DNA of 64,000 bases from the NCBI GenBank assembly GCA_019636335.1, contig JAHBXR010000002.1, positions 124,001 to 188,000 on the forward strand, written 5' to 3'. The notes under the pieces were generated by a model that saw only the letters and a program-made list of their open reading frames with translations, made no database searches and was not told where the DNA came from. Source of the DNA: Pirellulales bacterium. Its GTDB lineage: Bacteria; Planctomycetota; Planctomycetia; Pirellulales; JAEUIK01. The stretch's first letter is position 1; every line of letters begins with the position of its first letter. Of this stretch, positions 1-64,000 are shown in pieces. Both the position numbers and the translations under genes were made by a program.

Positions 1-2
1 AC

Positions 3-653
3 GTCTGTATGGACCTCCTCGTGGCGACGTTCACCGGTTTCGAACTGCAGACGGCCGTGCTGCACCTGATGGGGGCCTCGCTCGGCCTCGTCGTCGGCTG
101 GGTGATGCTCAAACGCGCGATGGTCGATTGCGAAGGGTGGGACATCATCAATGTCTGGCATGGGCGCGAGGGCCGCAGCACGCTCGACGATCGCACGCCA
201 TCTCTCACCGAGGAACAGCGCACGCAAATCGCCGCACGCGAGGCCGAATCCGCGCGGCAAAAAATCGTGCAGCTCGTTGCCCAGCGGCAGGGCCGACTCG
301 CCGCGCTCTTCTATCAGCAGAAGGCCCGGGCACTGCCGGGCTGGCAATTGCCCGAGGCCGAGCTTGTCGAGCTGATTCGCGCGGTCGACCACGCCGATTC
401 GTACGACGTCGCCGTGCCGATTTTGGTGGAGTATCTCGAGCGCTTCCCGGCCAAGGCCCTGCACGTGCGCTTGAAGCTGGCGCAAATCTTATTGGCCACC
501 GGTGCGCGTCCCCGTCAGGCCTTGCGCGTGCTCAGCAAGCTTCCCACCGAACCCTTGAGCCCCAAGCTCGAAGCCTTGCGCCGAGAATTAATCTCGCTGG
601 CGAAACGCCAAGAAGCCGACGGCGTGATGGAACTCGCGGTCGAAGACTGGTGA
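3..653 (+). CDS. Rhomboid-family intramembrane protease, C-terminal part (5' end outside window)
   Basis: The frame is open to the left edge, so only the C-terminal part is seen. The visible start contains a hydrophobic helix with HLMGASLGLVVG, which fits the H-x-x-G/small-residue packing motif of the last core helix of rhomboid proteases. The catalytic Ser would lie upstream of the window. After the helix comes a soluble tail of about 180 residues rich in Ala, Leu, Arg and Glu; its second half (about residues 115-190) looks like TPR-type helical hairpins. Rhomboids with a helical cytoplasmic tail are common in planctomycetes. The ATG at 9 is internal to the helix and is unlikely to be the true start. 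Family assignment is an inference from one motif; any other membrane protein with a TPR tail is the alternative. Confidence 0.6.
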   Translation, partial: VCMDLLVATFTGFELQTAVLHLMGASLGLVVGWVMLKRAMVDCEGWDIINVWHGREGRSTLDDRTPSLTEEQRTQIAAREAESARQKIVQLVAQRQGRLAALFYQQKARALPGWQLPEAELVELIRAVDHADSYDVAVPILVEYLERFPAKALHVRLKLAQILLATGARPRQALRVLSKLPTEPLSPKLEALRRELISLAKRQEADGVMELAVEDW

Positions 654-924
654 CGCACGGATGAACCGTTCCAATTTGACCCCGCCCGCGAAATCATCGC
701 AGGGGACGCCGAGGGCCCAGCAACGGGTAAGCCGGCAATATCGGGCCGATCATGGGGCCGTACTGGCTGCATTTAGGGTTGGTTGCGTATTTTGCAAGGC
801 GTTTTGTAGCAGATGTTTACGCTCGATGCTTGATCTGTGGGTAGACCCTGTTGATACTGACACTGGTAGAAACCGCCAATTTTTTGCCGCCACGCGCGTC
901 CGGTTTTCGAAAGCTCGGTGATTA
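654..924. other. Intergenic region upstream of the sigma factor gene
   Basis: There is no convincing coding sequence here. This 271-bp gap should hold the promoter for the downstream sigma factor/kinase pair. It is more AT-rich near 775-890 than its surroundings, but no clear -35/-10 pair or operator palindrome could be assigned. Confidence 0.4.
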
Positions 925-1725
925 GTGGACTGGCAGGGACCTACAAGACCAGAGCCATCGGGCCAAAGCGTCCCAAAAGCGGCTCCACCGTTGCCTAACG
1001 AGGCTTCGGCGCCGGCCGTAGCGGCGTCTTCGGACGTCGCGTCGGCTGGTCTGTCGCGTGGCTCCCCTTCGAATCCGGCCCCCCGTCAGGCCGGCGCCCC
1101 CTTCGAGTTGCTCGCCCAACGGCTGGCCATTGCGCGGTCCGGATCGGTGGCCGCGCTCGGCGAGATCTTCGAAAGCTGCCGCAACTATCTGCTCCTGGTG
1201 GCCAACCATAAGCTGGGCAACGACCTGCAAGCCAAGATCGGCGCCTCGGATGTCGTCCAGGAAACGTTCGTCCAGGCACAAAAGATCTTCCACCGCTTCG
1301 AGGGGAACGAGAACGAACAACTGCTCGCCTGGCTGACCCAGATCCTCGAGCACAAGCTGGCTCATGCGCGCCGGCAGTACACCGGCACCCAGAAGCGCAA
1401 TGTGGGTCGCGAGGTATCGCTCGAAGGGGAAGTCGGCGCCGTGCCATCGAAGGCGGGCGAGCACATCCGCCGCCAAGCGACACCGAGCAGCATTGCCACC
1501 GGCAAAGAGGAGCAGCGGCGGTTGCAATCGGCACTAGAGCGGCTACCCGACGATATGCGTCGTGCCGTCGAGCTGCGCAGCCTGGAGCGTCGTTCGTTTG
1601 CCTATGTCGGCGAACAATTAGAGCGCTCCGCCGAGGCGGCGCGTAAACTATGGGTGCGGGCAATCTATCGGCTGCGGCAATTGCTGGACGACGATTCCAA
1701 TTCGAACTCACCCGTTCATGGCTGA
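925..1725 (+). CDS. ECF-type RNA polymerase sigma factor
   Basis: The protein has 266 residues from a GTG start. The first ~65 residues are low-complexity (Pro/Ala/Ser). Sigma region 2 follows (about residues 70-140), with the ASDVVQETFVQA segment matching the region 2.2/2.3 core that binds the polymerase clamp. After a variable linker comes region 4 (about residues 195-255), containing ALERLPDDMRRAVELRSLE and a helix-turn-helix ending in LWVRAIYRLRQLL. It would direct polymerase to a dedicated promoter set. The gene overlaps the following kinase gene by 8 bp, so the two are probably translationally coupled. In planctomycetes many ECF factors sit beside a Ser/Thr kinase and have no classical anti-sigma factor; regulation by that kinase is an inference. 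Confidence 0.88.
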   Translation: MDWQGPTRPEPSGQSVPKAAPPLPNEASAPAVAASSDVASAGLSRGSPSNPAPRQAGAPFELLAQRLAIARSGSVAALGEIFESCRNYLLLVANHKLGNDLQAKIGASDVVQETFVQAQKIFHRFEGNENEQLLAWLTQILEHKLAHARRQYTGTQKRNVGREVSLEGEVGAVPSKAGEHIRRQATPSSIATGKEEQRRLQSALERLPDDMRRAVELRSLERRSFAYVGEQLERSAEAARKLWVRAIYRLRQLLDDDSNSNSPVHG

Positions 1726-4700
1726 TCTGCGCCCACCTCGCGATGTCGATCTCCCCGAGCCGCTGGCGGAACTATTCGTTGACTACGACGAAGCCCTAGC
1801 CGCGGGGCACGCCACTCCCGTCACCGAGGCGATGGACTCGGCCACGAGCAGCATGCTTCCCGAACCGTTGCGCGGCGCGGTCGAATGTCTCGATCTGCTC
1901 GATCGCGAGCGACGCCGTCGCCATCAAGACGGCTCGAACAACGGCGATATCGACACCGCCAGCCCGCGGACAGACGGTAGCATAACGGCGGACGATGCCG
2001 CCCCGCCCGCAGACGAGCAAGCCCCGGCCGCCAGTCGATTCGGTCGCTTCGAGATCGTGCGAGAGTTGGGGCACGGCGGTCAGGCCGTCGTCTTTCTGGC
2101 GCGCGATCCGGCGCTGAATCGGCTCGTGGCCCTGAAAGTGCCACGCCCCGACGTGTTGATGACCCCCTCGATGCGGCGGCGCTTCCTGCGCGAAGGAAAG
2201 GCCGCCGCGCAGCTCAGCCATCCCAACATCGTCACCGTGTTCGAGGCGGGCGAGTTGGGGCCGATCTGTTACCTGACGCAGGCCTATTCACCGGGCATCA
2301 ACCTGGCGGATTGGTTGCGCGAGCATCCCTCGGCGCCGCCGATCATCGCGGCGCAAATCGTGGCCGAACTGGCCGATGGCATCGTGCATGCGCACGATCG
2401 TGGCGTCTGGCACCGCGATCTGAAGCCGAGCAATGTCTTGCTCGAACCTCGCCGCAAGCACGTCGAAAGTACGCCCGGTGTGCCCTCACCGGAACACGAA
2501 CAACTCGAATTCGTGCCCAAGCTGACCGACTTTGGTCTGGCGAAGGTGCTCGAACCGGATGGCGATGAGACAGCCACCGGCGCCGTGATCGGCACGGCCT
2601 CGTACATGGCGCCCGAACAGGCGAACGGTGCGCCGAATGCCGTCGGTCCGGCCGTCGATATCTATGGCTTGGGAGCGGTGCTGTACGAGTTGCTGACGGG
2701 TCGCGCGGTGTTTCGCGGCAGCACGCACGGCGCCACGCTGCGCCTGGTACTCCAGAACGAGCCGGTCCCCCCGCGCGTCGTGCGCCCCGAGGTGCCGCGC
2801 GATCTCGAGGCGATTTGTCTGCGTTGCCTCGAAAAGATGCCAGCAAAGCGCTATCCTTCGCCGGCGATGCTGGCCGAAGATCTGCGGCGCTTCCTGCGCG
2901 GCGAACCGACCTGGGTGCGACCGATTCGTCCGCGCGAACGCGTCTGGAAATGGGCCCGCCGTCGCCCCACGGCGGCCGCGCTGGTTTGCGTCAGTGCGCT
3001 GGCCATCGTTTTGCTGGTAACCAGTACCACGTGGTATAGCGTGCGCATTTCGCGCGCCTTGGCCGCCACGAAGGCGAGCGAATCGCGCATGCGCGAGGTA
3101 CTCTATTCCGCCGAGATCGCCCGCGCCCAACAGACGTGGAAGCGTCTCAACTCGGACGAGGCGGTCGAGATTCTCGCCGATCAGCTTCCCGAACCAGGTT
3201 ATGCCGACCTCCGGGGATTCGGCTGGCGCTATCTGTGGGGGGTCACGCACGATCACGCCGGCGAGATGCTCGGCCACACGGGGGACGTCTACTGCGTGGC
3301 GGCCTCGCCCGACGGCAAGTATTGGGCTACCGCCGGCAAGGATCGCACGGCCCGCCTTTGGACGGCCGACGGGCGACCCCGGCACGTCTTGTGCGGCCAT
3401 CTCGACGAAGTCGACTTCGTCTGCTTTGCCCCCGACTCGCGAACGCTCGCTTCCTCCGACGACACGGGCAGCGTTCGCCTGTGGCGGGTCGACAACGGCA
3501 CGATGGTCCGGCAACTCGTCGGACACGAGAAACAGGTCAGCATGATGACCTTTGTCGCCGGCGGTACTGGGCTGGTCAGTGCCGGACACGACGGCACGAT
3601 CCGTTCGTGGGATCTGGCCACCGGCGAGCTCATCTGGACACACGAGCTGGGCGATCTCCACATCCATTCGGTCGCGATTTCTCCGGATGGCAAGCGATTG
3701 GTCACCGCCAGCGAGGACGATTACGTCCGAGTGTGGGAGTACACTCCTTCGGGATTGAACTTGCAGTTGGAATTCAAGGCCGAGGTTGAAGCTCGCTGCG
3801 TCGATTTCGTCTCGGGGGGCAAAGAGTTGCTGTTGGGGCTCATCGACGGGCAACAGGTACTCTTCGATGCCGAGACCGGCCTGCCGATTCGGCGCTTGGG
3901 AACGCCGTTCACCGCTTCGGTGATGGCCCACGGCGTGGATCAGAGGCGCGGGTTGGTGGCCGTGGCCTCGGCGACCGGTTCGGCGCGACTCTGGGATGTG
4001 AAAAATCGCGCCTTGCTCCGCTCCTTTCAGGGCCAATCGGAACGCCTCTGGTCGGTGGCGCTGGCGCCCGATCGTCCTGTCCTGGCTGCCGCAAGTGCCG
4101 ATGGGACCGTACGGCTGTGGCAATTCGACGAGCGGACCGGCGTGCCGCAGGCGCCCGGCCTGCAATGGAACGATACGGCGAAGACGTTGCCCCAGACCTT
4201 CGAACTGTCGCCCGATGGTTCTCTGACGGCCATCGGCGGGCGAAAAGGGGAACTCGCCCTCTATCAGACCAAGGATTGGCAATTCAAGGTCGAGTTGCCC
4301 CCGCATCAGGCGATGGTCGTCAACGCGTGCTTCAGCCACGACGGCCGATGGCTTGCCAGTATCGCGGTCGACGGCGGCGTGCGCGTGACCGAGCTGGCGA
4401 CGGGCAAGCTCGTGCTCGATCGCCACTGGCCCGGCACGCCCCTGGTAGCCATGTTCGCGCGCGATCACCAATGGCTCGTCATCGGCGGCCTCGACGGCTG
4501 GCTCGAGGTGCTCGACACCGAGTACTGGGCACTGCAAAAGCGTCTCGTGACACCGGCGGCCGTTTTTCATCTGGCTTTGAGCAGGGATGGCAAGACGCTG
4601 GTCTCGCCGCGCGGATACATGCTCACCGGCTGGGATACCTCGACCTGGAAGCAGACGTTCCATCACGAGCAACCAGGGCACGTCTTCAACCATGCGACAT

Positions 4701-5089
4701 TCACCCCGGATGGCCAGCTCCTGATCACGGGCGAGGCCCCGCGCACGATCGGGCTGCGCGATCCGCGGACCGGCGAGCTCCGCTCGGCGCTGACCGCCAA
4801 CGACGACGTCGATTGCGTCGCGGTATCACCGGATAACTTGTCACTCGCTTGTATCGAATCCCGACGACGGACCGTCCGACTTTGGGATTTGCGCACCGGA
4901 CACGAACTGGCCGTGTGCGACGCGCCTTCCGCCGCGCGCCTGGTGAAGGAGATTGCCTTCGCCCCGGATGGCACGGGGTTGTACGGCCTGGTGGGACGCA
5001 AGGCGATGCCGAATTACATCGTTCGTTGGCGGGCCGATCGTGTCGATGACGCGCTGCTGAAAGACGGCCAACGCAAACGCGTCCCTTGA
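1718..5089 (+). CDS. Membrane-anchored Ser/Thr protein kinase with C-terminal WD40 repeats
   Basis: This 1123-residue protein has an N-terminal acidic region (1-105), then a Hanks-type kinase domain (about 108-395). The glycine loop is GHGGQ near 118-122, the ATP-binding Lys is in VALKVP (K140), the catalytic loop is HRDLKPSN (232-239), the Mg-binding DFG is at 271-273 and the APE motif near 298-300. All catalytic residues are present, so it should be active. A single transmembrane helix lies at about 419-440. The remaining ~600 residues hold a WD40 propeller region starting near 505, with many SPDG...LRLW-type units. The orientation predicts a cytoplasmic kinase and an extracytoplasmic propeller. 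It overlaps the sigma factor gene upstream and its 3' end overlaps the convergent DUF2071 gene by 76 bp. Substrates are unknown; the adjacent sigma factor is the obvious candidate. Confidence 0.93.
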   Translation: MADLRPPRDVDLPEPLAELFVDYDEALAAGHATPVTEAMDSATSSMLPEPLRGAVECLDLLDRERRRRHQDGSNNGDIDTASPRTDGSITADDAAPPADEQAPAASRFGRFEIVRELGHGGQAVVFLARDPALNRLVALKVPRPDVLMTPSMRRRFLREGKAAAQLSHPNIVTVFEAGELGPICYLTQAYSPGINLADWLREHPSAPPIIAAQIVAELADGIVHAHDRGVWHRDLKPSNVLLEPRRKHVESTPGVPSPEHEQLEFVPKLTDFGLAKVLEPDGDETATGAVIGTASYMAPEQANGAPNAVGPAVDIYGLGAVLYELLTGRAVFRGSTHGATLRLVLQNEPVPPRVVRPEVPRDLEAICLRCLEKMPAKRYPSPAMLAEDLRRFLRGEPTWVRPIRPRERVWKWARRRPTAAALVCVSALAIVLLVTSTTWYSVRISRALAATKASESRMREVLYSAEIARAQQTWKRLNSDEAVEILADQLPEPGYADLRGFGWRYLWGVTHDHAGEMLGHTGDVYCVAASPDGKYWATAGKDRTARLWTADGRPRHVLCGHLDEVDFVCFAPDSRTLASSDDTGSVRLWRVDNGTMVRQLVGHEKQVSMMTFVAGGTGLVSAGHDGTIRSWDLATGELIWTHELGDLHIHSVAISPDGKRLVTASEDDYVRVWEYTPSGLNLQLEFKAEVEARCVDFVSGGKELLLGLIDGQQVLFDAETGLPIRRLGTPFTASVMAHGVDQRRGLVAVASATGSARLWDVKNRALLRSFQGQSERLWSVALAPDRPVLAAASADGTVRLWQFDERTGVPQAPGLQWNDTAKTLPQTFELSPDGSLTAIGGRKGELALYQTKDWQFKVELPPHQAMVVNACFSHDGRWLASIAVDGGVRVTELATGKLVLDRHWPGTPLVAMFARDHQWLVIGGLDGWLEVLDTEYWALQKRLVTPAAVFHLALSRDGKTLVSPRGYMLTGWDTSTWKQTFHHEQPGHVFNHATFTPDGQLLITGEAPRTIGLRDPRTGELRSALTANDDVDCVAVSPDNLSLACIESRRRTVRLWDLRTGHELAVCDAPSAARLVKEIAFAPDGTGLYGLVGRKAMPNYIVRWRADRVDDALLKDGQRKRVP

Positions 5090-5856
5090 TGCACGTCCAC
5101 CGCCGAGCCATCCGCCAGAAAGGCCGAGGCCGGCGGCTGCCGCAGCGCCTCGGCAAACGTGCTGCCATAAAGCGCCCGCGCGTCGCAATCGAACTCCCAC
5201 TCGACGGCGGGTGCAATGCGCCACGCGGGGTGCCTGACTTCATACTCCATCGTGCCGCCGTCGCGCTGTACGGAATACCCCCAATAATGCTCGATGATGA
5301 ACTCGTCGAGCGAGCCTGGCGCGGGATAGCCCCAGTTTTCCGGGTCGACTCCCACGCCCAGCCGGTCCCATCGACCTGCGCGGCGCCATTCGTAGATCAT
5401 CTCGGTCGGCAGGCGATGACCTGCGGCCGCCGGTGCGAGTCGATGGCGCATCGCACGCGTTTCGTAGTTCTCGTTGTAGAACCAGCGTGCGACCTTGGCC
5501 ACTGCCAGACGCGGCACAAGCTCTTTGACGAATACCACGCCCCGCCGACGCTGGCCTGACACCTCGCGCCAGACGTAGAAGCGGAGATTCACCTCCTCGA
5601 AGCGACGATGTCCCGGCACCGGCCAGCCGAACAATCGCGTGTCGAGAAACTGGAAGCCCACCATGCTGACAAAGCTGCGGCCCTCATAAGTATCGAGCTC
5701 GGTCCCGCGGGGGAGGAGATGGAGCAGCCGATCGGGGTCGATCTCGAAGTTCAACACGACCAGATGGCGCCACGCGGCGGTGAGAAAGATCGGCGTTTCC
5801 CCGGTCTCGAGTGCGTGCGGCGGGCTGCTGGCTGTGCATTCGATCGTGTCAGACAT
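5014..5856 (-). CDS. DUF2071 (YqjF-like) family protein
   Basis: This 280-residue soluble protein resembles the DUF2071/YqjF family, which is structurally related to acetoacetate decarboxylase-like folds. Typical features are an N-terminal TAAWRHLVVLNFEIDPDRL segment, PRGTELDTYEGRSFVSMVGF, and a central EVNLRFYVW segment followed by RGVVFVKELVP. These match the family's order of strands. No enzymatic activity is established for the family. There is no transmembrane helix or signal peptide. The gene is convergent with the kinase gene and the last ~25 codons lie antisense to it. The C-terminal end (Ser/Arg-rich) looks weakly conserved, so the stop may have drifted into the neighbouring gene. 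Confidence 0.8.
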   Translation of the reverse strand: MSDTIECTASSPPHALETGETPIFLTAAWRHLVVLNFEIDPDRLLHLLPRGTELDTYEGRSFVSMVGFQFLDTRLFGWPVPGHRRFEEVNLRFYVWREVSGQRRRGVVFVKELVPRLAVAKVARWFYNENYETRAMRHRLAPAAAGHRLPTEMIYEWRRAGRWDRLGVGVDPENWGYPAPGSLDEFIIEHYWGYSVQRDGGTMEYEVRHPAWRIAPAVEWEFDCDARALYGSTFAEALRQPPASAFLADGSAVDVHQGTRLRWPSFSSASSTRSARQRTM

Positions 5857-6215
5857 GGTCTCCCCCCGTCCCCTCGTTGGTCGCGAATCGGTGCCCGGTG
5901 CGTTCGATTTTGCCTCGGCGCGGCTCCATTCACCAAGCCTGTTTCAAGCCGCTCGGCTGCGATCGATGCTGGCAATACCAGCTAGCAGCCTGACGCGAGA
6001 GAGATCCGTTCTCTCGGCTGCCACCGCTAGCGGTTCTCTACTCTGCTAGCTGAACCGCACAAAACTCGTCTCGACAACAACTACCGAATGCGGGCATCAT
6101 ACGCGGCCTCATCCGGCGCCCCGCCCGCCGGGTGGTTGTTGAACTCGACGCGACCACCGCGCCGAGCGTGTGAAACGCAGGTCGCCTCGGTCGAGTCCCA
6201 GCCGAGTACCACACG
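5857..6215. other. Intergenic region, no gene recognised
   Basis: This 359-bp gap probably holds promoters for the two divergent genes. A short inverted repeat (CGAGAGA at 5996-6002 and TCTCTCG at 6010-6016) and two GCTAGC hexamers lie near 5981-6050. There is no T-tract to make the repeat a terminator. Nothing coding was recognised. Confidence 0.35.
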
Positions 6216-6647
6216 ATGATGCATCCCTGGAAACCGCTTTCCCTTGCCGTGCTGATCCTGACGTTCTGCGGATGTCAGGCCGGCGTACCGACGGCCTGCG
6301 ACGTGCAGCCGGCCGATGCGCGGCTGGCTACGAACGAGGGAACTCACGACGAGATTCGCGAAGCCGTCCTGCGCCGCGTTCCGACCGGAACTTCGTATGA
6401 CGATGCCAAGTCGGCGCTCGAGGCCGAAGGTTTCCGCTGCAGCTACCTGCGGCAACACAACGCGGTATTTCTCTACGCGCGGCCGACGGAAGAAGTCGTG
6501 TCCCTGACGAGCGAGCCCATCTCGCTGCTGCTGCCGCTGGTTCACCAGCGCGTGAGCGATGTGCAGGTGCTCGACCGCCCGCTCGACGGCACCGTGCCGG
6601 TGAATCCCATGAAGCCGCCCAAGGAAGCGGTCTCGTTGGGCAACTGA
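6216..6647 (+). CDS. Small predicted lipoprotein of unknown function
   Basis: The protein has 143 residues. The N-terminus (MMHPWKPLSLAVLILTFCGC) is a short basic segment, a hydrophobic core and a Cys at about residue 20 in a lipobox-like context, so it is probably a lipoprotein. The mature part (about 42-120) resembles small planctomycete proteins with TGTSYDDAKSALEAEGFRC, a pattern in which a helix is followed by a Cys-containing strand. No catalytic motif is seen. A second ATG one codon later could also serve as the start. Function is unknown. Confidence 0.65.
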   Translation: MMHPWKPLSLAVLILTFCGCQAGVPTACDVQPADARLATNEGTHDEIREAVLRRVPTGTSYDDAKSALEAEGFRCSYLRQHNAVFLYARPTEEVVSLTSEPISLLLPLVHQRVSDVQVLDRPLDGTVPVNPMKPPKEAVSLGN

Positions 6648-7062
6648 GATCCCGGCGCATCTTCGGCTTGACTGCCGTCAATCGGTCCCAGGTCTGGCCG
6701 GCGACACGACAGCCTCGGGGAAGTTCAGGTCGTCGTCACTCGCGCGGCGATTCTTCCCTTCGTGGCGGGCCGGAAGTGTCCCAGGGGGGCGGCGCGGCCA
6801 TCGTCTTACGACTCCTGCTCCGGTAGGGGATGGCCTGCCAGATGTGTCTGGAGCGGTGTAACACGGCGTAGCTTGCCTGCGCTACGCTGACCTGGGGGAG
6901 TGTGCTGGCCGCACGAGAATAAATGGTCGGCAGCCGCCCCCGGGAGCGAATACAATGATAGCACCGATTGCCTCCAAACCGTTTCCGCAGATTCGCCACC
7001 ACGAACGCCGCCGCGCGTCGCGGCCCTGGCCCAAGCGGAACCTGGCCTCACGCGAGCAGCCG
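6648..7062. other. Intergenic region upstream of the hemolysin III-like gene
   Basis: About 400 bp without a recognisable gene. The frame of the downstream gene stays open upstream to an ATG at 6955, but that extension encodes an Arg-rich segment with no family similarity, so it is treated as leader. Confidence 0.35.
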
Positions 7063-7737
7063 ATGCGTAGCACCCCGGTCTCACGTCCGCATTCCGTCAC
7101 GTTGGCCGCGATCGAAGATGAGATCGCCAATGGAGTGACGCATGGTATTGGCTTGGGGCTCAGCATCGCCGGGCTCGTCGGGCTCGTCGTCCTCACCACC
7201 TGGCAGGGCACCCTCTGGCACATCATCGGCTGCTCCGTCTATGGCGCGTCGCTCGTCGTGTTGTATGCCGCCTCGACGCTCTACCATGCCGTCCAACATC
7301 CACGGGCCAAGCAGATCCTGCGGCTGGTCGATCACATCGCGATCTATCTGTTGATCGCCGGCACCTACACCCCCTTCACGCTGGTCAACCTGCGTGGTCC
7401 CTGGGGTTGGACCCTGTTTGGCATCGTGTGGGGACTGGCCATATTCGGGGCCGTCTTCAAGCTCCTGTATGGACACGGCTTCCCCTGGGTCTCCTTGGGC
7501 CTGTACCTGGCGATGGGCTGGGTCTGCGTGATCGCGGCGCGTCCCATGCTCGAGTCCGTCCCCACCGGTTGTCTGTTGTGGCTCTTGGCCGGCGGACTCA
7601 CTTACACCGCCGGCACGATCTTCTACGCCTGGGATTCGATTCGATACTTCCACGCCGTGTGGCACATCTTCGTGCTCGCCGGCAGCGCGCTGCATTACTG
7701 CGCGGTAATCAACTACGTGGTTCCCTTCGGCAGCTAG
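7063..7737 (+). CDS. Hemolysin III / PAQR-family membrane protein
   Basis: From the ATG at 7063 the protein has 224 residues, the usual size of the family. It has about seven hydrophobic helices. Family signatures are present: EIANGVTHGIGLGLS near the N-terminus, YAASTLYHAVQH and DHIAIYLLIAGTYTPF in the first half, and AVWHIFVLAGSALHYCAV near the end. The conserved Ser, His and Asp of these motifs form the metal site of PAQR-type hydrolases. Bacterial members (YqfA/HlyIII) are inner-membrane proteins of uncertain role, linked to membrane fluidity rather than true haemolysis. The ATG at 7063 is preferred because the upstream 36 codons are not family-like. Confidence 0.9.
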   Translation: MRSTPVSRPHSVTLAAIEDEIANGVTHGIGLGLSIAGLVGLVVLTTWQGTLWHIIGCSVYGASLVVLYAASTLYHAVQHPRAKQILRLVDHIAIYLLIAGTYTPFTLVNLRGPWGWTLFGIVWGLAIFGAVFKLLYGHGFPWVSLGLYLAMGWVCVIAARPMLESVPTGCLLWLLAGGLTYTAGTIFYAWDSIRYFHAVWHIFVLAGSALHYCAVINYVVPFGS

Positions 7738-7937
7738 CATCACACTGATAGCGACAGTCTCTGCCCGATCCGGGCGATCGCTACGACCCGCAAATCTTGA
7801 CTGATTGGCACAAGCCCTCTGACCGTGCGCGCCGATGATGCGAACGAAGGGGGAAGTTGCCCTGCGCTGGAAATTGCGCAGCGCACGCGATCGGCTCGAC
7901 CGAAGTGCCCATGCTCGTGCCGCCCACGGTGGCTCGC

Positions 7938-7974
7938 GCGTGAACGCTTGTCCTGTTGGGACAGGCGTTCGCGC
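7938..7974 (+). promoter_or_regulatory. Strong leader hairpin upstream of the porin gene
   Basis: A stem of 16 pairs (two of them G:U) joins 7938-7953 to 7959-7974 around a 5-nt loop; the core arms are GAACGCTTGTCC and GGACAGGCGTTC. It lies about 130 nt before the porin start codon. No T-tract follows, so it is not a canonical terminator. It may be a leader structure of the porin mRNA or a terminator-like end for the gene upstream. The rest of the 7738-8104 gap shows no gene. Confidence 0.45.
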
Positions 7975-8104
7975 TGGTGGCAAAGCTTTCCTCTTCGCGT
8001 GGCGGCCGCCCTCGTCTGGTGGATGGCGCCGCTTGGCAACGTCGATTCCCGCATCGTCGCGGTCTGATCGAACGTTGTACGTCGCACTCGAGGGGGGGAG
8101 GTCG

Positions 8105-9787
8105 ATGAACGCTTTGAGATGGATCGCGCTGGGGTTCGCCGGTTGGTTCTTGGCCACGACCGTCGAGCAGGCGCAGGCGGCCGCGCCGGCTCGAACGCTG
8201 CGCTTTGTCAACGTTCGTCAGGCCGATCCGCCTACCGATACGCCCGCGCCGCCGGCGACGGCTGAACCCCCGATCGGCGTGCCCGAAAGCACCGCGCCGA
8301 CACCAACCGTGCCGGCCGCCCCGGCCACCGATGACGAGCCTCCGCTGCCGACCCTTCCGCCTCCGGAGGGTGTCCCCGATGAAGACGCGCCCTCGATCGA
8401 CGAAATCCTGGACCCGAGTCCGCGCGGCAACGCGCCGATACCCGGTCTCGACGACGAGCGAGAGAGCGCACCCGCGCCTGCCACGCAGCCCCGCCAACGA
8501 TCGGCGCCCGCTTCGCCACAGACAAGTCCCTACCGTGGCGACGAGTCGCAGTCGGCCTTCGTCGACGACTACGGTTACGATCGCCCCTGGTACACGGACG
8601 AGGCGGGCTGTTGCCGTCGCAACGGGCATTGGCTCATTCCGCCCGCCCTCTACTCGCCGCGCGGCCTGCTCGGCGAAGAACTTGCCTCCGCCCTCTGCTT
8701 CGACGCGTGGCTCGAGCAGGGCTTCACCTGGAACCCCGACAGCCCCCCCGATCGCTTCAATGCGGGGGTCGGCTTCAACGATCGGGCGAACGAGTACCAG
8801 ATGAACCAGCTTTATCTGACGATGGCCAAGCCGGTCTGCACCGAATCGTGCCAATGGGATATCGGCGGCCAGGTCGACCTGCTCTACGGTACCGACTATT
8901 ACTTCACCACCGCGCTGGGGCTCGAGACGCACAACAACGGCACGCAACGCTGGAATCGCGACTACGGTCCGCGCGCCAACGGCGCCGCGCCTCTATACGG
9001 CCTGGCCATGCCGCAGGCATTCGTCGACGTCTATGCGCCGTGGGGCTACGGCGCGCGTTTCCGCTTGGGCCATTTCTACACGATCATCGGCTACGAAACC
9101 GTGCCCGCGGTGAACAACTTCTTCTACTCGCATTCGTACAGCAAGCTCTACGGCGAGCCTTTCACGCACACCGGTTTTCTGAGCAGTTACAACATTCTGC
9201 CCAGTACGGCGATTCTTGCCGGCGTCGTTCGCGGTTGGGATACCTGGGAAGACATCAACAACGATCAAGGCTTCCTCGGCGGCATTACCTGGAACAGCCC
9301 CGAACGCTTCGCGTCGTTTGCTTACTCCGTGTATGCCGGCCAGGAGCAGAACGAACTGCTGGGCGAGCCGAACAGCACCATGGTGATGTTCAGCGCCATT
9401 CTCACGCTACGGCCCAGCGAGTGTTTCACCTACGTGCTGCAATACGACCGTGGGTTCCAGGAAAACGCCGCGGGACCGCAGTTTCAGAACGACGCCGATT
9501 GGTACAGCATCGTGCAGTACTTCCTGCGCGACATCAATCCATGCTGGGCCTGGGGATGCCGCTTCGAGTGGTTCCGCGACGAAGAGGGAACCCGCCTTGA
9601 TACCAATGGCAACCGCGGCGATTTCTTCGAATGCACCTTGGGGCTGAACTGGAAGCCGAACGCGAATCTGCTGGTGCGGCCCGAGCTGCGCATCGACTGG
9701 TCGCAAACCAAGGGTCCGCTCCCCTACGATGGCCAGAGCGATTCGAACCAACTCTTGATCGCCACCGACGTGATCTATCGCTTCTGA
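8105..9787 (+). CDS. Outer-membrane porin of the planctomycete BBP2-like family
   Basis: From the ATG at 8105 (preceded by a G-rich Shine-Dalgarno, GGGGGGAGG) the protein has 560 residues. It starts with a cleavable signal peptide of about 28 residues ending near VEQAQAA. A Pro/Ala/Thr-rich low-complexity region follows (about 30-155), then a C-terminal beta-barrel rich in aromatic residues and alternating strands. Segments such as GFNDRANEYQMNQLYLTMAKPV, FRLGHFYTIIGYETVPAVNN and the final LIATDVIYRF are typical of this porin-like family. It would form a passive channel in the outer membrane; substrate unknown. The long Pro-rich linker might span to cell-wall components, which is inference. 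The frame is open farther upstream (to 7835) but lacks a signal sequence. Confidence 0.85.
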   Translation: MNALRWIALGFAGWFLATTVEQAQAAAPARTLRFVNVRQADPPTDTPAPPATAEPPIGVPESTAPTPTVPAAPATDDEPPLPTLPPPEGVPDEDAPSIDEILDPSPRGNAPIPGLDDERESAPAPATQPRQRSAPASPQTSPYRGDESQSAFVDDYGYDRPWYTDEAGCCRRNGHWLIPPALYSPRGLLGEELASALCFDAWLEQGFTWNPDSPPDRFNAGVGFNDRANEYQMNQLYLTMAKPVCTESCQWDIGGQVDLLYGTDYYFTTALGLETHNNGTQRWNRDYGPRANGAAPLYGLAMPQAFVDVYAPWGYGARFRLGHFYTIIGYETVPAVNNFFYSHSYSKLYGEPFTHTGFLSSYNILPSTAILAGVVRGWDTWEDINNDQGFLGGITWNSPERFASFAYSVYAGQEQNELLGEPNSTMVMFSAILTLRPSECFTYVLQYDRGFQENAAGPQFQNDADWYSIVQYFLRDINPCWAWGCRFEWFRDEEGTRLDTNGNRGDFFECTLGLNWKPNANLLVRPELRIDWSQTKGPLPYDGQSDSNQLLIATDVIYRF

Positions 9788-9833
9788 TCGCCGCGCGGGG
9801 GAGTGAGGCACGCACAGCAAAGGAAGAGATCTC

Positions 9834-10223
9834 GTGGCTCTGCAGTTGACGATGGTGGCGCTCGGCGGCGCGTTCGGCTCGGTCTGCCGCTACCTGATGC
9901 ATGCCGGCGTGCAGAAATGGATCGGCACGCGCTTCCCTTGGGGCACGCTCAGCGTCAACGTCCTGGGGTGCCTGCTGGTCGGCTTTCTCGCCGTGAGCCT
10001 GGGCCGTCATCTGCCGGTCCGTGACGAGATTCGCCTGGGCATCCTGGTCGGCGTTCTCGGCGGGTTCACGACCTTCTCCACCTTCGGCTTCGACACGTAT
10101 CAACTGGTCGCCACGGGAGACGCGCGCCTGGCTGTCGCGAATGTGCTCGCCAGTTGCGCGATCGGCTTGACCGCAGTCTGGATCGGCGTTCGTCTGGCCG
10201 AACGGTGCTTTGCCGGCGGTTAA
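9834..10223 (+). CDS. crcB: Fluoride ion channel/efflux protein CrcB (Fluc)
   Basis: The protein has 129 residues with four hydrophobic helices, the normal length for Fluc channels, which work as antiparallel dimers that export fluoride. Family motifs are clear: GGAFGSVCRYLM at the start, GTLSVNVLGCLLVGF in helix 2 with the conserved Asn, and GGFTTFSTFGFDT in helix 3, containing the polar track and the Phe that lines the pore. The start is a GTG preceded by AAGGAAG at a good distance. It follows the porin gene by 46 bp and may be co-transcribed. No fluoride riboswitch consensus is visible in the short leader. Confidence 0.95.
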   Translation: MALQLTMVALGGAFGSVCRYLMHAGVQKWIGTRFPWGTLSVNVLGCLLVGFLAVSLGRHLPVRDEIRLGILVGVLGGFTTFSTFGFDTYQLVATGDARLAVANVLASCAIGLTAVWIGVRLAERCFAGG

Positions 10224-10237
10224 CGCCGGGCGCGGCG

Positions 10238-11173
10238 CTAAAAGACCCCCTGCTCGGGGTTGTAGCCCAGCTCGTCGCCGCGACGCAGATCGAACTCGGC
10301 CTGTTCCTTGTTCCCCAGCGCCTGGTGAACTTCGCCGCGATGATGATAGATCACCGCCAGGTTGCGATTCAGCAGGTTGGTGAGGCGGTTGATCTGCGAG
10401 TCCGAAAGTCGTTGTGCCTGCATGTGCGCCACGGCTTTATCCCGATCTTTCAGTCCTTGCTCGACCGCGCGATCGAGATCGGCCAGCGCCTCCTCGTGGC
10501 GCTGCAACAGGTGGTAGAGATAGCCGCGCGTGTCGAGATACGAGTAGAGGTGGGGCGAGGTGGCCGATTGGTCGATCGCCTGTTGGACTTCACTCAGCCC
10601 TAATTCGAGATCGGTCCCGGCGAGCGCCCGGGCATACGCCAGGCCATTCAGCGGTTCGGGTTCTCCGGTCGGTTGCAGATCGCGCGCCTGCGTGAGATCG
10701 GCGATCGCTTCGGGGTAGCGCTTCTGCCGCAGGTAGGTCTGTGCGCGTTCGGTATAGCCGTCGGCGAACTCCGGCGCCAGCTCGATCAATCGATTCGCGT
10801 CTTGCAGGCTGCCTGCCAGATCGTGGTGCTCGCGACGGAACTGTGCCCGCGCATAGACCAGCATCGAGTCGTCCGGAAACCATTCCAGTCCGTCGGTCAG
10901 GCTGTCGATCGCGGCAGGCAGATCGCCCTGGGCGTAGTGCCCATAGGCACGGGCCAGCCAGTAATTCGCCAGCCCTTTCGTGCCGTTCGCCGCCAGACCG
11001 AGGAGGGCCACCGCCACGATGCCGGCCAACACCAGACTGCCGCGCCAGATCCAGCGCCAGGCGGGATGCGAACGTAGCGATCGAGTCGCGGGCTCATACA
11101 CGTCGACCACGCCAGGCGTCACCGGCGGCGGAAGCTCGAGATCGGTGCTCGTATCGCGTGGTTCTTCGGACAC
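10238..11173 (-). CDS. Membrane-anchored TPR-repeat protein
   Basis: The protein has 311 residues from a GTG start with AGGA upstream. An acidic cytoplasmic N-terminus (1-40) leads into one transmembrane helix (about 45-65). From residue 70 on there are about six TPR units, for example AYGHYAQGDLPAAIDSLTDG, AQTYLRQKRYPEAIADLTQA and GYLYHLLQRHEEALADLDRA. Such proteins usually scaffold complexes. It lies 15 bp downstream of the WD40 gene, so the two form an operon, and both carry a soluble protein-protein interaction domain behind one N-terminal helix. Confidence 0.8.
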   Translation of the reverse strand: MSEEPRDTSTDLELPPPVTPGVVDVYEPATRSLRSHPAWRWIWRGSLVLAGIVAVALLGLAANGTKGLANYWLARAYGHYAQGDLPAAIDSLTDGLEWFPDDSMLVYARAQFRREHHDLAGSLQDANRLIELAPEFADGYTERAQTYLRQKRYPEAIADLTQARDLQPTGEPEPLNGLAYARALAGTDLELGLSEVQQAIDQSATSPHLYSYLDTRGYLYHLLQRHEEALADLDRAVEQGLKDRDKAVAHMQAQRLSDSQINRLTNLLNRNLAVIYHHRGEVHQALGNKEQAEFDLRRGDELGYNPEQGVF

Positions 11174-11188
11174 GGTCGCTTCCTGTTG

Positions 11189-12145
11189 TTACTTGCCGGC
11201 GAGCACTTGCTCGACGTCCCATACACAGACCGTACCATCGAAACTCGCGGCGGCCAAGCGACGGCCATCGGGCGAGAACGCGAGGCACGGAATCGCCGCC
11301 TTCAATTGGTCGATGCTCACGAGCAACTTGCCGGTGGCCACGTCCCACAGGCGGATCTCCCCCCCGCGAAACGTAAACTGGTCGAACGTATATCCCCCCG
11401 CCGAGGCAAGCAGCCGTCCATCGGGCGAGAAACGCACCCAGTTCAACTGGTCGCTATGCCCCGGCAGCTTGTGACGTTCGCCCCCTTCGATCCCTTCGGT
11501 CAGCGAGATCTGCCGCCCCGAGGCAGGTCGGGCCGCCAGCGCGCCGTCGCTCGTTTGCGGAATCAACCAACCGAGCGCCTCTTGGGGGTCGCGCACGTGG
11601 ACCGGCGCCGCCGATTCGAGATCGAACAGCGTCAGGTCCTTCGCTTTGGGCGCGTGAGCGACCAGTTGCTGGCCGTCGGGCGAAAAGGCGATGATCGTCG
11701 GTTGCCGGCGATTGCGCAGCGTGCTTTGCAGCGTGCGATCCGCCACGTTCCAAAGCTTCACCGTGCGGTCCGAGTCGATCGAGGCCAGCAATCCGCCATC
11801 GGGAGAAAAAGCCAGCCCCAGGACGGGACCTTGGTGATCGAGTTCCCCCACGGGTTCGCCTGTCGCGGCGTTCCAGAGCCGCACTTTTTGATCGCCGCCG
11901 CCACTGGCAAGGAGCATGCCGTCCGGCGAATAGGCCACTGCGTGGACTTTATCGTGATGGCCGTGCAACACGAGCAGCGGAGCCTGCGCATCTCGCCAGA
12001 ACAGGGCCGCCAGCGCCGCCCCCACGATCGCCACGAAGCTGGCGCCGAGCAGCATGATCCAGCGGCGGCGCGTCATCGCGCCGCGCCGCAAGTCCGGCTC
12101 GGACGCGGCCTCCGGGGGGGCAAGCGTACTCGGCTGATCGGTCAC
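11189..12145 (-). CDS. Membrane-anchored WD40-repeat protein
   Basis: From a GTG at 12145 the protein has 318 residues; the frame continues to an ATG at 12205, adding 20 residues that do not look family-like. An Arg-rich segment is followed by a transmembrane helix (about 27-48). The rest is a propeller of about seven WD40 blades with repeated SPDG...RLWN/KLWN units such as VHAVAYSPDGMLLASGGGDQ and LGLAFSPDGG. There is no kinase domain, unlike the WD40 kinase at 1.7-5.1 kb. It probably acts as an interaction platform outside the membrane, paired with the TPR protein encoded next. Confidence 0.83.
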   Translation of the reverse strand: MTDQPSTLAPPEAASEPDLRRGAMTRRRWIMLLGASFVAIVGAALAALFWRDAQAPLLVLHGHHDKVHAVAYSPDGMLLASGGGDQKVRLWNAATGEPVGELDHQGPVLGLAFSPDGGLLASIDSDRTVKLWNVADRTLQSTLRNRRQPTIIAFSPDGQQLVAHAPKAKDLTLFDLESAAPVHVRDPQEALGWLIPQTSDGALAARPASGRQISLTEGIEGGERHKLPGHSDQLNWVRFSPDGRLLASAGGYTFDQFTFRGGEIRLWDVATGKLLVSIDQLKAAIPCLAFSPDGRRLAAASFDGTVCVWDVEQVLAGK

Positions 12146-12309
12146 AACGGAGTTTCCAGCGTTATCATGGGGACCAGCAAGACACGACATCCACCGGCCT
12201 ACCATGCTCTATTGTAGCCCCGCCAGGCCGCTCTTGTTATCCGGGCTTGCCGCGGGGAAATCGTGGGACGCGAGCGGGGACCACCGGCTCGCGGCAGACG
12301 TGCCGCCCG

Positions 12310-14358
12310 TCACGGCGCCCGGCTGAAGAATTGTTCGTCGATGCGGCGTTTGCCGAGCGTCGAGTAGTAGTCGACCAGCTTCAGCCGCAGGTCGCGCGGG
12401 GTGATCTTGCCCGAGCGCCAGGCCTGGTAGAGATCGCCATGCCGCCGGCGCATTTCCTGCACCCGGGCGACCTCTTCGCTCGAGGCGCCGCGCGCCACCA
12501 GATCGGCCGTGTTGCCGGCGCGAATGGCCTCGCGCGCCGCCACGAACTCGCCACTCGTGCCGAAGGCGATCTCATCGAGATTCTCGACCACGGCTGCCGC
12601 TCGCGCTGCCGCGACCAGATCCATGTCGGGGCTGACGTCATTCGCCGCGGCCAGCGCCCGACCCAAGAGGGGCGTGACCTCGGCCGCCTGCGCGAGCTTC
12701 ACGCGCAGCGACTGGTACATCGACGCCGAAGGACGCAACGTCTTGTCGACCAGCGACGTGGCAAAATGGTCGAAGACCGCTTCTTCGATCTCGCGCGTCG
12801 GCTCGTACATCGGCTCGCAACGTGCGACCAGCGAGAAATGGGGCGAGAAGAGAGCTCCCGTCGGCGAGACGAAATCCTCCCCGATCGATAGTCCCAGCTT
12901 GGCCAGGTTGGGCTGCGTATTGCCTGCCGCGGCATACTCGGGCAGCGGGAAGAATTCGTCGCGGGCGCCCGGCGTCTCCTGCGCACACAGGAGCAACAGA
13001 CCGGCGCAGTAGGTGTGGATCTTGCGCCCCTCGAGGTCCTGTCCCTTCAACTCTTCGACGCGCGACGTGCGAAAGTTCAGATCGAACTGCGTCTCGTTGC
13101 CGATCACCGCACGCGCCACGTCGGCCATCTTCTTGCCGTACAGGGGATCGGCATGACGCAGCACGACATAGTGCAGCGTGCGTTCAACGAAGAGATCGAT
13201 GTTCGTCGCAGGCATCACCGTGCCGCGCTCGGGCATGTCGACCAGCACGATGCGGCGCCGCCCATCCGGCCCCGTTTCGTCGGTGACGACCCCCACGTGC
13301 GTGAAGAGCCCCGGCGAAAGGTCGGTAAAGCTGTTGTAAGGCGACGGATTGCGCATCAGCAGCCAATCGCCCGGCCGCAGATCGAACCGCCCCAGCCGAT
13401 AGACGTCCTCGGTTACGCCTTCGCGCATCCGGCGCTCGCTCCACGCGACGAGCTCGCCATGGCGCCGCGCGTCATCGCCCGCGAGCTTTGACGCATCCAC
13501 GGCGGTGAGCAACTCGTGCAGATCTTCGGCCGTGATCGCGGGCTGCGGCAGGTTCGCATCCTGATCGGGGCGAGGATCCTGCGGCAGGCCGATCTCGCGA
13601 ATCGTCTCGGCGGCCTGCAAGGTAAGAGAGGCCGAGGGGCCCGTGTGCAGGAACTCGGCCAGGTCGAGCAGCGTTTCCCGATTTCCGGCAGCCGCCAGCA
13701 AACGCAGAACGGCCCCCTTGGTGGCATCGCTGGTTCGGGCGACGACCGCCGCGCGGCCCGGAGCGGGCTCGGGGTCGAACAGCAAGGGCGTCAACAACAC
13801 GGCGCCGATCTGGCTGCCGTGCTCGGTGAGCAACTGGATGAATGCCTCGCGCGAGCGGGGATCGGCCTCGATGCTGGACGATGCCCGTTCGAGTGCATCG
13901 CGCAGCAGGTAGCGAAGTCGCCCCGAGAGCTCGATGAGACGCGAGGTCGCGCTCAGATAGCGACGTACGGCATCGCGATTCTCTTCGCCCAGGCCGAAAC
14001 CGGCGAATTCAGTCCGCCGTGCGAGGGTCTGTTCGAGCAGGGCGTCGACGCGATCCTTCGCGACGAGCAGCGAGCGGCAGCCAGCCAACGCCTGGGCGGG
14101 CACCTGGCGATCGAGCGTCGCCGCTCGGGTATTGGCGCTGGCGTCGATCTCCGCGACGAGCCGCTTCCAAACCGCCGTATCGGCGGTCGCGAACGCTGAG
14201 GGATCGGCCGGCAACGATCGTTCCAACGCGTCGAGCGAGGCCTCGAGCGCGGGGGCGCGCGAGGCTTGTGCCAGAGCCACCTGCGCAGCGGATGCAAGCG
14301 GCAACGTCAGGCCCACCATGGCCAAACTGAAGGTGGCAACCAAACGTCGGAAGTTCAC
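12310..14358 (-). CDS. Secreted permuted papain-like (YiiX/C92-type) cysteine hydrolase
   Basis: From a GTG at 14358 the protein has 682 residues, beginning with a signal peptide (VNFRRLVATFSLAMVG..., cleavage near ASAAQ). A long helical region (about 30-320) precedes the hydrolase domain (about 325-460). That domain carries GDWLLMRNPSP, then GLFTHVGVV with the catalytic His (about H354), and HTYCAGLLLLC with the catalytic Cys (about C451). His before Cys is the circularly permuted NlpC/P60 order seen in YiiX/YaeF enzymes, which cleave amide or ester bonds in lipids or peptides. A helical tail of ~200 residues follows. The open frame extends 52 codons upstream but only the GTG start gives a clean signal peptide. 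It lies upstream of the WD40 and TPR genes on the same strand (gap 164 bp to the chosen WD40 start). Confidence 0.78.
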   Translation of the reverse strand: MNFRRLVATFSLAMVGLTLPLASAAQVALAQASRAPALEASLDALERSLPADPSAFATADTAVWKRLVAEIDASANTRAATLDRQVPAQALAGCRSLLVAKDRVDALLEQTLARRTEFAGFGLGEENRDAVRRYLSATSRLIELSGRLRYLLRDALERASSSIEADPRSREAFIQLLTEHGSQIGAVLLTPLLFDPEPAPGRAAVVARTSDATKGAVLRLLAAAGNRETLLDLAEFLHTGPSASLTLQAAETIREIGLPQDPRPDQDANLPQPAITAEDLHELLTAVDASKLAGDDARRHGELVAWSERRMREGVTEDVYRLGRFDLRPGDWLLMRNPSPYNSFTDLSPGLFTHVGVVTDETGPDGRRRIVLVDMPERGTVMPATNIDLFVERTLHYVVLRHADPLYGKKMADVARAVIGNETQFDLNFRTSRVEELKGQDLEGRKIHTYCAGLLLLCAQETPGARDEFFPLPEYAAAGNTQPNLAKLGLSIGEDFVSPTGALFSPHFSLVARCEPMYEPTREIEEAVFDHFATSLVDKTLRPSASMYQSLRVKLAQAAEVTPLLGRALAAANDVSPDMDLVAAARAAAVVENLDEIAFGTSGEFVAAREAIRAGNTADLVARGASSEEVARVQEMRRRHGDLYQAWRSGKITPRDLRLKLVDYYSTLGKRRIDEQFFSRAP

Positions 14359-14564
14359 GATCGTCGGCCGGAGGGTTATGGGCTGGAAACTGGCGGGAGG
14401 CCCGGGCAGCGGCCTACACACGTATAGCCCATCGTGTGGCGCGATGCCAGAATCGGCCGGAGTTTTCTGCCGATTGTGTGGATCATTCCGCGCGTTGGCA
14501 CGCGGTGCGGTCACCTGCGACGCGAGCTGCGAGACGAATCGTGGGGTGGGGGGAGAGACGCCCC

Positions 14565-14771
14565 CTAGAGCCAGCGCGAGATGGCAAACAACAACACGAA
14601 CGCCGCGCCCAACAGCCCCAGGATCGTCAGTCCGGCACGCAGCGCGCGCCGCAAAATCTGCCCCATGTCTTCGTGCCGCGTGGCCGACCAGACCAGGCTC
14701 ACCGCCACCACCAGCGGCAGCAGGTACCAGAGTTGATTCTCGCCGGCGGCGAGCAGAACCACATGCGACAT
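14565..14771 (-). CDS. Small membrane protein, 68 residues
   Basis: Starting at the ATG at 14771 (MSHVVLLAAGENQLWYLLP), this short protein has two hydrophobic helices (about 14-30 and 44-65) separated by a charged loop with RHEDMGQILRRALRAG. It resembles small planctomycete membrane proteins of unknown function. An upstream ATG at 14876 would add 35 residues without extra support. It lies 58 bp downstream of the next gene on the same strand, so it probably belongs to the same transcript. Confidence 0.6.
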   Translation of the reverse strand: MSHVVLLAAGENQLWYLLPLVVAVSLVWSATRHEDMGQILRRALRAGLTILGLLGAAFVLLFAISRWL

Positions 14772-14829
14772 GGGGTTGACCGTGCGTGCGTGGAAAAAGG
14801 ATCGAATTTGTGGGACGAGATGCCGGCGC

Positions 14830-15384
14830 TTACTCGCTGCCAGGAGGATCGCCGTCGGGCGGACTCGCTCCGTCACCTTCCGCGTCCTTCTCCTCGACCA
14901 TCGCGGGGCCGGCGTAGGCGTCGTAGATGGCGAAGATGTTGAGCAGGCCGGCGATCATCGTGTAGACGGTGCCCAACTCGAAATACTTGTTCAGCCGCCG
15001 GTGCCAGTGGTCGAGCTCATGCGAGTTGCGCGGCGGCGCCATGAAACCGCCCCACAGCGGTTCGGCCCGGCGCGCCTGCACCAGTGCGGGCAAGGCCGGT
15101 AACCCCACCGCCACCTGGCACAGATAGGGCAGACGGCGATCCTCGGGACGCCAGGAGGCGTACACCACGTGACCTTCTCCCAGGAACAACCCATAGAAGA
15201 ACGTCGAAAGGATCGTCACCATGAACAGCACCCCTTTCGCAAAGCGGCGCTGATAGAGGTGACCCAGCCCAGGCAGCAGCCAGGCGAGAAACGCGGCAAA
15301 CGCCGGATCGCGCAGGCGAATCGGTTCGTGCCCCGCCACAAGGATGACACGCTCGGCAGTGGTCGATTTGCTCACGAAGGCCAT
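14830..15384 (-). CDS. Membrane protein with TM2-like hairpin (DUF6677-like)
   Basis: From the ATG at 15384 the protein has 184 residues. A helical hairpin with the sequence AFLAWLLPGLGHLYQRRFAKG followed by FMVTILSTFFYGLFLG is typical of TM2-like membrane proteins, and a later helix lies near 140-160 (YTMIAGLLNIFAIYDAY). The C-terminus is acidic and Pro/Gly-rich. Planctomycete genomes carry many such proteins without known function. It appears to be the first gene of a short minus-strand group with the 68-residue protein. The family name is a recollection and was not checked. Confidence 0.68.
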   Translation of the reverse strand: MAFVSKSTTAERVILVAGHEPIRLRDPAFAAFLAWLLPGLGHLYQRRFAKGVLFMVTILSTFFYGLFLGEGHVVYASWRPEDRRLPYLCQVAVGLPALPALVQARRAEPLWGGFMAPPRNSHELDHWHRRLNKYFELGTVYTMIAGLLNIFAIYDAYAGPAMVEEKDAEGDGASPPDGDPPGSE

Positions 15385-15962
15385 CTCACCAGCGGGGGGC
15401 GGGAAGCACGAAGACAGTCGCACGATTCTAGAGCAAATGACCCCTGGCCGGAAGCACAGCTAGCCGAGGAGGTGCATCGTGCGATCAAAGATAGGTTCGG
15501 TGGCCGGCGAACGATCTTGCACCGAAAACAGAGAGGAATCCTGCTTCTGAATCAGGAGCCCCGCGTCATTCGAATGTCGCGCCACCGCCGGACATGAAAA
15601 CGTGACGTGCGGTCTCTCATGATGTCAACTCTACGGGCACGTCTTCACGTCGCGGCGGGTGGCACGCGCCATTCGGCGGGACAAGGTCCAGGGGGCCAGT
15701 GCATGACACCCCTGTCGGAGCCACATTCTTCCCTCGTCCCACGGGTTGCCTCTTCCCGTGCCTGGCCACTTCTCGTTCCCGGCGCGGGTGGTTTCCCCCC
15801 CTCGCCGCGTCTCTACCAGAGCAGGAGCGATCGGGTTCCGCCGTACGACCCCTATTCTCCGTCATCGCCGATCACATCCACCGGCGATGTTGCTTCTTCT
15901 ACTACCGACCCCGCGTCGAACAGCTCTCGTCGTTTCAGTCGTTTCAGTCGTTTCTCGTCGTT
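15385..15962. other. Intergenic region without recognised gene
   Basis: About 580 bp. Several open frames exist on the plus strand, but their translations are Arg/Ser/Pro-rich with no family pattern. A short run of tandem GTTTCAGTC-like units lies at 15930-15970, reaching into the next weak gene call. No promoter or RNA was identified. Confidence 0.35.
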
Positions 15963-16295
15963 TCAGTCGTTGATCGGGATTTGTCTCAACCGGACCTGCG
16001 GCAGCTTCGGCCGCACCGTGAACATCAGCACCAGACTTACCGACAACAGCACCCCCAAGGCCATCAGGCATTCGAGTTCCAACATGGCGGCGACCTTCTG
16101 CGAATCGGAGTTCCCGGCGGCCTCTCGCCGGCTGGGCTGCTCCGGCCGAGTTTCCGCTTCTTGTTCGTATGAAATTGCAAGCGGCGTGCCAGTGGCATCA
16201 CTATCTTGCGGTGCCGCCAGGCCGCGATGATCGTAAGTGTTTTTGTGGCCGTTGGTTGAGAAAGTTTCTATGCGACCGACCGCGGCCGTCGTCAT
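15963..16295 (-). CDS. Possible small single-span membrane protein
   Basis: The frame from the ATG at 16295 gives 110 residues: a polar N-terminal two-thirds, then one clear hydrophobic helix (MLELECLMALGVLLSVSLVL) and a short basic tail. The helix could be a membrane anchor. There is no family similarity, and the start could also be the internal ATG just before the helix. The upstream extension to 16433 is Arg-rich and unlikely. This is a weak call. Confidence 0.3.
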   Translation of the reverse strand: MTTAAVGRIETFSTNGHKNTYDHRGLAAPQDSDATGTPLAISYEQEAETRPEQPSRREAAGNSDSQKVAAMLELECLMALGVLLSVSLVLMFTVRPKLPQVRLRQIPIND

Positions 16296-16528
16296 AGCAG
16301 GGGCCGGCGCGAACTGTCGTCGAACGCACGGCGCCCGGCTCGAAATGAGACGACACCTCCAACTCTGAGACTCACTCGACGGCCGAAGGCGAGCATTCCG
16401 CGGGGCAGCACGTCTCGTTTCGCGACGGTGCATCCCGGCACGCCGTGGACAGTCGCCGAGCCGCTGGTCATGCTGGCATTCGAGGGGCGTCGTGTCCCCG
16501 TCTGGCGGCTTGAAAGAGGAACAGCAGC

Positions 16529-17062
16529 ATGTCGAGAACCTCGTTTAGCGTCCCTTGGCTCGTGCTTGGGGTGGCCCCCTTGGTCGTCGGCTGTGGTACC
16601 GGCGTGGGGCCCACGAGCTTCACGGCGCAGGAGATTGCCGATGCGCGAGCGCGGGTGAATCTCGAACTGCCGAAACGGCCCATCGCCCAATTGGTGCAGC
16701 GTCCGCTGCTCCCGGAGATCACGATTTCGGAAACCGCCGCCGACTCGCTCTCGCGCATCGGCAGCCAGGCCCTGCCGGTGTTGATCGCTGCCCTGCACGA
16801 TTCCGATCCCGTGGTGCGCACCAACGCCGCCAAGGGGATCGCCCGGTTGGGAGAGACCGCTCAACAGGCCGTACCGGCGCTGACCGCGGCCCTGGCCGAC
16901 GACGTCTACACGGTGCGACTGACCGCGGCGCGAGCCCTGGGGCAAATCGGTCCCGGCGCCGCCCCGGCGATTCCAGAACTCTCGGCGGCGCTGCGCGACA
17001 CCGAGTCGCGATCGCGCGCCATGCCCCCCGCCCCCGGGGCGCCGGTTCTGACCGCACCGTAG
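16529..17062 (+). CDS. HEAT-repeat lipoprotein
   Basis: The protein has 177 residues and a good Shine-Dalgarno (AGAGGA). The N-terminus ends in LVVGCG, a clear lipobox with the lipid-modified Cys at about residue 22. From about residue 70 to 160 there are three HEAT-type helical repeats, for example ALPVLIAALHDSDPVVRTNA, IARLGETAQQAVPALTAALAD and VRLTAARALGQIG. HEAT repeats form protein-binding solenoids. The C-terminal end is Pro-rich. It lies 77 bp upstream of the SGNH hydrolase gene in the same direction. Confidence 0.8.
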   Translation: MSRTSFSVPWLVLGVAPLVVGCGTGVGPTSFTAQEIADARARVNLELPKRPIAQLVQRPLLPEITISETAADSLSRIGSQALPVLIAALHDSDPVVRTNAAKGIARLGETAQQAVPALTAALADDVYTVRLTAARALGQIGPGAAPAIPELSAALRDTESRSRAMPPAPGAPVLTAP

Positions 17063-17139
17063 AAACACTCGCTCGACCGAAGGGCGCGCCCGATACGAAC
17101 ATCGCCCTGGCTCTCGTTCCCCGCGGCGCCTGCCTCGAA

Positions 17140-18279
17140 ATGGTTCGCTCCATGAAGCTCCGCAGGCGTCTTCTCTGGGCCTCGATCGCCACGTTGCTGG
17201 GCCTGGCAATTGTAGAAGGCCTGTTGCATCTGTACTGGCAATGGGCGGGCGACGACGCGACACGCCCGGAATCGCCGCGGGCCGTCGAGTTCATGGAAGA
17301 CTTCCACGCGCGGCACGATGCCGACCTGGGTTGGGCACACATCCCAGGCAAGCAGATTGCCGACTTCTACGGTCCCGGCCGGCACATCACAATCAACGAT
17401 CAAGGCCTTCGTGCCCGAGAATCCTATGCGCCGGCGCCGGTGGATGGGCGCTTTCGCATCCTCTGCCTGGGCGATTCGTTCACGCTGGGATACGGTGTCG
17501 ACGATCGAGCCACCTACCCGGCACAACTTGAAGCCGTCAATCCCGGGCTACAGGCGGTGAATATGGGGCAGGGGGGTTACTCGATCGGGCAGTGCTACCT
17601 CTGGTACCAGCGCGATGCAGACGCCTTGCACGCCAAGGCCGTCGTCGTGGCCTTGATCCTCGACGATATCTGGCGCATGACCGGCGGACGGATGGCCAAC
17701 GGGGCCGCCATGCCTCGCTTCGACCTTGTCGGCGGTCGACTGCACGTGACGGGGCGCCCTGTGCCCAAGAAAATCGCGGCCGGCGAGCCACTCGACGCGC
17801 GTGACGGCGTCGTGCGGTTTCTCTCGGACTACAGTGCCATCTACCGCACGGCAGAGTCACTCGCCGCCCCCTGGAAGAGTCCGCCCCTGGAAATCGACCC
17901 TTCGCGGCAACTGAATGTTGCCTGGGCGATTCTGGCCGAGTTGCACCGCGAGACGGCGCTCGACGGGCTGCCCCTGGTGATCGTGCTGCTGCCCGAACTT
18001 GCAGAATTGAAGGATTCTGCCCGCCGAGATCTCTACCGGCAGATCAGCCGAGCGCTGAACCAATCGGCACGGCAGGCGGGCATTCCCTTTCTCGATCTGG
18101 CGGGCAGTTTTCTGGCCGCCGGCAACGTCGACGATCTCTACCTCGACGAACAATGGCATCATTTCAGCGAGTTGGGCAACCGCCGCGTCGCCGAGCGTCT
18201 CGACGAATTCCTCGGCGAGACCTTGCCCGGCTATCCCTCGCGCCCCGAGGGGGTTCATTTGCCGGCCACGATGCCCTAA
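17140..18279 (+). CDS. Membrane-anchored SGNH/GDSL-type hydrolase
   Basis: The protein has 379 residues from the ATG at 17140 (a second ATG at 17152 is equally possible). A basic start and a hydrophobic helix (about 10-28) form a signal anchor. Block I of the SGNH fold is [15 protein letters not shown] with the nucleophile Ser (about residue 112), the Gly/Asn blocks are near [11 protein letters not shown], and the C-terminal D-x-x-H block is [19 protein letters not shown]. It probably removes acyl groups, such as acetyl esters, from extracytoplasmic polysaccharide, an inference from the fold. The frame is open upstream across the HEAT gene, but that part is antisense-like in composition. Confidence 0.82.
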
Positions 18280-18440
18280 AATTCCGGCACTGCGACACAT
18301 TCAGCGTTGGGCATTATTCCGCTCCGCGCAGCCAAGGAGTCTCGGGCGCCCAACGGAAGCCCGGAATGCGTGAGGGCACCGTTCTGCAAAGTGGCTCATT
18401 GGCCGCGTGGACAGCAATAGGCGCGAAGAGGGGGATCATC

Positions 18441-19223
18441 ATGCTGGAGCGGAAGCCGGTCTTCCCTCACGTTATCGAGATGAACTACCAGGCCGGTCAA
18501 CGGATCGGCTGCAATGTCTATCTCGTCTACGACGGCCCCGAATGGGTGCTGATCGATATCGGTTATGAAGACACCGTCGACGAGATCGTCGAGATCATCC
18601 GCCAGCTCGATTTTCCCCTCTCGAGCGCGAAAGGGGTCATCGCCACGCACGCCGATGCCGACCACATTCAGGGGCTGGCCAAGGTCAAGCAATTGCTGAA
18701 GACGCCGGCCCTGGGGCACCGCCTCGCGGCCGAGGCCCTCGCCTCGGGCGATCTCGTCAAAACCTACGCCGAGATCAGTGCTCAAGGGATCCACCTCGAA
18801 CTGCCGGCCGTCGAGATCGACCAACTAATCGACGAGGGGGACCGCATTCGCATCGGCGGCCTCGAACTCGAGGTCTGGCACACGCCGGGGCACACCGACA
18901 GCCAGCTCTCGTTCCGCCTCGGCAATCTGCTCTTCAGCGGCGACAACATCTACCGCGACGGTTGCGTCGGGGTGATCGACGCCCACCACGGCAGCGACAT
19001 TCAGGATTTCATCACCTCGCTCAAGCGTATTCGCGCGAGCGATGTCGAGTGGCTCTTGCCGAGCCACGGACCGATCTTCCGCAAGGACAACGCGGTGCTC
19101 GACGCCACCATCGCGCGGCTCGAGCAGTATCAGCACATGGCCGACTTTGGCACGTGTGCCGTCGATTGGCCCCTCATGGATGAGTGGGACCGCGAGCTGG
19201 CCGAGGGAAAACTTCCCAAGTAG
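18441..19223 (+). CDS. MBL-fold metallo-hydrolase
   Basis: The protein has 260 residues from the ATG at 18441, which has AGAGGGGGA upstream. The metallo-beta-lactamase metal-binding motifs are in order: [10 protein letters not shown] (H-x-D-x-D-H variant), [19 protein letters not shown] with the bridging Asp, and LPSHGPI with the last His. This set suggests a dinuclear zinc or iron hydrolase, close to glyoxalase II-like or general MBL proteins. Substrate cannot be inferred. It has no signal peptide and is probably cytoplasmic. Confidence 0.88.
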
Positions 19224-19525
19224 CTCGCCGTGATTCGATTTCCTCCCACGCCGGGCAAGGGTCCCCGGCGCGACCGAGGACGGTCGTGCTACCACCGGAA
19301 TTCAACGGTCCCGCGCGACCGGATCTTGCTTCCCGCGCAATGCTGCTATCGCGCCCTGCCAGCAGGTGTTAAACAGCGAGGTTTGCGTGGACTGATGAGA
19401 GCTGCGCATCGAGGCAAGGCGCCTCGCATGTTCCCTAATCGTGGATGCCGATAGAAGCCGTACAGGGACGCAACGTGTGGTTGCGTCGAGGCGTGGCGCC
19501 GGTATTTTCTGCCTTAGGGGCGAGG
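19224..19525. other. Intergenic region, no gene recognised
   Basis: This 302-bp gap has no plausible coding frame. It may hold the terminator of the MBL gene and the promoter of the small membrane protein downstream, but neither could be pinpointed. Confidence 0.35.
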
Positions 19526-19765
19526 ATGTTGTCTCTCAGCTCGATCGAGTTATTGCTGTGGATCGGCCTCCTCAGCCTGCTTCCCCTCGTGTTTGTGGTG
19601 CTGCGCGGCACAATGGCGCGTGTCCGCCAACAGGAGGAGGCCTACCGTGCCTCGTCGCGAGGTAATAGCCGAGCTCGCGGCGGCACGCGCCCCCCGCCCC
19701 TTCAGCCCCACCTGACGACCTCTCAGGCAAACTCGCGGCAATCTGCCCGCGATCGGGCAGCATAA
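19526..19765 (+). CDS. Small membrane protein, 79 residues
   Basis: From the ATG at 19526, preceded by AGGGGCGAGG, the protein has 79 residues: one hydrophobic helix (SIELLLWIGLLSLLPLVFVVL) and a basic, Ser/Arg/Pro-rich cytoplasmic tail with MARVRQQEEAYRASSRG. No known domain. The frame continues upstream to 19445 but without a better ribosome binding site. Confidence 0.45.
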   Translation: MLSLSSIELLLWIGLLSLLPLVFVVLRGTMARVRQQEEAYRASSRGNSRARGGTRPPPLQPHLTTSQANSRQSARDRAA

Positions 19766-19858
19766 CCCGAGTTCGGTCTTCACTCGCGGCACGAGGCTTC
19801 ACAGCCCAACCGCGCAGAGATCCCCCCTCTCCTCGAACGTCCCCCCACGGCCATCTGC

Positions 19859-20182
19859 CTACTGGGGGCGCTGGCGCCGCGTGGTGGGGGTTTCGAGATA
19901 GGGCGTCGAGGGCTGTTTCAGGTCGGCCGCGGTGAGAGGGCGCGCCGCACCCGGAATCGTGGCCTGGGGCGCCGCAATGGTATCCGGGGGACCATCGAAC
20001 TGGCGCACCACCTGAATCGGCCCGGTCATCTGCCCGGCGCCAGCCTGGTCGAGTTTTTCGTCGACGATCAACAGCGAGAAGAACGACGAAAAAATGATCG
20101 CCACCAGGCGGCCGGCAAGCACGAACGCGCAGAGGGCCCCCAGGCCATACAATACCCACCAACCCGGTCCACGCGATTGCAT
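19859..20182 (-). CDS. Single-span membrane protein of unknown function
   Basis: The protein has 107 residues and a GAGG ribosome binding site seven bases before the ATG. The N-terminus has one or two hydrophobic stretches (WWVLYGLGALCAFVLAG and LVAIIFSSFFSLLIV), followed by a polar, Pro/Thr-rich tail with repeated TP/PT dipeptides. It resembles many small planctomycete inner-membrane proteins without known role. Confidence 0.5.
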   Translation of the reverse strand: MQSRGPGWWVLYGLGALCAFVLAGRLVAIIFSSFFSLLIVDEKLDQAGAGQMTGPIQVVRQFDGPPDTIAAPQATIPGAARPLTAADLKQPSTPYLETPTTRRQRPQ

Positions 20183-20362
20183 TCAAACCTCGTCTGATTC
20201 ACGCCATTGCCAACGTATAACAGTCGACGTCCAGAGGCCTTGGCTGCAATCCATTGGGCTGCTGCCATGACCAATTCAAGTATGACCTGATTGAATCGTT
20301 CTCACAACAGTGAATGCGGATGCTGGACTGGCGAACCGGGGGTTCGCGAAACATCGAGGTTG

Positions 20363-20497
20363 CTATTCACCAGTACCGAGTAGATTCGGCAAATCGCGAG
20401 CACCATGCAGCACGCGTGCTATTTCAATCCCATCTGCCCTGACAACGTATGCCATCAGCTTGACGAGGTCTGGCTCAATCGTGCCTGTAGCTTTTTC
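20363..20497 (-). pseudogene. C-terminal remnant of a ParE/RelE-type toxin
   Basis: Reading the minus strand from 20497 to the stop at 20363 gives 44 codons ending ADGIEIARVLHGARDLPNLL plus four residues. The segment DGIEI-RVLHGARDL is the hallmark C-terminus of ParE-family toxins. The N-terminal two-thirds of a toxin (about 60 residues) is missing, and stop codons close the frame upstream. It overlaps the 3' end of the antitoxin-like gene in another frame. An internal deletion probably fused the two genes' ends and inactivated the toxin. Confidence 0.75.
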
Positions 20498-20787
20498 CTA
20501 AAGTCATCGATATCCCAGGAGGTTGCCAGGCCAGCGGCGACTTCGGCTTCGGCCTCTTCAAGCCGTGCAATGATCCAGCGGTCAAGTTGATCGTGCTTGT
20601 CGTCAGACTTGCGCGAGAGCCGCCATGTCAGGAATTCCTGCAAGACTTGTTGGTCGAGCAGCATTTCGGCCAGAGGACTCTCGAACAACCAATAAACCCG
20701 GTTGGACTCTTGGTCCTCGACTTCGATTGGCTGGCCCTTGCTCTGGGAAAGCGCAGTACGCATTTCGGGCGTAATTTTTGGTGCCAT
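20455..20787 (-). CDS. Antitoxin-like protein of a decayed toxin-antitoxin pair
   Basis: From the ATG at 20787 the protein has 110 residues. The start (MAPKITPEMRTALSQSKGQP) and the segment PIEVEDQESNRVYWLFESPL resemble small planctomycete antitoxins with a beta-strand pair before a helical toxin-binding region. The rest is charged and helical. Its last ~11 residues are probably aberrant, because they overlap the toxin remnant in a shifted frame. The frame continues upstream to 20817. An orphan antitoxin could still act as a DNA-binding repressor, but none of this is tested. Confidence 0.5.
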   Translation of the reverse strand: MAPKITPEMRTALSQSKGQPIEVEDQESNRVYWLFESPLAEMLLDQQVLQEFLTWRLSRKSDDKHDQLDRWIIARLEEAEAEVAAGLATSWDIDDFRKKLQARLSQTSSS

Positions 20788-20880
20788 ATTCCAATTATAG
20801 CCCAGATCAGCACCCACCGAGCAAACGCATAGCCGCCGGAGACGTCGAGTCGATGCAATCGCACTGAAAGTGATAGACCG

Positions 20881-21534
20881 CTACTTGATTTTGCCCTTCG
20901 AACGCAGATAGGCCAGCACTTCTTCGGCCAGCGTCTCGGCGTCCTTCTTGGCCGAATCGAGCACCAACTCTGGCTTCTCGGGGGCTTCGTACGGGTCGTC
21001 GATGCCGGTGAAACCCTTGATCTCGCCGGCGCGGGCCTTCTTGTACAGCCCCTTCGGATCGCGGGCTTCGCACACCTCGAGCGGGGCGTCGACCAGGATC
21101 TCGATGAAGTCCCCCTCGGGCAGCATGGCCCGCACGGCATCGCGATCGCGGCGATAGGGGCTGATGAACGCCGTCAGTGCGATGACGCCGGCCGAGGCGA
21201 ACAACTCCGAAACGGCGCCGATGCGGCGAATGTTCTCTTCGCGATCGATGGCCGAGAAGCCGAGTCCGAAACGGTTGGCGAACTCTTCGCTATGCCGCTT
21301 CTTCAGCATGCCCGGTCCGGCGTTGAGGCCCATGCGCACGTTGTCGCCGTCGAGCACGAAGCTGTGCGCACCCTGGGCGTGGAGCTTGTGGTCGACCAGG
21401 TTCGCCACGGTACTTTTGCCGCAGCCGCTGAGACCGGTGAACCAGATCACGCAGCCCTTATGACCGTTGAGGTTCTCGCGCTCTTCGCGCGACACCGCGT
21501 GTTCGTGCCAGGTGACATTCGTGTCGTTCGTCAT
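20881..21534 (-). CDS. cysC: Adenylyl-sulfate kinase CysC
   Basis: From the ATG at 21534 the protein has 217 residues, the usual size. It phosphorylates adenosine 5'-phosphosulfate with ATP to give PAPS. The P-loop is FTGLSGCGKST (about 32-42), followed by FVLDGDNVRMGLN (Asp/Arg binding APS), the RFGLGFSAIDREENIRR segment, and the lid motif FISPYRRDRDAVR. The later CEARDPKGLYKKARAGEIKGFTGID segment is diagnostic of CysC. No cysD/cysN sulfurylase genes lie nearby, so it is encoded alone here. PAPS may serve sulfotransferases, for which planctomycetes are well known. The open frame extends to 21837 but the family starts here. Confidence 0.95.
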   Translation of the reverse strand: MTNDTNVTWHEHAVSREERENLNGHKGCVIWFTGLSGCGKSTVANLVDHKLHAQGAHSFVLDGDNVRMGLNAGPGMLKKRHSEEFANRFGLGFSAIDREENIRRIGAVSELFASAGVIALTAFISPYRRDRDAVRAMLPEGDFIEILVDAPLEVCEARDPKGLYKKARAGEIKGFTGIDDPYEAPEKPELVLDSAKKDAETLAEEVLAYLRSKGKIK

Positions 21535-21746
21535 GACGTGCAAAGCTCCCGAGAAGTAGAGGGCATCAGGCGAGTCCGACAGCAAGGTTGCGCTGACCGA
21601 GACGAGGTCGCGCACCAGGGCCCGCCGCATTTCCACCGCAATATGATGAAGCCAAAATGATAGCGAAGCGCAAGAAGGGCCGAAAGGCCGTGACGGGGCG
21701 TGGAAACCCGGGAATTCTCCCCGCTCACTTCCACGCACCAGCCAAC

Positions 21747-22829
21747 TCAGTCCGACAGCCCGGCCAACTCGCACAGCGCTGCCGACATGACGGGTTGCGG
21801 GCAGCTCCAGACCAGAAAGAAGAGCGCTTCGCGGCACATCCGTCCGGCCGGATGCCCCACGACGTAGCCACTTCCCTTGGCCGCCGCCAGCGAAGCCTGC
21901 GAGGCCCGCAACGCCAGGCTATTGGCTCGCGCACGGAACTCGTCGTGGCTGCAAACGGCGTTGCCGCGCGCCAGCTCGAGCAGGTCGCCCGTGGCGAGCT
22001 CCACCTCGCGCGCCAGCGACAGGCTGGGGGGATTGAGGTCCGCGCGGCGCTCCGCCTCGTACCGCAGAAAATCGACCGCTGCCCGCGCCAAGCCGATCGC
22101 CAAGGTCGACGTTTGCAGTCCGCCGGTGTTCGCTCCGCTCCCTTGCGACATGACATTCTCTGCTGGTCCGGCGAGCAACCAGCGGCGTTCGACCCGCACG
22201 CGCCGGCAGCGCACTTCGCCCGTGTGGCTGGCCGTCAGGCCGATCAGTCGAGCCGGCTCGGCGGCCTCGACCCCTTCGAGCGCCGTGGGCAGGGCGACCA
22301 GGATCTGCCGACCATCTTCCAGCGTGGCCCCAGTGACGACCCAGTCGGCATGCGCCCCCCCGGTGACCCAGGGGCTGTAGCCGTCGAGCACGTAGTCCCC
22401 CGCCGTTTCTTCGGCCACGAGCGCGGGGCGCCCCAGATGTCGCCGGCTCGTGGTGAGATGCGATATACCCACCGTCGAGAAGGCGCTCCCTTCGACCAGC
22501 GGCGGCAATAGCTCGGCCTTCAGCGCTTCGTTGTCCGAAGCCTCGATTCGACGGCAAGCGCCCGCACGTTGCGTGAGAATGAAGGTCGTCGTCAGGCAGG
22601 CGGCCGAGAGCCGCAGGTAACCGCGAATGACGTCCCCTTCGCTCCAGTCGCAGCCCCCCCACCTCTGGCCGGAGAACCAGCGATAGACGCCGTATTCGCC
22701 GCACAGCTTCAGTTGATGCTCGGGCCACGCCTCGCTCACATCAAGTGCCGTGGCATGAGCGCTCAATTCGTGGCAGAGTTGCGCGAGGGCGGGATCGTCC
22801 GGTGTGGTGATCTGCGAAGAGTTTGACAT
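21747..22829 (-). CDS. Acyl-CoA dehydrogenase-like flavoprotein
   Basis: The protein has 360 residues with the acyl-CoA dehydrogenase order: an N-terminal helical domain, a central beta domain with FSTVGISHLTTSRRH and LDGYSPWVTGGAHADWVVTGA (FAD/substrate-binding segments), and a C-terminal helical domain with LAREVELATGDLLELARG. It lacks the YGGT-x-E-I and QERL signatures that carry the catalytic Glu in true dehydrogenases, so it may be a flavin monooxygenase-like (DszC-type) member or inactive. It is divergent from glgP, and about 230 bp separate the two start codons. Confidence 0.72.
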   Translation of the reverse strand: MSNSSQITTPDDPALAQLCHELSAHATALDVSEAWPEHQLKLCGEYGVYRWFSGQRWGGCDWSEGDVIRGYLRLSAACLTTTFILTQRAGACRRIEASDNEALKAELLPPLVEGSAFSTVGISHLTTSRRHLGRPALVAEETAGDYVLDGYSPWVTGGAHADWVVTGATLEDGRQILVALPTALEGVEAAEPARLIGLTASHTGEVRCRRVRVERRWLLAGPAENVMSQGSGANTGGLQTSTLAIGLARAAVDFLRYEAERRADLNPPSLSLAREVELATGDLLELARGNAVCSHDEFRARANSLALRASQASLAAAKGSGYVVGHPAGRMCREALFFLVWSCPQPVMSAALCELAGLSD

Positions 22830-23062
22830 GTCGTCACCGCAGGCTGCAGGTCGAGCAGAGCATCGAGCGTCGGCGGTTCACGATACCCCTGGGCGTTGCA
22901 GGCGACAACCGATCGATGGCCGCGGCGCGTGGCGCGTCTCACTTCACAAAATCTAATGCTGCGACGGCAATCTCGACGCGCAGAGGAATCAGGGGTCGCT
23001 CCCTTGGAAACACGCGATATAATCGGGGCGTTCCCGGCAGGCGCGCGAAGGAGAATCACTCG

Positions 23063-25264
23063 ATGAGTCAGACACAGGCTGCACGCCGCGGGGACCTCGA
23101 CAGCTCCGCCGTGCATGGATTGTCACCGCAGACGCTCTACGACAAATGTGTCGCTCTGGCCCACAATCTCTGGTGGAGCTGGCATCCCGAGGTCACGAGC
23201 CTGTTTCGCGACCTTGATCCCATTCGCTGGCGGCAGCTCGACCACAATCCGATCGCGCTCTTGGCAGAGTTCACGCCGGAGCGTCTCGAGATGCGCGCCG
23301 CGGAGCTCGTGCTCTACAGCCGCATCAATCAAGCGTATCGCCGCTTGAAGGAATACCTTTCGCCCACGCAGACGTGGGGTATCACCCACGCGGGTGTGCT
23401 CGGCTCGAAGCCAGTAGCCTATTTTTCCGCCGAGTTCGGCATTCACGAATCGGTGCCGATCTACTCCGGCGGTCTGGGCGTCCTCTCGGGCGACCACATC
23501 AAAAGCGCCAGCGGTCTGAACATCCCACTCGTGGCGATCGGCCTCTTCTACGATCAGGGCTATTTCAAGCAGCGCCTCGATCAGAACGGCTACCAGATCG
23601 AAGAGTACCAGGATACGAAGGTCGAAAACCTGCCGATGGAGCCGGCGCTCAGCCCCGACGGCAAGCCGATCACGATTCACATCGATACCCGCACCGGCCC
23701 GCTGCTGGCCAAGTTGTGGTTGATGCACGTGGGACGCATTCCGCTCTACCTGCTCGACTGCGACGTCGATCAGAACAGTCCCGAAGACCGCCAGTTGACC
23801 AGCCGGCTCTATGGCGGCGACCATCGCACGCGCATTCGTCAAGAACTGGTGCTCGGTGTCGGTGGCGTGCGGGCGCTGCGGGCGCTGAACATCACGCCCG
23901 GCGTCTACCACCTGAACGAAGGCCACAGCGGTTTCGCCTGTCTCGAGGCTGTGCGCGAGCGGATGGATATGCACGGCATGAGTTTCGACGACTCGTTGCG
24001 CGACGTCGCTCAGCACACGGTCTTTACCACCCACACGCCGGTGCCGGCGGGGCACGATCGCTTCGACGGCGGACTGATCGAAGAACACTTGGGCCCGCTG
24101 CGCGATGCCTTGGGCATCTCGTACGAGCAGTTCATGGGCCTGGGACGCGTCGATCCGCGCAACGACAACGAGACCTTCTGCATGACGGTGCTGGGGCTCA
24201 AGCTCTCGCGCCGGGCGAATGCCGTGAGCTCCTTGCACGGCCACGTCAGTCGCCGCATGTGGGCCCATCTCTGGCCGTGGCGCGTGGAAGAAGAGATCCC
24301 GATCGGTCACATCACCAACGGCGTACACATCCTCACCTGGCTCGCCGGACAGATGCAAGGCTTGTACGACCGCTACTTCCCGGCCAACTGGTTCAGCCGC
24401 ATGGGCGAGCCCGAGGTGTGGCAAGGCATTCACCAGATCGATCCGGGCGAACTGTGGGAAACCCACCAGGCGCTCAAGAACCTGCTGCTCGCCTTCGTCC
24501 GCCGCCGTCTGAGCCGCCAGTGCCGCCGCCGCGGCGAACCAGACGACGCCGTCGAAGCCGCACGCAACATGCTCGATCCGAACGTGCTGACGATCGGCTT
24601 CGCCCGACGCTTCGCCACCTACAAGCGGGCCTCGCTCATCTTGAGCGACATCGACCGCTTCAGCGCCCTGCTGAACGACGAGGATCGGCCGATCCAGGTC
24701 ATCTTTGCCGGCAAGGCGCATCCCGCCGATGAGCCGGGCAAGCAACTCATTCGCGAGATCGCCAACCTGCGCTTCGACGAACGCTTCGCCGGCAAGGTGG
24801 CCTTCGTCGAGGACTACGACATCAACGTCTGCCGCCACCTGGTGCAGGGGGTCGATGTCTGGTTGAACACGCCGCGGCGACCGCTCGAGGCCTCGGGCAC
24901 CAGCGGGCAGAAGGCCGTGCTCAACGGCGGATTGAACTTCTCCGTCCTCGACGGCTGGTGGGCCGAAGCTTACGACGGCAAGAACGGCTTCGCCATCGGC
25001 ACGGGCAATTCGCACGTCTCCGACGAGTTGAACGACAAACGCGATGCCGACGACCTCTATCGCGTCCTCGAGACCAAGATCATCCCGCTCTACTACGATC
25101 GCGACATCGACGGTCTGCCCCGCGGGTGGATCAAGATGATGATGAACTCCATCAGTTCGCTCGCGTGGCGGTTCAGCGCGCATCGTATGGTGATGGACTA
25201 CGTCCGTTCGGCCTACCTGCCGGCCGCGGGGGGCGTAAGCTGCGATATGTCGACTCGCTTCTAG
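23063..25264 (+). CDS. glgP: Alpha-glucan (glycogen/maltodextrin) phosphorylase
   Basis: From the ATG at 23063, preceded by AAGGAGAA, the protein has 733 residues. An N-terminal DUF3417 domain (about 20-115, LAHNLWWSWHPEV) marks the GlgP-type subgroup of GT35 phosphorylases. The catalytic body includes AYFSAEFGIHESVPIYSGGL, HLNEGHSGFACLE, and IGFARRFATYKRA. In the PLP-region segment NTPRRPLEASGTSGQKAVLN, the RPLEASGTSGQKA motif is typical. The enzyme releases glucose-1-phosphate from alpha-1,4-glucans in the cytoplasm. The usual PLP-lysine region of animal-type phosphorylase is altered in this subgroup, which is known. Confidence 0.93.
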   Translation: MSQTQAARRGDLDSSAVHGLSPQTLYDKCVALAHNLWWSWHPEVTSLFRDLDPIRWRQLDHNPIALLAEFTPERLEMRAAELVLYSRINQAYRRLKEYLSPTQTWGITHAGVLGSKPVAYFSAEFGIHESVPIYSGGLGVLSGDHIKSASGLNIPLVAIGLFYDQGYFKQRLDQNGYQIEEYQDTKVENLPMEPALSPDGKPITIHIDTRTGPLLAKLWLMHVGRIPLYLLDCDVDQNSPEDRQLTSRLYGGDHRTRIRQELVLGVGGVRALRALNITPGVYHLNEGHSGFACLEAVRERMDMHGMSFDDSLRDVAQHTVFTTHTPVPAGHDRFDGGLIEEHLGPLRDALGISYEQFMGLGRVDPRNDNETFCMTVLGLKLSRRANAVSSLHGHVSRRMWAHLWPWRVEEEIPIGHITNGVHILTWLAGQMQGLYDRYFPANWFSRMGEPEVWQGIHQIDPGELWETHQALKNLLLAFVRRRLSRQCRRRGEPDDAVEAARNMLDPNVLTIGFARRFATYKRASLILSDIDRFSALLNDEDRPIQVIFAGKAHPADEPGKQLIREIANLRFDERFAGKVAFVEDYDINVCRHLVQGVDVWLNTPRRPLEASGTSGQKAVLNGGLNFSVLDGWWAEAYDGKNGFAIGTGNSHVSDELNDKRDADDLYRVLETKIIPLYYDRDIDGLPRGWIKMMMNSISSLAWRFSAHRMVMDYVRSAYLPAAGGVSCDMSTRF

Positions 25265-25273
25265 GCAGACCCT

Positions 25274-26056
25274 ATGGCTCAGCTCGAGCGCATCACGATC
25301 TATCCGATCAAGTCGCTCGACGGGTACGATGTCGCCAATGCGGAGCTCATCTCCGGCGCTGGCCTGCGCCACGACCGCCAGTTCGCCCTGCGCGGTGCCG
25401 ACGGCGAATTCTTCAGTGCCAAACGCACCGAGAAGATTCACCGCCTGCGCTCCGTGTGCGATCCGCTGGCCCGCACACTTGAGTTGCGCCGTCAGGGTGA
25501 GAACGAGTCCGCGCGGTTTCATCTCGACGACGACCGCGCGGCGATCGAGGCGTGGCTCGGCGAGTATTTCGGCGCGCGGATCATGCTCGTCGAGCACGAC
25601 CTGGGGGGCTTTCCGGACGATAACGATTCGCCCGGTCCCACGATCGTGAGCGGGGCGTCGATCGAGGCCGTCTCGCAATGGATGCCCGAGCTCTCGCCCG
25701 AGGATCTGCACCGGCGGTTTCGCATGAACCTGGTGGTGTCGGGGGTCGAGCCCTTTTGGGAAGACCGCCTCTTTGGCTCCGGCGACGGCGTCGTGCGCTT
25801 TCAGATCGGCGACGTAACATTCGAGGGGACCAATCCCTGCCAACGCTGCCCCGTCCCCACGCGCAATCCGGAAACGGGTGAGGAGTACGAACATTTCGTC
25901 GTTACCCTCGCCAGACAGCGTGCCGCTACCTTGCCCGACTGGGCGCCTAAGGATCGCTTCGACCACACCTACCGCTTCACGACGAACACGCGATTGGTTC
26001 CCACGGGTCGCACGGGCAAGATCCACGTGGGCGATCAGGTCAGCGTCGTCGGCTGA
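25274..26056 (+). CDS. MOSC-domain protein (YcbX-like)
   Basis: The protein has 260 residues and starts 9 bp after glgP stops, which suggests coupled translation. An N-terminal MOSC beta-barrel domain is seen in MAQLERITIYPIKSLDGYDV and LRHDRQFALRGADGEFFSAK. The C-terminal MOSC domain contains RFRMNLVVSGVEPFWED and TNPCQRCPVPTRNPETGE with conserved Cys residues that could hold a molybdenum cofactor sulfur. YcbX-like proteins work in reductive detoxification of N-hydroxylated compounds. The link to glycogen metabolism is only positional. Confidence 0.9.
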   Translation: MAQLERITIYPIKSLDGYDVANAELISGAGLRHDRQFALRGADGEFFSAKRTEKIHRLRSVCDPLARTLELRRQGENESARFHLDDDRAAIEAWLGEYFGARIMLVEHDLGGFPDDNDSPGPTIVSGASIEAVSQWMPELSPEDLHRRFRMNLVVSGVEPFWEDRLFGSGDGVVRFQIGDVTFEGTNPCQRCPVPTRNPETGEEYEHFVVTLARQRAATLPDWAPKDRFDHTYRFTTNTRLVPTGRTGKIHVGDQVSVVG

Positions 26057-26222
26057 GCAAGTCGCGTGCGGTGGGTTGCAATGGCCACGCACGATCAGGC
26101 CCAGCAGGGTGGATGTATCAAAGCGGCAAAGCCCCAACCAGGGCTGGCTCGCGATTACACGGATGCTCAATGCCGATACTCGGCGGATCGCTGTTGACGG
26201 CCATCGAAGCAGCGGCTACAAG

Positions 26223-26245
26223 TAGAATCTGAATTCTAGATTCTA
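26223..26245. promoter_or_regulatory. Inverted repeat, probable TetR operator
   Basis: An 8-bp perfect inverted repeat, TAGAATCT and AGATTCTA, is separated by 7 bases (GAATTCT). It lies in an AT-rich patch about 66 bp upstream of the TetR gene start. The symmetric, AT-rich form and the location are typical of TetR-family operators, so autoregulation is likely. Whether the site also controls genes on the other side is unknown. The rest of 26057-26311 shows no gene. Confidence 0.5.
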
Positions 26246-26311
26246 TATCCCGTTTCTGGTTTTCCCCGCGAACTAACGCACTATTGCCCGCAAGGTCTGC
26301 CTGGGTTTTCC

Positions 26312-26986
26312 ATGTCCACTGCCCGTACCTCCCATCACAACGTCCAGTGGGTTCGCCCGCCGCGGCAGGCGCGCAGTCAGGAGAGCATGGAACGCATCCT
26401 CGATGCGGCCGAGGGGGTCATTTCGGAGCGGGGATTCGACGCGGCCACGATCTCCGACATCGTGCGCCGGGCGCAGTCGTCGGTGGGGGTGTTCTATGCC
26501 CGCTTCCGCGACAAAGAGGCCCTGCTCAACCTGCTGCACGAGCGGTTTCACGAAGAGGCGGTTGCCACGACCGATGCCGCTCTCGACCCGGCCGAATGGG
26601 AAGGGTCGAGTATCGCCGAGATCGTCACCGAGTTGATTCCCTTTCTGGTGCGGATCTACCGCGAGCGACAGGGACTGATTCGCGCCTTCATCCTCCGCGG
26701 CGTACACGACACGGCCTTCGCCGAGAGTGCCGGACGGTTGTGCGAGCACATTACCGAGCGCCTGCGGGGGCTGATGCTCGCGCGGATCGAGGAAATCGGA
26801 CACTGGCAGCCCCCCCTGGCGGTCGATTTCGGCATCCGCATGGTCTTCGCCATGTTGGATCAATGCACGCTGATGCCGAGCGTGCAGTCCTTGGCGGCCG
26901 ACATGACCGACGAGCAACTCGCGGCCGAGTTGGTGCGCGGCTACCTGAGTTATCTGGGCATCGATGCCGACCGAGGGGAGACCTGA
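26312..26986 (+). CDS. TetR/AcrR-family transcriptional regulator
   Basis: The protein has 224 residues. The N-terminal helix-turn-helix domain (about 17-70) shows MERILDAAEGVISERGFDAATISDI followed by GVFYARFRDKEALL, the standard TetR recognition helix and following segment. The C-terminal domain (about 75-215) is helical and would bind a ligand. The gene stands alone, between the MOSC gene and the redoxin fusion gene. An inverted repeat upstream is a likely operator. No ligand can be inferred. Confidence 0.9.
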   Translation: MSTARTSHHNVQWVRPPRQARSQESMERILDAAEGVISERGFDAATISDIVRRAQSSVGVFYARFRDKEALLNLLHERFHEEAVATTDAALDPAEWEGSSIAEIVTELIPFLVRIYRERQGLIRAFILRGVHDTAFAESAGRLCEHITERLRGLMLARIEEIGHWQPPLAVDFGIRMVFAMLDQCTLMPSVQSLAADMTDEQLAAELVRGYLSYLGIDADRGET

Positions 26987-27193
26987 GTCGAGCTCGCTTC
27001 ATCGAAAATATTGAATCCACGGCCTTACCGCCGCAAGTAAAAGACTCGTCCGACGAAGACCCGATTAGCCCCCACGCGGCAGATGAACTGAGGAAATCCC
27101 GCCCGGGGCGAGCCGATCGCGAACCTTGGATGACTGGCCCGAATCCATCCAACACCAATCCATCGACCCACGTTAACTCTTCGAGGTGAAGTG

Positions 27194-29533
27194 ATGCGTA
27201 CCGCGCTCCTGTTGACCGCTCTGGCCGGACTCTCCCTGCCGGCCTTGTGTAGTCGGCCCGCCGCGGCCGAAGAGGCCAGGCAGACGACGCTGGGCAAACA
27301 GATCGACGGGTTCACCCTCGACGACATCTGGGGCAAGGAGCATACGCTCGCCGACCTGGCCGACAGCAAGGCCATAGTCGTCGTCTTTCTGGGTACGGAA
27401 TGCCCGCTGGCCCGACTGTACGCCCCCCGCATCAACGAATTGGCCACCGAGTATCGCGACCAGGGGGTGGCCTTCCTCGCGGTCGATCCGAATCGCCAGG
27501 ATTCGATCGCCGAGATGCAGAACTACTCGCGCGTCTACAACCTGGGTGTCCCCTTCCTCAAAGACACGGGCAACGCGTTGGCCGACCAGTTCGGCGCCGA
27601 ACGCACGCCCGAAGTCTTCGTGCTCGACGCCGAGCGGCGCATTCGCTACCGCGGGCGGATCGACGATCAATACGGGCTCGGCTCGAGCACCGGCTACGCG
27701 CAATCGAAGGTGCGTTCCCGTTTCCTGGGCGATGCCATCGATGATGTGCTGGCCGACCGCGACGTGGCAGCACCTGCGACCGAGGCCGTGGGCTGCTTGA
27801 TCGGCCGCGTACGCACGCCGGCCGAAGATTCGCAGGTGACTTATTCGAATCAGATCGCACGCATCCTGCAGAACAACTGCGTCGAGTGCCATCGGCCGGG
27901 ACAGATCGCTCCGTTCGCGCTGATGGATTACGACGAGGTCGCCGGCTGGGCCGACATGATCGCCGAGGTGGTCCGCGAGCAGCGCATGCCCCCCTGGCAC
28001 GCCGATACGCGCTACGGCCACTTCACGAACGATCGCAGCATGTCGGAGGAAGAGAAAGAATTGATCTTCGCCTGGGTCAAGAATGGCGCGCCCGAGGGAG
28101 ATCGTTCGCAACTGCCCGAGCCGATCGAGTATCCCGAAGGTTGGCAGATCGGCCAACCGGACGAGATCTACTACATGCGTGACGAGCCCTTCCCGATTCC
28201 CGCGGAAGGGACGCTCGAGTATCAGTACTTCGTGGTCGATCCGGGCTGGAAGGAAGACAAGTGGATCGAGGTGACCGAGTGCCTGCTCGGTAATCGTGCG
28301 GTCGTACACCATATCTTCGTCTTTGCGGTGCCGGCAGGCGTGGAGCTTCCCTCGTTCGAAGGGCCGGAGAAGAGCCGTGGCGAGTTCAACCCAGGCACGG
28401 GGGGCATCGAGCTGATCGCCGGCGCCGCGCCGGGCACCCCTCCCTGGTTCAAGCCGCCGGGCATGGCCACCCACGTCGAGGCGGGGACGCGTTTGCTCTT
28501 CCAGATGCACTACACGCCCAACGGCGGCGCGACCGAAGATCGCAGTGCCATCGGATTCCGCTTTGCCGATCCGAAGACCGTCAAGCACGACACTCGCATG
28601 AACATGGCGATCAACTTCGCCTTCAAGATTCCGGCCGGGGCCGACAATCACCCCGTCGAGGCGACGCGGACGTTCAAAGAAGACACGCTGCTGCTGACCT
28701 TCGCCCCACACATGCACCTCCGCGGCAAGGCCTTCCGCTACGAGCTGCACTATCCCGACGGCAAGGTCGAGACGCTGCTCGACGTGCCGCGGTACGACTT
28801 CAACTGGCAGGTGATCTACATGCTCGAGCAGCCGATTCTCGCGCCGGCCGGCAGCAAGCTCTACTGCCTCGCGCACTTCGACAATTCGGAGAACAATCTG
28901 GCGAATCCGAATCCCAACGAAGACGTCCGCTGGGGAGATCAGACTTGGGAAGAGATGATGATCGGTTGGTTCTCGGAATCGACCGATATCGATCCTTCGC
29001 AGTTGCCCGCCGGTGAATCGCGGACGGAACGTTTTGTCGCGGCAGTTCAGAAAGAAGCCCCGCGCGTCAGCACCTTGTTGAAGCGCGGCGCCGAGAAGGC
29101 CACGCAATCGGACAAGGATCTGCAGACCTTCTTCGAACGCCTGGTGCGTGTCGTGCCGCAGGTCGATCGCGTCTGCGTCACCTATGTCGACGGAGAGCAG
29201 GTTCGCGTGGCGCTCGCCGCGCAACCTCCGGTGGTCGAGTTGCAGCTTGGCGGTCCGGGCATGACCTTCGCGAAGGAACGTTCGGCCCTGGCGGCGCATG
29301 CCGAAGCCAGGGAGCTCACCATTCACAACCAGCTCGGCAAGGACGATGCGCAGGATCTGGCCACCTTCGCCGCCATGGTTGGTTCCAGCCTGCATCTCCC
29401 GATCGTCTACCAAGGCAAGCCCGCCACGCTCAACTTCTGGAGCAAGGAGACGGGGGCCTTCCCGAGCGATGCGGTGGCGATTCTCCGCGAGTTGGGCGAG
29501 CTCGCCGCCGCGGGGGCTACGGCCAAAAAGTAA
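27194..29533 (+). CDS. Redoxin - cytochrome c - copper monooxygenase-like fusion protein
   Basis: The protein has 779 residues from the ATG at 27194 (a GTG sits one codon before). A signal peptide (1-25, ending AAAEE) leads to a peroxiredoxin/redoxin domain (about 30-190) with a single Cys in GTECPLAR. A haem c site follows, NNCVECHRPG (about 229-233), typical of the DUF1588-like cytochromes of planctomycetes. The remaining part carries copper-type II monooxygenase-like signatures: VVHHIF (HH about 372-373), QMHY (about 440) and HMHLRG (about 506-509). These His sets recall the peptidylglycine monooxygenase fold. The fusion probably works in the periplasm on electron transfer or oxidation, but no activity is known. 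A possible cleft would position the three cofactors together. Confidence 0.8.
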   Translation: MRTALLLTALAGLSLPALCSRPAAAEEARQTTLGKQIDGFTLDDIWGKEHTLADLADSKAIVVVFLGTECPLARLYAPRINELATEYRDQGVAFLAVDPNRQDSIAEMQNYSRVYNLGVPFLKDTGNALADQFGAERTPEVFVLDAERRIRYRGRIDDQYGLGSSTGYAQSKVRSRFLGDAIDDVLADRDVAAPATEAVGCLIGRVRTPAEDSQVTYSNQIARILQNNCVECHRPGQIAPFALMDYDEVAGWADMIAEVVREQRMPPWHADTRYGHFTNDRSMSEEEKELIFAWVKNGAPEGDRSQLPEPIEYPEGWQIGQPDEIYYMRDEPFPIPAEGTLEYQYFVVDPGWKEDKWIEVTECLLGNRAVVHHIFVFAVPAGVELPSFEGPEKSRGEFNPGTGGIELIAGAAPGTPPWFKPPGMATHVEAGTRLLFQMHYTPNGGATEDRSAIGFRFADPKTVKHDTRMNMAINFAFKIPAGADNHPVEATRTFKEDTLLLTFAPHMHLRGKAFRYELHYPDGKVETLLDVPRYDFNWQVIYMLEQPILAPAGSKLYCLAHFDNSENNLANPNPNEDVRWGDQTWEEMMIGWFSESTDIDPSQLPAGESRTERFVAAVQKEAPRVSTLLKRGAEKATQSDKDLQTFFERLVRVVPQVDRVCVTYVDGEQVRVALAAQPPVVELQLGGPGMTFAKERSALAAHAEARELTIHNQLGKDDAQDLATFAAMVGSSLHLPIVYQGKPATLNFWSKETGAFPSDAVAILRELGELAAAGATAKK

Positions 29534-29654
29534 CGTTCCGAATTTCGTTGGCAGGTCGGGTGACACCGCCGTGCGGATCATGCCCATTCGGCAGTTGCCG
29601 AATGGGCATGCAGGATTCCTGCTCGATGCACGCCGATCGGGGTCGCTCTTCCCG

Positions 29655-30263
29655 CTACTCGCGCGCGTCGACGACGCGCTCGACGAGTTGGGCCACGCTC
29701 TCCACGCCCAGCTTCTTCATCAGGCTGGCGCGATCGCGCTCGACGGTACGCGTGCTGACGTCGAGCGTGCGGGCGATGACTTTGTTCAGACGTCCTTCGA
29801 CGACCAACTGCATGACGCGCCGTTCCTGCTCCGAGAGCAAGGCCAGTCGCCGCAGGGTATCCGCCCGGCGCGCCTGCCGTTCCGAACGCAGTTGCTCGTC
29901 GGCGAGCGCCCGGGTAATGGCGTCCCACAAGGCGTCGACGTCCCCCGGCTTTTCGAGCAGGGTGATGGCGCCGCTGCGCATCGCGCGCACCGTGGCGGGA
30001 ATATCGGCGTGCGCCGTGAGAAAGATGACCGGCAGCAAGTTGCCCGTCGCGCGCAATTGTTCGAGCAATTCGATCCCGCTGATGCCGGGCAACCGCAACT
30101 CGGTGACAATGCAACCGGTGCGGCCATTGTCGCAGGCCGCCAGCAACTCTTCGGCAGACGAGAACTCTTCGCACGCGACACCACGCGCGGCGGCGGTGTC
30201 GAGCAACCAGCGACGCGCCGGCGCATCGGGATCGACAATGAAGAGAGTTAGCTGGCCGGTCAT
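29655..30263 (-). CDS. FixJ-like response regulator with a non-canonical receiver domain
   Basis: The protein has 202 residues: an N-terminal receiver domain (1-125) and a C-terminal LuxR/FixJ helix-turn-helix (about 140-200, LSEQERRVMQLVVEGRLNKVIAR...STRTVERDRASLMKKLGV). Alignment by eye to FixJ shows that the acidic pair is DPD instead of DDE, and the phosphoacceptor segment is IVTELRLPGISGIELL, so Glu55 replaces the Asp that is normally phosphorylated. The Thr (LTAH) and Lys (LEKP) positions are kept. A Glu at this site often mimics phosphorylation, so the protein may be active without a kinase. No sensor kinase gene is nearby. Confidence 0.87.
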   Translation of the reverse strand: MTGQLTLFIVDPDAPARRWLLDTAAARGVACEEFSSAEELLAACDNGRTGCIVTELRLPGISGIELLEQLRATGNLLPVIFLTAHADIPATVRAMRSGAITLLEKPGDVDALWDAITRALADEQLRSERQARRADTLRRLALLSEQERRVMQLVVEGRLNKVIARTLDVSTRTVERDRASLMKKLGVESVAQLVERVVDARE

Positions 30264-30673
30264 CGCGCCGCACCGCTCGATCGAGTTTCGCCGTGTCAGC
30301 CGCGGTCGAATGCGCGTTGCTCGGCTTATTTCCGGTTGAACGAGAACGTCCTGCCCCGTCTTGCCCGAGTTGCTGCCATCAGCCGCCGCCGGCGGCCGAT
30401 CAGGCTCGCAAGCTGGTCTCGTCCTTCGGCTCTAAGGTACGATGATTCTAGGCCCGATTTTCGGCAGAATGAATACCCAAGAGTAGGTAAATCTCGCTGC
30501 GCACCGATGCCCCTCGGCCCGGGCAGGGACCGGGGGGTGGGAGCGGGTTCGAGACGAAGGGGCTCCCGTAGCGATCCCGGGCGATCGCGGACGACCTCTC
30601 TTCCCGGGCGGCGTCACTCGCCGTAACATTCGACGTGGCCGGGCGATACTCGAAATCGAAAAGGGACTACAAC
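30264..30673. other. Intergenic region between divergent genes
   Basis: About 410 bp that should carry promoters for the FixJ-like gene and the PQQ-type protein gene. No gene and no clear promoter element were recognised. A somewhat AT-rich stretch lies near 30440-30495. Confidence 0.35.
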
Positions 30674-32041
30674 ATGCCACGCGGGCTCTCGCTACTCGTC
30701 CTACTCCTCTCTCTGACGCTGGCGGCCCAGGCCGCCGAGCTGAAGCCAGCACCCACCGCCGACGCGAACTGGCCGCAATTTCGCGGACCGGGATCCCTGG
30801 GAACCGCCGAGGGGAGCAACCTGCCCGACCGGTGGACCGCCACCGAAAACGTGCAGTGGAAAACCGCGATTCCCGGACTGGGCTGGTCGTCGCCCATCGT
30901 CTGGCAAGACAAGGTCTTTCTCACGACCGTGGTCAGCGAAGGGGAGGTCGAGGCCGCGAAGCGGGGGCTTTACTTCGGCGGCGAGCGCAAGACGCCCCCC
31001 ACCGCCAAGCATCAATGGAAGGTGTATTGCCTCGATCTCGAGTCGGGCCAGATCTTATGGGATCGCGTGGCGCACGAAGGCGTGCCCGAGATGACCTACC
31101 ACATCAAGAACACGCTCGCTTCCGAGACGCCGGTGACCGATGGCGAGCGCGTCTACGCCTACTTCGGCAACCTGGGCTTGTTCGCCTTCGACTTCGCGGG
31201 CAACCAGCTTTGGTCCGTGAAGTTTCCGGTTCACAACACGCGCTACGGCTGGGGCACCGCGGCCTCCCCCGTGCTGCACGACGGCCGCATCTACATCGTC
31301 GACGACAACGACGACGAATCGTACCTCGTGGCGATCGACGCGCGCGAGGGAAAGGAACTCTGGCGCACGCCGCGCACCGACGAGAAGAGCAACTGGGCGA
31401 CCCCCTATGTCTGGCAGAATGAACAGCGCACCGAGATTGTCACGCCGGGCACCGTGAAGACGCGCTCCTACGATCTCGATGGCAAGCTGTTGTGGGAGTT
31501 TGCCGGCATGTCGAGCATCACCATCTGCACCCCCTTCTCGCGCGATGGCTTGCTCTATATCGGCTCGGGCTACGTGCTCGACAAGCTCAAGCCTCTCTAT
31601 GCGATTCGCCCGGGAGCCAGCGGCGATATCTCGCTCGGCGAAGACGAGACGTCGAACGAGTTCATCGCCTGGTGCAACAAGGGCGCCTGCTCGTACAATC
31701 CCACGCCCGTGCTGTATGGCGATAACCTCTACGTGCTGTTGGATCGCGGTTTTCTCGCCTGCTACAACGCGCGGACGGGCGAAGAGGTGTTCGGCAAGCA
31801 GCGCATCCCCAATGCACGGGGCTTTACGGCCTCGCCCTGGGCCTACAACGGCAAGATCTTCTGCTGCGATGAATACGGGGTGACCTTCGTCATCGAGGCC
31901 GGCCCCGAGTTCAAGATCCTGCACGAGAATCCGCTGGGCGAGGACGAAATGTGCATGGCCACGCCCGCCATCGTGGGAGACAAGCTACTGATCCGCACCG
32001 ATCAGCATCTTTATTGCATTCGCCACGGAGCTCGGGGCTGA
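30674..32041 (+). CDS. Secreted PQQ-type beta-propeller protein
   Basis: From the ATG at 30674 the protein has 455 residues, beginning with a signal peptide (MPRGLSLLVLLLSLTLAAQA). The mature part starts with the planctomycete segment NWPQFRGPGSLGTAEGSNLP, followed by GLGWSSPIVWQDKVFLTT and repeated propeller blades such as VYCLDLESGQILWDR and YLVAIDAREGKELWRT. These match PQQ-like (quinoprotein-type) repeats. Whether PQQ or another ligand is bound is unknown. It is monocistronic and exported to the periplasm or surface. Confidence 0.87.
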   Translation: MPRGLSLLVLLLSLTLAAQAAELKPAPTADANWPQFRGPGSLGTAEGSNLPDRWTATENVQWKTAIPGLGWSSPIVWQDKVFLTTVVSEGEVEAAKRGLYFGGERKTPPTAKHQWKVYCLDLESGQILWDRVAHEGVPEMTYHIKNTLASETPVTDGERVYAYFGNLGLFAFDFAGNQLWSVKFPVHNTRYGWGTAASPVLHDGRIYIVDDNDDESYLVAIDAREGKELWRTPRTDEKSNWATPYVWQNEQRTEIVTPGTVKTRSYDLDGKLLWEFAGMSSITICTPFSRDGLLYIGSGYVLDKLKPLYAIRPGASGDISLGEDETSNEFIAWCNKGACSYNPTPVLYGDNLYVLLDRGFLACYNARTGEEVFGKQRIPNARGFTASPWAYNGKIFCCDEYGVTFVIEAGPEFKILHENPLGEDEMCMATPAIVGDKLLIRTDQHLYCIRHGARG

Positions 32042-32149
32042 TTTCAGTCGCCATGGGGTATCTCCTGCCTCCATACTACCCTCCGCGACGAGGGCACGGC
32101 AACGCAAGGCGATTCCGTGCGGTATCTGATGAACGAGCTCGTTCACCCT

Positions 32150-32962
32150 TCACTCGGCCAACGTTTCGACCACGCCGAGCTCTTGATACACCGCTTCGAT
32201 GGTCCCTGCGTCGAGGCGGCGGAGATGCTCGCCGGCGCCGGCCACCAGGGCCAACTCGGCCAGTTGGCAGACGTGCCGCGGAATGCCCTGCGCGAGTTGA
32301 TGCAGCCGGGTGAGGGCGCCCGCTTCGAAGATCGGCTCCGTGCCGCCGGCGCGCGCGAGCGATTCGCGCACGAAGGCCGCCGTATCGACTTCTTCCCAGG
32401 GAGCCAGGTCGACGCGCAGCTCGGCCAATTCAAGCAAGCGTCGATCGAGTTGGTGCGACGTATTCAGCCGGCTGGCGAGCACGACGGTCAGACGGGCCTC
32501 GGGCGCCAGGTCGGCATGTACGAGACGCAACACGGTCGCCTGGCATTCTCGCGAGGCGCGGTCGGCGTCGTCCAGCATCAACACGGTCGGCAACTGCTGG
32601 TAGCGCGCCGCGGCGATCTGGTCGGTCACGGCACGCCACAGTTCGTGGGTGCTGGCATGCACGTCGGGGTTCGCCCCAAGTGCCGCCGCCACGCCCCACA
32701 GAAACCCTTGGGGCTCGGCTCCCAGCAGATTGACGGCGACCACGTTCGGCGTCGTGGCGCGCAGTTCGCTCGCCAGCGTTGCCAGCAACAGCGACTTGCC
32801 CGTTCCCGACTCGCCCAGCAAGAGCCCCACGCGACGCCGTTCCTCGACGAGGAACAAGAGCCGGGCGAGGGCCTCGTTGTGGACGGGGCTGGCATGGAAC
32901 GTGCGCGGATCGAGCCGCGGCGAGAATGGCGCTTCGCGAAGACCCCAGTGTGCGAGATACAT
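32150..32962 (-). CDS. ExeA-like AAA ATPase
   Basis: From the ATG at 32962 the protein has 270 residues. The start, MYLAHWGLREAPFSPRLDPR, is the typical opening of ExeA/MshM-type ATPases (consensus MY-x-x-x-x-GL-x-x-x-PF). The Walker A is GLLLGESGTGKSLLLA (about 47-61) and the Walker B is LPTVLMLDDADRAS (about 124-137). A helical C-terminal lid follows. Known relatives assist secretin assembly in type II secretion or transposition. No peptidoglycan-binding tail and no secretion genes are near, so the role is unknown. It is divergent from rsmE with 148 bp between starts. Confidence 0.78.
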   Translation of the reverse strand: MYLAHWGLREAPFSPRLDPRTFHASPVHNEALARLLFLVEERRRVGLLLGESGTGKSLLLATLASELRATTPNVVAVNLLGAEPQGFLWGVAAALGANPDVHASTHELWRAVTDQIAAARYQQLPTVLMLDDADRASRECQATVLRLVHADLAPEARLTVVLASRLNTSHQLDRRLLELAELRVDLAPWEEVDTAAFVRESLARAGGTEPIFEAGALTRLHQLAQGIPRHVCQLAELALVAGAGEHLRRLDAGTIEAVYQELGVVETLAE

Positions 32963-33110
32963 GCAGCGATCCGCGCCCGATTCTAGAGAGATTGCCGACC
33001 GGCGAGCGCGCGCACCGCGCCCGGCTCGTTCGGCGCATTCCTTGCCTTTGTCCTCATCGGTAAAATGGCCGTCAAACTTGACGCCCTCACACGGAATTAC
33101 GCAGCAAAAC

Positions 33111-33851
33111 ATGGCCGATCGCTACTTTGTCGAGCACACGATCGATTCGGATCGCGTCGTGCTGGGGCCCCCCGAGGGGCATCACCTCGCGCGGGTGATG
33201 CGGGCCAAGCCGGGCGATGCCGTCACCTTGTTTGATGGCAGCGGTGCGGAATTCGACGCCTCGGTCGCGCGGGTCGCACGCGACGAGGTCGAACTGACGA
33301 TCCACACCCGCCGCGAGATCGACCGAGAGTTGCCGCTACGGCTCACGCTGGCCGTGGCCCTGCCCAAGGGGGACCGCCAGAAATGGCTGGTCGAGAAGTG
33401 CGTCGAGTTGGGCGTCTCGTCGATCGTTCCTTTGTGGACCGAACGGGGCGTGGCGCAGCCGGCCGACTCGGCATTGGCGCGCCTGAGACGCGCCGCGATC
33501 GAAGCGACCAAGCAATGCGGTCGGAATCGGCTGCTCGAGATTGCCGAACCGCGCCCGTGGAGCGAATTTGCCGCGCGCGATGTACCAGAATCGTTGCGGC
33601 TCATCGCGCAGCCCGAGGCCACGGCTTCCGTCGCAGCCGTTTGGCGCGACAGGCTGGAACGGACGGGCGCCGCGCCGCGCGAGGTGTGCGTTGCCGTCGG
33701 CCCCGAAGGGGGATTCAGCGACGCCGAGTTCGCGGCGGCAGTCGAACATGGCTGGCAAGGCGTTGCGCTCGGCACGCGCATTCTGCGCGTGGAAACGGCC
33801 TGCCTGACGCTCGCGGCGACCCTCGGGGCGCTCGCGGACGACGCACGCTAG
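33111..33851 (+). CDS. rsmE: 16S rRNA (uracil-N3)-methyltransferase RsmE
   Basis: From the ATG at 33111 the protein has 246 residues. RsmE methylates U1498 of 16S rRNA at N3. The N-terminal PUA-like domain has GPPEGHHLARVMRAKPGD, and the SPOUT domain has the QKWLVEKCVELGV segment, EATKQCGRNRLLEI, the knot segment VCVAVGPEGGFSDAE and the final LGTRILRVETACLTL. All are diagnostic. The open frame extends upstream into the ATPase divergent region but the start is set by family length. A hairpin-rich repeat begins right after its stop codon. Confidence 0.95.
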   Translation: MADRYFVEHTIDSDRVVLGPPEGHHLARVMRAKPGDAVTLFDGSGAEFDASVARVARDEVELTIHTRREIDRELPLRLTLAVALPKGDRQKWLVEKCVELGVSSIVPLWTERGVAQPADSALARLRRAAIEATKQCGRNRLLEIAEPRPWSEFAARDVPESLRLIAQPEATASVAAVWRDRLERTGAAPREVCVAVGPEGGFSDAEFAAAVEHGWQGVALGTRILRVETACLTLAATLGALADDAR

Positions 33852-33972
33852 CAGTCCGTTGAAAAACTCAACGGACTGCGACATCGCAGGGATGCGATGA
33901 CAAAATAGCGACGTATGTCGTTCTTTTGCGAGCCGTGCGGAGCTTTGCTCCTCACTTGGCGAGGTTGCTAAG
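33852..33972. repeat. 121-bp hairpin-rich repeat, copy 1
   Basis: This element begins directly after the rsmE stop codon. It matches 41803-41923 at 115 of 121 positions by eye. It folds into three consecutive hairpins: CAGTCCGTTGA / TCAACGGACTG with loop AAAAC, CATCGCA / TGCGATG around GGGA, and GCGGAGC / GCTCCTC (one mismatch in this copy) around TTT. It could act as a terminator-like end of rsmE. A REP-like or MITE-like mobile element, or a small structured RNA, is possible. Confidence 0.85.
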
Positions 33973-34008
33973 TCGCGCCATTGCTCGAACGGTGGCGCTG
34001 TGGCGGTG

Positions 34009-34557
34009 CTACTTGCTCGCCGATTCTTTTGTGGCCTGGGCCGTTTCGCCGGCGCTCTCGCCTGCCGCTTCGTCGTCACGCACGATGCGGCCGAACATGG
34101 TGCCGCCGTGGCTTCCACCCTGCCACGTGCCAGCGTAGCGATCTTCATAGAACAGCACGCGGGCGGTGAAGGTGCCAAAGCCGGGAATCAGCACGTTCGT
34201 CAGCGTGATGACGGGCGTATCGCCAGCCCATTTCACGAGCACCGGCATGCGGAAGGGAGCATCCCCCTCGCCGATATTCGCCTCGATCAGAAAATAGCCG
34301 TTCTTCCCCTTCTTCACGGTGCCCAGCTTGTAGCGATCGGGCTTGGGCGTCTCGCCGCTGGGCTGGTCGTCGGCGGTAAAGCTCCCTTCGAGCACGGCGC
34401 CACTCAGCTTTTCAGCAAACCGATCCTCGAGTTCTTCTGGCGAAACTTCCTTCGAGCCAGGTGAATCCGGCTTCTCTTTTTTGGCATCCTCGGCGCGGAG
34501 ATTCGCAGCGAAAGTCACCAGCAACATCAGCGCGAACCACGTGCAATAGCGGAACAT
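34009..34557 (-). CDS. Secreted protein of unknown function
   Basis: The protein has 182 residues. The N-terminus (MFRYCTWFALMLLVTFAANLRA) is a signal peptide. An acidic Lys/Glu/Pro-rich linker follows (about 23-50), then a compact domain (about 55-155) with several beta segments such as GYFLIEANIGEGDAPFRMPV and VLIPGFGTFTARVLFYEDRY, ending YAGTWQGGSHGGTMFGRI. The C-terminus is Ala/Glu/Thr-rich. The domain pattern is common in planctomycete exported proteins, but the role is unknown. Confidence 0.65.
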   Translation of the reverse strand: MFRYCTWFALMLLVTFAANLRAEDAKKEKPDSPGSKEVSPEELEDRFAEKLSGAVLEGSFTADDQPSGETPKPDRYKLGTVKKGKNGYFLIEANIGEGDAPFRMPVLVKWAGDTPVITLTNVLIPGFGTFTARVLFYEDRYAGTWQGGSHGGTMFGRIVRDDEAAGESAGETAQATKESASK

Positions 34558-34704
34558 GGTCGATACCTCTCTCGCAAGGCGTTGAAGGCGTTAATCGAAC
34601 CGCCACCCCCCGTGGCGAACATCGTGCGTTTTCTCTCGACACAGCACTCGGCAGCATAGCACAGGGACCTCACTGAGATACAGCGCTCCTGCTGCCAAGC
34701 GCCA

Positions 34705-35487
34705 TCAAAGGTTGCGCAAATAACGGACGGCGCTAGCCAGTTCCAACTCGGGATTCTCGGCCCGCTCGCGCTCGATCGTGTAGTAGCCGCGGTAGGCGTG
34801 TTGCTCGAGCGCGCCGATGATCGCGGGAAAGTCGACGCTGCCACGCCCCAGCGGCACTTCGATCCCGCGCCCCTGACCCAGATCGCGCACGCCATCCTTC
34901 GCATGCACGTGGCGCACGTGCGGGCCGAGCACTTCGGCCGCTTCGAGGGGCGAGAAGCCATTCACGATCAGGTTGCCCGGATCGAGATTCACGGCCAACG
35001 TGCCGGCCGGCAGCGTGTCGATGAACTGGCCAAGCCGCGTGCCGCTCTCGGTGCCCGTCTCCGCCGCCAGGTAGGCCCCCACGTGATCGCCGTAACGGCC
35101 GAGCTCAATCAACACGTCTTTGAGTAGACGCATCTCGTCCGTGGCCAGATCCTCGCCGACCGGGCCGACCTGGTTCACCACGACCGGCGCCCCAAGATCG
35201 TGGGCGAACTTCATCGCCGCCTTCGTTCCGGCGACGCGGGCATCGAGCTCGTCCAGCACGTGATACCCGCGGCGCGTGCGATACCCCACGGCCGCGACGC
35301 GCAGTTCCAAGTCGGTGAGCATCTTGCGCAATTCGCGCAGGCCAGTCTCCGAAAGTTCCTGCGGGCGAAGGTCGCCGCGGGCATCGATCTCGACGGCCGA
35401 AGCCCCCAGCCGCTGGGCCGTTTGCAGGGCCTTGCGGAACGGAAGACGCAGGCTGCGGAGCTGAATGCCGATTTTCAGTTCTGCCAA
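34705..35487 (-). CDS. Sugar-phosphate isomerase/epimerase-like TIM-barrel protein
   Basis: The protein has 260 residues with a xylose-isomerase-like TIM barrel (AP endonuclease 2 family). Typical segments are IQLRSLRLPFRKALQTAQRLG near the start, AVEIDARGDLRP, YLAAETGTESG, AVNLDPGNLIVNG and VRHVHAKDGVRD, which place Glu, Asp and His around the metal. The final FPAIIGALEQHAYRGYYTIER segment is typical of the family. Substrate is unknown; many family members are sugar or myo-inositol isomerases. No partner genes are near. Confidence 0.85.
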   Translation of the reverse strand: MAELKIGIQLRSLRLPFRKALQTAQRLGASAVEIDARGDLRPQELSETGLRELRKMLTDLELRVAAVGYRTRRGYHVLDELDARVAGTKAAMKFAHDLGAPVVVNQVGPVGEDLATDEMRLLKDVLIELGRYGDHVGAYLAAETGTESGTRLGQFIDTLPAGTLAVNLDPGNLIVNGFSPLEAAEVLGPHVRHVHAKDGVRDLGQGRGIEVPLGRGSVDFPAIIGALEQHAYRGYYTIERERAENPELELASAVRYLRNL

Positions 35488-35697
35488 GGAACGGATCCTT
35501 CGGGTCGTAACGATTAGGAAAACCGCGGTCGAGTGCCTCGCCGCGCGAAGTCGATAGCGATGAAGTGGAATCAGATTTGCCTGCCGTGCGGCCCGGCCGC
35601 TCAGCTTACGAGAAACTCCGCTTCGATGAACGTACGCGCCCCCTCCGCGTCATGCCCTGTAGTGACGGCTCGCCCAAACTTGGCCGTGCTGTCGGGC

Positions 35698-38301
35698 ATG
35701 TTGCGCACGGGTGTGTTGATTCTAGCTGCCCTGGCCGCCGCGCCCACCGCCGCGCGCGATCCCTACGCCGTCGAGGTGTTCGCGAGCGACTTCGACCAGG
35801 GAGCCGACGCGAACTTCGATCGCTGGCCCGACGGCTGGACCCGCAAACGCGGACCCGATTACCCCCATTACGTCGAGATCGAGCTGGAACCGGACGCTTC
35901 TCCGTCGTCGGGGCGGACGCTGGTCGTGCGGCTCAATGGTGGCGCCGCGGCGGTGCGCAGCCCGGCCATTGCCATCAGTCCCGACTTTACCTACGTGCTC
36001 GAGGGCATGATTCGGACCGAAGGGCTCCGGCACGATCGCGCCTTTCTCACGCTGACGATTCTCGACGCGCAGAATCGCGTGCTCGATAGTTACCATTCCG
36101 AGCCCATCCGGGGCGATTCGCCCTGGACGCGCGTCCGCATCGGGCCGGTGGCCTCCGATCATCGCGACGCGCGCAGTGCCTTGATCGGCCTGCACGTCGA
36201 AGCCGGAAGCCCCCAGGATCTGCAGGGCGCCGCCGCGTTCGACGATCTGTGGCTCGGCCGGTTGCCGCGCATGCAATTGGCGACAAGCGTTCCCCTGGGA
36301 ATGTACGAATCGACCGGCGAGGTCGAGCTGCGCTGCGAGATTACCGGCCTGGCCGATCCCGATTGGCGGGTCTCGCTCGCCCTCGAAGATGCCCGCGACC
36401 AACCCGTCGACCATCAGACGCTCGTCGTCAGCGAGTCGAACTCCACTCCGGCGGCGCGCGTCATGCGGCGCGATCTCGTGACGGGCAAGGAACACTATTC
36501 GAGCGAGGTGGTCTGGCGGCCGCAGCTCGACGAGGTGGGTTTTTACCGCCTGCGCGCCGAATTGCTCGGAAACGAGGGGCCGGTTCTCGAACGTTCGCTA
36601 TCGCTGGCCGTCATACGACCCGAGCCACAGCGCGGTGCCGGCGAGTTCGGCTGGACGCTGCCGCGCGGCGATCGGCCCCTCCCCATTCCGATGCTGGCGC
36701 AACTGCTGGGGCAGGTGGGCATCAACTGGGTCAAGTTCCCCCTCTGGCACGACGTGCAAGATACGGCGCGCGTGAACGACCTGATCTGGTTCACCGAACA
36801 GATGCGGGCCCAGGGCATCACGGTGGTCGGCTTGCTGCACGAGCCGCCACCCGCCGTCCGCGCGCAGTTCGGCAACTCCGCTTCGCTCGAGGCCGCCGAT
36901 CTGTTCACCACGCCCAGTGAAGTCTGGTTTCCCTCGCTCGAGTCGGTGCTCTTACGATCGTCGATCAACGTCCGCCGTTGGCAGTTGGGCACGGATCTCG
37001 ACCAGTCGTTCGTGGGCTTCAGCGGTCTCGAGAAGAAGATCGCCGAGCTCAAGCAGATGATGGATACGGTCGGGCACGACGTGCAATTGGGCTTCGGTTG
37101 GAACTGGACCTATGAGCAGCCCGCTTCGCCCGACGTCGCCTGGCGCTTCCTCGCCCTTTCGGCACACCCACCCCTCACGGCCGAAGAGCTGCGTGCCTAT
37201 CTGACATTGCCACGCAACCCGCGTGTCGCGAGGTTCGTGGCCATCGAGCCGCTCGATCGTCGCCGCTACACGAACGACGTCCGTGCGGCCGACCTCGTCG
37301 AGCGGATGATGGCGGCGAAACGCGCCGGTGTCGAAGCGATGTTCGTGCCCGATCCGGTCAGCACCGATCGCGGACTCTTGAACGACGATGGTACCCCGGG
37401 CGAGTTGCTCTTGCCGTGGCGCACCACGGCGATCGCGCTGGCCGGAACGGAGTGTCTTGGTCAGATGTCGCTCCCCGGGGGCAGCTCGAACGACGTCTTC
37501 GTCCGCAATGGCGAGGCGGTGATGGTCGCCTGGAATGCCCGCGCGCAGCGCGAGCAGATCTACCTGGGCGAGAAGGTCGAGCAGCTCGATATCTGGGGAC
37601 GCGCCCGAAAACCCGAAGTTGTGCAGGGAGAGCAGGTCATCGACGTGGGACCCCTTCCGACGTTCATCACCGGCATGAATGAGCCCGTGGCGCGTTGGCG
37701 ACATTCCGTCGATTTCGGCCGGCGGCAGTTGCCCAGCGTTTTTGGCAAGCCGCACGGGCAGACCCTGCGCTTCAAAAACTTCTTTCCCAACGGCGCCGGC
37801 GGTCGCGCGACCATCGTGACGCCGCCGGAATGGATCGTCAGCCCCCACAGCTTCGATTTCGAACTGGCCGCGGGCGAAGAGGTCGAGCTGCCCCTGACGA
37901 TTCTCTTCTCGTCCGATGCGAACAGTGGTCCGCAGCAAGTACGCATCGACTTCGAGGTCAACGCCGATCGCCCCTACAAGTTCAGCGCCTATCGCCGTCT
38001 CGACGTGGGCTTGGGAGATATTTCGATTGAGTTGACGAGCGAGTTGCTGCCCAATGGCGATCTCGAAGTGCAACAACGGCTGACCAACACCACGGACGAG
38101 GCCGTAAGCTTCACGTGCAGCCTGTTCGCGCCGCAGCGGCGTCGCATTCGCCGCCAGGTACTGCACCTCTATCGTGGGACCGATGTCACGACCTACCGCA
38201 TCGAGAATGGCCAGGCCTTGATCGGACAAATGCTCTGGCTACGGGCCGACGAGATTGGCGGATCGCGTTCGCTGAACTACCATTTCCGGGCGCAAGAGTA
38301 A
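35698..38301 (+). CDS. Large exported protein with possible glycosidase-like TIM barrel
   Basis: From the ATG at 35698 the protein has 867 residues. A signal peptide (MLRTGVLILAALAAAPTAAR) is followed by an N-terminal beta-rich domain (about 22-180, carbohydrate-binding-like), an Ig-like region (about 185-300), and a central region (about 310-560) with GINWVKFPLWHDVQD, ITVVGLLHEPPP and AELKQMMDTVGHDVQLG that reads like a (beta/alpha)8 glycoside hydrolase. The C-terminal ~250 residues are beta-rich, with NEW/NDD-type adhesion-like modules. The catalytic acids could not be assigned. The gene's open frame runs further upstream (35533), but the signal peptide sets the start. Confidence 0.7.
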   Translation: MLRTGVLILAALAAAPTAARDPYAVEVFASDFDQGADANFDRWPDGWTRKRGPDYPHYVEIELEPDASPSSGRTLVVRLNGGAAAVRSPAIAISPDFTYVLEGMIRTEGLRHDRAFLTLTILDAQNRVLDSYHSEPIRGDSPWTRVRIGPVASDHRDARSALIGLHVEAGSPQDLQGAAAFDDLWLGRLPRMQLATSVPLGMYESTGEVELRCEITGLADPDWRVSLALEDARDQPVDHQTLVVSESNSTPAARVMRRDLVTGKEHYSSEVVWRPQLDEVGFYRLRAELLGNEGPVLERSLSLAVIRPEPQRGAGEFGWTLPRGDRPLPIPMLAQLLGQVGINWVKFPLWHDVQDTARVNDLIWFTEQMRAQGITVVGLLHEPPPAVRAQFGNSASLEAADLFTTPSEVWFPSLESVLLRSSINVRRWQLGTDLDQSFVGFSGLEKKIAELKQMMDTVGHDVQLGFGWNWTYEQPASPDVAWRFLALSAHPPLTAEELRAYLTLPRNPRVARFVAIEPLDRRRYTNDVRAADLVERMMAAKRAGVEAMFVPDPVSTDRGLLNDDGTPGELLLPWRTTAIALAGTECLGQMSLPGGSSNDVFVRNGEAVMVAWNARAQREQIYLGEKVEQLDIWGRARKPEVVQGEQVIDVGPLPTFITGMNEPVARWRHSVDFGRRQLPSVFGKPHGQTLRFKNFFPNGAGGRATIVTPPEWIVSPHSFDFELAAGEEVELPLTILFSSDANSGPQQVRIDFEVNADRPYKFSAYRRLDVGLGDISIELTSELLPNGDLEVQQRLTNTTDEAVSFTCSLFAPQRRRIRRQVLHLYRGTDVTTYRIENGQALIGQMLWLRADEIGGSRSLNYHFRAQE

Positions 38302-38337
38302 TCCGCTCCGCAGGTGGTGATCGCGCGATCGCATCTT

Positions 38338-38410
38338 AACCCGAAGCGTAAGCGAGGGGCTTCTTGGAGAGAACGTCGATCGAGGAATCGCCTCGCTGAC
38401 GCTTCGGGTT
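38338..38410. repeat. Terminal-inverted-repeat element, copy A
   Basis: The ends AACCCGAAGCGTAAGCGAGG (38338-38357) and CCTCGCTGACGCTTCGGGTT (38391-38410) are inverted, with one mismatch over 20 bases. The 33-bp interior contains TTCTTGGA, also found in the copy at 60157-60235. It is placed between two genes, just before the Nif3 gene. No coding potential. Confidence 0.8.
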
Positions 38411-38447
38411 GTGATTCCCGTCGGATGTCACTTACAAGGTATTCGCC

Positions 38448-39245
38448 GTGTCTAGTGTTCGTACGATCGCGCAATTCTTGGATGACTTCGCCCCTGCCGA
38501 ATTGGCCGAGCAGTGGGACAACGTTGGCCTCTTGGTCGGTGATGCCGGCGCCGAGGTCGAGCGCGTGATGACCTGTCTCACGATCACGCCGGCCAGTGCC
38601 CACGAGGCCATCGAGTCGGGCGCCCAGTTGATCGTGGCACATCACCCGCTGCCGTTTCGCCCCTTCAAGCGGATCACGCGCGACACGATCACCGGCCGCA
38701 TGCTGCTCGATCTGATCGCCGCGCGCGTGGCCGTCTACAGTCCTCACACGGCGTTCGATTCCGCGGCGGCAGGCATCAATCAGCAATTGGCCGAGGGGTT
38801 GAAGCTGCTCGACGTCCGCCCCCTCACGCCCGCGGCGAATACTGTGGTGCCGCCCCATTTGGGAACGGGCCGTTGCGGAAGACTGGCCAGGCCGCTCACG
38901 CTCGACCAACTGGCCGCGGAGTTGAAGCAGTTCCTTAAGATCGAGTCGCTCCAGGTCGTCGGCGATTCCAGCCAAGAGGTCGAGCTGGTGGCCGTGGCCT
39001 GCGGCAGCGCCGGCGAGCTCGTCGATTCGGCCATCGAGTTGGGCTGCGAGTGTTTTGTAACGGGCGAGGCCCGCTTTCATACGGCCCTCGAGGCCGAGGC
39101 CCAGGGCATCGGCCTGCTGCTCGCCGGACACTACGCCACCGAGCGTTTCGCCGTCGAGACGCTGGCCACCCTGCTCGGCCGGCAGTTTGCCGACGTCGAG
39201 GTCTGGGCCAGCCGCAGCGAGGCCGATCCGCTCCGCTGGCTCTGA
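38448..39245 (+). CDS. Nif3-like dinuclear metal-centre protein
   Basis: The protein has 265 residues from a GTG start. Nif3/YbgI-family signatures are present: LAEQWDNVGLLVGD near the start, IVAHHPLPFRPFK with two metal-binding His, YSPHTAFDSAAAGINQQLAEGL with further His/Asp, and VACGSAGELVDSAIELG, FVTGEARFH and LAGHYATERFAVETL near the end. Members form hexamers with a dinuclear metal site; the biochemical role is uncertain. It follows a repeat element and has no co-directional partner close by. Confidence 0.9.
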   Translation: MSSVRTIAQFLDDFAPAELAEQWDNVGLLVGDAGAEVERVMTCLTITPASAHEAIESGAQLIVAHHPLPFRPFKRITRDTITGRMLLDLIAARVAVYSPHTAFDSAAAGINQQLAEGLKLLDVRPLTPAANTVVPPHLGTGRCGRLARPLTLDQLAAELKQFLKIESLQVVGDSSQEVELVAVACGSAGELVDSAIELGCECFVTGEARFHTALEAEAQGIGLLLAGHYATERFAVETLATLLGRQFADVEVWASRSEADPLRWL

Positions 39246-39540
39246 GCTCGCTCGTCGGGGGGACAGGTCCGCCGCTCGGGGTGGAATTCGGGCCTTTGGG
39301 GCGTTTGCTGGCTGAACCTCTCCGCGTTGACACCCCTCTTTACCGGTCGTATGCTTGTTTCGTACGTTTTGTCACGGTCCGCAGCCCAGGATTTTGCCCT
39401 CGTGGACGTCTCGTTCCAGATCGCACGGCCGGTCGTCGTCGAGCGTGTTTCGCTCGTCGCGACGGGCATTATTCGTGCGATTAGCGAGATTACCCAGGAG
39501 GTAAGGCCGTAGGGCTTCGACCGGCACGACCGATCAACCG

Positions 39541-39580
39541 CAGCCCTGAGGCCTATGCAGCCACAGGGCTGTTTTCGTTT
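39541..39580 (+). terminator. Attenuator- or terminator-like hairpin before cimA
   Basis: CAGCCCTG (39541-39548) pairs with CAGGGCTG (39564-39571), with an additional GGC/GCC pair inside, and is followed by TTTTCGTTT. This is the form of an intrinsic terminator. It lies 35 bp before the start codon of cimA and about 300 bp after the Nif3 gene stop, so it may be a transcription attenuator in the cimA leader or simply the Nif3 terminator. A purine-rich CCAGGAGGTAAGG stretch lies upstream at 39493-39505. The rest of 39246-39614 shows no convincing gene. Confidence 0.55.
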
Positions 39581-39614
39581 CAGGGCGCCAACCGCCAACA
39601 CCGAGGTACCGGCC

Positions 39615-41243
39615 ATGCGCCGCATTCAGATCTACGACACCACGCTCCGCGACGGTAGCCAGGGTGAAGGAGTCAGCTTCTCGCTCGAGGACAAGCTGGC
39701 CATTACCGAACGGCTCGACGCGCTCGGCTTCGATTTTGTCGAGGGGGGCTACCCGCTGTCGAACGAGAAGGACGCGCAATACTTCCAACGCGTGCAGCAG
39801 CTTCCGCTCGACCACGCCGCCGTGTGCGCCTTCGGCATGACGCGGCGCAAGGGGATCGCCGCGGCCGACGATCCGGGCATGCAGGCCCTGGTGCATGCCG
39901 GTGCCTCGGTCATCACGCTGGTCGGCAAGACGTGGGACTTTCACGCCACCGAGATCCTGCACGTCTCGCTCGACGAGAACATCGCCATGATCGCCGACAG
40001 CGTGGCCTACCTCCGCTCGTGCGGCCGCCGGGTGATCTACGACGCCGAGCATTTCTTCGACGGCACGAAGGCCAACGCCGACTACGCGCTGGCCACGATC
40101 CGCGCCGCGGCCGACGCCGGCGCCGAGATCGTCGTCCTGTGCGATACGAATGGCGGCAGCCTGCCCGAGGAAATCGCCGAGCTGACACGCCGTGCCGTCG
40201 ACGCGCTCCCGGTGCCGGTGGGCATCCATTGCCACAACGACTGCGAACTGGCGGTAGCCAATTCGCTGGCGGCCATCGACGCCGGGGCCTCGCACGTGCA
40301 GGGCACCATCAACGGACTCGGCGAGCGCTGCGGCAATGTCGACCTGATTACCGTGGTTGCCAACCTGACGTTGAAGAAACGGGGCTACGAGGCGCTGCAC
40401 GCCAACAAGCTCGAGCATCTCACCGAGCTGTCGCGGTTCGTCTATGAAACGGCCAACATGCACTTCCGCGACAATCAACCCTTCGTCGGTCGCAGTGCCT
40501 TCGCGCACAAGGGGGGCATGCACGCCCACGCCGTCAATCGCGTCGCCCGCAGCTACGAGCACATCGACCCCACGCTCGTCGGCAACGAGCGGCGCATCCT
40601 GGTGAGCGAGCTATCGGGCAAGTCGAACATCTTGGCGCTCGCCACGCGGCATAACATCGCCGACGATCCCAAAGTGGCCGAAAAGATTCTGGCCGAGGTC
40701 GTCCGGCTCGAAAACTCCGGCTATCAGTTCGAGGCGGCCGAGGCGTCGTTCGACCTGCTGGTCAAACGCACCATGGGGGCCTTCGAGCCACACTTTGAAC
40801 GCTTGAACTATCGCGTCGAGGTGCAGACCGACGAGCAGGGGACCGTCACCACCGAGGCCACGGTCAAGCTGCGCGTGCGCGACGAGCTGCGCCACGAAGT
40901 GGCCGAGGGAGATGGTCCGGTGAACGCGCTCGATGCGGCGCTCCGCAAGGCACTGCTGGGCGTTTACCCCGCGCTGGCCGAGGTGAACCTGGTCGATTAC
41001 AAAGTCCGCGTGATCAACTCCGAGGCGTCGACCGCCGCACGCGTCCGCGTGGTCATCGAAAGCCGCGACGAGCACGACGTGTGGGGCACGGTCGGCGTCA
41101 GCGAAAACGTCGTCGAGGCGAGCTGGATGGCGCTGCTCGACAGCATCGAGTACAAACTCTACAAGGACGAAGCCCGACGCGCGCAACCCAAGTCCGCCCC
41201 GAGTAAGGAGCGCGAGCCCGCCCCGGCCGGCGCGGGTCGGTGA
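39615..41243 (+). CDS. cimA: (R)-citramalate synthase
   Basis: From the ATG at 39615 the protein has 542 residues. It condenses pyruvate with acetyl-CoA to give citramalate, the first step of the threonine-independent isoleucine route. The catalytic TIM barrel starts IQIYDTTLRDGSQGEG, the metal-binding CDTNGGSLPEEI and HCHNDCELAVANSLAAIDAGA segments are present, and GTINGLGERCGNVDL is typical of the LeuA/CimA family. FAHKGGMHAHAVNRVARSYEHIDP follows. The C-terminal ~150 residues are the regulatory LeuA-dimer domain for feedback inhibition. The start is preceded by GAGGTA. The overall pattern fits the TIGR00977-type CimA better than 2-isopropylmalate synthase. Confidence 0.9.
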   Translation: MRRIQIYDTTLRDGSQGEGVSFSLEDKLAITERLDALGFDFVEGGYPLSNEKDAQYFQRVQQLPLDHAAVCAFGMTRRKGIAAADDPGMQALVHAGASVITLVGKTWDFHATEILHVSLDENIAMIADSVAYLRSCGRRVIYDAEHFFDGTKANADYALATIRAAADAGAEIVVLCDTNGGSLPEEIAELTRRAVDALPVPVGIHCHNDCELAVANSLAAIDAGASHVQGTINGLGERCGNVDLITVVANLTLKKRGYEALHANKLEHLTELSRFVYETANMHFRDNQPFVGRSAFAHKGGMHAHAVNRVARSYEHIDPTLVGNERRILVSELSGKSNILALATRHNIADDPKVAEKILAEVVRLENSGYQFEAAEASFDLLVKRTMGAFEPHFERLNYRVEVQTDEQGTVTTEATVKLRVRDELRHEVAEGDGPVNALDAALRKALLGVYPALAEVNLVDYKVRVINSEASTAARVRVVIESRDEHDVWGTVGVSENVVEASWMALLDSIEYKLYKDEARRAQPKSAPSKEREPAPAGAGR

Positions 41244-41802
41244 CGAAGAAACCATCCACGGATTTCACGAATTGGAAGAATGCCGCCGGAATAACCCGAA
41301 GCGTGAGTTTTGAAGTGGCCCGATACGATCCGGGGTTGGCGACGCGCGAAAATCCGCGGCCAGCGCGGTGGCCGAAAATCGACAGCGCGGCGAGATGTGC
41401 ATCCGTGTACAGTAGGTCAGGTACGCGCGTACCTGACACTTGTTCGACTCGGCCACGTCGAATGTCTTCGCCCTCGCGCGAGTGGTGCGCGATGGTGCGC
41501 GAACCAGCGCCTCCTAACGAGGCCACCAATACCCGCTTGAGAAGCACGATCGCCCAGCCTGGTCCTCGATATGCAAGTGCCCACCACCGCGCCGCTTGCA
41601 ACGAATCCGCTGCTCCTGGGGCGACCGAGTGGTCCGCCGTGGTGCGCGAGGGTGCGCGAACCAACACAATTTCATTCAAAAATCACAAACGCGAAGCGTC
41701 AGCGAGGAAAAACACCAGCGCGATGCAACAACAATTTTGTAGGTCAGGTACCCCGTACCTGACCTACGTGCCTTCCTCGCGGACGCTTCGCGCTTAGGAG
41801 AA
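41244..41802. repeat. Repeat-rich intergenic island
   Basis: This part of the 736-bp gap before valS holds several short repeats and no credible gene. An AACCCGAAGCGTGAG half-element is at 41293-41307. A 22-bp perfect palindrome built on GTCAGGTAC lies at 41416-41437. Near-duplicate GTGGTGCGCGA / GGTGCGCGAACCA stretches are at 41483-41505 and 41639-41663. The element at 41688-41795 is described separately. The 5' end resembles dispersed plain repeats (CCACGGATTTCACGAATT) known from many planctomycete genomes. Confidence 0.6.
41688..41795. repeat. Terminal-inverted-repeat element, copy B, with nested palindrome
   Basis: The ends AACGCGAAGCGTCAGCGAGG (41688-41707) and CCTCGCGGACGCTTCGCGCTT (41775-41795) are imperfect inverted repeats of the same family as 38338-38410 and 60157-60235. 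Nested inside is a 13-bp perfect inverted repeat GTAGGTCAGGTAC (41739-41751) and GTACCTGACCTAC (41755-41767) with a 3-base loop. The nested arm repeats the sequence at 41413-41425. No coding potential. Confidence 0.7.
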
Positions 41803-41923
41803 CAGTCCGTTGAAAAACTCAACGGACTGCGACATCGCAGGGATGCGATGACAAAACAGCGATGTAAGTCGTTATTTTGCGAGCCGTGCGGAGCTTTGCT
41901 CCGCACTTGGCGAGGTTGATAAG
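41803..41923. repeat. 121-bp hairpin-rich repeat, copy 2
   Basis: Second copy of the element at 33852-33972, in the same orientation, with 6 differences over 121 bases. In this copy the third hairpin (GCGGAGC / GCTCCGC around TTT) is perfect, which suggests that structure is conserved. It lies 57 bp before the valS start codon, so it forms part of the valS leader, unlike copy 1, which lies behind rsmE. Confidence 0.85.
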
Positions 41924-41979
41924 GTGCCGGAGCAAACGAAGAGCAACGTTCGACTACACACCAAAATCTTGGATATCCC

Positions 41980-44900
41980 ATGTCGATGGCGACGAGCAAA
42001 GACGAGCTGCCGAAGCAGTATGAGCACAACGCGGCGCAGGCCCGCTGGTACCAGTTCTGGGAAGAGCGCGGCTATTTTCACAGCGTCCCCGATCCGAAAC
42101 GCAAGCCCTTTACCATCGTCATTCCTCCGCCGAACGTGACCGGCGCGCTCCACCTGGGGCACGCGCTGAACAACTCGCTGCAAGATATCCTCATCCGCTA
42201 CAAGCGGATGCAGGGCTTCAATACCCTCTGGATGCCCGGCACCGATCACGCCGGCATCGCCACCCAGGCGATCGTCGAAAAACGACTGCTCGAAGAAGAA
42301 AAAAAGTCGCGGCACGATCTCGGTCGCGACGGCCTCATCGAGCGCATCTGGAACTGGAAGCAGGAGTACGAAGCCCGCATTCTCAGCCAGCTCAAGCAGA
42401 TGGGCTGCAGTTGCGACTGGCAGCGCACGCGGTTCACGCTCGACGACATCTGCGCCCGCGCCGTGCGTTTCACCTTCTTCCGCTTGTTCGGCGATGGTTT
42501 GATCTATCGCGGCAAGCGATTGGTGAATTGGGATACCTACCTGCAAACCGCCGTCAGTGACGACGAAGTCGAATACAAAACCGTGCCCGGCAGCTTCTGG
42601 CACCTGCGCTACCCGGTGGTGAACCCTCAGCCGGGCGAGCCGACCCACGTCACCGTGGCCACGACCCGCCCCGAGACGATGCTGGGCGATACCGCCGTGG
42701 CGGTGCATCCCGACCCGGCCAAAGCGCTCGACGCGGCCCGCGCCCTCCTCGAGGCAAAACTGGCCGAAGCACCCGAAAAACAGAAACCCGAAATTCAAGC
42801 TCAAATCGACGAGCTGGCCGAGCGGCGCCGTACCCTCTTGCCGGAGCTGGAGACGCTGCGCGACATGGCCCGCGCCGGTCGGCATGTACTGTTGCCCCTG
42901 TTGAATCGCGAGATTCCGCTCGTGGCCGATGTGTGGGCCAAGCCGGAGCTCGGCAGCGGCTGCGTCAAAATCACCCCCGCTCACGATCCCAACGACTACG
43001 AAGTCGGGCTGCGCCAGAAACTCCCGATGACGAACATCCTCAACTTCGACGGCACTCTGAATGATGCCGCCGGAACCTATCGCGGGCTGACCATGTCAGA
43101 CGCACGCAAACGCGTCGTCGAGGATCTCGACGCACAGGGCCTGCTGGCCGCGGTGGAGAATCGCGAGATCGAGCTGGCGCACTCCGATCGCTCGAAGACG
43201 CCGATCGAGCCCTTGCTGGCCGATCAATGGTTCGTGCGGATGGAGCAGCTCGCCCAAACCGCGATGGACGCCGTGACCGGCGGCCGCGTGCGAATCGTGC
43301 CAGCCCGCTACGCACGCAGTTACCTCGACTGGCTGAGCGAGAAACGCGATTGGCCGGTCGGGCGGCAACTGTGGTGGGGGCACCGCATCCCCATCTGGTA
43401 CAACGACACCGCCACCGAAGCAGAACTGCAAACGGCCTTCCAAGATCGCGACGATATCACCTGGACGCGCGACGAGGCCGGCAACCGCTGGCTCATCTGC
43501 TCGCGCGACGAGGATCTGGCCGAAAATGCCCTGCCCGGCCACAAGCTCGTGCAAGACGCCGAGGTCCTCGATACCTGGTTCAGCTCCGCCCTCTGGCCCC
43601 ATTCGACCCTGGGCTGGCCCGAGCAGACGCCGGAGCTGGCCTACTACTATCCCACCAGCGTCCTCGTGACGAGCCGCGACATCATCACGCTCTGGGTGGC
43701 GCGGATGGTGATTACGGGACTCTACAACGTGGGCAAAGTGCCGTTCCACGACGTCTATATTCACCCCAAGATCCTCGACGGCTACGGCGAAGGGATGTCG
43801 AAGTCGAAGGGCAACGGCGTCGATCCGATCGACGTGATGGAGAAGTTCGGCGCCGATGCGCTGCGCTTCGGCCTCGCGCATCTCACCACCGAGACGCAAG
43901 ACGTGCGGATGCCGGTGGAATTCGAGTGTCCGCACTGCCAGAAGCTGGTGGAACAAACCAAGAAGAACCGCGTGCTGCCGCGCATCGAGTGCCCGCAGTG
44001 CGGCCAGGCCTTCTCGACGCAGTGGGCCAAGGCCCCCGCCGACACGGCTTTGCCGCGTGGCGCCGTGGTGAGCGAACGCTTCGAGGGCGCGCGCAACTTC
44101 TGCAACAAGTTGTGGAACGCGAGCCGCTTTGCGCTTTTGAATCTCGACGGCTACGCACCGGCCCCGGTGAAAGACGACGAGCTGGCGGTCGAAGACCGCT
44201 GGCTCTTGAGTCGCCTGGCCACCGTGACCACGCAGGTGACCGAGGCGCTCGACACGTATCGCTTCGCCGATGCCTGTCGCACGCTGTACGACTTCGCCTG
44301 GAACGAGTTCTGCAGCTTCTACGTGGAGATGGTCAAGAATCGTCTGAGTGATCCTTCCGCGCGACCAGTGGCACAACGCGTGCTAGCCCACGCGCTCGAT
44401 ACGCTGCTGCGATTGTTGCACCCGATGATTCCCTTCCTGGCGGAAGAGGTATGGCAACTGTTGCGCGAGGCGGCGCCCGAGCGCGGCTTGCCGCAGCCTG
44501 CCCCCGCGGCCGAAAGCGTGATGCTGGCCCCCTGGCCGGTGGCCGAACTGGCTCGGCAGGATCAAGCCATCGAACGCCGCTTCGGTCTTTTCCAGGAGGT
44601 GCTGCGTGGGCTGCGCGAGATTCGCAGCCGGCAGAACATTCCGCCGCGGACCGAGATCTCTTTCTCCGTGCGGACCGATGCCGAGACCGCCACGCTGCTC
44701 CAACCAATGGAGCCTTATTTCGATTCAATGGCCGAGGCCAAGGCCAGCCAGTGGGGCCCTGACGTGGAGCCGCCGGCGACGCACGCCAAGGTGGCACTGC
44801 CTGGCATCGAGATCTACGCCGATCTCGCCGGCCTGATCGACGTGGAAGCCGAAATCAAGCGCAACGAGAAAGAGCAGGAAAAAGTGCTCGCCGGCATCGG

Positions 44901-45051
44901 CGCGAAGGAAAAGAAGCTGGCCAACGCCAACTTCGTGGACCGCGCGCCCCCCGAGGTGGTGGCCCAAGAGCGGGCCGGGCTCGAAGAGCTGCGCCAGCGC
45001 CTCGCCTCGATCGAAAGGGCTTTGGTGACGTTACGCGCTCGGTCGAAATAG
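41980..45051 (+). CDS. valS: Valyl-tRNA synthetase
   Basis: The protein has 1023 residues. The class I HIGH motif is LHLGHALN (about 57-64) and the KMSKS motif is GMSKSKGNG (about 605-613). The editing domain follows the first half, with VATTRPETMLGDTAVAVHP as the threonine-type proofreading segment, and the C-terminal coiled-coil arm is typical (about 940-1023, NEKEQEKVLAGIGAKEKKLAN). Between KMSKS and the anticodon domain lies an additional ~55 residues with C650-x2-C653 and C671-x2-C674, a zinc-ribbon-like insertion. After this comes ERFEGARNFCNKLWNASRF, a standard segment. The enzyme charges tRNA-Val. The insertion is unusual for the E. coli enzyme. Confidence 0.97.
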   Translation: MSMATSKDELPKQYEHNAAQARWYQFWEERGYFHSVPDPKRKPFTIVIPPPNVTGALHLGHALNNSLQDILIRYKRMQGFNTLWMPGTDHAGIATQAIVEKRLLEEEKKSRHDLGRDGLIERIWNWKQEYEARILSQLKQMGCSCDWQRTRFTLDDICARAVRFTFFRLFGDGLIYRGKRLVNWDTYLQTAVSDDEVEYKTVPGSFWHLRYPVVNPQPGEPTHVTVATTRPETMLGDTAVAVHPDPAKALDAARALLEAKLAEAPEKQKPEIQAQIDELAERRRTLLPELETLRDMARAGRHVLLPLLNREIPLVADVWAKPELGSGCVKITPAHDPNDYEVGLRQKLPMTNILNFDGTLNDAAGTYRGLTMSDARKRVVEDLDAQGLLAAVENREIELAHSDRSKTPIEPLLADQWFVRMEQLAQTAMDAVTGGRVRIVPARYARSYLDWLSEKRDWPVGRQLWWGHRIPIWYNDTATEAELQTAFQDRDDITWTRDEAGNRWLICSRDEDLAENALPGHKLVQDAEVLDTWFSSALWPHSTLGWPEQTPELAYYYPTSVLVTSRDIITLWVARMVITGLYNVGKVPFHDVYIHPKILDGYGEGMSKSKGNGVDPIDVMEKFGADALRFGLAHLTTETQDVRMPVEFECPHCQKLVEQTKKNRVLPRIECPQCGQAFSTQWAKAPADTALPRGAVVSERFEGARNFCNKLWNASRFALLNLDGYAPAPVKDDELAVEDRWLLSRLATVTTQVTEALDTYRFADACRTLYDFAWNEFCSFYVEMVKNRLSDPSARPVAQRVLAHALDTLLRLLHPMIPFLAEEVWQLLREAAPERGLPQPAPAAESVMLAPWPVAELARQDQAIERRFGLFQEVLRGLREIRSRQNIPPRTEISFSVRTDAETATLLQPMEPYFDSMAEAKASQWGPDVEPPATHAKVALPGIEIYADLAGLIDVEAEIKRNEKEQEKVLAGIGAKEKKLANANFVDRAPPEVVAQERAGLEELRQRLASIERALVTLRARSK

Positions 45052-45090
45052 CCACAGCCGACGGGGCTTTTTCAAGAGCTGGCTGGGCCT

Positions 45091-45407
45091 TCAAGGCTTT
45101 GCCAAGTTCTGGCCTGGGCCGCGAACGTAGATGACGTGCGCGTCTGTATCGCTTATGGTGAAGAGCAAGCGATAAGGTCGTCCGCGGCGAGTCTTGAAAA
45201 GTACGTGACGAACGTCGTTATCGTGAAAGTGTGGCGATTCGGCGCGACCGGGAAAACGTCCGCTGAAGCTCGCAATCGCTCCATGGCTTGTTCAAATGCC
45301 TTGTACCAGGCTGCGGCGCCTTGTGGTGAACGCTCGGATAGCCAAGTAAAGATCTCCGCGACGTTTCGCTCAGCCTCGGGCTGCAGGATGATGCGGAACC
45401 TAGGCAT
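45091..45407 (-). pseudogene. ParE-type toxin gene, frameshifted
   Basis: The gene starts at an ATG at 45407, 8 bp inside the antitoxin gene. The first part reads MPRFRIILQPEAERNVAEIF and then AAWYKAFEQAMERLRASADVFPVAPNRH, the N-terminal two-thirds of a ParE/RelE toxin. Continuing in this frame gives an unrelated tail and stops at 45153. In the -1 frame the expected C-terminus reads DNDVRHVLFKTRRGRPYRLL, FTISDTDAHVIYVRGP and ends at 45091. A single-base loss (or two-base gain) near 45225-45240 explains it, so the toxin is probably inactive. A sequencing error or programmed frameshift is possible. Confidence 0.8.
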
Positions 45408-45660
45408 CGCGAGGAAGCTTGTGTTTCGCGCGGAACTCAGTATCAAATTGCTCGAAGGGTCGGCCCAGACCTTGCTTCATCTCGTCGAGGCCTCGCCGGA
45501 CGCCGGCCAGTACCTCGGGATCGTCATAGATGACCGTCTGTCGATGCTCTTCGAGAACCTTAAGCGCGTCGCGAAGCAAGTCGTCTTCGGTACGATAGTC
45601 GCCGGCAATCATTTGCGCGCGGACAAGTTGCTCCACGTCGGGCGGGAATTGATAGGGCAT
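45400..45660 (-). CDS. ParD-type antitoxin
   Basis: From the ATG at 45660 the protein has 86 residues. The N-terminal part (MPYQFPPDVEQLVRAQMIAG, then DYRTEDDLLRDALKVLEEHR) matches the ribbon-helix-helix/ParD pattern of antitoxins, with DLLRDALK as the core. The rest (VRRGLDEMKQGLGRPFEQFDTEFRAKH) is a typical toxin-binding tail. The stop overlaps the toxin start by 8 bp, the classic translational coupling of toxin-antitoxin pairs. Since the toxin is frameshifted, the antitoxin may now serve only as a repressor or be decaying. Confidence 0.85.
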   Translation of the reverse strand: MPYQFPPDVEQLVRAQMIAGDYRTEDDLLRDALKVLEEHRQTVIYDDPEVLAGVRRGLDEMKQGLGRPFEQFDTEFRAKHKLPRDA

Positions 45661-45890
45661 AAAAGGCCTCCACACCTATAGGTATAGGATACCACTCCGA
45701 TATCAACTGACCAACTACCTTATTCGCGCCCTATTCGCCGCGCGATTTATCTCCGTATACTGGATGCTGGTCGTCAGGATCGGTCGGCGCTGCTGCGACC
45801 AAGGTCCGAGCCCCTTGGTGCGCGGTCCGCAGTGACACCCCGAGATGCCTCTTAAGCTTGACGTCCTTAGGCAGCGCGAGGAACAGGGTC

Positions 45891-46295
45891 ATGCCGGTGC
45901 AGATGGAGTTGTCGCGGATCATCATCAGCGAGATCAACGACCATCAGGTGATTTACCTGAAAGAGGTCGATGGCGATCGCACGTTTCCGATCTTGATCGG
46001 CATCTTTGAAGCCACCACGATCGATCGCCGCGTGAAGGGGTTTACCTCGCCGCGGCCCCTTACGCACGATCTGCTGGTCAGCGTGGCGGAGAATCTCGGC
46101 GGCGAGTTGCAGGACGTCGTGATCAGCGAGTTGAAAGACCATACGTACTTCGCGCGGCTGCGCATCAAGCGCGAAGGAGAGCTGGTCGAGGTCGACGCCC
46201 GGCCGTCCGACGCCATCGCCGTGGCCGTGACGTGCGACCCGGCCCTGCCGATCTACGTGTCGGAAGAAGTGCTCAACGACGTGCTGGGAGAGTAA
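45891..46295 (+). CDS. Bifunctional nuclease (BFN/DUF151) domain protein
   Basis: From the ATG at 45891 the protein has 134 residues, the usual size of the family. Typical segments are QMELSRIIISEINDHQVIYLKE at the start, FPILIGIFEATTIDRRVKG, PLTHDLLVSVAENLGGEL and ARPSDAIAVAVTCDPALPIYV. These match the bacterial BFN domain, found in plant bifunctional nucleases and in Thermotoga TM0160. The role is unclear, perhaps nucleic acid binding or cleavage. An ATG at 45858 could give 11 more residues. It is convergent with the PTS enzyme I gene, with 56 bp between their stops. Confidence 0.9.
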   Translation: MPVQMELSRIIISEINDHQVIYLKEVDGDRTFPILIGIFEATTIDRRVKGFTSPRPLTHDLLVSVAENLGGELQDVVISELKDHTYFARLRIKREGELVEVDARPSDAIAVAVTCDPALPIYVSEEVLNDVLGE

Positions 46296-46351
46296 GAGGG
46301 GCTTGGTGGCACAGATCGCTGGCCTGCTAGACTTGCGCGATCGGCTCGACG

Positions 46352-48112
46352 TTATTCCGAGTCGAGCAGTTTCAGGTTCGGACAAAGCTCGTCGGTCTGT
46401 TCGCCCATGAAGCGGATGATCTGGGCCGAAGTCTTAAGCTGCATGGCCCGCGAGAGGATTTCCTCGGCCTTTTCCTGGCTCAGGTTGCGCACTAGCTCTT
46501 TTGCCGTGGGGATGAAGGCGGGACTCATGCTGAAGCTGCGCAGACCCATGGCGTACAGCAGGACGAAAGAACGTGGCGCGCCGGCCATCTCGCCACACAA
46601 AGTGACGGGCTTGCCCGCCACGCGGCAGGTGCGAATCACGTTGAACAGCACGCGTAGCACCGCTGGGCTCAGGGGTTGATAGAGGTGGCTGACCTTGGGG
46701 TTGTCGCGATCGGCGGCCATCAGGTACTGCACGAGATCGTTCGAGCCGATGGAGACGAAATCGACCACATCGAGCAGCGTATCGATGCTGGCTGCCGCGG
46801 CGGGCACTTCGAGCATCAGGCCGATCGGTACCTCGACGTACGGTTTGCCCTCGGTCTGCAATTGGCGCTGCGCGCGGCGCACCATAGCCCGAATGCGGCG
46901 CATCTCTTCGAGCACCGTAATCATCGGAAAGAGCAACTTCACCTCGCTCTTGCGTCCCAGGGGATCGTGCGCCGCCCGCAGCACGGCGCGGATCTGCGTG
47001 ATGAAGAACTCGGGATGCTCGAACGAAAGCCGGATCGAGCGCCAGCCCAGAAAGGGATTGGCCTCGCGGCTATGCCCCAGGTAGGGAATCGTCTTGTCGC
47101 CGCCGAGATCGAGCGTGCGGATCGTCGTGTGGCGATGGGGGCTGGCATCGATGACCGCGCGGTACGCCTCGAGTTGCTCTTCCTCGTCGGGGACGTCGGC
47201 GTGCGTCAGGAAGAGATATTCCGTGCGGAAGAGTCCCACGCCGTCTGCCCCCATGGCCGCGGCCGCTTCGGCGTCTCCCACGTTGTTGATGTTGGCCAGC
47301 AGCTCGATCCGCTCACCGTCGCGCGTGACCGCCTGACGATCGCGATTCTCGACGAGCGAATCCTTGAGATCGACGAACTCGCGTTGCAGCTTACGGTAGG
47401 CGGCCTCGACTTCGGCATGCGGATTGACGATGACGTTGCCGTCGCGCCCGTCGACGATCACCGTGTCGCCATTGCGTACCTGGCGCAGGATGCCGCGCAC
47501 GCCCGAGACGGCCGGAATGCCGCGTCCACGGGCGAGGATGGCGGCGTGGCTGGTCCGTCCTCCCGCCTGGGTCACAATGCCGGCGACCTGGCGTTCTCCC
47601 AGGGTTACCACCTGCGAGGGGAGCAACTCGTCTGCCACGAGAATGATCGGTCCGCTGGTGGCCTCGGCCCCCGGCTGGAGCATTTCGGAAAGGTAGCCGC
47701 TGACGCGCAAGATCACGTCGCGGACGTCGGCCAGACGCTCTTTGAGGTAGTCGTCTTTGGTCCGGGCGAAGAGCGAGGTGTACTCGTTCAGCAGGCGATG
47801 GAGGGCGGCGGGGGCCCGCTGGCGATCTTTGGCGATGAATCGCCGCATTTTGGCGGCAAAGACGGGATCGCGCAGGATCGAGACGTGGGTGAGGAAGATG
47901 GCGGCTTCCTCGGGCCCGACCTGGCTGGCCACCTTCTGGTAGAGCGCATTCAGATCGGCCGCGGCGTGTTCGACCGCGCGTTCGTAGCGGGCCAGTTCGT
48001 GAAGAACTTCCGACTCTTCGAGGGGCTTGGCGTCGTGGCCGACGAACACCTCGTCGATGCAGTAAGCCTTTCCCACGGCCACGCCTGGGGAAACCGCGAG
48101 TCCTTTGCGCAT
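46352..48112 (-). CDS. ptsP: PTS enzyme I (phosphoenolpyruvate-protein phosphotransferase)
   Basis: From the ATG at 48112 the protein has 586 residues. It transfers phosphate from phosphoenolpyruvate to HPr. The start MRKGLAVSPGVAVGKAY is typical. The phospho-His is in GGRTSHAAILARG (about H189). Further motifs are GVGLFRTEYLFL (about 306-317), a TIRTLDLGGDKTIPYLG segment, PFLGWRSIRL, LEVPAAAASIDTLLDVVDFVSIGSNDLVQY, and LCGEMAG near the end, all for PEP and Mg binding. There is no N-terminal GAF domain, so the protein has the size of a sugar-PTS enzyme I. No HPr or permease gene is close, which is common in planctomycetes where a regulatory PTS is likely. The open frame extends to 48208. Confidence 0.93.
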   Translation of the reverse strand: MRKGLAVSPGVAVGKAYCIDEVFVGHDAKPLEESEVLHELARYERAVEHAAADLNALYQKVASQVGPEEAAIFLTHVSILRDPVFAAKMRRFIAKDRQRAPAALHRLLNEYTSLFARTKDDYLKERLADVRDVILRVSGYLSEMLQPGAEATSGPIILVADELLPSQVVTLGERQVAGIVTQAGGRTSHAAILARGRGIPAVSGVRGILRQVRNGDTVIVDGRDGNVIVNPHAEVEAAYRKLQREFVDLKDSLVENRDRQAVTRDGERIELLANINNVGDAEAAAAMGADGVGLFRTEYLFLTHADVPDEEEQLEAYRAVIDASPHRHTTIRTLDLGGDKTIPYLGHSREANPFLGWRSIRLSFEHPEFFITQIRAVLRAAHDPLGRKSEVKLLFPMITVLEEMRRIRAMVRRAQRQLQTEGKPYVEVPIGLMLEVPAAAASIDTLLDVVDFVSIGSNDLVQYLMAADRDNPKVSHLYQPLSPAVLRVLFNVIRTCRVAGKPVTLCGEMAGAPRSFVLLYAMGLRSFSMSPAFIPTAKELVRNLSQEKAEEILSRAMQLKTSAQIIRFMGEQTDELCPNLKLLDSE

Positions 48113-48393
48113 GTCGCGCATCCTACCAGCCGCGCCAGGGGCTGACAACGTAGGGCGAGGCAAGGCTTTGGCTTGCGAAATGGCAAGGGGTGGCGGCTGC
48201 GTTCCCATTTTAGCTCTCGCGGGCAGACTGATTTGCGATGGCTGTCTCTAACGAGCCGGAGTTGCCATGTCGTTCGGCCGAGCCACGCTGAGCGTGTTCT
48301 CCCTACAAAATGAATTTGAAATACTGCCCGATCGGGCCTGGTCGAAGGTCGATGCCGGTAGATAGGTAGATATCTGCGACCTTCGCTGGCAGA

Positions 48394-50232
48394 ATGGATC
48401 GCGTTGAGTCGGATGCTTGGATGGATCGTTATCTGGAGGCTCGGTTCGCTGTCGAGACCGCGCGCCCCGCTTCGCGATGCACCCGAGTCGGAAAGTCTTT
48501 AACCCTTTCGTGGCGGGTCCCCATTTTCGACGGGAACTTCTCCGCAACGTTGTCGAGCAAATTGCCTAACGCCGTGCGATTGTCGTCCTTGCAAACCGCC
48601 CCGTCAGACCGACGGCAAGAATTCGATTGGCTAGGCGTCTGGCTGCTGGCGTTGACGATCGTGCTGGTCGTCGTGGTTCGCTGGCGATACGTCGACGTGC
48701 CGCTGGAACGGGACGAAGGGGAGTACGCCCATATTGCGCGGCTCTTGCTGCAAGGTGAGCCACTCTATTCGACCGCGCATACGATGAAGTATCCGGGGAC
48801 GGCGCTGAGTTACGCCGGGGCGTTCCTGCTGTTCGGGGAGAGCGTGACGACCGTTCACCTGGCGTTGCTCCCGTTTCATCTGGCGTCGGCCGCCCTGCTC
48901 TTTGCGCTGGTCGCGCGTTCTCGGGACCTTGCCTTGGCGGCACTTGCGACGTCGCTGTTCCTGCTTTGGTCGATGATCCCGGCGACGCGGGGGCTTTGGT
49001 CGCACGCGACGAACTTCGTGCTCCCGTTCGGCCTGGGGGCCTGGCTGCTGCTGGCGCAGGCCTACGGCGATTGGAGAGGTGGGCGAGCCTGGCTCCTGGT
49101 GGGAGTAGGATGCCTGTTTGGCATCTCCACGATCATGAAGCAGCAGGCCATTTTTTTCGCGATTCCGGCGGTGTTCTACTGCCTGGGACGTCGTCGCGCG
49201 ATGGGCGCGACCCTGCGCGACGTGGCCTGCCTTTCGCTGGGGGGGGCGATCTCGCTCGGCGTCTTGTTCGCGGCGCTCTATCAGCAGGGGGTCTTTACGG
49301 AGTTCTGGTTTTGGACGGTCACGTACGCCCGCGATTATGCGGCGGGCAATCGGGGTTGGGAGTCTCCGTTCACTCACGCCTGGATTGCCGTGAGGAATTT
49401 TGGACGGGCGTCTCAGTTGCTCAACGGACTTTTGCTCGTGGGGCTCGGCTCGCTGGTTTGGGATCGTGAATCGCGGCGGGATATGTTGCTCTGGCTCTGC
49501 CTGTTCGCGGGGGGCGTACTGGCAGCGATCCCGGGCTTGCGTTTCACCCCCCATTACTTCGTACTCCTGATGCCCGCGGCGTCTTACTTTGCGGCGCAAG
49601 GCATCGCCGGTCTCGCGCGTTTCGTGCAGTCGAAAACGCCGTTGAGGTTTTCGACATCGCTCGCGGGGAGCATGGCGGTCGGGTTGCTGATCGCAGGCCA
49701 TTTCGAGGCCTGGTTCCGCTGGGACAATCAGCAACTCATCTGGAACACCTACCGCGGCCACGCGTTTATGCATTCGCGGATCGTGGCTGAGCATCTGGAC
49801 GACCTCGCCCAAGAAGGGGACACTTTGGCGGTGCTTGGTTCGGAACCGCAGATTTACTTCTGCTCGGACCTGCCGAGCGTGACCAGCTATCTCTACACGT
49901 ACCCCTTTGCCGAGCAACATCGACATGCGTCGCGGATGGAAGCGGAGATGCAACAACAAATCGAGAGGGGAGAGCCCACCTACTGCGTGGTCGCCCACAG
50001 CATGACCTCTTGGGGCGTGGGGGACGTCGATCAGTTTTACGAGCCGGGGCGGATCCTCGGGTGGTGGGAGGAGTACGCTGCGGAGCACTACGAACAGATC
50101 GGCCTGATCAGCGTGCTGCCGGACGGAGAAGCGGCCATCGCGTGGAATTACGATTTCGAGCGGGCGACGCCAGTCACGCCGGTGTGGTTCGAACTGTGGC
50201 GGCGGCGAGAAGCGTCTCCGTCAGCCCGATAA
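48394..50232 (+). CDS. GT39-like membrane glycosyltransferase
   Basis: The protein has 612 residues if the first ATG is used; an ATG at 48421 is possible. After a polar N-terminus (about 1-75) there are roughly nine to ten transmembrane helices. The first luminal loop has VPLERDEGEYAHIARLLLQGEPLY with the acidic DE pair typical of GT39/ArnT-type glycosyltransferases that use polyprenyl-linked donors. The C-terminal ~120 residues form a soluble domain with VAEHLDDLAQEGDTLAVLGSEPQIYF. It probably transfers a sugar to lipid or protein outside the membrane. Whether the N-terminal 60 residues belong to the protein is uncertain; the first helix starts at about residue 78. Confidence 0.75.
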   Translation: MDRVESDAWMDRYLEARFAVETARPASRCTRVGKSLTLSWRVPIFDGNFSATLSSKLPNAVRLSSLQTAPSDRRQEFDWLGVWLLALTIVLVVVVRWRYVDVPLERDEGEYAHIARLLLQGEPLYSTAHTMKYPGTALSYAGAFLLFGESVTTVHLALLPFHLASAALLFALVARSRDLALAALATSLFLLWSMIPATRGLWSHATNFVLPFGLGAWLLLAQAYGDWRGGRAWLLVGVGCLFGISTIMKQQAIFFAIPAVFYCLGRRRAMGATLRDVACLSLGGAISLGVLFAALYQQGVFTEFWFWTVTYARDYAAGNRGWESPFTHAWIAVRNFGRASQLLNGLLLVGLGSLVWDRESRRDMLLWLCLFAGGVLAAIPGLRFTPHYFVLLMPAASYFAAQGIAGLARFVQSKTPLRFSTSLAGSMAVGLLIAGHFEAWFRWDNQQLIWNTYRGHAFMHSRIVAEHLDDLAQEGDTLAVLGSEPQIYFCSDLPSVTSYLYTYPFAEQHRHASRMEAEMQQQIERGEPTYCVVAHSMTSWGVGDVDQFYEPGRILGWWEEYAAEHYEQIGLISVLPDGEAAIAWNYDFERATPVTPVWFELWRRREASPSAR

Positions 50233-50574
50233 GAGGCGGAGGGTGCTGTTCGCCCGCCTGGCTCGTCGTCGGCAGCCCACTTGGCCGTGCCTGCCGAACA
50301 TCGGGAGAAGGCTCCCCGATCGATCCTTGACGCTCCCCCTCCGGGGGACCTAGGATTGTCAGATTCTCTCGTGCGCCAAGCGACAAAACGGTGTGGTTGC
50401 CTCACAGTCGACGCCCGGTGGGAGTGCCTTTCGGTACCTCCTCCGGCGCGTGCTTGTAATCGCGACTGGTGCGATTTCAGCGAGCGGCAGGGTCCCTCGG
50501 CCGGACTCGCGGCTTGGCTTCGAGTTGGGATGTTGTTTCCCAGCGAGACGGAACGTTCAGCAAGTGACGAACTG
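50233..50574. other. Leader region of the hom cluster
   Basis: About 340 bp with no gene. A short GC hairpin (CCCCC at 50335-50339, TCC loop, GGGGG at 50343-50347) without a T-tract lies in the middle. The hom frame is open through this region, but its translation has no homology features. It should contain the promoter for hom, the apgM-like gene and lysC. Confidence 0.4.
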
Positions 50575-51873
50575 ATGGAAAAAACCAAGGTAGCGCTGGT
50601 CGGGCTCGGCACCGTCGGGAGTGGCGTCGCGCGGTTGTTGCTCGACTTTGGCGATCGTACCGCACGGCATGCCGGTCGCACGCTATGGCTCGAGCAGGTC
50701 GTCGTGCGCGATGTACACAAGCCGCGCCAGGTCGAGTTGCCCGGCGGTCTCATCAGCGACGACTTGACGCGCATCACGAACGATCCCGAGATCGTGGCCG
50801 TCGCGCACCTGCTGGGGGGATTGGAACCAGCGCGGACGATCATGCTCGAACTGCTCGAAAGTGGCAAGGATGTCGTCACGGCGAACAAGGCGCTGCTGGC
50901 CGAGCATGGCCCCGAATTGTTCGAGCGTGCCCGCGAGCTGGGGCGCACGATCGCCTTCGAGGCCTCGGTCGCCGGCGGCATTCCGATCATCACCAACATC
51001 AGTCAGTGCTTGTCGGCCAACCAGATCACGTCGATCTACGCCATTCTGAATGGCACGAGCAACTTCATCCTCACGCAGATGGAGGACGAAGGCGCCACCT
51101 ACGCCGAGGCGCTCGCCGAAGCGCAACGACTGGGCTACGCCGAGGCCGATCCCAGCATGGACGTCGACGGCACCGACGCGGCGCAGAAGCTCGCCATCCT
51201 GGCGCAGCTCGCGTTCGGCTCGCAGGTGCATTGGAGCGAAATCCCCCGCCGCGGCATCGACACGCTGGAGCTGGTCGACCTGCGTTACGCGCTCGAGCTG
51301 GGCTATCGCATCAAGCTCGTGGCGGTCGCGCGGCTAGTCGTCGAGGGGCTCGAACTGCACGTCTCGCCGACGCTGGTTAAGATCGGCACGCCCCTGGCCG
51401 AAGTTCGAGGCGCGCACAACGCCGTCAGCGTGGTGGGGGACGCCGTGGGACGAGTCTTCTTCCACGGTCTCGGCGCCGGGCAGATGCCGACCGCCTCGGC
51501 CGTCGTCGCCGACCTGATCGATATGGTCGTCGGTCGCACGGCGATCACCTTCCGCAACCTGGAGCTCTGGTCGCAGCGCAAGGACGCCGTCAACGCCCGC
51601 GACCACGACAAGGTGCCCGGCCGCTTCTACCTGCGTTTCAACGTCGAAGATCGCCCGGGCGTCATGGCCGAAGTGACCAGCGTGCTCGGCCGGCACGGTG
51701 TTTCGATCGCTTCGGTCATCCAGCACGAGGCCTTCACGCCGAACACGGGGGTCGTGCCGCTGGTGATCATGACCCATCTGACCACCGAAGGCGCCACGCG
51801 GCAGGCCGTCGAAGAGATCGACCGTCTCCCCTGCGTCAGCTCGCAATGCGTCCGCATGCGGGTCGAGAACTAA
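50575..51873 (+). CDS. hom: Homoserine dehydrogenase
   Basis: From the ATG at 50575 the protein has 432 residues. It reduces aspartate semialdehyde to homoserine using NAD(P)H. The nucleotide site is VALVGLGTVGSGVARLLLDF, followed by the VVTANKALLAEHG segment, the catalytic ASVAGGIPIITNISQCL and GTSNFILTQM, and GYAEADPSMDVDGTDAAQKLAILA. The C-terminal ACT domain (about 355-432, FNVEDRPGVMAEVTSVLG) gives feedback control by threonine. It is the first gene of a three-gene co-directional cluster with an apgM-like gene and lysC, with gaps of 19 bp each. Confidence 0.96.
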   Translation: MEKTKVALVGLGTVGSGVARLLLDFGDRTARHAGRTLWLEQVVVRDVHKPRQVELPGGLISDDLTRITNDPEIVAVAHLLGGLEPARTIMLELLESGKDVVTANKALLAEHGPELFERARELGRTIAFEASVAGGIPIITNISQCLSANQITSIYAILNGTSNFILTQMEDEGATYAEALAEAQRLGYAEADPSMDVDGTDAAQKLAILAQLAFGSQVHWSEIPRRGIDTLELVDLRYALELGYRIKLVAVARLVVEGLELHVSPTLVKIGTPLAEVRGAHNAVSVVGDAVGRVFFHGLGAGQMPTASAVVADLIDMVVGRTAITFRNLELWSQRKDAVNARDHDKVPGRFYLRFNVEDRPGVMAEVTSVLGRHGVSIASVIQHEAFTPNTGVVPLVIMTHLTTEGATRQAVEEIDRLPCVSSQCVRMRVEN

Positions 51874-51892
51874 CTCCGAGCCCAACACCAAC

Positions 51893-53107
51893 ATGAAGTA
51901 CGTGATCGTCATTCCCGATGGTTGTGCCGACGAACCGCAAGAATCGCTGGGGGGGAAGACGCCTCTCGAAGCCGCGCACACGCCGGCCATGGACGCGGTG
52001 GCGCGGGCCGGAGTCGTCGGCCGCGCGAACAATGTGCCGGCGCATCTACCGGCCGGATCGGACGTCGCCACGTTAAGCCTGCTGGGCTACGACCCGAACC
52101 GCTATTTCACCGGGCGCGCGCCGCTCGAGGCCGCCGCACAGGGCATTCAGCTTGGCCCCAACGATTGGGCGATCCGCTGCAACCTGGTGACGGTCGAAGA
52201 CCAGCAGATGCGTTCTTTCACGGCGGGTCAGATTCCCGACCACGAAGCTCGCGAGTTGATCGCCGCCCTGCAAGCGAACCTGGGGGGGGACGAGCTCGAA
52301 TTCATCCCCGGCGTCAGCTATCGCAACCTGCTGATCGATCGGCCGAAGTCGGGGACGGCGCCGTTCAGCCAGGATACGCGCACCACGCCCCCGCACGACC
52401 TGACCGACAAGTCGGTTCTCGACGACTATCCGCGCGGACCGGGGAGCGATAAGCTCAACCAACTGATGACCGACAGCGTGGCGCTCTTTGCCGAACATCC
52501 GGTGAACGTCTCGCGGCGCGAGCGCGGCCTGCCCCCAGCCACGAACATCTGGCTCTGGGGCCTGGGGCGCGTGCCGGCGCTCGAGCCCTTCTCGTTCGTG
52601 TATGGCAAGCGCGGGGCGATGATTACGGCGGTCGATCTGCTGCGCGGCATCGCCGCCTTGCTCGGCTGGGACCGGATCGAGGTCCCCGGCGTGACGGGAT
52701 ACCTCGACAACGATTACGCCGCCCAAGGCCGGGCCGCCATCGAGGCCCTCCAGGACCACGACATCGTCTGCGTTCATATCGAGGCCACGGACGAGGCCTC
52801 GCACGAAGGAGACGGCGCCGCCAAGATCAAGGCACTCGAGGATATCGATCGCGACATCGTGGCTCCCATCCACGAGGCCCTGCAGGCTCAGGGGAATTAC
52901 CGTCTGCTCGTGACCCCCGACCACCCCACTCCCCTGCGTCTGAAAACGCACAGCCACGGGTTCGTTCCCTTGGCGATCGCCGGCACCGGCATCGAGCCCG
53001 ACGCCAGCACTACTTACGACGAGCCCACGGCCGGTCGCTCGGCCCTGGCCTTCGACGAAGGATGGCGTATGATGGCCTATTTCCTGGGCCAGAACGGCAA
53101 GCGATAG
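51893..53107 (+). CDS. Cofactor-independent phosphoglycerate mutase-like protein, probable homoserine kinase
   Basis: The protein has 404 residues of the ApgM-type alkaline phosphatase superfamily: MKYVIVIPDGCADEP with the metal-binding Asp, the LPAGSDVATLSLLGYDP segment with the catalytic Ser, TGRAPLEAAAQGI, and the C-terminal metal motifs HIEATDEASHEGD and VTPDHPTPLRLKTHSHG. Its position between hom and lysC points to the threonine pathway. In several phyla an ApgM-like protein replaces ThrB as homoserine kinase, which is the known basis for this proposal. The name phosphoglycerate mutase would be the database default. No classical thrB or glycolysis genes are near. Confidence 0.85.
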   Translation: MKYVIVIPDGCADEPQESLGGKTPLEAAHTPAMDAVARAGVVGRANNVPAHLPAGSDVATLSLLGYDPNRYFTGRAPLEAAAQGIQLGPNDWAIRCNLVTVEDQQMRSFTAGQIPDHEARELIAALQANLGGDELEFIPGVSYRNLLIDRPKSGTAPFSQDTRTTPPHDLTDKSVLDDYPRGPGSDKLNQLMTDSVALFAEHPVNVSRRERGLPPATNIWLWGLGRVPALEPFSFVYGKRGAMITAVDLLRGIAALLGWDRIEVPGVTGYLDNDYAAQGRAAIEALQDHDIVCVHIEATDEASHEGDGAAKIKALEDIDRDIVAPIHEALQAQGNYRLLVTPDHPTPLRLKTHSHGFVPLAIAGTGIEPDASTTYDEPTAGRSALAFDEGWRMMAYFLGQNGKR

Positions 53108-53126
53108 AAGTTAGAAGTAGCCACTC

Positions 53127-54896
53127 ATGGGTCTCATCGTTCAGAAATTCGGCGGCACGAGCGTCGCCGATAGCACCAAGATTCTGGCCGCCGCCCGCAA
53201 GGCGATTCGCGCCCAGCACGAAGGGAATCAGGTCGTCGTCGTCGTGTCGGCGATGGGCAAGAATACCGATCAATTGATCGCGCTGGCCAACGAGATCAAC
53301 GACAATCCGCCCGCGCGCGAAATGGACATGCTCCTGTCGACGGGCGAGCAGGTGAGTGTGGCGCTGATGGCCATGGCCGTCGAACGCCTGGGGTCGAAGG
53401 CCATCAGCATGACCGGCACGCAGATCGGCATTCGAACGGACAGCACGCATACGAAGGCGCGGATTCGCTCGATCTCGACCGACACCATGCGCCGCGCGCT
53501 CGACGAAGGCAAGGTCGTCATCGCGGCGGGCTTCCAGGGCATCGACGAGGAGTTCAACATCACGACGCTCGGTCGCGGCGGCAGCGACACGACGGCCGTG
53601 GCCTTGGCCGCCGTGCTGGGGGCCGATGCCTGCGAGATCTACACCGATGTCGATGGCGTCTATACGACCGATCCGCGCATTCTGCCCGAGGCACGCCTCC
53701 TGCGCCGGGTGAGCTACGACGAAATGCTCGAGCTGGCGAGCCTGGGGGCCGGCGTGATGCACAGCCGGGCCATCGAGTTCGGCAAGAAGTTCGGCGTGCC
53801 GATCCACGTGCGGAGCAGCTTCACGGACGTACCGGGCACGCTGATCGTGGCCGACCCCGAAGCGCCCGATCAACCGGTCAGCGGCGCCGCCCTGGTGCGC
53901 AACGAGGCGGTCGTCACGATTCGGGGCGTGTCGGACCAGCCGGGCACGAGCATGGCGATCTTCTCGCGCATCGCGCGGCGCGCCGTGGCCGTGGACATGA
54001 TCGTGCAGAACCTCGGCGCCGGCGGCAAGGCCGACATCTCGTTCACCGTGCCGCGCGTCGATCTGCGGGCCACGCTCGAAGCGGTCGAAGAGGCCGCCCA
54101 GGAACTGGGCGCCGAAGAGATCACGCACGACGACAGCGTCGCCAAGGTCTCGGCCGTCGGCCTGGGCATGGCCCATCAGCCGGGGGTCGCCGAGCGCATG
54201 TTCCATGCCCTCTCGAACGCCGGCATCAACATCCAGATGATCACCACCAGCGAGATCAAGATCTCGGCCCTCATCTCGCGGGACCAGGCCGATGCCGCGG
54301 TCCGCGCCGTGCATCGCGCGTTCGAGTTGGACAAGGCGCCCGCAAAGGCCCCCAACGGCCCCCCCCCTGCGCCGGCCTCGGGCAGCGCGGTTGATGTGGT
54401 GCGCCGTCTGCAGGGGATGGAAGACCTGGCCATCAGCGACGTGTCGCTCGACGCGACGCAGGCCCTGGTGACGATCGCCGGCATACCCGATCATCCCGGA
54501 CTTGCGGCATCCGTTTTCGACGGTATCGCCGCGGGTGGCATCCTGGTGGACATGATCGTGCAGAGTTATGCCGGTGGCACGCCTGCCACGCTCAGCTTCA
54601 CCGTGCCGCAAGAATCGCTCAAGGAAACGGTGGCCGTGGCCGAGAAGCTGACCACCAGGCTGCAATGCGGCCCCGTCACGAGCACGCCGAAGATTGCCAT
54701 GCTTTCGGTCTCGGGCATCGGCCTGCGCAGCCACACGGGCGTGGCCATTCGCATGTTCGAAGCGCTCGCCCATGCGGGCATCAACATCGACATGATCAAC
54801 ACGAGCGAGGTCCGCGTGACGGTCGTCGTCGAGGGCCAGCAGGGGGAAGCGGCCCTCAAGGCCCTGCGCCACGCCTTCGCCGACGTGCAGCAGTAA
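53127..54896 (+). CDS. lysC: Aspartate kinase with four ACT domains
   Basis: The protein has 589 residues; ordinary aspartate kinases have about 400-450. It phosphorylates aspartate, the first step to lysine, threonine and methionine. The catalytic domain (1-250) starts IVQKFGGTSVAD and contains GFQGIDEEFNITTLGRGGSDTTA and YTDVDGVYTTDPRI. Two ACT domains follow (about 265-415, TIRGVSDQPGTSMAIFSRIA and VSAVGLGMAHQPGVAERMF), then a Pro/Ala-rich linker (about 402-425), then a second ACT pair (about 445-589, TIAGIPDHPGLAASVFDGIA and LSVSGIGLRSHTGVAIRMFE). The two pairs probably come from duplication and may bind two effectors. It is the last gene of the hom cluster. Confidence 0.96.
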   Translation: MGLIVQKFGGTSVADSTKILAAARKAIRAQHEGNQVVVVVSAMGKNTDQLIALANEINDNPPAREMDMLLSTGEQVSVALMAMAVERLGSKAISMTGTQIGIRTDSTHTKARIRSISTDTMRRALDEGKVVIAAGFQGIDEEFNITTLGRGGSDTTAVALAAVLGADACEIYTDVDGVYTTDPRILPEARLLRRVSYDEMLELASLGAGVMHSRAIEFGKKFGVPIHVRSSFTDVPGTLIVADPEAPDQPVSGAALVRNEAVVTIRGVSDQPGTSMAIFSRIARRAVAVDMIVQNLGAGGKADISFTVPRVDLRATLEAVEEAAQELGAEEITHDDSVAKVSAVGLGMAHQPGVAERMFHALSNAGINIQMITTSEIKISALISRDQADAAVRAVHRAFELDKAPAKAPNGPPPAPASGSAVDVVRRLQGMEDLAISDVSLDATQALVTIAGIPDHPGLAASVFDGIAAGGILVDMIVQSYAGGTPATLSFTVPQESLKETVAVAEKLTTRLQCGPVTSTPKIAMLSVSGIGLRSHTGVAIRMFEALAHAGINIDMINTSEVRVTVVVEGQQGEAALKALRHAFADVQQ

Positions 54897-55124
54897 GGAA
54901 GCGGAAGATTATCGCTCGAAGTGGCACGGGGCTGCGGTCCCGTGCATGAAAAGATTCAAACGCTTCATGCCCGCCACCGATTTCAACCGGCCAAAACACT
55001 CTTCCACTTTCTTTTGGCACCGCTGACTCAAACCGTACGCCGTCGTGCGCATCCGTCGCTTCCTTCGGCGGCGCGCCCGGATACCGGGAAGTCGCCACTT
55101 CAGAACGGACGCTTCACAAAACGT
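54897..55124. other. Intergenic region between convergent genes
   Basis: About 228 bp between two converging genes. No gene or clear terminator hairpin was recognised here. Confidence 0.35.
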
Positions 55125-56591
55125 TTAAGCCAGCAACTCTTGAATCACCCGCGCCGGGTCGGTCACCGTCGTCAGACGCTGATCGAGCCCCTGGTACTTG
55201 TACGTGAAACGCTCGTGCTCGAAGCCGAGCAGTTGCAGCACCGTGGCGTGGAAGTCGCGAATGTGGACCGGGTCGCGGACGATGTTGTACGAGAAGTCGT
55301 CCGTCTCGCCGTAGATGGTGCCCCCCTTCGAGCCCCCGCCCGCCATCCACATGGTGAAGCAGCGCGGGTGATGGTCGCGGCCGTAGTTCTCCTTCGACAG
55401 CCCCCCCTGCGAGTAGATCGTGCGGCCGAACTCGCCTCCCCAGATGATGAGCGTCTCGTCGAGCATGCCGCGCGATTTGAGATCCTGAATCAGGCCGTAG
55501 CAGGGTTGATCGATGTCGCGGCACTGGTCAGGCAGGCGGCCTGCCACGTTCGAGTGCGTATCCCAGTTGTTCAAGTAAACCTGCACGAAGCGCACGCCGC
55601 GCTCCACCATGCGCCGGGCGAGCAGGGCCGTGTGGCCGAACGTGCCCGGCTTGCGAGCCGACTCGCCATAAAGCTCGAAGGTCGATTCCGGCTCCTGCGA
55701 CAGGTCGGTCAGCTCCGGCACGCTCGACTGCATGCGGAAGGCGAGCTCGTACTGCTGGATGCGCGTGTGGGTCTCGGGATCGCCTACCTGCTGGTAATTG
55801 AGCTCGTTGAGCTCGCGCAACCCGTCGAGCGTCGTGCGACGCACCGAGGAGGGGACGCCGTCCGGATTGTTGATGTAGAGAATCGGGTCGCCGCCGGAAC
55901 GGAACGACACGCCGGCATGCTCGCCCGGCAGATAGCCGGCCGACCAGAGTCGTGCGGAGATCGCCTGCACCTGCTCGGTGTTCGTCGGCTTGGCCACCAG
56001 CACCACGAAGGTGGGCAGATCGGCGTTCATCGAGCCGAGACCGTACGAGACCCAGGAGCCCAAGCAGGGTCGCCCCGTGATCTGGTTGCCCGTCTGGATG
56101 TAGCTGATGGCCGGTTCGTGGTTGATGGCCTCGGTGTTCATGCTGCGGATAAAGCAGATGTCGTCGGCCGCCTTCGCCAGGTTGGGCAGCAATTCGCTGA
56201 TCCACATGCCGCAGTTGCCGTGCTGCGCGAACTTGAACTTCGACGGCGCGACGGGAAAGCGCGCCTGGCCCGAGGTCATCGTCGTGAGACGTTGCCCCTT
56301 GCGGATCGAGTCGGGCAGATCCTTGTCGTACCAATCTTGCATCTGCGGCTTGTAATCGAACAGGTCGAGTTGCGACGGACCGCCGACCATGTGCAGGTAG
56401 ATCACCTGCTTGGCTTTGGGGGCGAAGTGGGGGCCGATCGCCTGCAGCACGTCTTGCCCGGCCGCCGCGGGGCGAAGAAAGCTATTCCCGCCCAGCGAGG
56501 CCAGCGCGGCCATGCCCAGCGCGTTGGCTCCCTGGCGCAGAAACTGCCGTCGCGTTTCGGTGCGAACCCATTCTTCGAAGAGGGGGTGCAT
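55125..56591 (-). CDS. DUF1501-family Tat-exported protein
   Basis: From the ATG at 56591 the protein has 488 residues. The N-terminus has a twin-arginine signal (TRRQFLRQGANALGMAALAS). The rest matches DUF1501, a family of the alkaline-phosphatase/sulfatase-like fold, with VIYLHMVGGPSQLDLFDYKP near the start, INHEPAISYIQTGNQITGRP, FVQVYLNNWDTHSNVAGRLP and LIIWGGEFGRTIYSQGG near the end, followed by GRDHHPRCFTMWMAGGG. These sulfatase-like motifs may bind a metal. The gene lies 59 bp downstream of the PSCyt/PSD gene on the same strand, the standard planctomycete pair. The open frame extends farther upstream but without family features. Confidence 0.93.
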   Translation of the reverse strand: MHPLFEEWVRTETRRQFLRQGANALGMAALASLGGNSFLRPAAAGQDVLQAIGPHFAPKAKQVIYLHMVGGPSQLDLFDYKPQMQDWYDKDLPDSIRKGQRLTTMTSGQARFPVAPSKFKFAQHGNCGMWISELLPNLAKAADDICFIRSMNTEAINHEPAISYIQTGNQITGRPCLGSWVSYGLGSMNADLPTFVVLVAKPTNTEQVQAISARLWSAGYLPGEHAGVSFRSGGDPILYINNPDGVPSSVRRTTLDGLRELNELNYQQVGDPETHTRIQQYELAFRMQSSVPELTDLSQEPESTFELYGESARKPGTFGHTALLARRMVERGVRFVQVYLNNWDTHSNVAGRLPDQCRDIDQPCYGLIQDLKSRGMLDETLIIWGGEFGRTIYSQGGLSKENYGRDHHPRCFTMWMAGGGSKGGTIYGETDDFSYNIVRDPVHIRDFHATVLQLLGFEHERFTYKYQGLDQRLTTVTDPARVIQELLA

Positions 56592-56650
56592 CGTTCTCTC
56601 CCGTCGGTATTTCGATCTCGCGGCAAACCGCCATCGTCTGCGCGCGTGTG

Positions 56651-59600
56651 CTACTTGTTGACCACTTCGTCCAGGTTCATCAGCTCGTTCGTGAGCATCG
56701 TCCAGCCGGCCAGCGTCGGCACGTCGAGCGAGGCGTCGGCTGGCGACTCGCCGACCGCCACGAGCTTTTGGGCATCGTCGGCGTGCTCGCGGTAGTAAGC
56801 GAGGAGGTCGACGAGCGAACGCTCGACCACCGTCCGTTCCGCGTCCGTGAGAGAACGCGACAAAAGCCGCTGCATGATGAAGTCCATGCGGTCGGCGTCC
56901 GTATCGCCTCCTTCCTTCAACGCCCGTTCGGCGAGCCGGCGGGCCGCCTCGACAAACTGCGTATCGTTCAACGTCACAAGCGCCTGCAGCGGCGTGTTCG
57001 TCCGCTCGCGCCGCACGGTGCAGACCTCGCGGCTGGGGGCATTGAATGTCTCCATCGAGGCGGGCGGGGCCGCTCGCTTCCAGAAGGTATACATGCTGCG
57101 GCGGTACAGGTTCTCGCCCGAGTCGGCCTTGTAGTCGCGCGTGTTGCTGCCGATCATCGCCACCGCCTCCCAGACGCCGTCGGGTTGGTAGGGCTTGACA
57201 CTCGGGCCCCCCAATTTCGGCACCAGCAGGCCACTGGCGGCCAAGGCGTTGTCGCGCACCATTTCGCCATCCATGCGGAACCGCGGACCGCGGGCCAGCA
57301 GGTTGTTGTGCGGATCGCGCTCGATCTTTTCCGGGGTCGTGGCCGCCGACTGGCAGTACGTGGCCGACGTGACCATCAGCCGGAACAGCTTCTTCACGTC
57401 CCAGCCACTTTCGCGAAACTCGATGGCCAGCCAATCGAGCAGCTCGGGATGAGTGGGGAGGTCGCCGCCGACGCCGAACTCGCCGGTCGTCTTGACCAAC
57501 CCCGCGCCAAACACCTCCTGCCAGAAACGATTCACCGTCACGCGCGAGGTGAGGGGATGCTCGGGCAGGAGGAGCCACTGTGCCAGGCCCAGGCGATCGC
57601 GCGGCGCGTCTGCGGGGAAGGCGGGCAAGACGGCGGGGGTGCCGGGGCGAACCTCGTCGCGGCGCTTGTCGTACTCGCCACGGAAAAGGATGTAGGCCAG
57701 CGCCGGGTCGTTTTTCTCCTGCATCACGTGGGCGATCGTGCCGCGGGACTTGATGGCGGTCTCCGTGCTTTCCAACTCGCGCACTTGGGCGGCCAATTGT
57801 TGATGCGTCGTGTCGATCCCAGCGAGCCAGTACGCATACAACTCGTCCGCCTCCGCCGGCGTGCGCGCTTCGGCCGGCTTGGCTACCAGGAACGCCGCGC
57901 GGGCCGTGCCGGCCATGCGCGTGATCTCTTCCGGCGCCAGCACGCGATCGTACAGCCGCACGTCCTGCAGCCCCAGGTCGTTGATGCGCGCCGTGCTATG
58001 CCGCTGCGCGAACTTGAAGGGGACCGTGGCGCGGGTCGTATTCTTCAAACCGTCTGCCGCGACGTCGACCTCCTGCGCGGCGCCGTCGAGGTAAATCTTG
58101 AGTCCGGCGGCACGGCTCGAACCGTCGTAGGTGAGCGTGACATGCTGCCACTTGTCCTTGGTGAGCGTACCCCGGCCGACTACCTTGAGGGCGTCGTCGG
58201 GCCAGGCGTTGATCAGATGCGCGCCGACGCGGCCATTCTCGAGCCACAGATCCCAGCCGCGGAAGGCGGTGTTCTCGTCCATGCGGGCCACAATCGAGCC
58301 GCCCAGTCCATCGGCGGGAACTTTGACCCAGGCGCTGCAGGTGAAGGATTGATCGCGTTCGAAGTCGCCAACGTCGGCCACCTCGACCAGCGTCTCGGGG
58401 CGGCTCTTCCAGGCCTGGTCGGCCACCACGCCCGCCTCGAAGGTCGGCACCGCGCTGGCTGCCACGGGACGGGGTTGGCCCGCCACGAGCACCGCCAAGG
58501 CCTGGCCGGCGCTCACGTCGAGCGGAGCGTGGAAGACGAGGCCATCCGCCACGTTGTTCGCCGCGAGCGAGCCGCTGGCGGGACCAGCGAGCCACGAGTC
58601 GAACTCGGGCCGCGCGCTGCCGCGCCGATCTTCGACCTCTTTCCTCGCCGCGGCCAGCTGCGTGGGCAGGGCCTCCCACGTGGCACGATCTTCCTCGCGC
58701 GGCACGGTCACGATCGGCGGCGTGTCCTTGATGTTGCCATCCATCGCGTTCTGCGTCGTGTTGTTGAAGAACGCCGAGAACTCGTAGAACTCGCGCTGCG
58801 AGATCGGATCGAACTTGTGGTCGTGGCAGACCGCACAACCGGTGGTCATGCCGAGCCAGACCTGCGAGGTTGTCTCCGTGCGGTCGCGCGCGTAGAGGAC
58901 GACATACTCCTCGGGAATCACCCCCCCTTCGTTCGTCGTCATGTTGCAGCGGTTGAAGCCCGACGCGACGGTCTGATCGAGCGTGTGGTTCGGCAACAGA
59001 TCGCCGGCAAGCTGCTCGATGGTGAACTGATCGAAGGGCAGGTTGCGATTGAACGCCTCGATGACCCAATCGCGGTACGACCACATCTCGCGGAAGTTGT
59101 CGAAGTGGATGCCGTGCGTGTCGGCGTAGCGCGCGGCATCGAGCCAGTAACGGCCCCGATGTTCGCCCCAGTGTGGCGAGGCGAGCAATTGATCGACGTA
59201 CCGCTCGTAGGCCTCGGGCGCGGTGTCGGCGACGAACGCCTCGACCAGCGCCGGTTCTGGCGGCAGCCCGGTGATGTCGAGACTCGCACGCCGCGCCAAC
59301 ACGTGGCGATCGGCCTCGGGGGCCGGCGCGAGCCCTTCCCGATCCAACCGCGCGAGAACGAAATAGTCGATCGGGTTCTTGGGCCACGCCTGGTCCGCTA
59401 CCTCGGGCAAGGCCGGTCGCACCGGAGCGATGTACGACCAGTGAGGTTCATACTCCGCTCCCTCAGAGATCCAGCGGCGCAGCAGCTCTTTCTGCTCGGG
59501 CGTGAGCTTCTTGTGCGACGACGCCGGCGGCATCAATAGCTCGGGGTCATCGCTTTCGATGCGGGCGACGAGCTCGCTCTGGTCGGGTTCGCCCGGGACG

Positions 59601-59809
59601 ATCGCCCCACGCTCCACCGCATCATCGTGACGGTCCAGACGCAGCTCTGCCTTGCGCGAGCCGCTATCGGGACCGTGGCACGCGAAGCAGTTCTCGGCCA
59701 GCACCGCGCGGATCGACCGGTTGTAGCTGATCTTGTCGTCGGCGCGCGCCGTCGAGACCACGAGCAGCAGCACGGCCACCAGGGCCGCGCTGGAGATACG
59801 TCGCATCAT
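56651..59809 (-). CDS. PSCyt1-DUF1549-LamG-DUF1553 exported protein
   Basis: The protein has 1052 residues. A signal peptide (MMRRISSAALVAVLLLVVSTARA) precedes the PSCyt1 domain with CFACHG (C41-x2-C44-H45), a haem c site. The DUF1549 (PSCyt2) domain follows (about 140-360) with GEHRGRYWLDAARYADTHG and, near 325-335, GCAVCHDHKFDPIS, a second CxxCH-type motif. A LamG/concanavalin-like domain lies at about 430-590 (SFTCSAWVKVPADGLGG). The C-terminal PSD1/DUF1553 domain (about 720-1050) has HPLTSRVTVNRFWQEVFGAGLV and RTNTPLQALVTLNDTQFVEAARRLA. It is paired with the DUF1501 gene. The pair is thought to act in polysaccharide degradation or periplasmic redox, which is not proven. Confidence 0.95.
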   Translation of the reverse strand: MMRRISSAALVAVLLLVVSTARADDKISYNRSIRAVLAENCFACHGPDSGSRKAELRLDRHDDAVERGAIVPGEPDQSELVARIESDDPELLMPPASSHKKLTPEQKELLRRWISEGAEYEPHWSYIAPVRPALPEVADQAWPKNPIDYFVLARLDREGLAPAPEADRHVLARRASLDITGLPPEPALVEAFVADTAPEAYERYVDQLLASPHWGEHRGRYWLDAARYADTHGIHFDNFREMWSYRDWVIEAFNRNLPFDQFTIEQLAGDLLPNHTLDQTVASGFNRCNMTTNEGGVIPEEYVVLYARDRTETTSQVWLGMTTGCAVCHDHKFDPISQREFYEFSAFFNNTTQNAMDGNIKDTPPIVTVPREEDRATWEALPTQLAAARKEVEDRRGSARPEFDSWLAGPASGSLAANNVADGLVFHAPLDVSAGQALAVLVAGQPRPVAASAVPTFEAGVVADQAWKSRPETLVEVADVGDFERDQSFTCSAWVKVPADGLGGSIVARMDENTAFRGWDLWLENGRVGAHLINAWPDDALKVVGRGTLTKDKWQHVTLTYDGSSRAAGLKIYLDGAAQEVDVAADGLKNTTRATVPFKFAQRHSTARINDLGLQDVRLYDRVLAPEEITRMAGTARAAFLVAKPAEARTPAEADELYAYWLAGIDTTHQQLAAQVRELESTETAIKSRGTIAHVMQEKNDPALAYILFRGEYDKRRDEVRPGTPAVLPAFPADAPRDRLGLAQWLLLPEHPLTSRVTVNRFWQEVFGAGLVKTTGEFGVGGDLPTHPELLDWLAIEFRESGWDVKKLFRLMVTSATYCQSAATTPEKIERDPHNNLLARGPRFRMDGEMVRDNALAASGLLVPKLGGPSVKPYQPDGVWEAVAMIGSNTRDYKADSGENLYRRSMYTFWKRAAPPASMETFNAPSREVCTVRRERTNTPLQALVTLNDTQFVEAARRLAERALKEGGDTDADRMDFIMQRLLSRSLTDAERTVVERSLVDLLAYYREHADDAQKLVAVGESPADASLDVPTLAGWTMLTNELMNLDEVVNK

Positions 59810-60056
59810 GTCGAACCCCCGCGAGCATCAGGCAGGATGAACTTCTACAAGCACAGGGGCGACGAGCCGGTTTTCAGGCGGGAAGACGATGGGGGGCCGG
59901 CGCCTCGCCACCCCGCGATTATAAGGTCAAGCTCCGGGGGCTGGGAAGCATTTGTTCCAGAACGTACGCGGGGGGACAGTGAATGTGCGGTTCCGGCACA
60001 GGCCCGAAAACAGGGTGGCAGCATCGGCGCCATTCTCTGGTTAGAATCGAGCGTTT
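59810..60056. other. Intergenic region upstream of repeat cluster
   Basis: The first part of a 513-bp gap, with no gene recognised. It should hold the promoter of the PSCyt/PSD-DUF1501 operon. The second part contains two inverted-repeat elements listed separately. Confidence 0.35.
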
Positions 60057-60079
60057 CGCAGGCGGGTAGCCGCCTGCGA
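60056..60079. repeat. GC-rich perfect hairpin
   Basis: TCGCAGGCGG and CCGCCTGCGA form a 10-bp perfect stem around the 4-base loop GTAG. There is no T-tract on either side. It is close to the terminal-inverted-repeat element at 60157-60235 and may be another REP-like sequence. Confidence 0.6.
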
Positions 60080-60156
60080 GGGAGGCGATCGCAAGCCTGC
60101 AGCGTCAACGGGGTGCATCCTGGCCAATGTACTTTGAAGTTGCGCGTTTGCAGAAT

Positions 60157-60235
60157 CCCCACCCGAAGCGTCAGCGAGGGAGTTCTTGGATGGGGCATCG
60201 ATCAAAGTGCCTCCTCGCTGACGCTTCGGGTGGGG
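60157..60235. repeat. Terminal-inverted-repeat element, copy C
   Basis: The 23-bp arms at 60157-60179 and 60213-60235 are perfect inverted repeats; both contain ACCCGAAGCGTCAGCGAGG or its complement. The 33-bp interior contains TTCTTGGA as in copy A at 38338-38410. It lies 88 bp before the acyl-CoA dehydrogenase start. No coding potential. Confidence 0.85.
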
Positions 60236-60322
60236 AATTCGTTGGTCATGCCATAATTGCCTTCGCGCTCTTCGCGCCTTGGCGGTGAAACATTTCCTCT
60301 AGCTCAAATTGGGAATCCTGCG

Positions 60323-61465
60323 GTGAAGCGAGAGATCTTCGAGCCCGAGCATCAGTTGTTCCGCGATTCGTTCCGCCGGTTCGTCGAACGAGAAATCGTG
60401 CCTTACCACGAGCAGTGGGAAAAGGATGGCGTCATCAGCCGCGAGGCCTGGCTCAAGGCCGGCGCCGCGGGCTTTCTCTGCATGGACGTGCCCGAGGAAT
60501 ACGGTGGCGCCGGACTGCAGGACTTCCGCTTCAACATGATCGTCGTCGAAGAACTGGTGCGTGTGGGGGCCTCGGGCGTCGGTTTCAGCCTGCAGAACGA
60601 CGTGATCCTGCCCTATATCCTGCACTACGCCACCGAAGAGCAGAAAAAGCGCTGGCTGCCCAAGATGGTCAGCGGCGAGATCATCACCGCCATTGCCATG
60701 TCGGAACCGAACACCGGCAGCGACCTACAAGGCGTGCGCACCACGGCCATTCGCGATGGTGACCACTACGTCGTCAACGGTCAGAAAACGTTCATCACCA
60801 ATGGCCTGCTCAACGATCTGTGCATCGTCGTGGCCAAGACCGATCCCACGGCCAAGCACGCCGGCATCAGTCTGATCGTCGTCGAACGTGGCATGGAAGG
60901 TTACGAGCATGGGCGCAAGCTCGACAAGATCGGCCTGCGCGCGCAAGACACGGCCGAGCTCTACTTCAACAACTGCCGCGTGCCGGCCGAGAACCTGCTC
61001 GGTGGCGAAGGGCAGGGTTTTTATTGTCTCATGAACGAGTTGCCCCAAGAGCGGCTCTCGATTGCCGTGGGCGCGGTGGCGGCGTGCGAAGTCGCGCTCG
61101 AGCACACCCTGGAATACTGTCGCACGCGCACCGCCTTCGGACGCCCGATCGGTACGTTCCAGAACTCACGCTTCAAGCTGGCCGAATGCAAGACCGAGAC
61201 CCACATCGCCCGGGTCTTCCTCGACAACTGCGTCTTGAAGCACAACCGCCGCGAGCTGAACGTGGAAGAGGCCGCCATGTGCAAATGGTGGACGACCGAA
61301 ACGCAGAAGCGAATCGTCGACGAATGCCTGCAACTGCACGGCGGTTACGGCTACATGATGGAATACCCCATCGCCAAGATTTACCTCGACACGCGCGTGC
61401 AGACCATCTACGGCGGCACGACCGAGATCATGAAGGAAATCATCGGCCGCGCCATGGGATTTTGA
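60323..61465 (+). CDS. Acyl-CoA dehydrogenase
   Basis: From a GTG at 60323 the protein has 380 residues, the usual size. The FAD/substrate segments are AIAMSEPNTGSDLQGVRTTA, NGQKTFITNGLLNDLCIVVA and FYCLMNELPQERLSIAVGAVA, followed by RTAFGRPIGTFQNSRFKLAE and LQLHGGYGYMMEYPIAKIYL and IYGGTTEIMKEIIGRAMGF. The end has Gly where MCAD has the catalytic Glu (GGTTEI), whereas the Glu in QERL is the position used in long-chain/isovaleryl types, so this is a long-chain or branched-chain type. It is convergent with the sigma-54 activator gene. The open frame extends to 60257 but lacks a good start. Confidence 0.95.
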   Translation: MKREIFEPEHQLFRDSFRRFVEREIVPYHEQWEKDGVISREAWLKAGAAGFLCMDVPEEYGGAGLQDFRFNMIVVEELVRVGASGVGFSLQNDVILPYILHYATEEQKKRWLPKMVSGEIITAIAMSEPNTGSDLQGVRTTAIRDGDHYVVNGQKTFITNGLLNDLCIVVAKTDPTAKHAGISLIVVERGMEGYEHGRKLDKIGLRAQDTAELYFNNCRVPAENLLGGEGQGFYCLMNELPQERLSIAVGAVAACEVALEHTLEYCRTRTAFGRPIGTFQNSRFKLAECKTETHIARVFLDNCVLKHNRRELNVEEAAMCKWWTTETQKRIVDECLQLHGGYGYMMEYPIAKIYLDTRVQTIYGGTTEIMKEIIGRAMGF

Positions 61466-61538
61466 TGTTCCCCTGCGCAGCCGCCGCGGTCGGTATGGGA
61501 GTCGGGCGACTCGTGGGGATCGTTCGCCGGTGCTTCGG

Positions 61539-63179
61539 CTAGCGTGGCCGGTGCAGTCCCAGTCGCTTCATGCGCGAGGCGAGCGTCGTGGGCTGCATGC
61601 CCAAGAGCGCCGCCGCCCCCCGCGCGCCGTAAATCTTCCAGTTGGTGCGTTCCAAAGCCGCGGCGATGTTCGCGGTTTCGAATTGCTCGACTTCGTGTCG
61701 CGTCAGCACGTCCTGCGACGAGCGCGCCGTCGCCGGTGCTCGGGCAGGTTGACGCCGGGTAGCCGGCAGCAGGTGAGAGAAATCGAGCGTGCCCTGTCGA
61801 GCACCGATCGCGGCACGCTCGATGACATTCTGCAGCTCGCGAACGTTGCCGGGCCAGGCATATTGCTGCAACAGATCCAGGTCGTGAGGGGCGAGACGCA
61901 CGCCGTCACGGCACAAGTTGCGGCAGCAACGTTTCAGAAACAATTCGGCCAGGGCAGGTATGTCCTCGCGACGCTCGCGCAGCGGGACGACTTCGATCGG
62001 GAAGACACTGAGGCGGAAGAAAAGATCCTGCCGAAAACGACCGGCCTCGACTTCGGCCCGCAGGTCGCGATTCGTGGCGGCGATGACCCGCACGTCGACG
62101 CGCCGCGTTACGTCATCGCCGACACGCTCGATCTGACCTTCCTGCAGTACCCGCAAGAGCTTGCCTTGTAGTTCGAGCGGGATCTCTCCCACTTCGTCGA
62201 GGAACAAGGTGCCGCGGTCGGCGAGCTGAAAGCGACCGGTGCGGTCTTTGACCGCGCCGGTGAACGAGCCTTTCACATGACCGAAGAACTCGCTCTCGAA
62301 GAGATCGCGCGGAACGGCGGCGCAGTTCACTTTGACCAGGGGACGCTCGCGGCGTTGGCTCCGCTCGTGGATCGCCCGGGCCACCAGTTCCTTGCCCGTG
62401 CCCGATTCGCCCAGAATCAAGACACTGGCCATCGTGGGAGCGACGAGCTCGATCTGCTCGAGCGTCTTGGCAAGTGCAGGGCTGCTCCCCACAATCTCGC
62501 CGAAGGCGCGCGCCTCGTTGACTTCTTCGCGCAAGTAGAAGTTTTCTGATTCGAGCTGACGCCGTAAATGCTCGATCTCTTCGAAGGCCCTTGCGTTCGC
62601 AATTGCCACTGCCGCCTGGTCGGCAAACAGTCGCAGCCAGTCGAAGTCGTGCTGCGTCAGTCGATCGCGGCTGAACAGGGCGAGCACACCCAGAATCTCG
62701 CCGCGGAACATCAGCGGATGTCCGGCGAAGCTCTGGATGCCTTCCTCGTGCGCCCAGTGCTGGTCGACGATCCATTGCTGATCGGTGGAAGTGTCGGCCA
62801 CGAGGATGGATTCGCCCGTGGCGCCGATTCTTCCCACCTTGCCGGTACCCAGCTCGATGTGCTGGCGTGCGCCATCGACGCGCGACCAATCGGCGTGGCG
62901 ATGGTGGGCACAGGATGTGCCGGCACTGGCGGCCAGTGTGAGGTGGCGACCTGTTCTCGACCCCGTTGAGGATTCGTGGCCGTCGGCAACTTCTCCTGAC
63001 TGAAGCAACCAGATACGCGTCAGCGCGACGTTTGGCTGGGCGGCCAACTCGGTGACGATCCTTTGCAGCACATCGGGCAGGTAGCGTTCCTGGGCCACCG
63101 AGGTGGCGATCGCCTGTAGCGACACGGTATTCACGGAGCGGTCAATTCGTTCGGTGTGACGAAATTTCGTTGGAATCAA
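61539..63179 (-). CDS. Sigma-54-dependent transcription activator with GAF domain
   Basis: The protein has 546 residues from the ATG at 63179; a GTG at 63134 is a serious alternative, because the first 15 codons overlap a palindrome. A GAF domain (about 25-195) leads to a coiled linker (198-222), then the AAA+ sigma-54 interaction domain (about 225-455). Walker A is ILGESGTGKELVARAI (255-270), the GAFTGA loop is GSFTGA (304-309), Walker B is TLFLDEVGEIP (about 324-334) and the RELQNVIERA segment follows. A Fis-type helix-turn-helix (about 500-546) is at the end. It activates sigma-54 polymerase in response to a small ligand sensed by GAF. No receiver domain is present. Confidence 0.93.
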   Translation of the reverse strand: MIPTKFRHTERIDRSVNTVSLQAIATSVAQERYLPDVLQRIVTELAAQPNVALTRIWLLQSGEVADGHESSTGSRTGRHLTLAASAGTSCAHHRHADWSRVDGARQHIELGTGKVGRIGATGESILVADTSTDQQWIVDQHWAHEEGIQSFAGHPLMFRGEILGVLALFSRDRLTQHDFDWLRLFADQAAVAIANARAFEEIEHLRRQLESENFYLREEVNEARAFGEIVGSSPALAKTLEQIELVAPTMASVLILGESGTGKELVARAIHERSQRRERPLVKVNCAAVPRDLFESEFFGHVKGSFTGAVKDRTGRFQLADRGTLFLDEVGEIPLELQGKLLRVLQEGQIERVGDDVTRRVDVRVIAATNRDLRAEVEAGRFRQDLFFRLSVFPIEVVPLRERREDIPALAELFLKRCCRNLCRDGVRLAPHDLDLLQQYAWPGNVRELQNVIERAAIGARQGTLDFSHLLPATRRQPARAPATARSSQDVLTRHEVEQFETANIAAALERTNWKIYGARGAAALLGMQPTTLASRMKRLGLHRPR

Positions 63180-63183
63180 CGAA
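63159..63183. promoter_or_regulatory. Overlapping palindromes, possible activator binding site
   Basis: ACGAAATTTCGT (63159-63170) is a 12-bp perfect palindrome. It overlaps a second inverted repeat, TTCGTTG (63166-63172) and CAACGAA (63177-63183), spaced by 4 bases. Both lie just upstream of, or over, the start of the activator gene and about 95-120 bp before the sigma-54-like promoter, the usual place for an enhancer-type upstream activating sequence. A role in autoregulation is inferred. Confidence 0.45.
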
Positions 63184-63277
63184 CATCAAGCTAGTCGCGA
63201 TATTTCGTGGCGCCAAGGAGTCCAGCCAGCGCGCACCAAGCTGTTGCTACACCACAAGATCGAGCGACATGTATTGC

Positions 63278-63293
63278 TGGCACGCAGTGTGCA
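63278..63293 (+). promoter_or_regulatory. Sigma-54 (-24/-12) promoter
   Basis: TGGCACGCAGTGTGCA matches the sigma-54 consensus TGGCACG-N4-TTGCA at all defined positions except one (G for the first T of TTGC), with the correct spacing between GG and GC. It faces the exported protein gene at 63542, giving a leader of roughly 235 bases. The divergent gene next to it encodes a sigma-54 activator, which supports the assignment. The remaining 63180-63541 region shows no gene. Confidence 0.65.
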
Positions 63294-63541
63294 AGAGAGA
63301 TGGTCGACTCCCGTGCTTCGCTCGTTCGAGGCACGCCTCTACCGCAGGGATAGCTAATGCCGCGCTAGGTCGACCGCTGCTTGGGCCACAACGGCCGCCA
63401 CAGGCGCTGTCTGACCAGTTCTAGTCCTCTCGGTCGTTCGGCGATCTCCGACCGAGATTCCCAAGGCTCGTTCGCATGGCTCCGGCGCGAATTCGCGCCG
63501 CCTGGCCTGCCCGCTTCACTCGATCAGAAAGGCGCTTCCGC

Positions 63542-64000
63542 ATGTCGTCCGTTTTTCGTGCCCGTTGGTGGCGAGGGCTCATGCTCGCCTGTTTGAACGT
63601 CGTGGGGCTTCTTACCTGGACCGTCGCGGCCGATGGCGCGGGGGTGGCCGACGTGGACTGGGACAGTCGTCCCATCCTTCAGCATCGTGACTTTCAGGCG
63701 GTGGATGCCAACGGACTGCGTACTTTTCCCACCACCGGTTTTCCGTACCGTCTGCGAGGCATCTTGCTGAACAACCCGGAAGACATGTTGGACAGCACCC
63801 CGGTGACGGGTCCGCTTCCGCCGTTCAATCTGGGCGCGCAGTGGCAGGTCTTCGTGCAGGCGGTCGAGCCGGGTGATTACGGGGGTACGGCCGTGTTCAT
63901 GGGGCAGCACTACGGCAATCTTCCTCAGAACTTCGAAGACGGCCAGCCCGATCCCGATCGAAGTTATTCGAATGCCGCCTGGTCGGCCGAGATGTTACGC
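63542..64000 (+). CDS. Exported protein of unknown function, truncated by window end
   Basis: The frame from the ATG at 63542 stays open to the right edge (153 codons). The N-terminus (MSSVFRARWWRGLMLACLNV, then VGLLTWTVAADGAG) is a signal peptide with a likely cleavage near VAADG. The mature part starts DVDWDSRPILQHRDFQAVDA and continues with FPYRLRGILLNNPEDMLD and VFVQAVEPGDYGGTAVFMGQ, a pattern seen in planctomycete surface proteins. No catalytic motif is visible in this part. It is the gene controlled by the sigma-54-type promoter at 63278-63293. Confidence 0.75.
   Translation, partial: MSSVFRARWWRGLMLACLNVVGLLTWTVAADGAGVADVDWDSRPILQHRDFQAVDANGLRTFPTTGFPYRLRGILLNNPEDMLDSTPVTGPLPPFNLGAQWQVFVQAVEPGDYGGTAVFMGQHYGNLPQNFEDGQPDPDRSYSNAAWSAEMLR

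Follow-up and report, generated by a model that had tools for sequence, protein, structure and literature searches.

The two 121-bp repeats of the window (i.e. the whole stretch of 64,000 nucleotides analysed here, from a Pirellulales bacterium) almost certainly belong to a new family of MITE, a non-autonomous transposon of 149–151 bp. This assignment follows from terminal inverted repeats (TIRs), a 4-bp target duplication, empty sites, copy number, near-identical bursts and autonomous partners. Among the identities that a sequence-only reading had offered, it is thus the non-autonomous mobile element that these data support.

Two truncated copies in the window

Pairwise comparison of positions 33852–33972 and 41803–41923 confirms the earlier count of two repeats of equal length (121 bp) and orientation with 115 of 121 positions identical; the mismatches fall at element positions 55, 61, 65, 72, 101 and 117. 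Both copies fold with a stability well beyond that of dinucleotide shuffles on both strands (z −6.1 and −6.5). Four stem-loops are predicted in each, rather than the three first described, and complete copies elsewhere have a fifth that is absent from both. The right TIR and a clean duplication are also absent from both, and the unit is larger than 121 bp, the window copies being 3′-truncated members of the 149–151-bp element (Table 1).

The positions relative to genes given by the sequence-only reading hold: the stop codon in the left flank of copy 1 ends an open reading frame that matches RsmE in NCBIfam, and 57 bp separate the end of copy 2 from the downstream ATG of a ValS-matching frame. 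So does its remark that coding potential is missing, as the element is short and its variation consists of stem-compensating changes and indels rather than codon-wise substitutions. In the valS leader (41691–41791), a palindrome TAGGTCAGGTACCCCGTACCTGACCTA (~41743–41763) is nested between GCGAAGCGTCAGCGAGG and an inverted near-copy of it, and the MITE comes immediately after them.

Table 1. Features of the two MITE copies in the window
Feature	Position	Strand	Basis
Left flank CTAG, target site; TAG is the rsmE stop	33848–33851	+	Sequence; RsmE by NCBIfam; YTAR duplication shown on other copies
MITE copy 1, type A, without right-hand hairpin and right TIR	33852–33967	+	Comparison with complete copies
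Copy 1 hairpin 1: left TIR and inverted copy	33852–33878	+	Predicted fold; covariation helix 1
Copy 1 hairpin 2	33882–33899	+	Predicted fold; covariation helices 2–3 (G008 rows misaligned by one base)
Copy 1 hairpin 3, most conserved part of the body	33901–33928	+	Predicted fold; covariation helix 4
Copy 1 hairpin 4	33932–33960	+	Predicted fold; covariation helices 5–6
CTAA, probable right-hand target copy (left is CTAG)	33968–33971	+	Sequence
AGAA, possible decayed left target copy	41799–41802	+	Sequence
MITE copy 2, type A, right-hand truncation as in copy 1, valS leader	41803–41918	+	Covariance-model match C2:165803–165929
Copy 2 hairpin 1	41803–41829	+	Predicted fold
Copy 2 hairpin 2	41833–41850	+	Predicted fold
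Copy 2 hairpin 3	41852–41879	+	Predicted fold
Copy 2 hairpin 4, upper stem perfect	41883–41911	+	Predicted fold
ATAA, possible right-hand target copy	41919–41922	+	Sequence

The complete element and its variants

The genome that contains the window (G000, a draft assembly of 6.4 Mb in 60 contigs) has at least 32 places that match the 121-bp element in BLASTN at E < 1e-9. About 24 complete copies are found among the matches listed, together with many deletion derivatives. The complete unit has five hairpins and TIRs of the CAGNCYGTTGAAAAA type, with CAGNCYGNTGAAAAA-type termini on both sides. Read 5′ to 3′, hairpin 1 consists of the left TIR CAGTCCGTTGA, a loop and an inverted copy; hairpins 2, 3 and 4 follow, then hairpin 5 (GTTGAAAAATGCC...GGCATTTTTCAAC), and finally the right TIR with the terminus CAACAGGCTG. 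Three subtypes defined by their ends share this body, i.e. type A (CAGTCCGTTGAAAAA), type B (CAGGCTGCTGAAAAA) and type C (CAGGCCGGGGAAGTAT), and one copy (L027) is a chimera of types C and A.

Deletion derivatives in this genome include solo 27-bp hairpins and copies that miss some of hairpins 2–4. Two short, imperfect repeats, GGTTG and GGCTG, flank hairpin 5, so that slippage between them offers a simple route by which it may have been lost from both window copies. Solo left hairpins with YTAG-like flanks (L077, L079, L086 and L087) are either minimal elements or extreme deletions. Type B copies (L009–L016 and L020) mostly have CTAT to the left of the left TIR and CTAG to the right of the right TIR, and in type B copies CTAG or ATAG also follows hairpin 1, as if this hairpin were a separate unit.

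Target duplication and empty sites

The target duplication is 4 bp long and of the form NTAN, mostly YTAR. The first flanking base is the same on the left and right in 43 of 53 two-ended copies, compared with 21.6 expected (0 of 20,000 shuffles of the pairing). In G096, a genome with many near-identical copies, the entire left and right 4-mers are identical in 14 of 20 copies, compared with 4.4 expected (again 0 of 20,000 shuffles). The duplicated 4-mers there are CTAG, TTAG, CTAA, TTAA and TTAT, including the unusual pairs TTAT/TTAT and TTAA/TTAA. Flanking target duplications, one of the checks proposed earlier, are thus present.

Joined flanks of six G096 insertions were searched against the genus of that genome. 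One filled site (L152) reads GGCGCTTAT, the 149-bp element, then TTATGCGTTGG, and a single CGCTTATGCGTT stands in G020, G092 and G077—i.e. TTAT occurs once in the empty site of the sister species and twice in the filled site. At a second site (L159), G020 has one CTAG and no element. A third apparent empty site (L161, also against G020) has a poor junction alignment and is excluded from the evidence. The duplication and the empty sites show that the element is mobile.

Insertions at gene ends

Copies often lie at gene ends, and 26 of the 79 element edges examined adjoin a stop codon that ends an open frame at least 100 codons long. The same is true of 43 of all 140 YTAR sites in the window, and a special preference for stop codons was rejected since the rate among the elements is not above that of YTAR sites in general. 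The neat fit to stop codons reflects the target sequence, which is YTAR. This GC-rich genome contains few CTAG sites (29 occurrences in the window versus ~210 predicted from base composition) and YTAR often coincides with stop codons, and the frequent gene-end insertions would follow from these two properties.

Distribution across Pirellulales

A covariance model of the element (R1) was searched in 117 Pirellulales genomes, as the first reading had suggested, and 29 of them (about a quarter), from ten families, are positive, some through weak single matches. Bursts of near-identical copies, at least 26 in each genome, occur in G096 and G057. In a phylum-wide set of 294 genomes, 6 contain a match; two of these are Pirellulales, and the four outside the order match weakly. 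The strongest of these four (G294) has the layout in common, i.e. a TIR hairpin, inner hairpins and a TIR hairpin, and a different interior; this planctomycete element of the same layout (L194, G294:C141:2845–3026) lies directly after a TAG. An exact-core scan of a GTDB set returned one carrier, a Pirellulales MAG, and a plasmid collection returned zero matches to the element. One copy near the G096 type stands at the end of a stretch of a viral contig (IMGVR_UViG_2891333991_000001; L193, 11080–11262).

Autonomous partners and a candidate transposase

We sought the TIR together with YTAG in relatives within the order. Inverted TIR pairs 1.3–1.5 kb apart are found in G048, in G035 and in seven copies in G028, and all three elements encode transposases with DUF772 and DDE_Tnp_1 domains. 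In NCBIfam, the transposases of G048 and G035 exceed the threshold of an IS5-family model, and that of G028 matches an IS1182 model best, at a score under the threshold of the latter. A further autonomous element, with TTAA on both sides, is present in G077, which belongs to the genus of G096. The autonomous elements from these four genomes, whose closest known counterparts are IS1182-type and other insertion sequences with DUF772 and DDE_Tnp_1 domains, have the MITE-type TIR and a YTAG or TTAA duplication. For example, the end of the G028 element (CAGCCCGTTGAAAAATGCC) differs from the type A right end (CAGCCTGTTGAAAAATGCC) at one position, with 18 of 19 terminal bases in common. What sets these insertion sequences apart from the MITE is that they encode a transposase and have no hairpin body.

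A single DUF772 match is present in the window's genome, within a decayed 1.1-kb element that has the MITE TIR and CTAG on both sides; this element carries a frameshift and is shorter than its relative in G028. Elements with matching ends thus exist both in relatives, as autonomous copies, and in the window's genome, as this decayed one. Since ends and target are shared, we infer that the MITE is probably mobilised in trans by an IS5/IS1182-type transposase with DUF772 and DDE_Tnp_1 domains. Such an enzyme would cut at the TIRs and insert the MITE at YTAR with a 4-bp stagger. As the one transposase of this type in the window's genome is broken, the copies there may now be immobile, or an active partner may be missing from the draft assembly. 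In G057, one of the two genomes with bursts, no DUF772 match was found. We also rejected a partner of IS701 type, which the YTAR target had suggested, as the window's genome has no DDE_5 (PF13546) transposase.

Covariation of the hairpins and what may keep the fold

Covariation was examined in an alignment of 41 copies from the window's genome and six others, in which 22 of 46 predicted pairs have both-sided changes. After manual addition of hairpin 2, 93.4% of cells are paired, and both-sided changes are found in 25 pairs and 178 cells, compared with 17.1 and 53.6 in shuffled alignments (0 of 500), counts that are not independent because the copies are related by descent and in which hairpin 2 is under-counted, the G008 rows being one base out of register there. 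Shifting the structure by 1–3 columns abolishes the signal. All five hairpins covary, and the covariation that the first reading had proposed as a check is therefore present. As to its suggestion of a structured RNA, the fold is conserved, as the covariation indicates, and would, if it has a role, operate either in RNA or in single-stranded DNA; there is no Rfam match at the gathering score anywhere in the window.

What maintains the paired arms is the weakest step of the explanation. One possibility, which we regard as tentative, supplements the MITE reading rather than replacing it: the hairpin body may be a selected functional module that terminates or stabilises transcripts at gene ends from either side, making insertions tolerable, and the element may be kept for it. 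Compensatory changes in five hairpins kept across several families are consistent with this, as are the A-tract and T-tract arms around GC cores in hairpins 3 and 5, and some copies (L002, L011 and L148) lie where two frames converge, each of them ending at the target site. In paired columns, G-U outnumbers A-C by 32 to 16 column-by-lineage events, which favours the + strand weakly, in a test biased by structure prediction on that same strand. Against such a role, stop codons are not in excess at element edges (26 of 79, versus 31–35% of all YTAR/YTAG sites), and orientation shows no bias relative to abutting frames (12 left, 14 right). A simple consensus scan of the elements for intrinsic terminators also found none, by a rule that cannot recognise stems extending through the T-tract.

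Mutation bias alone could produce a similar pattern. Template-switch correction is established in bacterial quasi-palindromes, and by copying one arm onto the other it could generate double changes without selection. The stems, those of the TIR hairpins included, are near-perfect inverted repeats, which is consistent with this process. However, G-U pairs, which correction would erase, are common and persistent (e.g. column pair 67–83 is G-U in 27 of 41 copies), and loops and spacers are also conserved. Mutation bias as the sole cause is rather unlikely, and we give somewhat more weight to selection on the fold, at transcript ends or in the course of transposition, than to mutational correction of palindromes.

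Relation to other repeats

The MITE resembles REP, BIME and REPIN sequences with their RAYTs in consisting of extragenic palindromes, and other repeats in the window's genome are of the REP kind. That the element itself is of REP/REPIN type and moved by a Y1 (RAYT) transposase is very improbable, even though its palindromes adjoin a YTAG tetranucleotide, solo 27-bp hairpins exist, and the genome has four Y1_Tnp genes, one of them a REP-associated tyrosine transposase in NCBIfam. REP-type tags are a fixed GTAG or CGTC (PMC3733652), whereas here the tetranucleotide beside the palindrome is variable and duplicated as a real target duplication, and it is DDE elements that have the MITE's ends. Inspection of the four Y1 loci revealed other palindromes and none with MITE TIRs; an origin from RAYT/REP was rejected on this ground, and the earlier REP-like label falls with it.

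The four Y1/RAYT-type genes (L090–L092 and L093, the last at G000:C3:317380–317751) each lie among their own repeats, so several REP/RAYT systems seem to coexist in this genome. The L093 gene is found amid TCAGGTAC/GTACCTGA palindromes that resemble the one in the valS leader. Two further inverted GCGAAGCGTCAGCGAGG pairs, ~50 bp apart and REPIN-like, are located at 38341–38407 and 60163–60229 of the window.

A recent segmental duplication of a single locus, which the first reading had kept as the alternative should there be only two copies and no covariation, would fit two near-identical copies 8 kb apart and is of negligible probability, because similarity between the two ends at the element borders, bar scattered matches, dozens more copies occur in this and other genomes, and the hairpins covary.

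Known MITEs and significance

ERIC, NEMIS/Correia, RUP and Nezha are short, structured, non-coding mobile repeats of bacteria, as is the Pirellulales MITE. To our knowledge they have other duplications and other IS partners. Some of them have been named as MITEs (PMC3733652). Among IS5-linked MITEs, BrickBuilt, MITE293 and MITE700 of P. gingivalis are non-coding, are present in many copies, have predicted internal stem-loops, and have TIRs that match IS5-family elements of the same genome (PMC4596501). The Pirellulales element is likewise non-coding and multicopy, with TIRs shared with IS5/IS1182-type elements and with internal stem-loops. BrickBuilt has tandem copies of a 23-nt repeat as its interior and duplications of variable length (PMC4596501), whereas the Pirellulales elements have a fixed series of five covarying hairpins as their body, a duplication of constant length (4 bp) and an order-wide distribution. 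For IS1272, a member of the IS1182 family, insertion into hairpins without duplication has been reported (PMC4923244), which also differs from the Pirellulales elements. In the open-access papers retrieved on planctomycete MITEs and IS1182-type MITEs, we found no description of this family.

The long-kept, covarying interior of five hairpins is the unusual feature of this family. It is conceivable, though rather doubtful, that the body is a functional nucleic-acid module selected across Pirellulales—e.g. a bidirectional element at transcript ends, or a fold that assists transposition—with the TIRs diversifying to follow different transposases. In practice, the family provides a repeat annotation for Pirellulales genomes, where copies lie in leaders and at gene ends. 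The MITE is order-wide, with demonstrable insertions and a candidate transposase, and its three TIR subtypes on one conserved, structured body form a natural series. It makes testable why some bacterial MITEs retain multi-hairpin interiors for long periods, i.e. through RNA function, transposition, or mutation bias.
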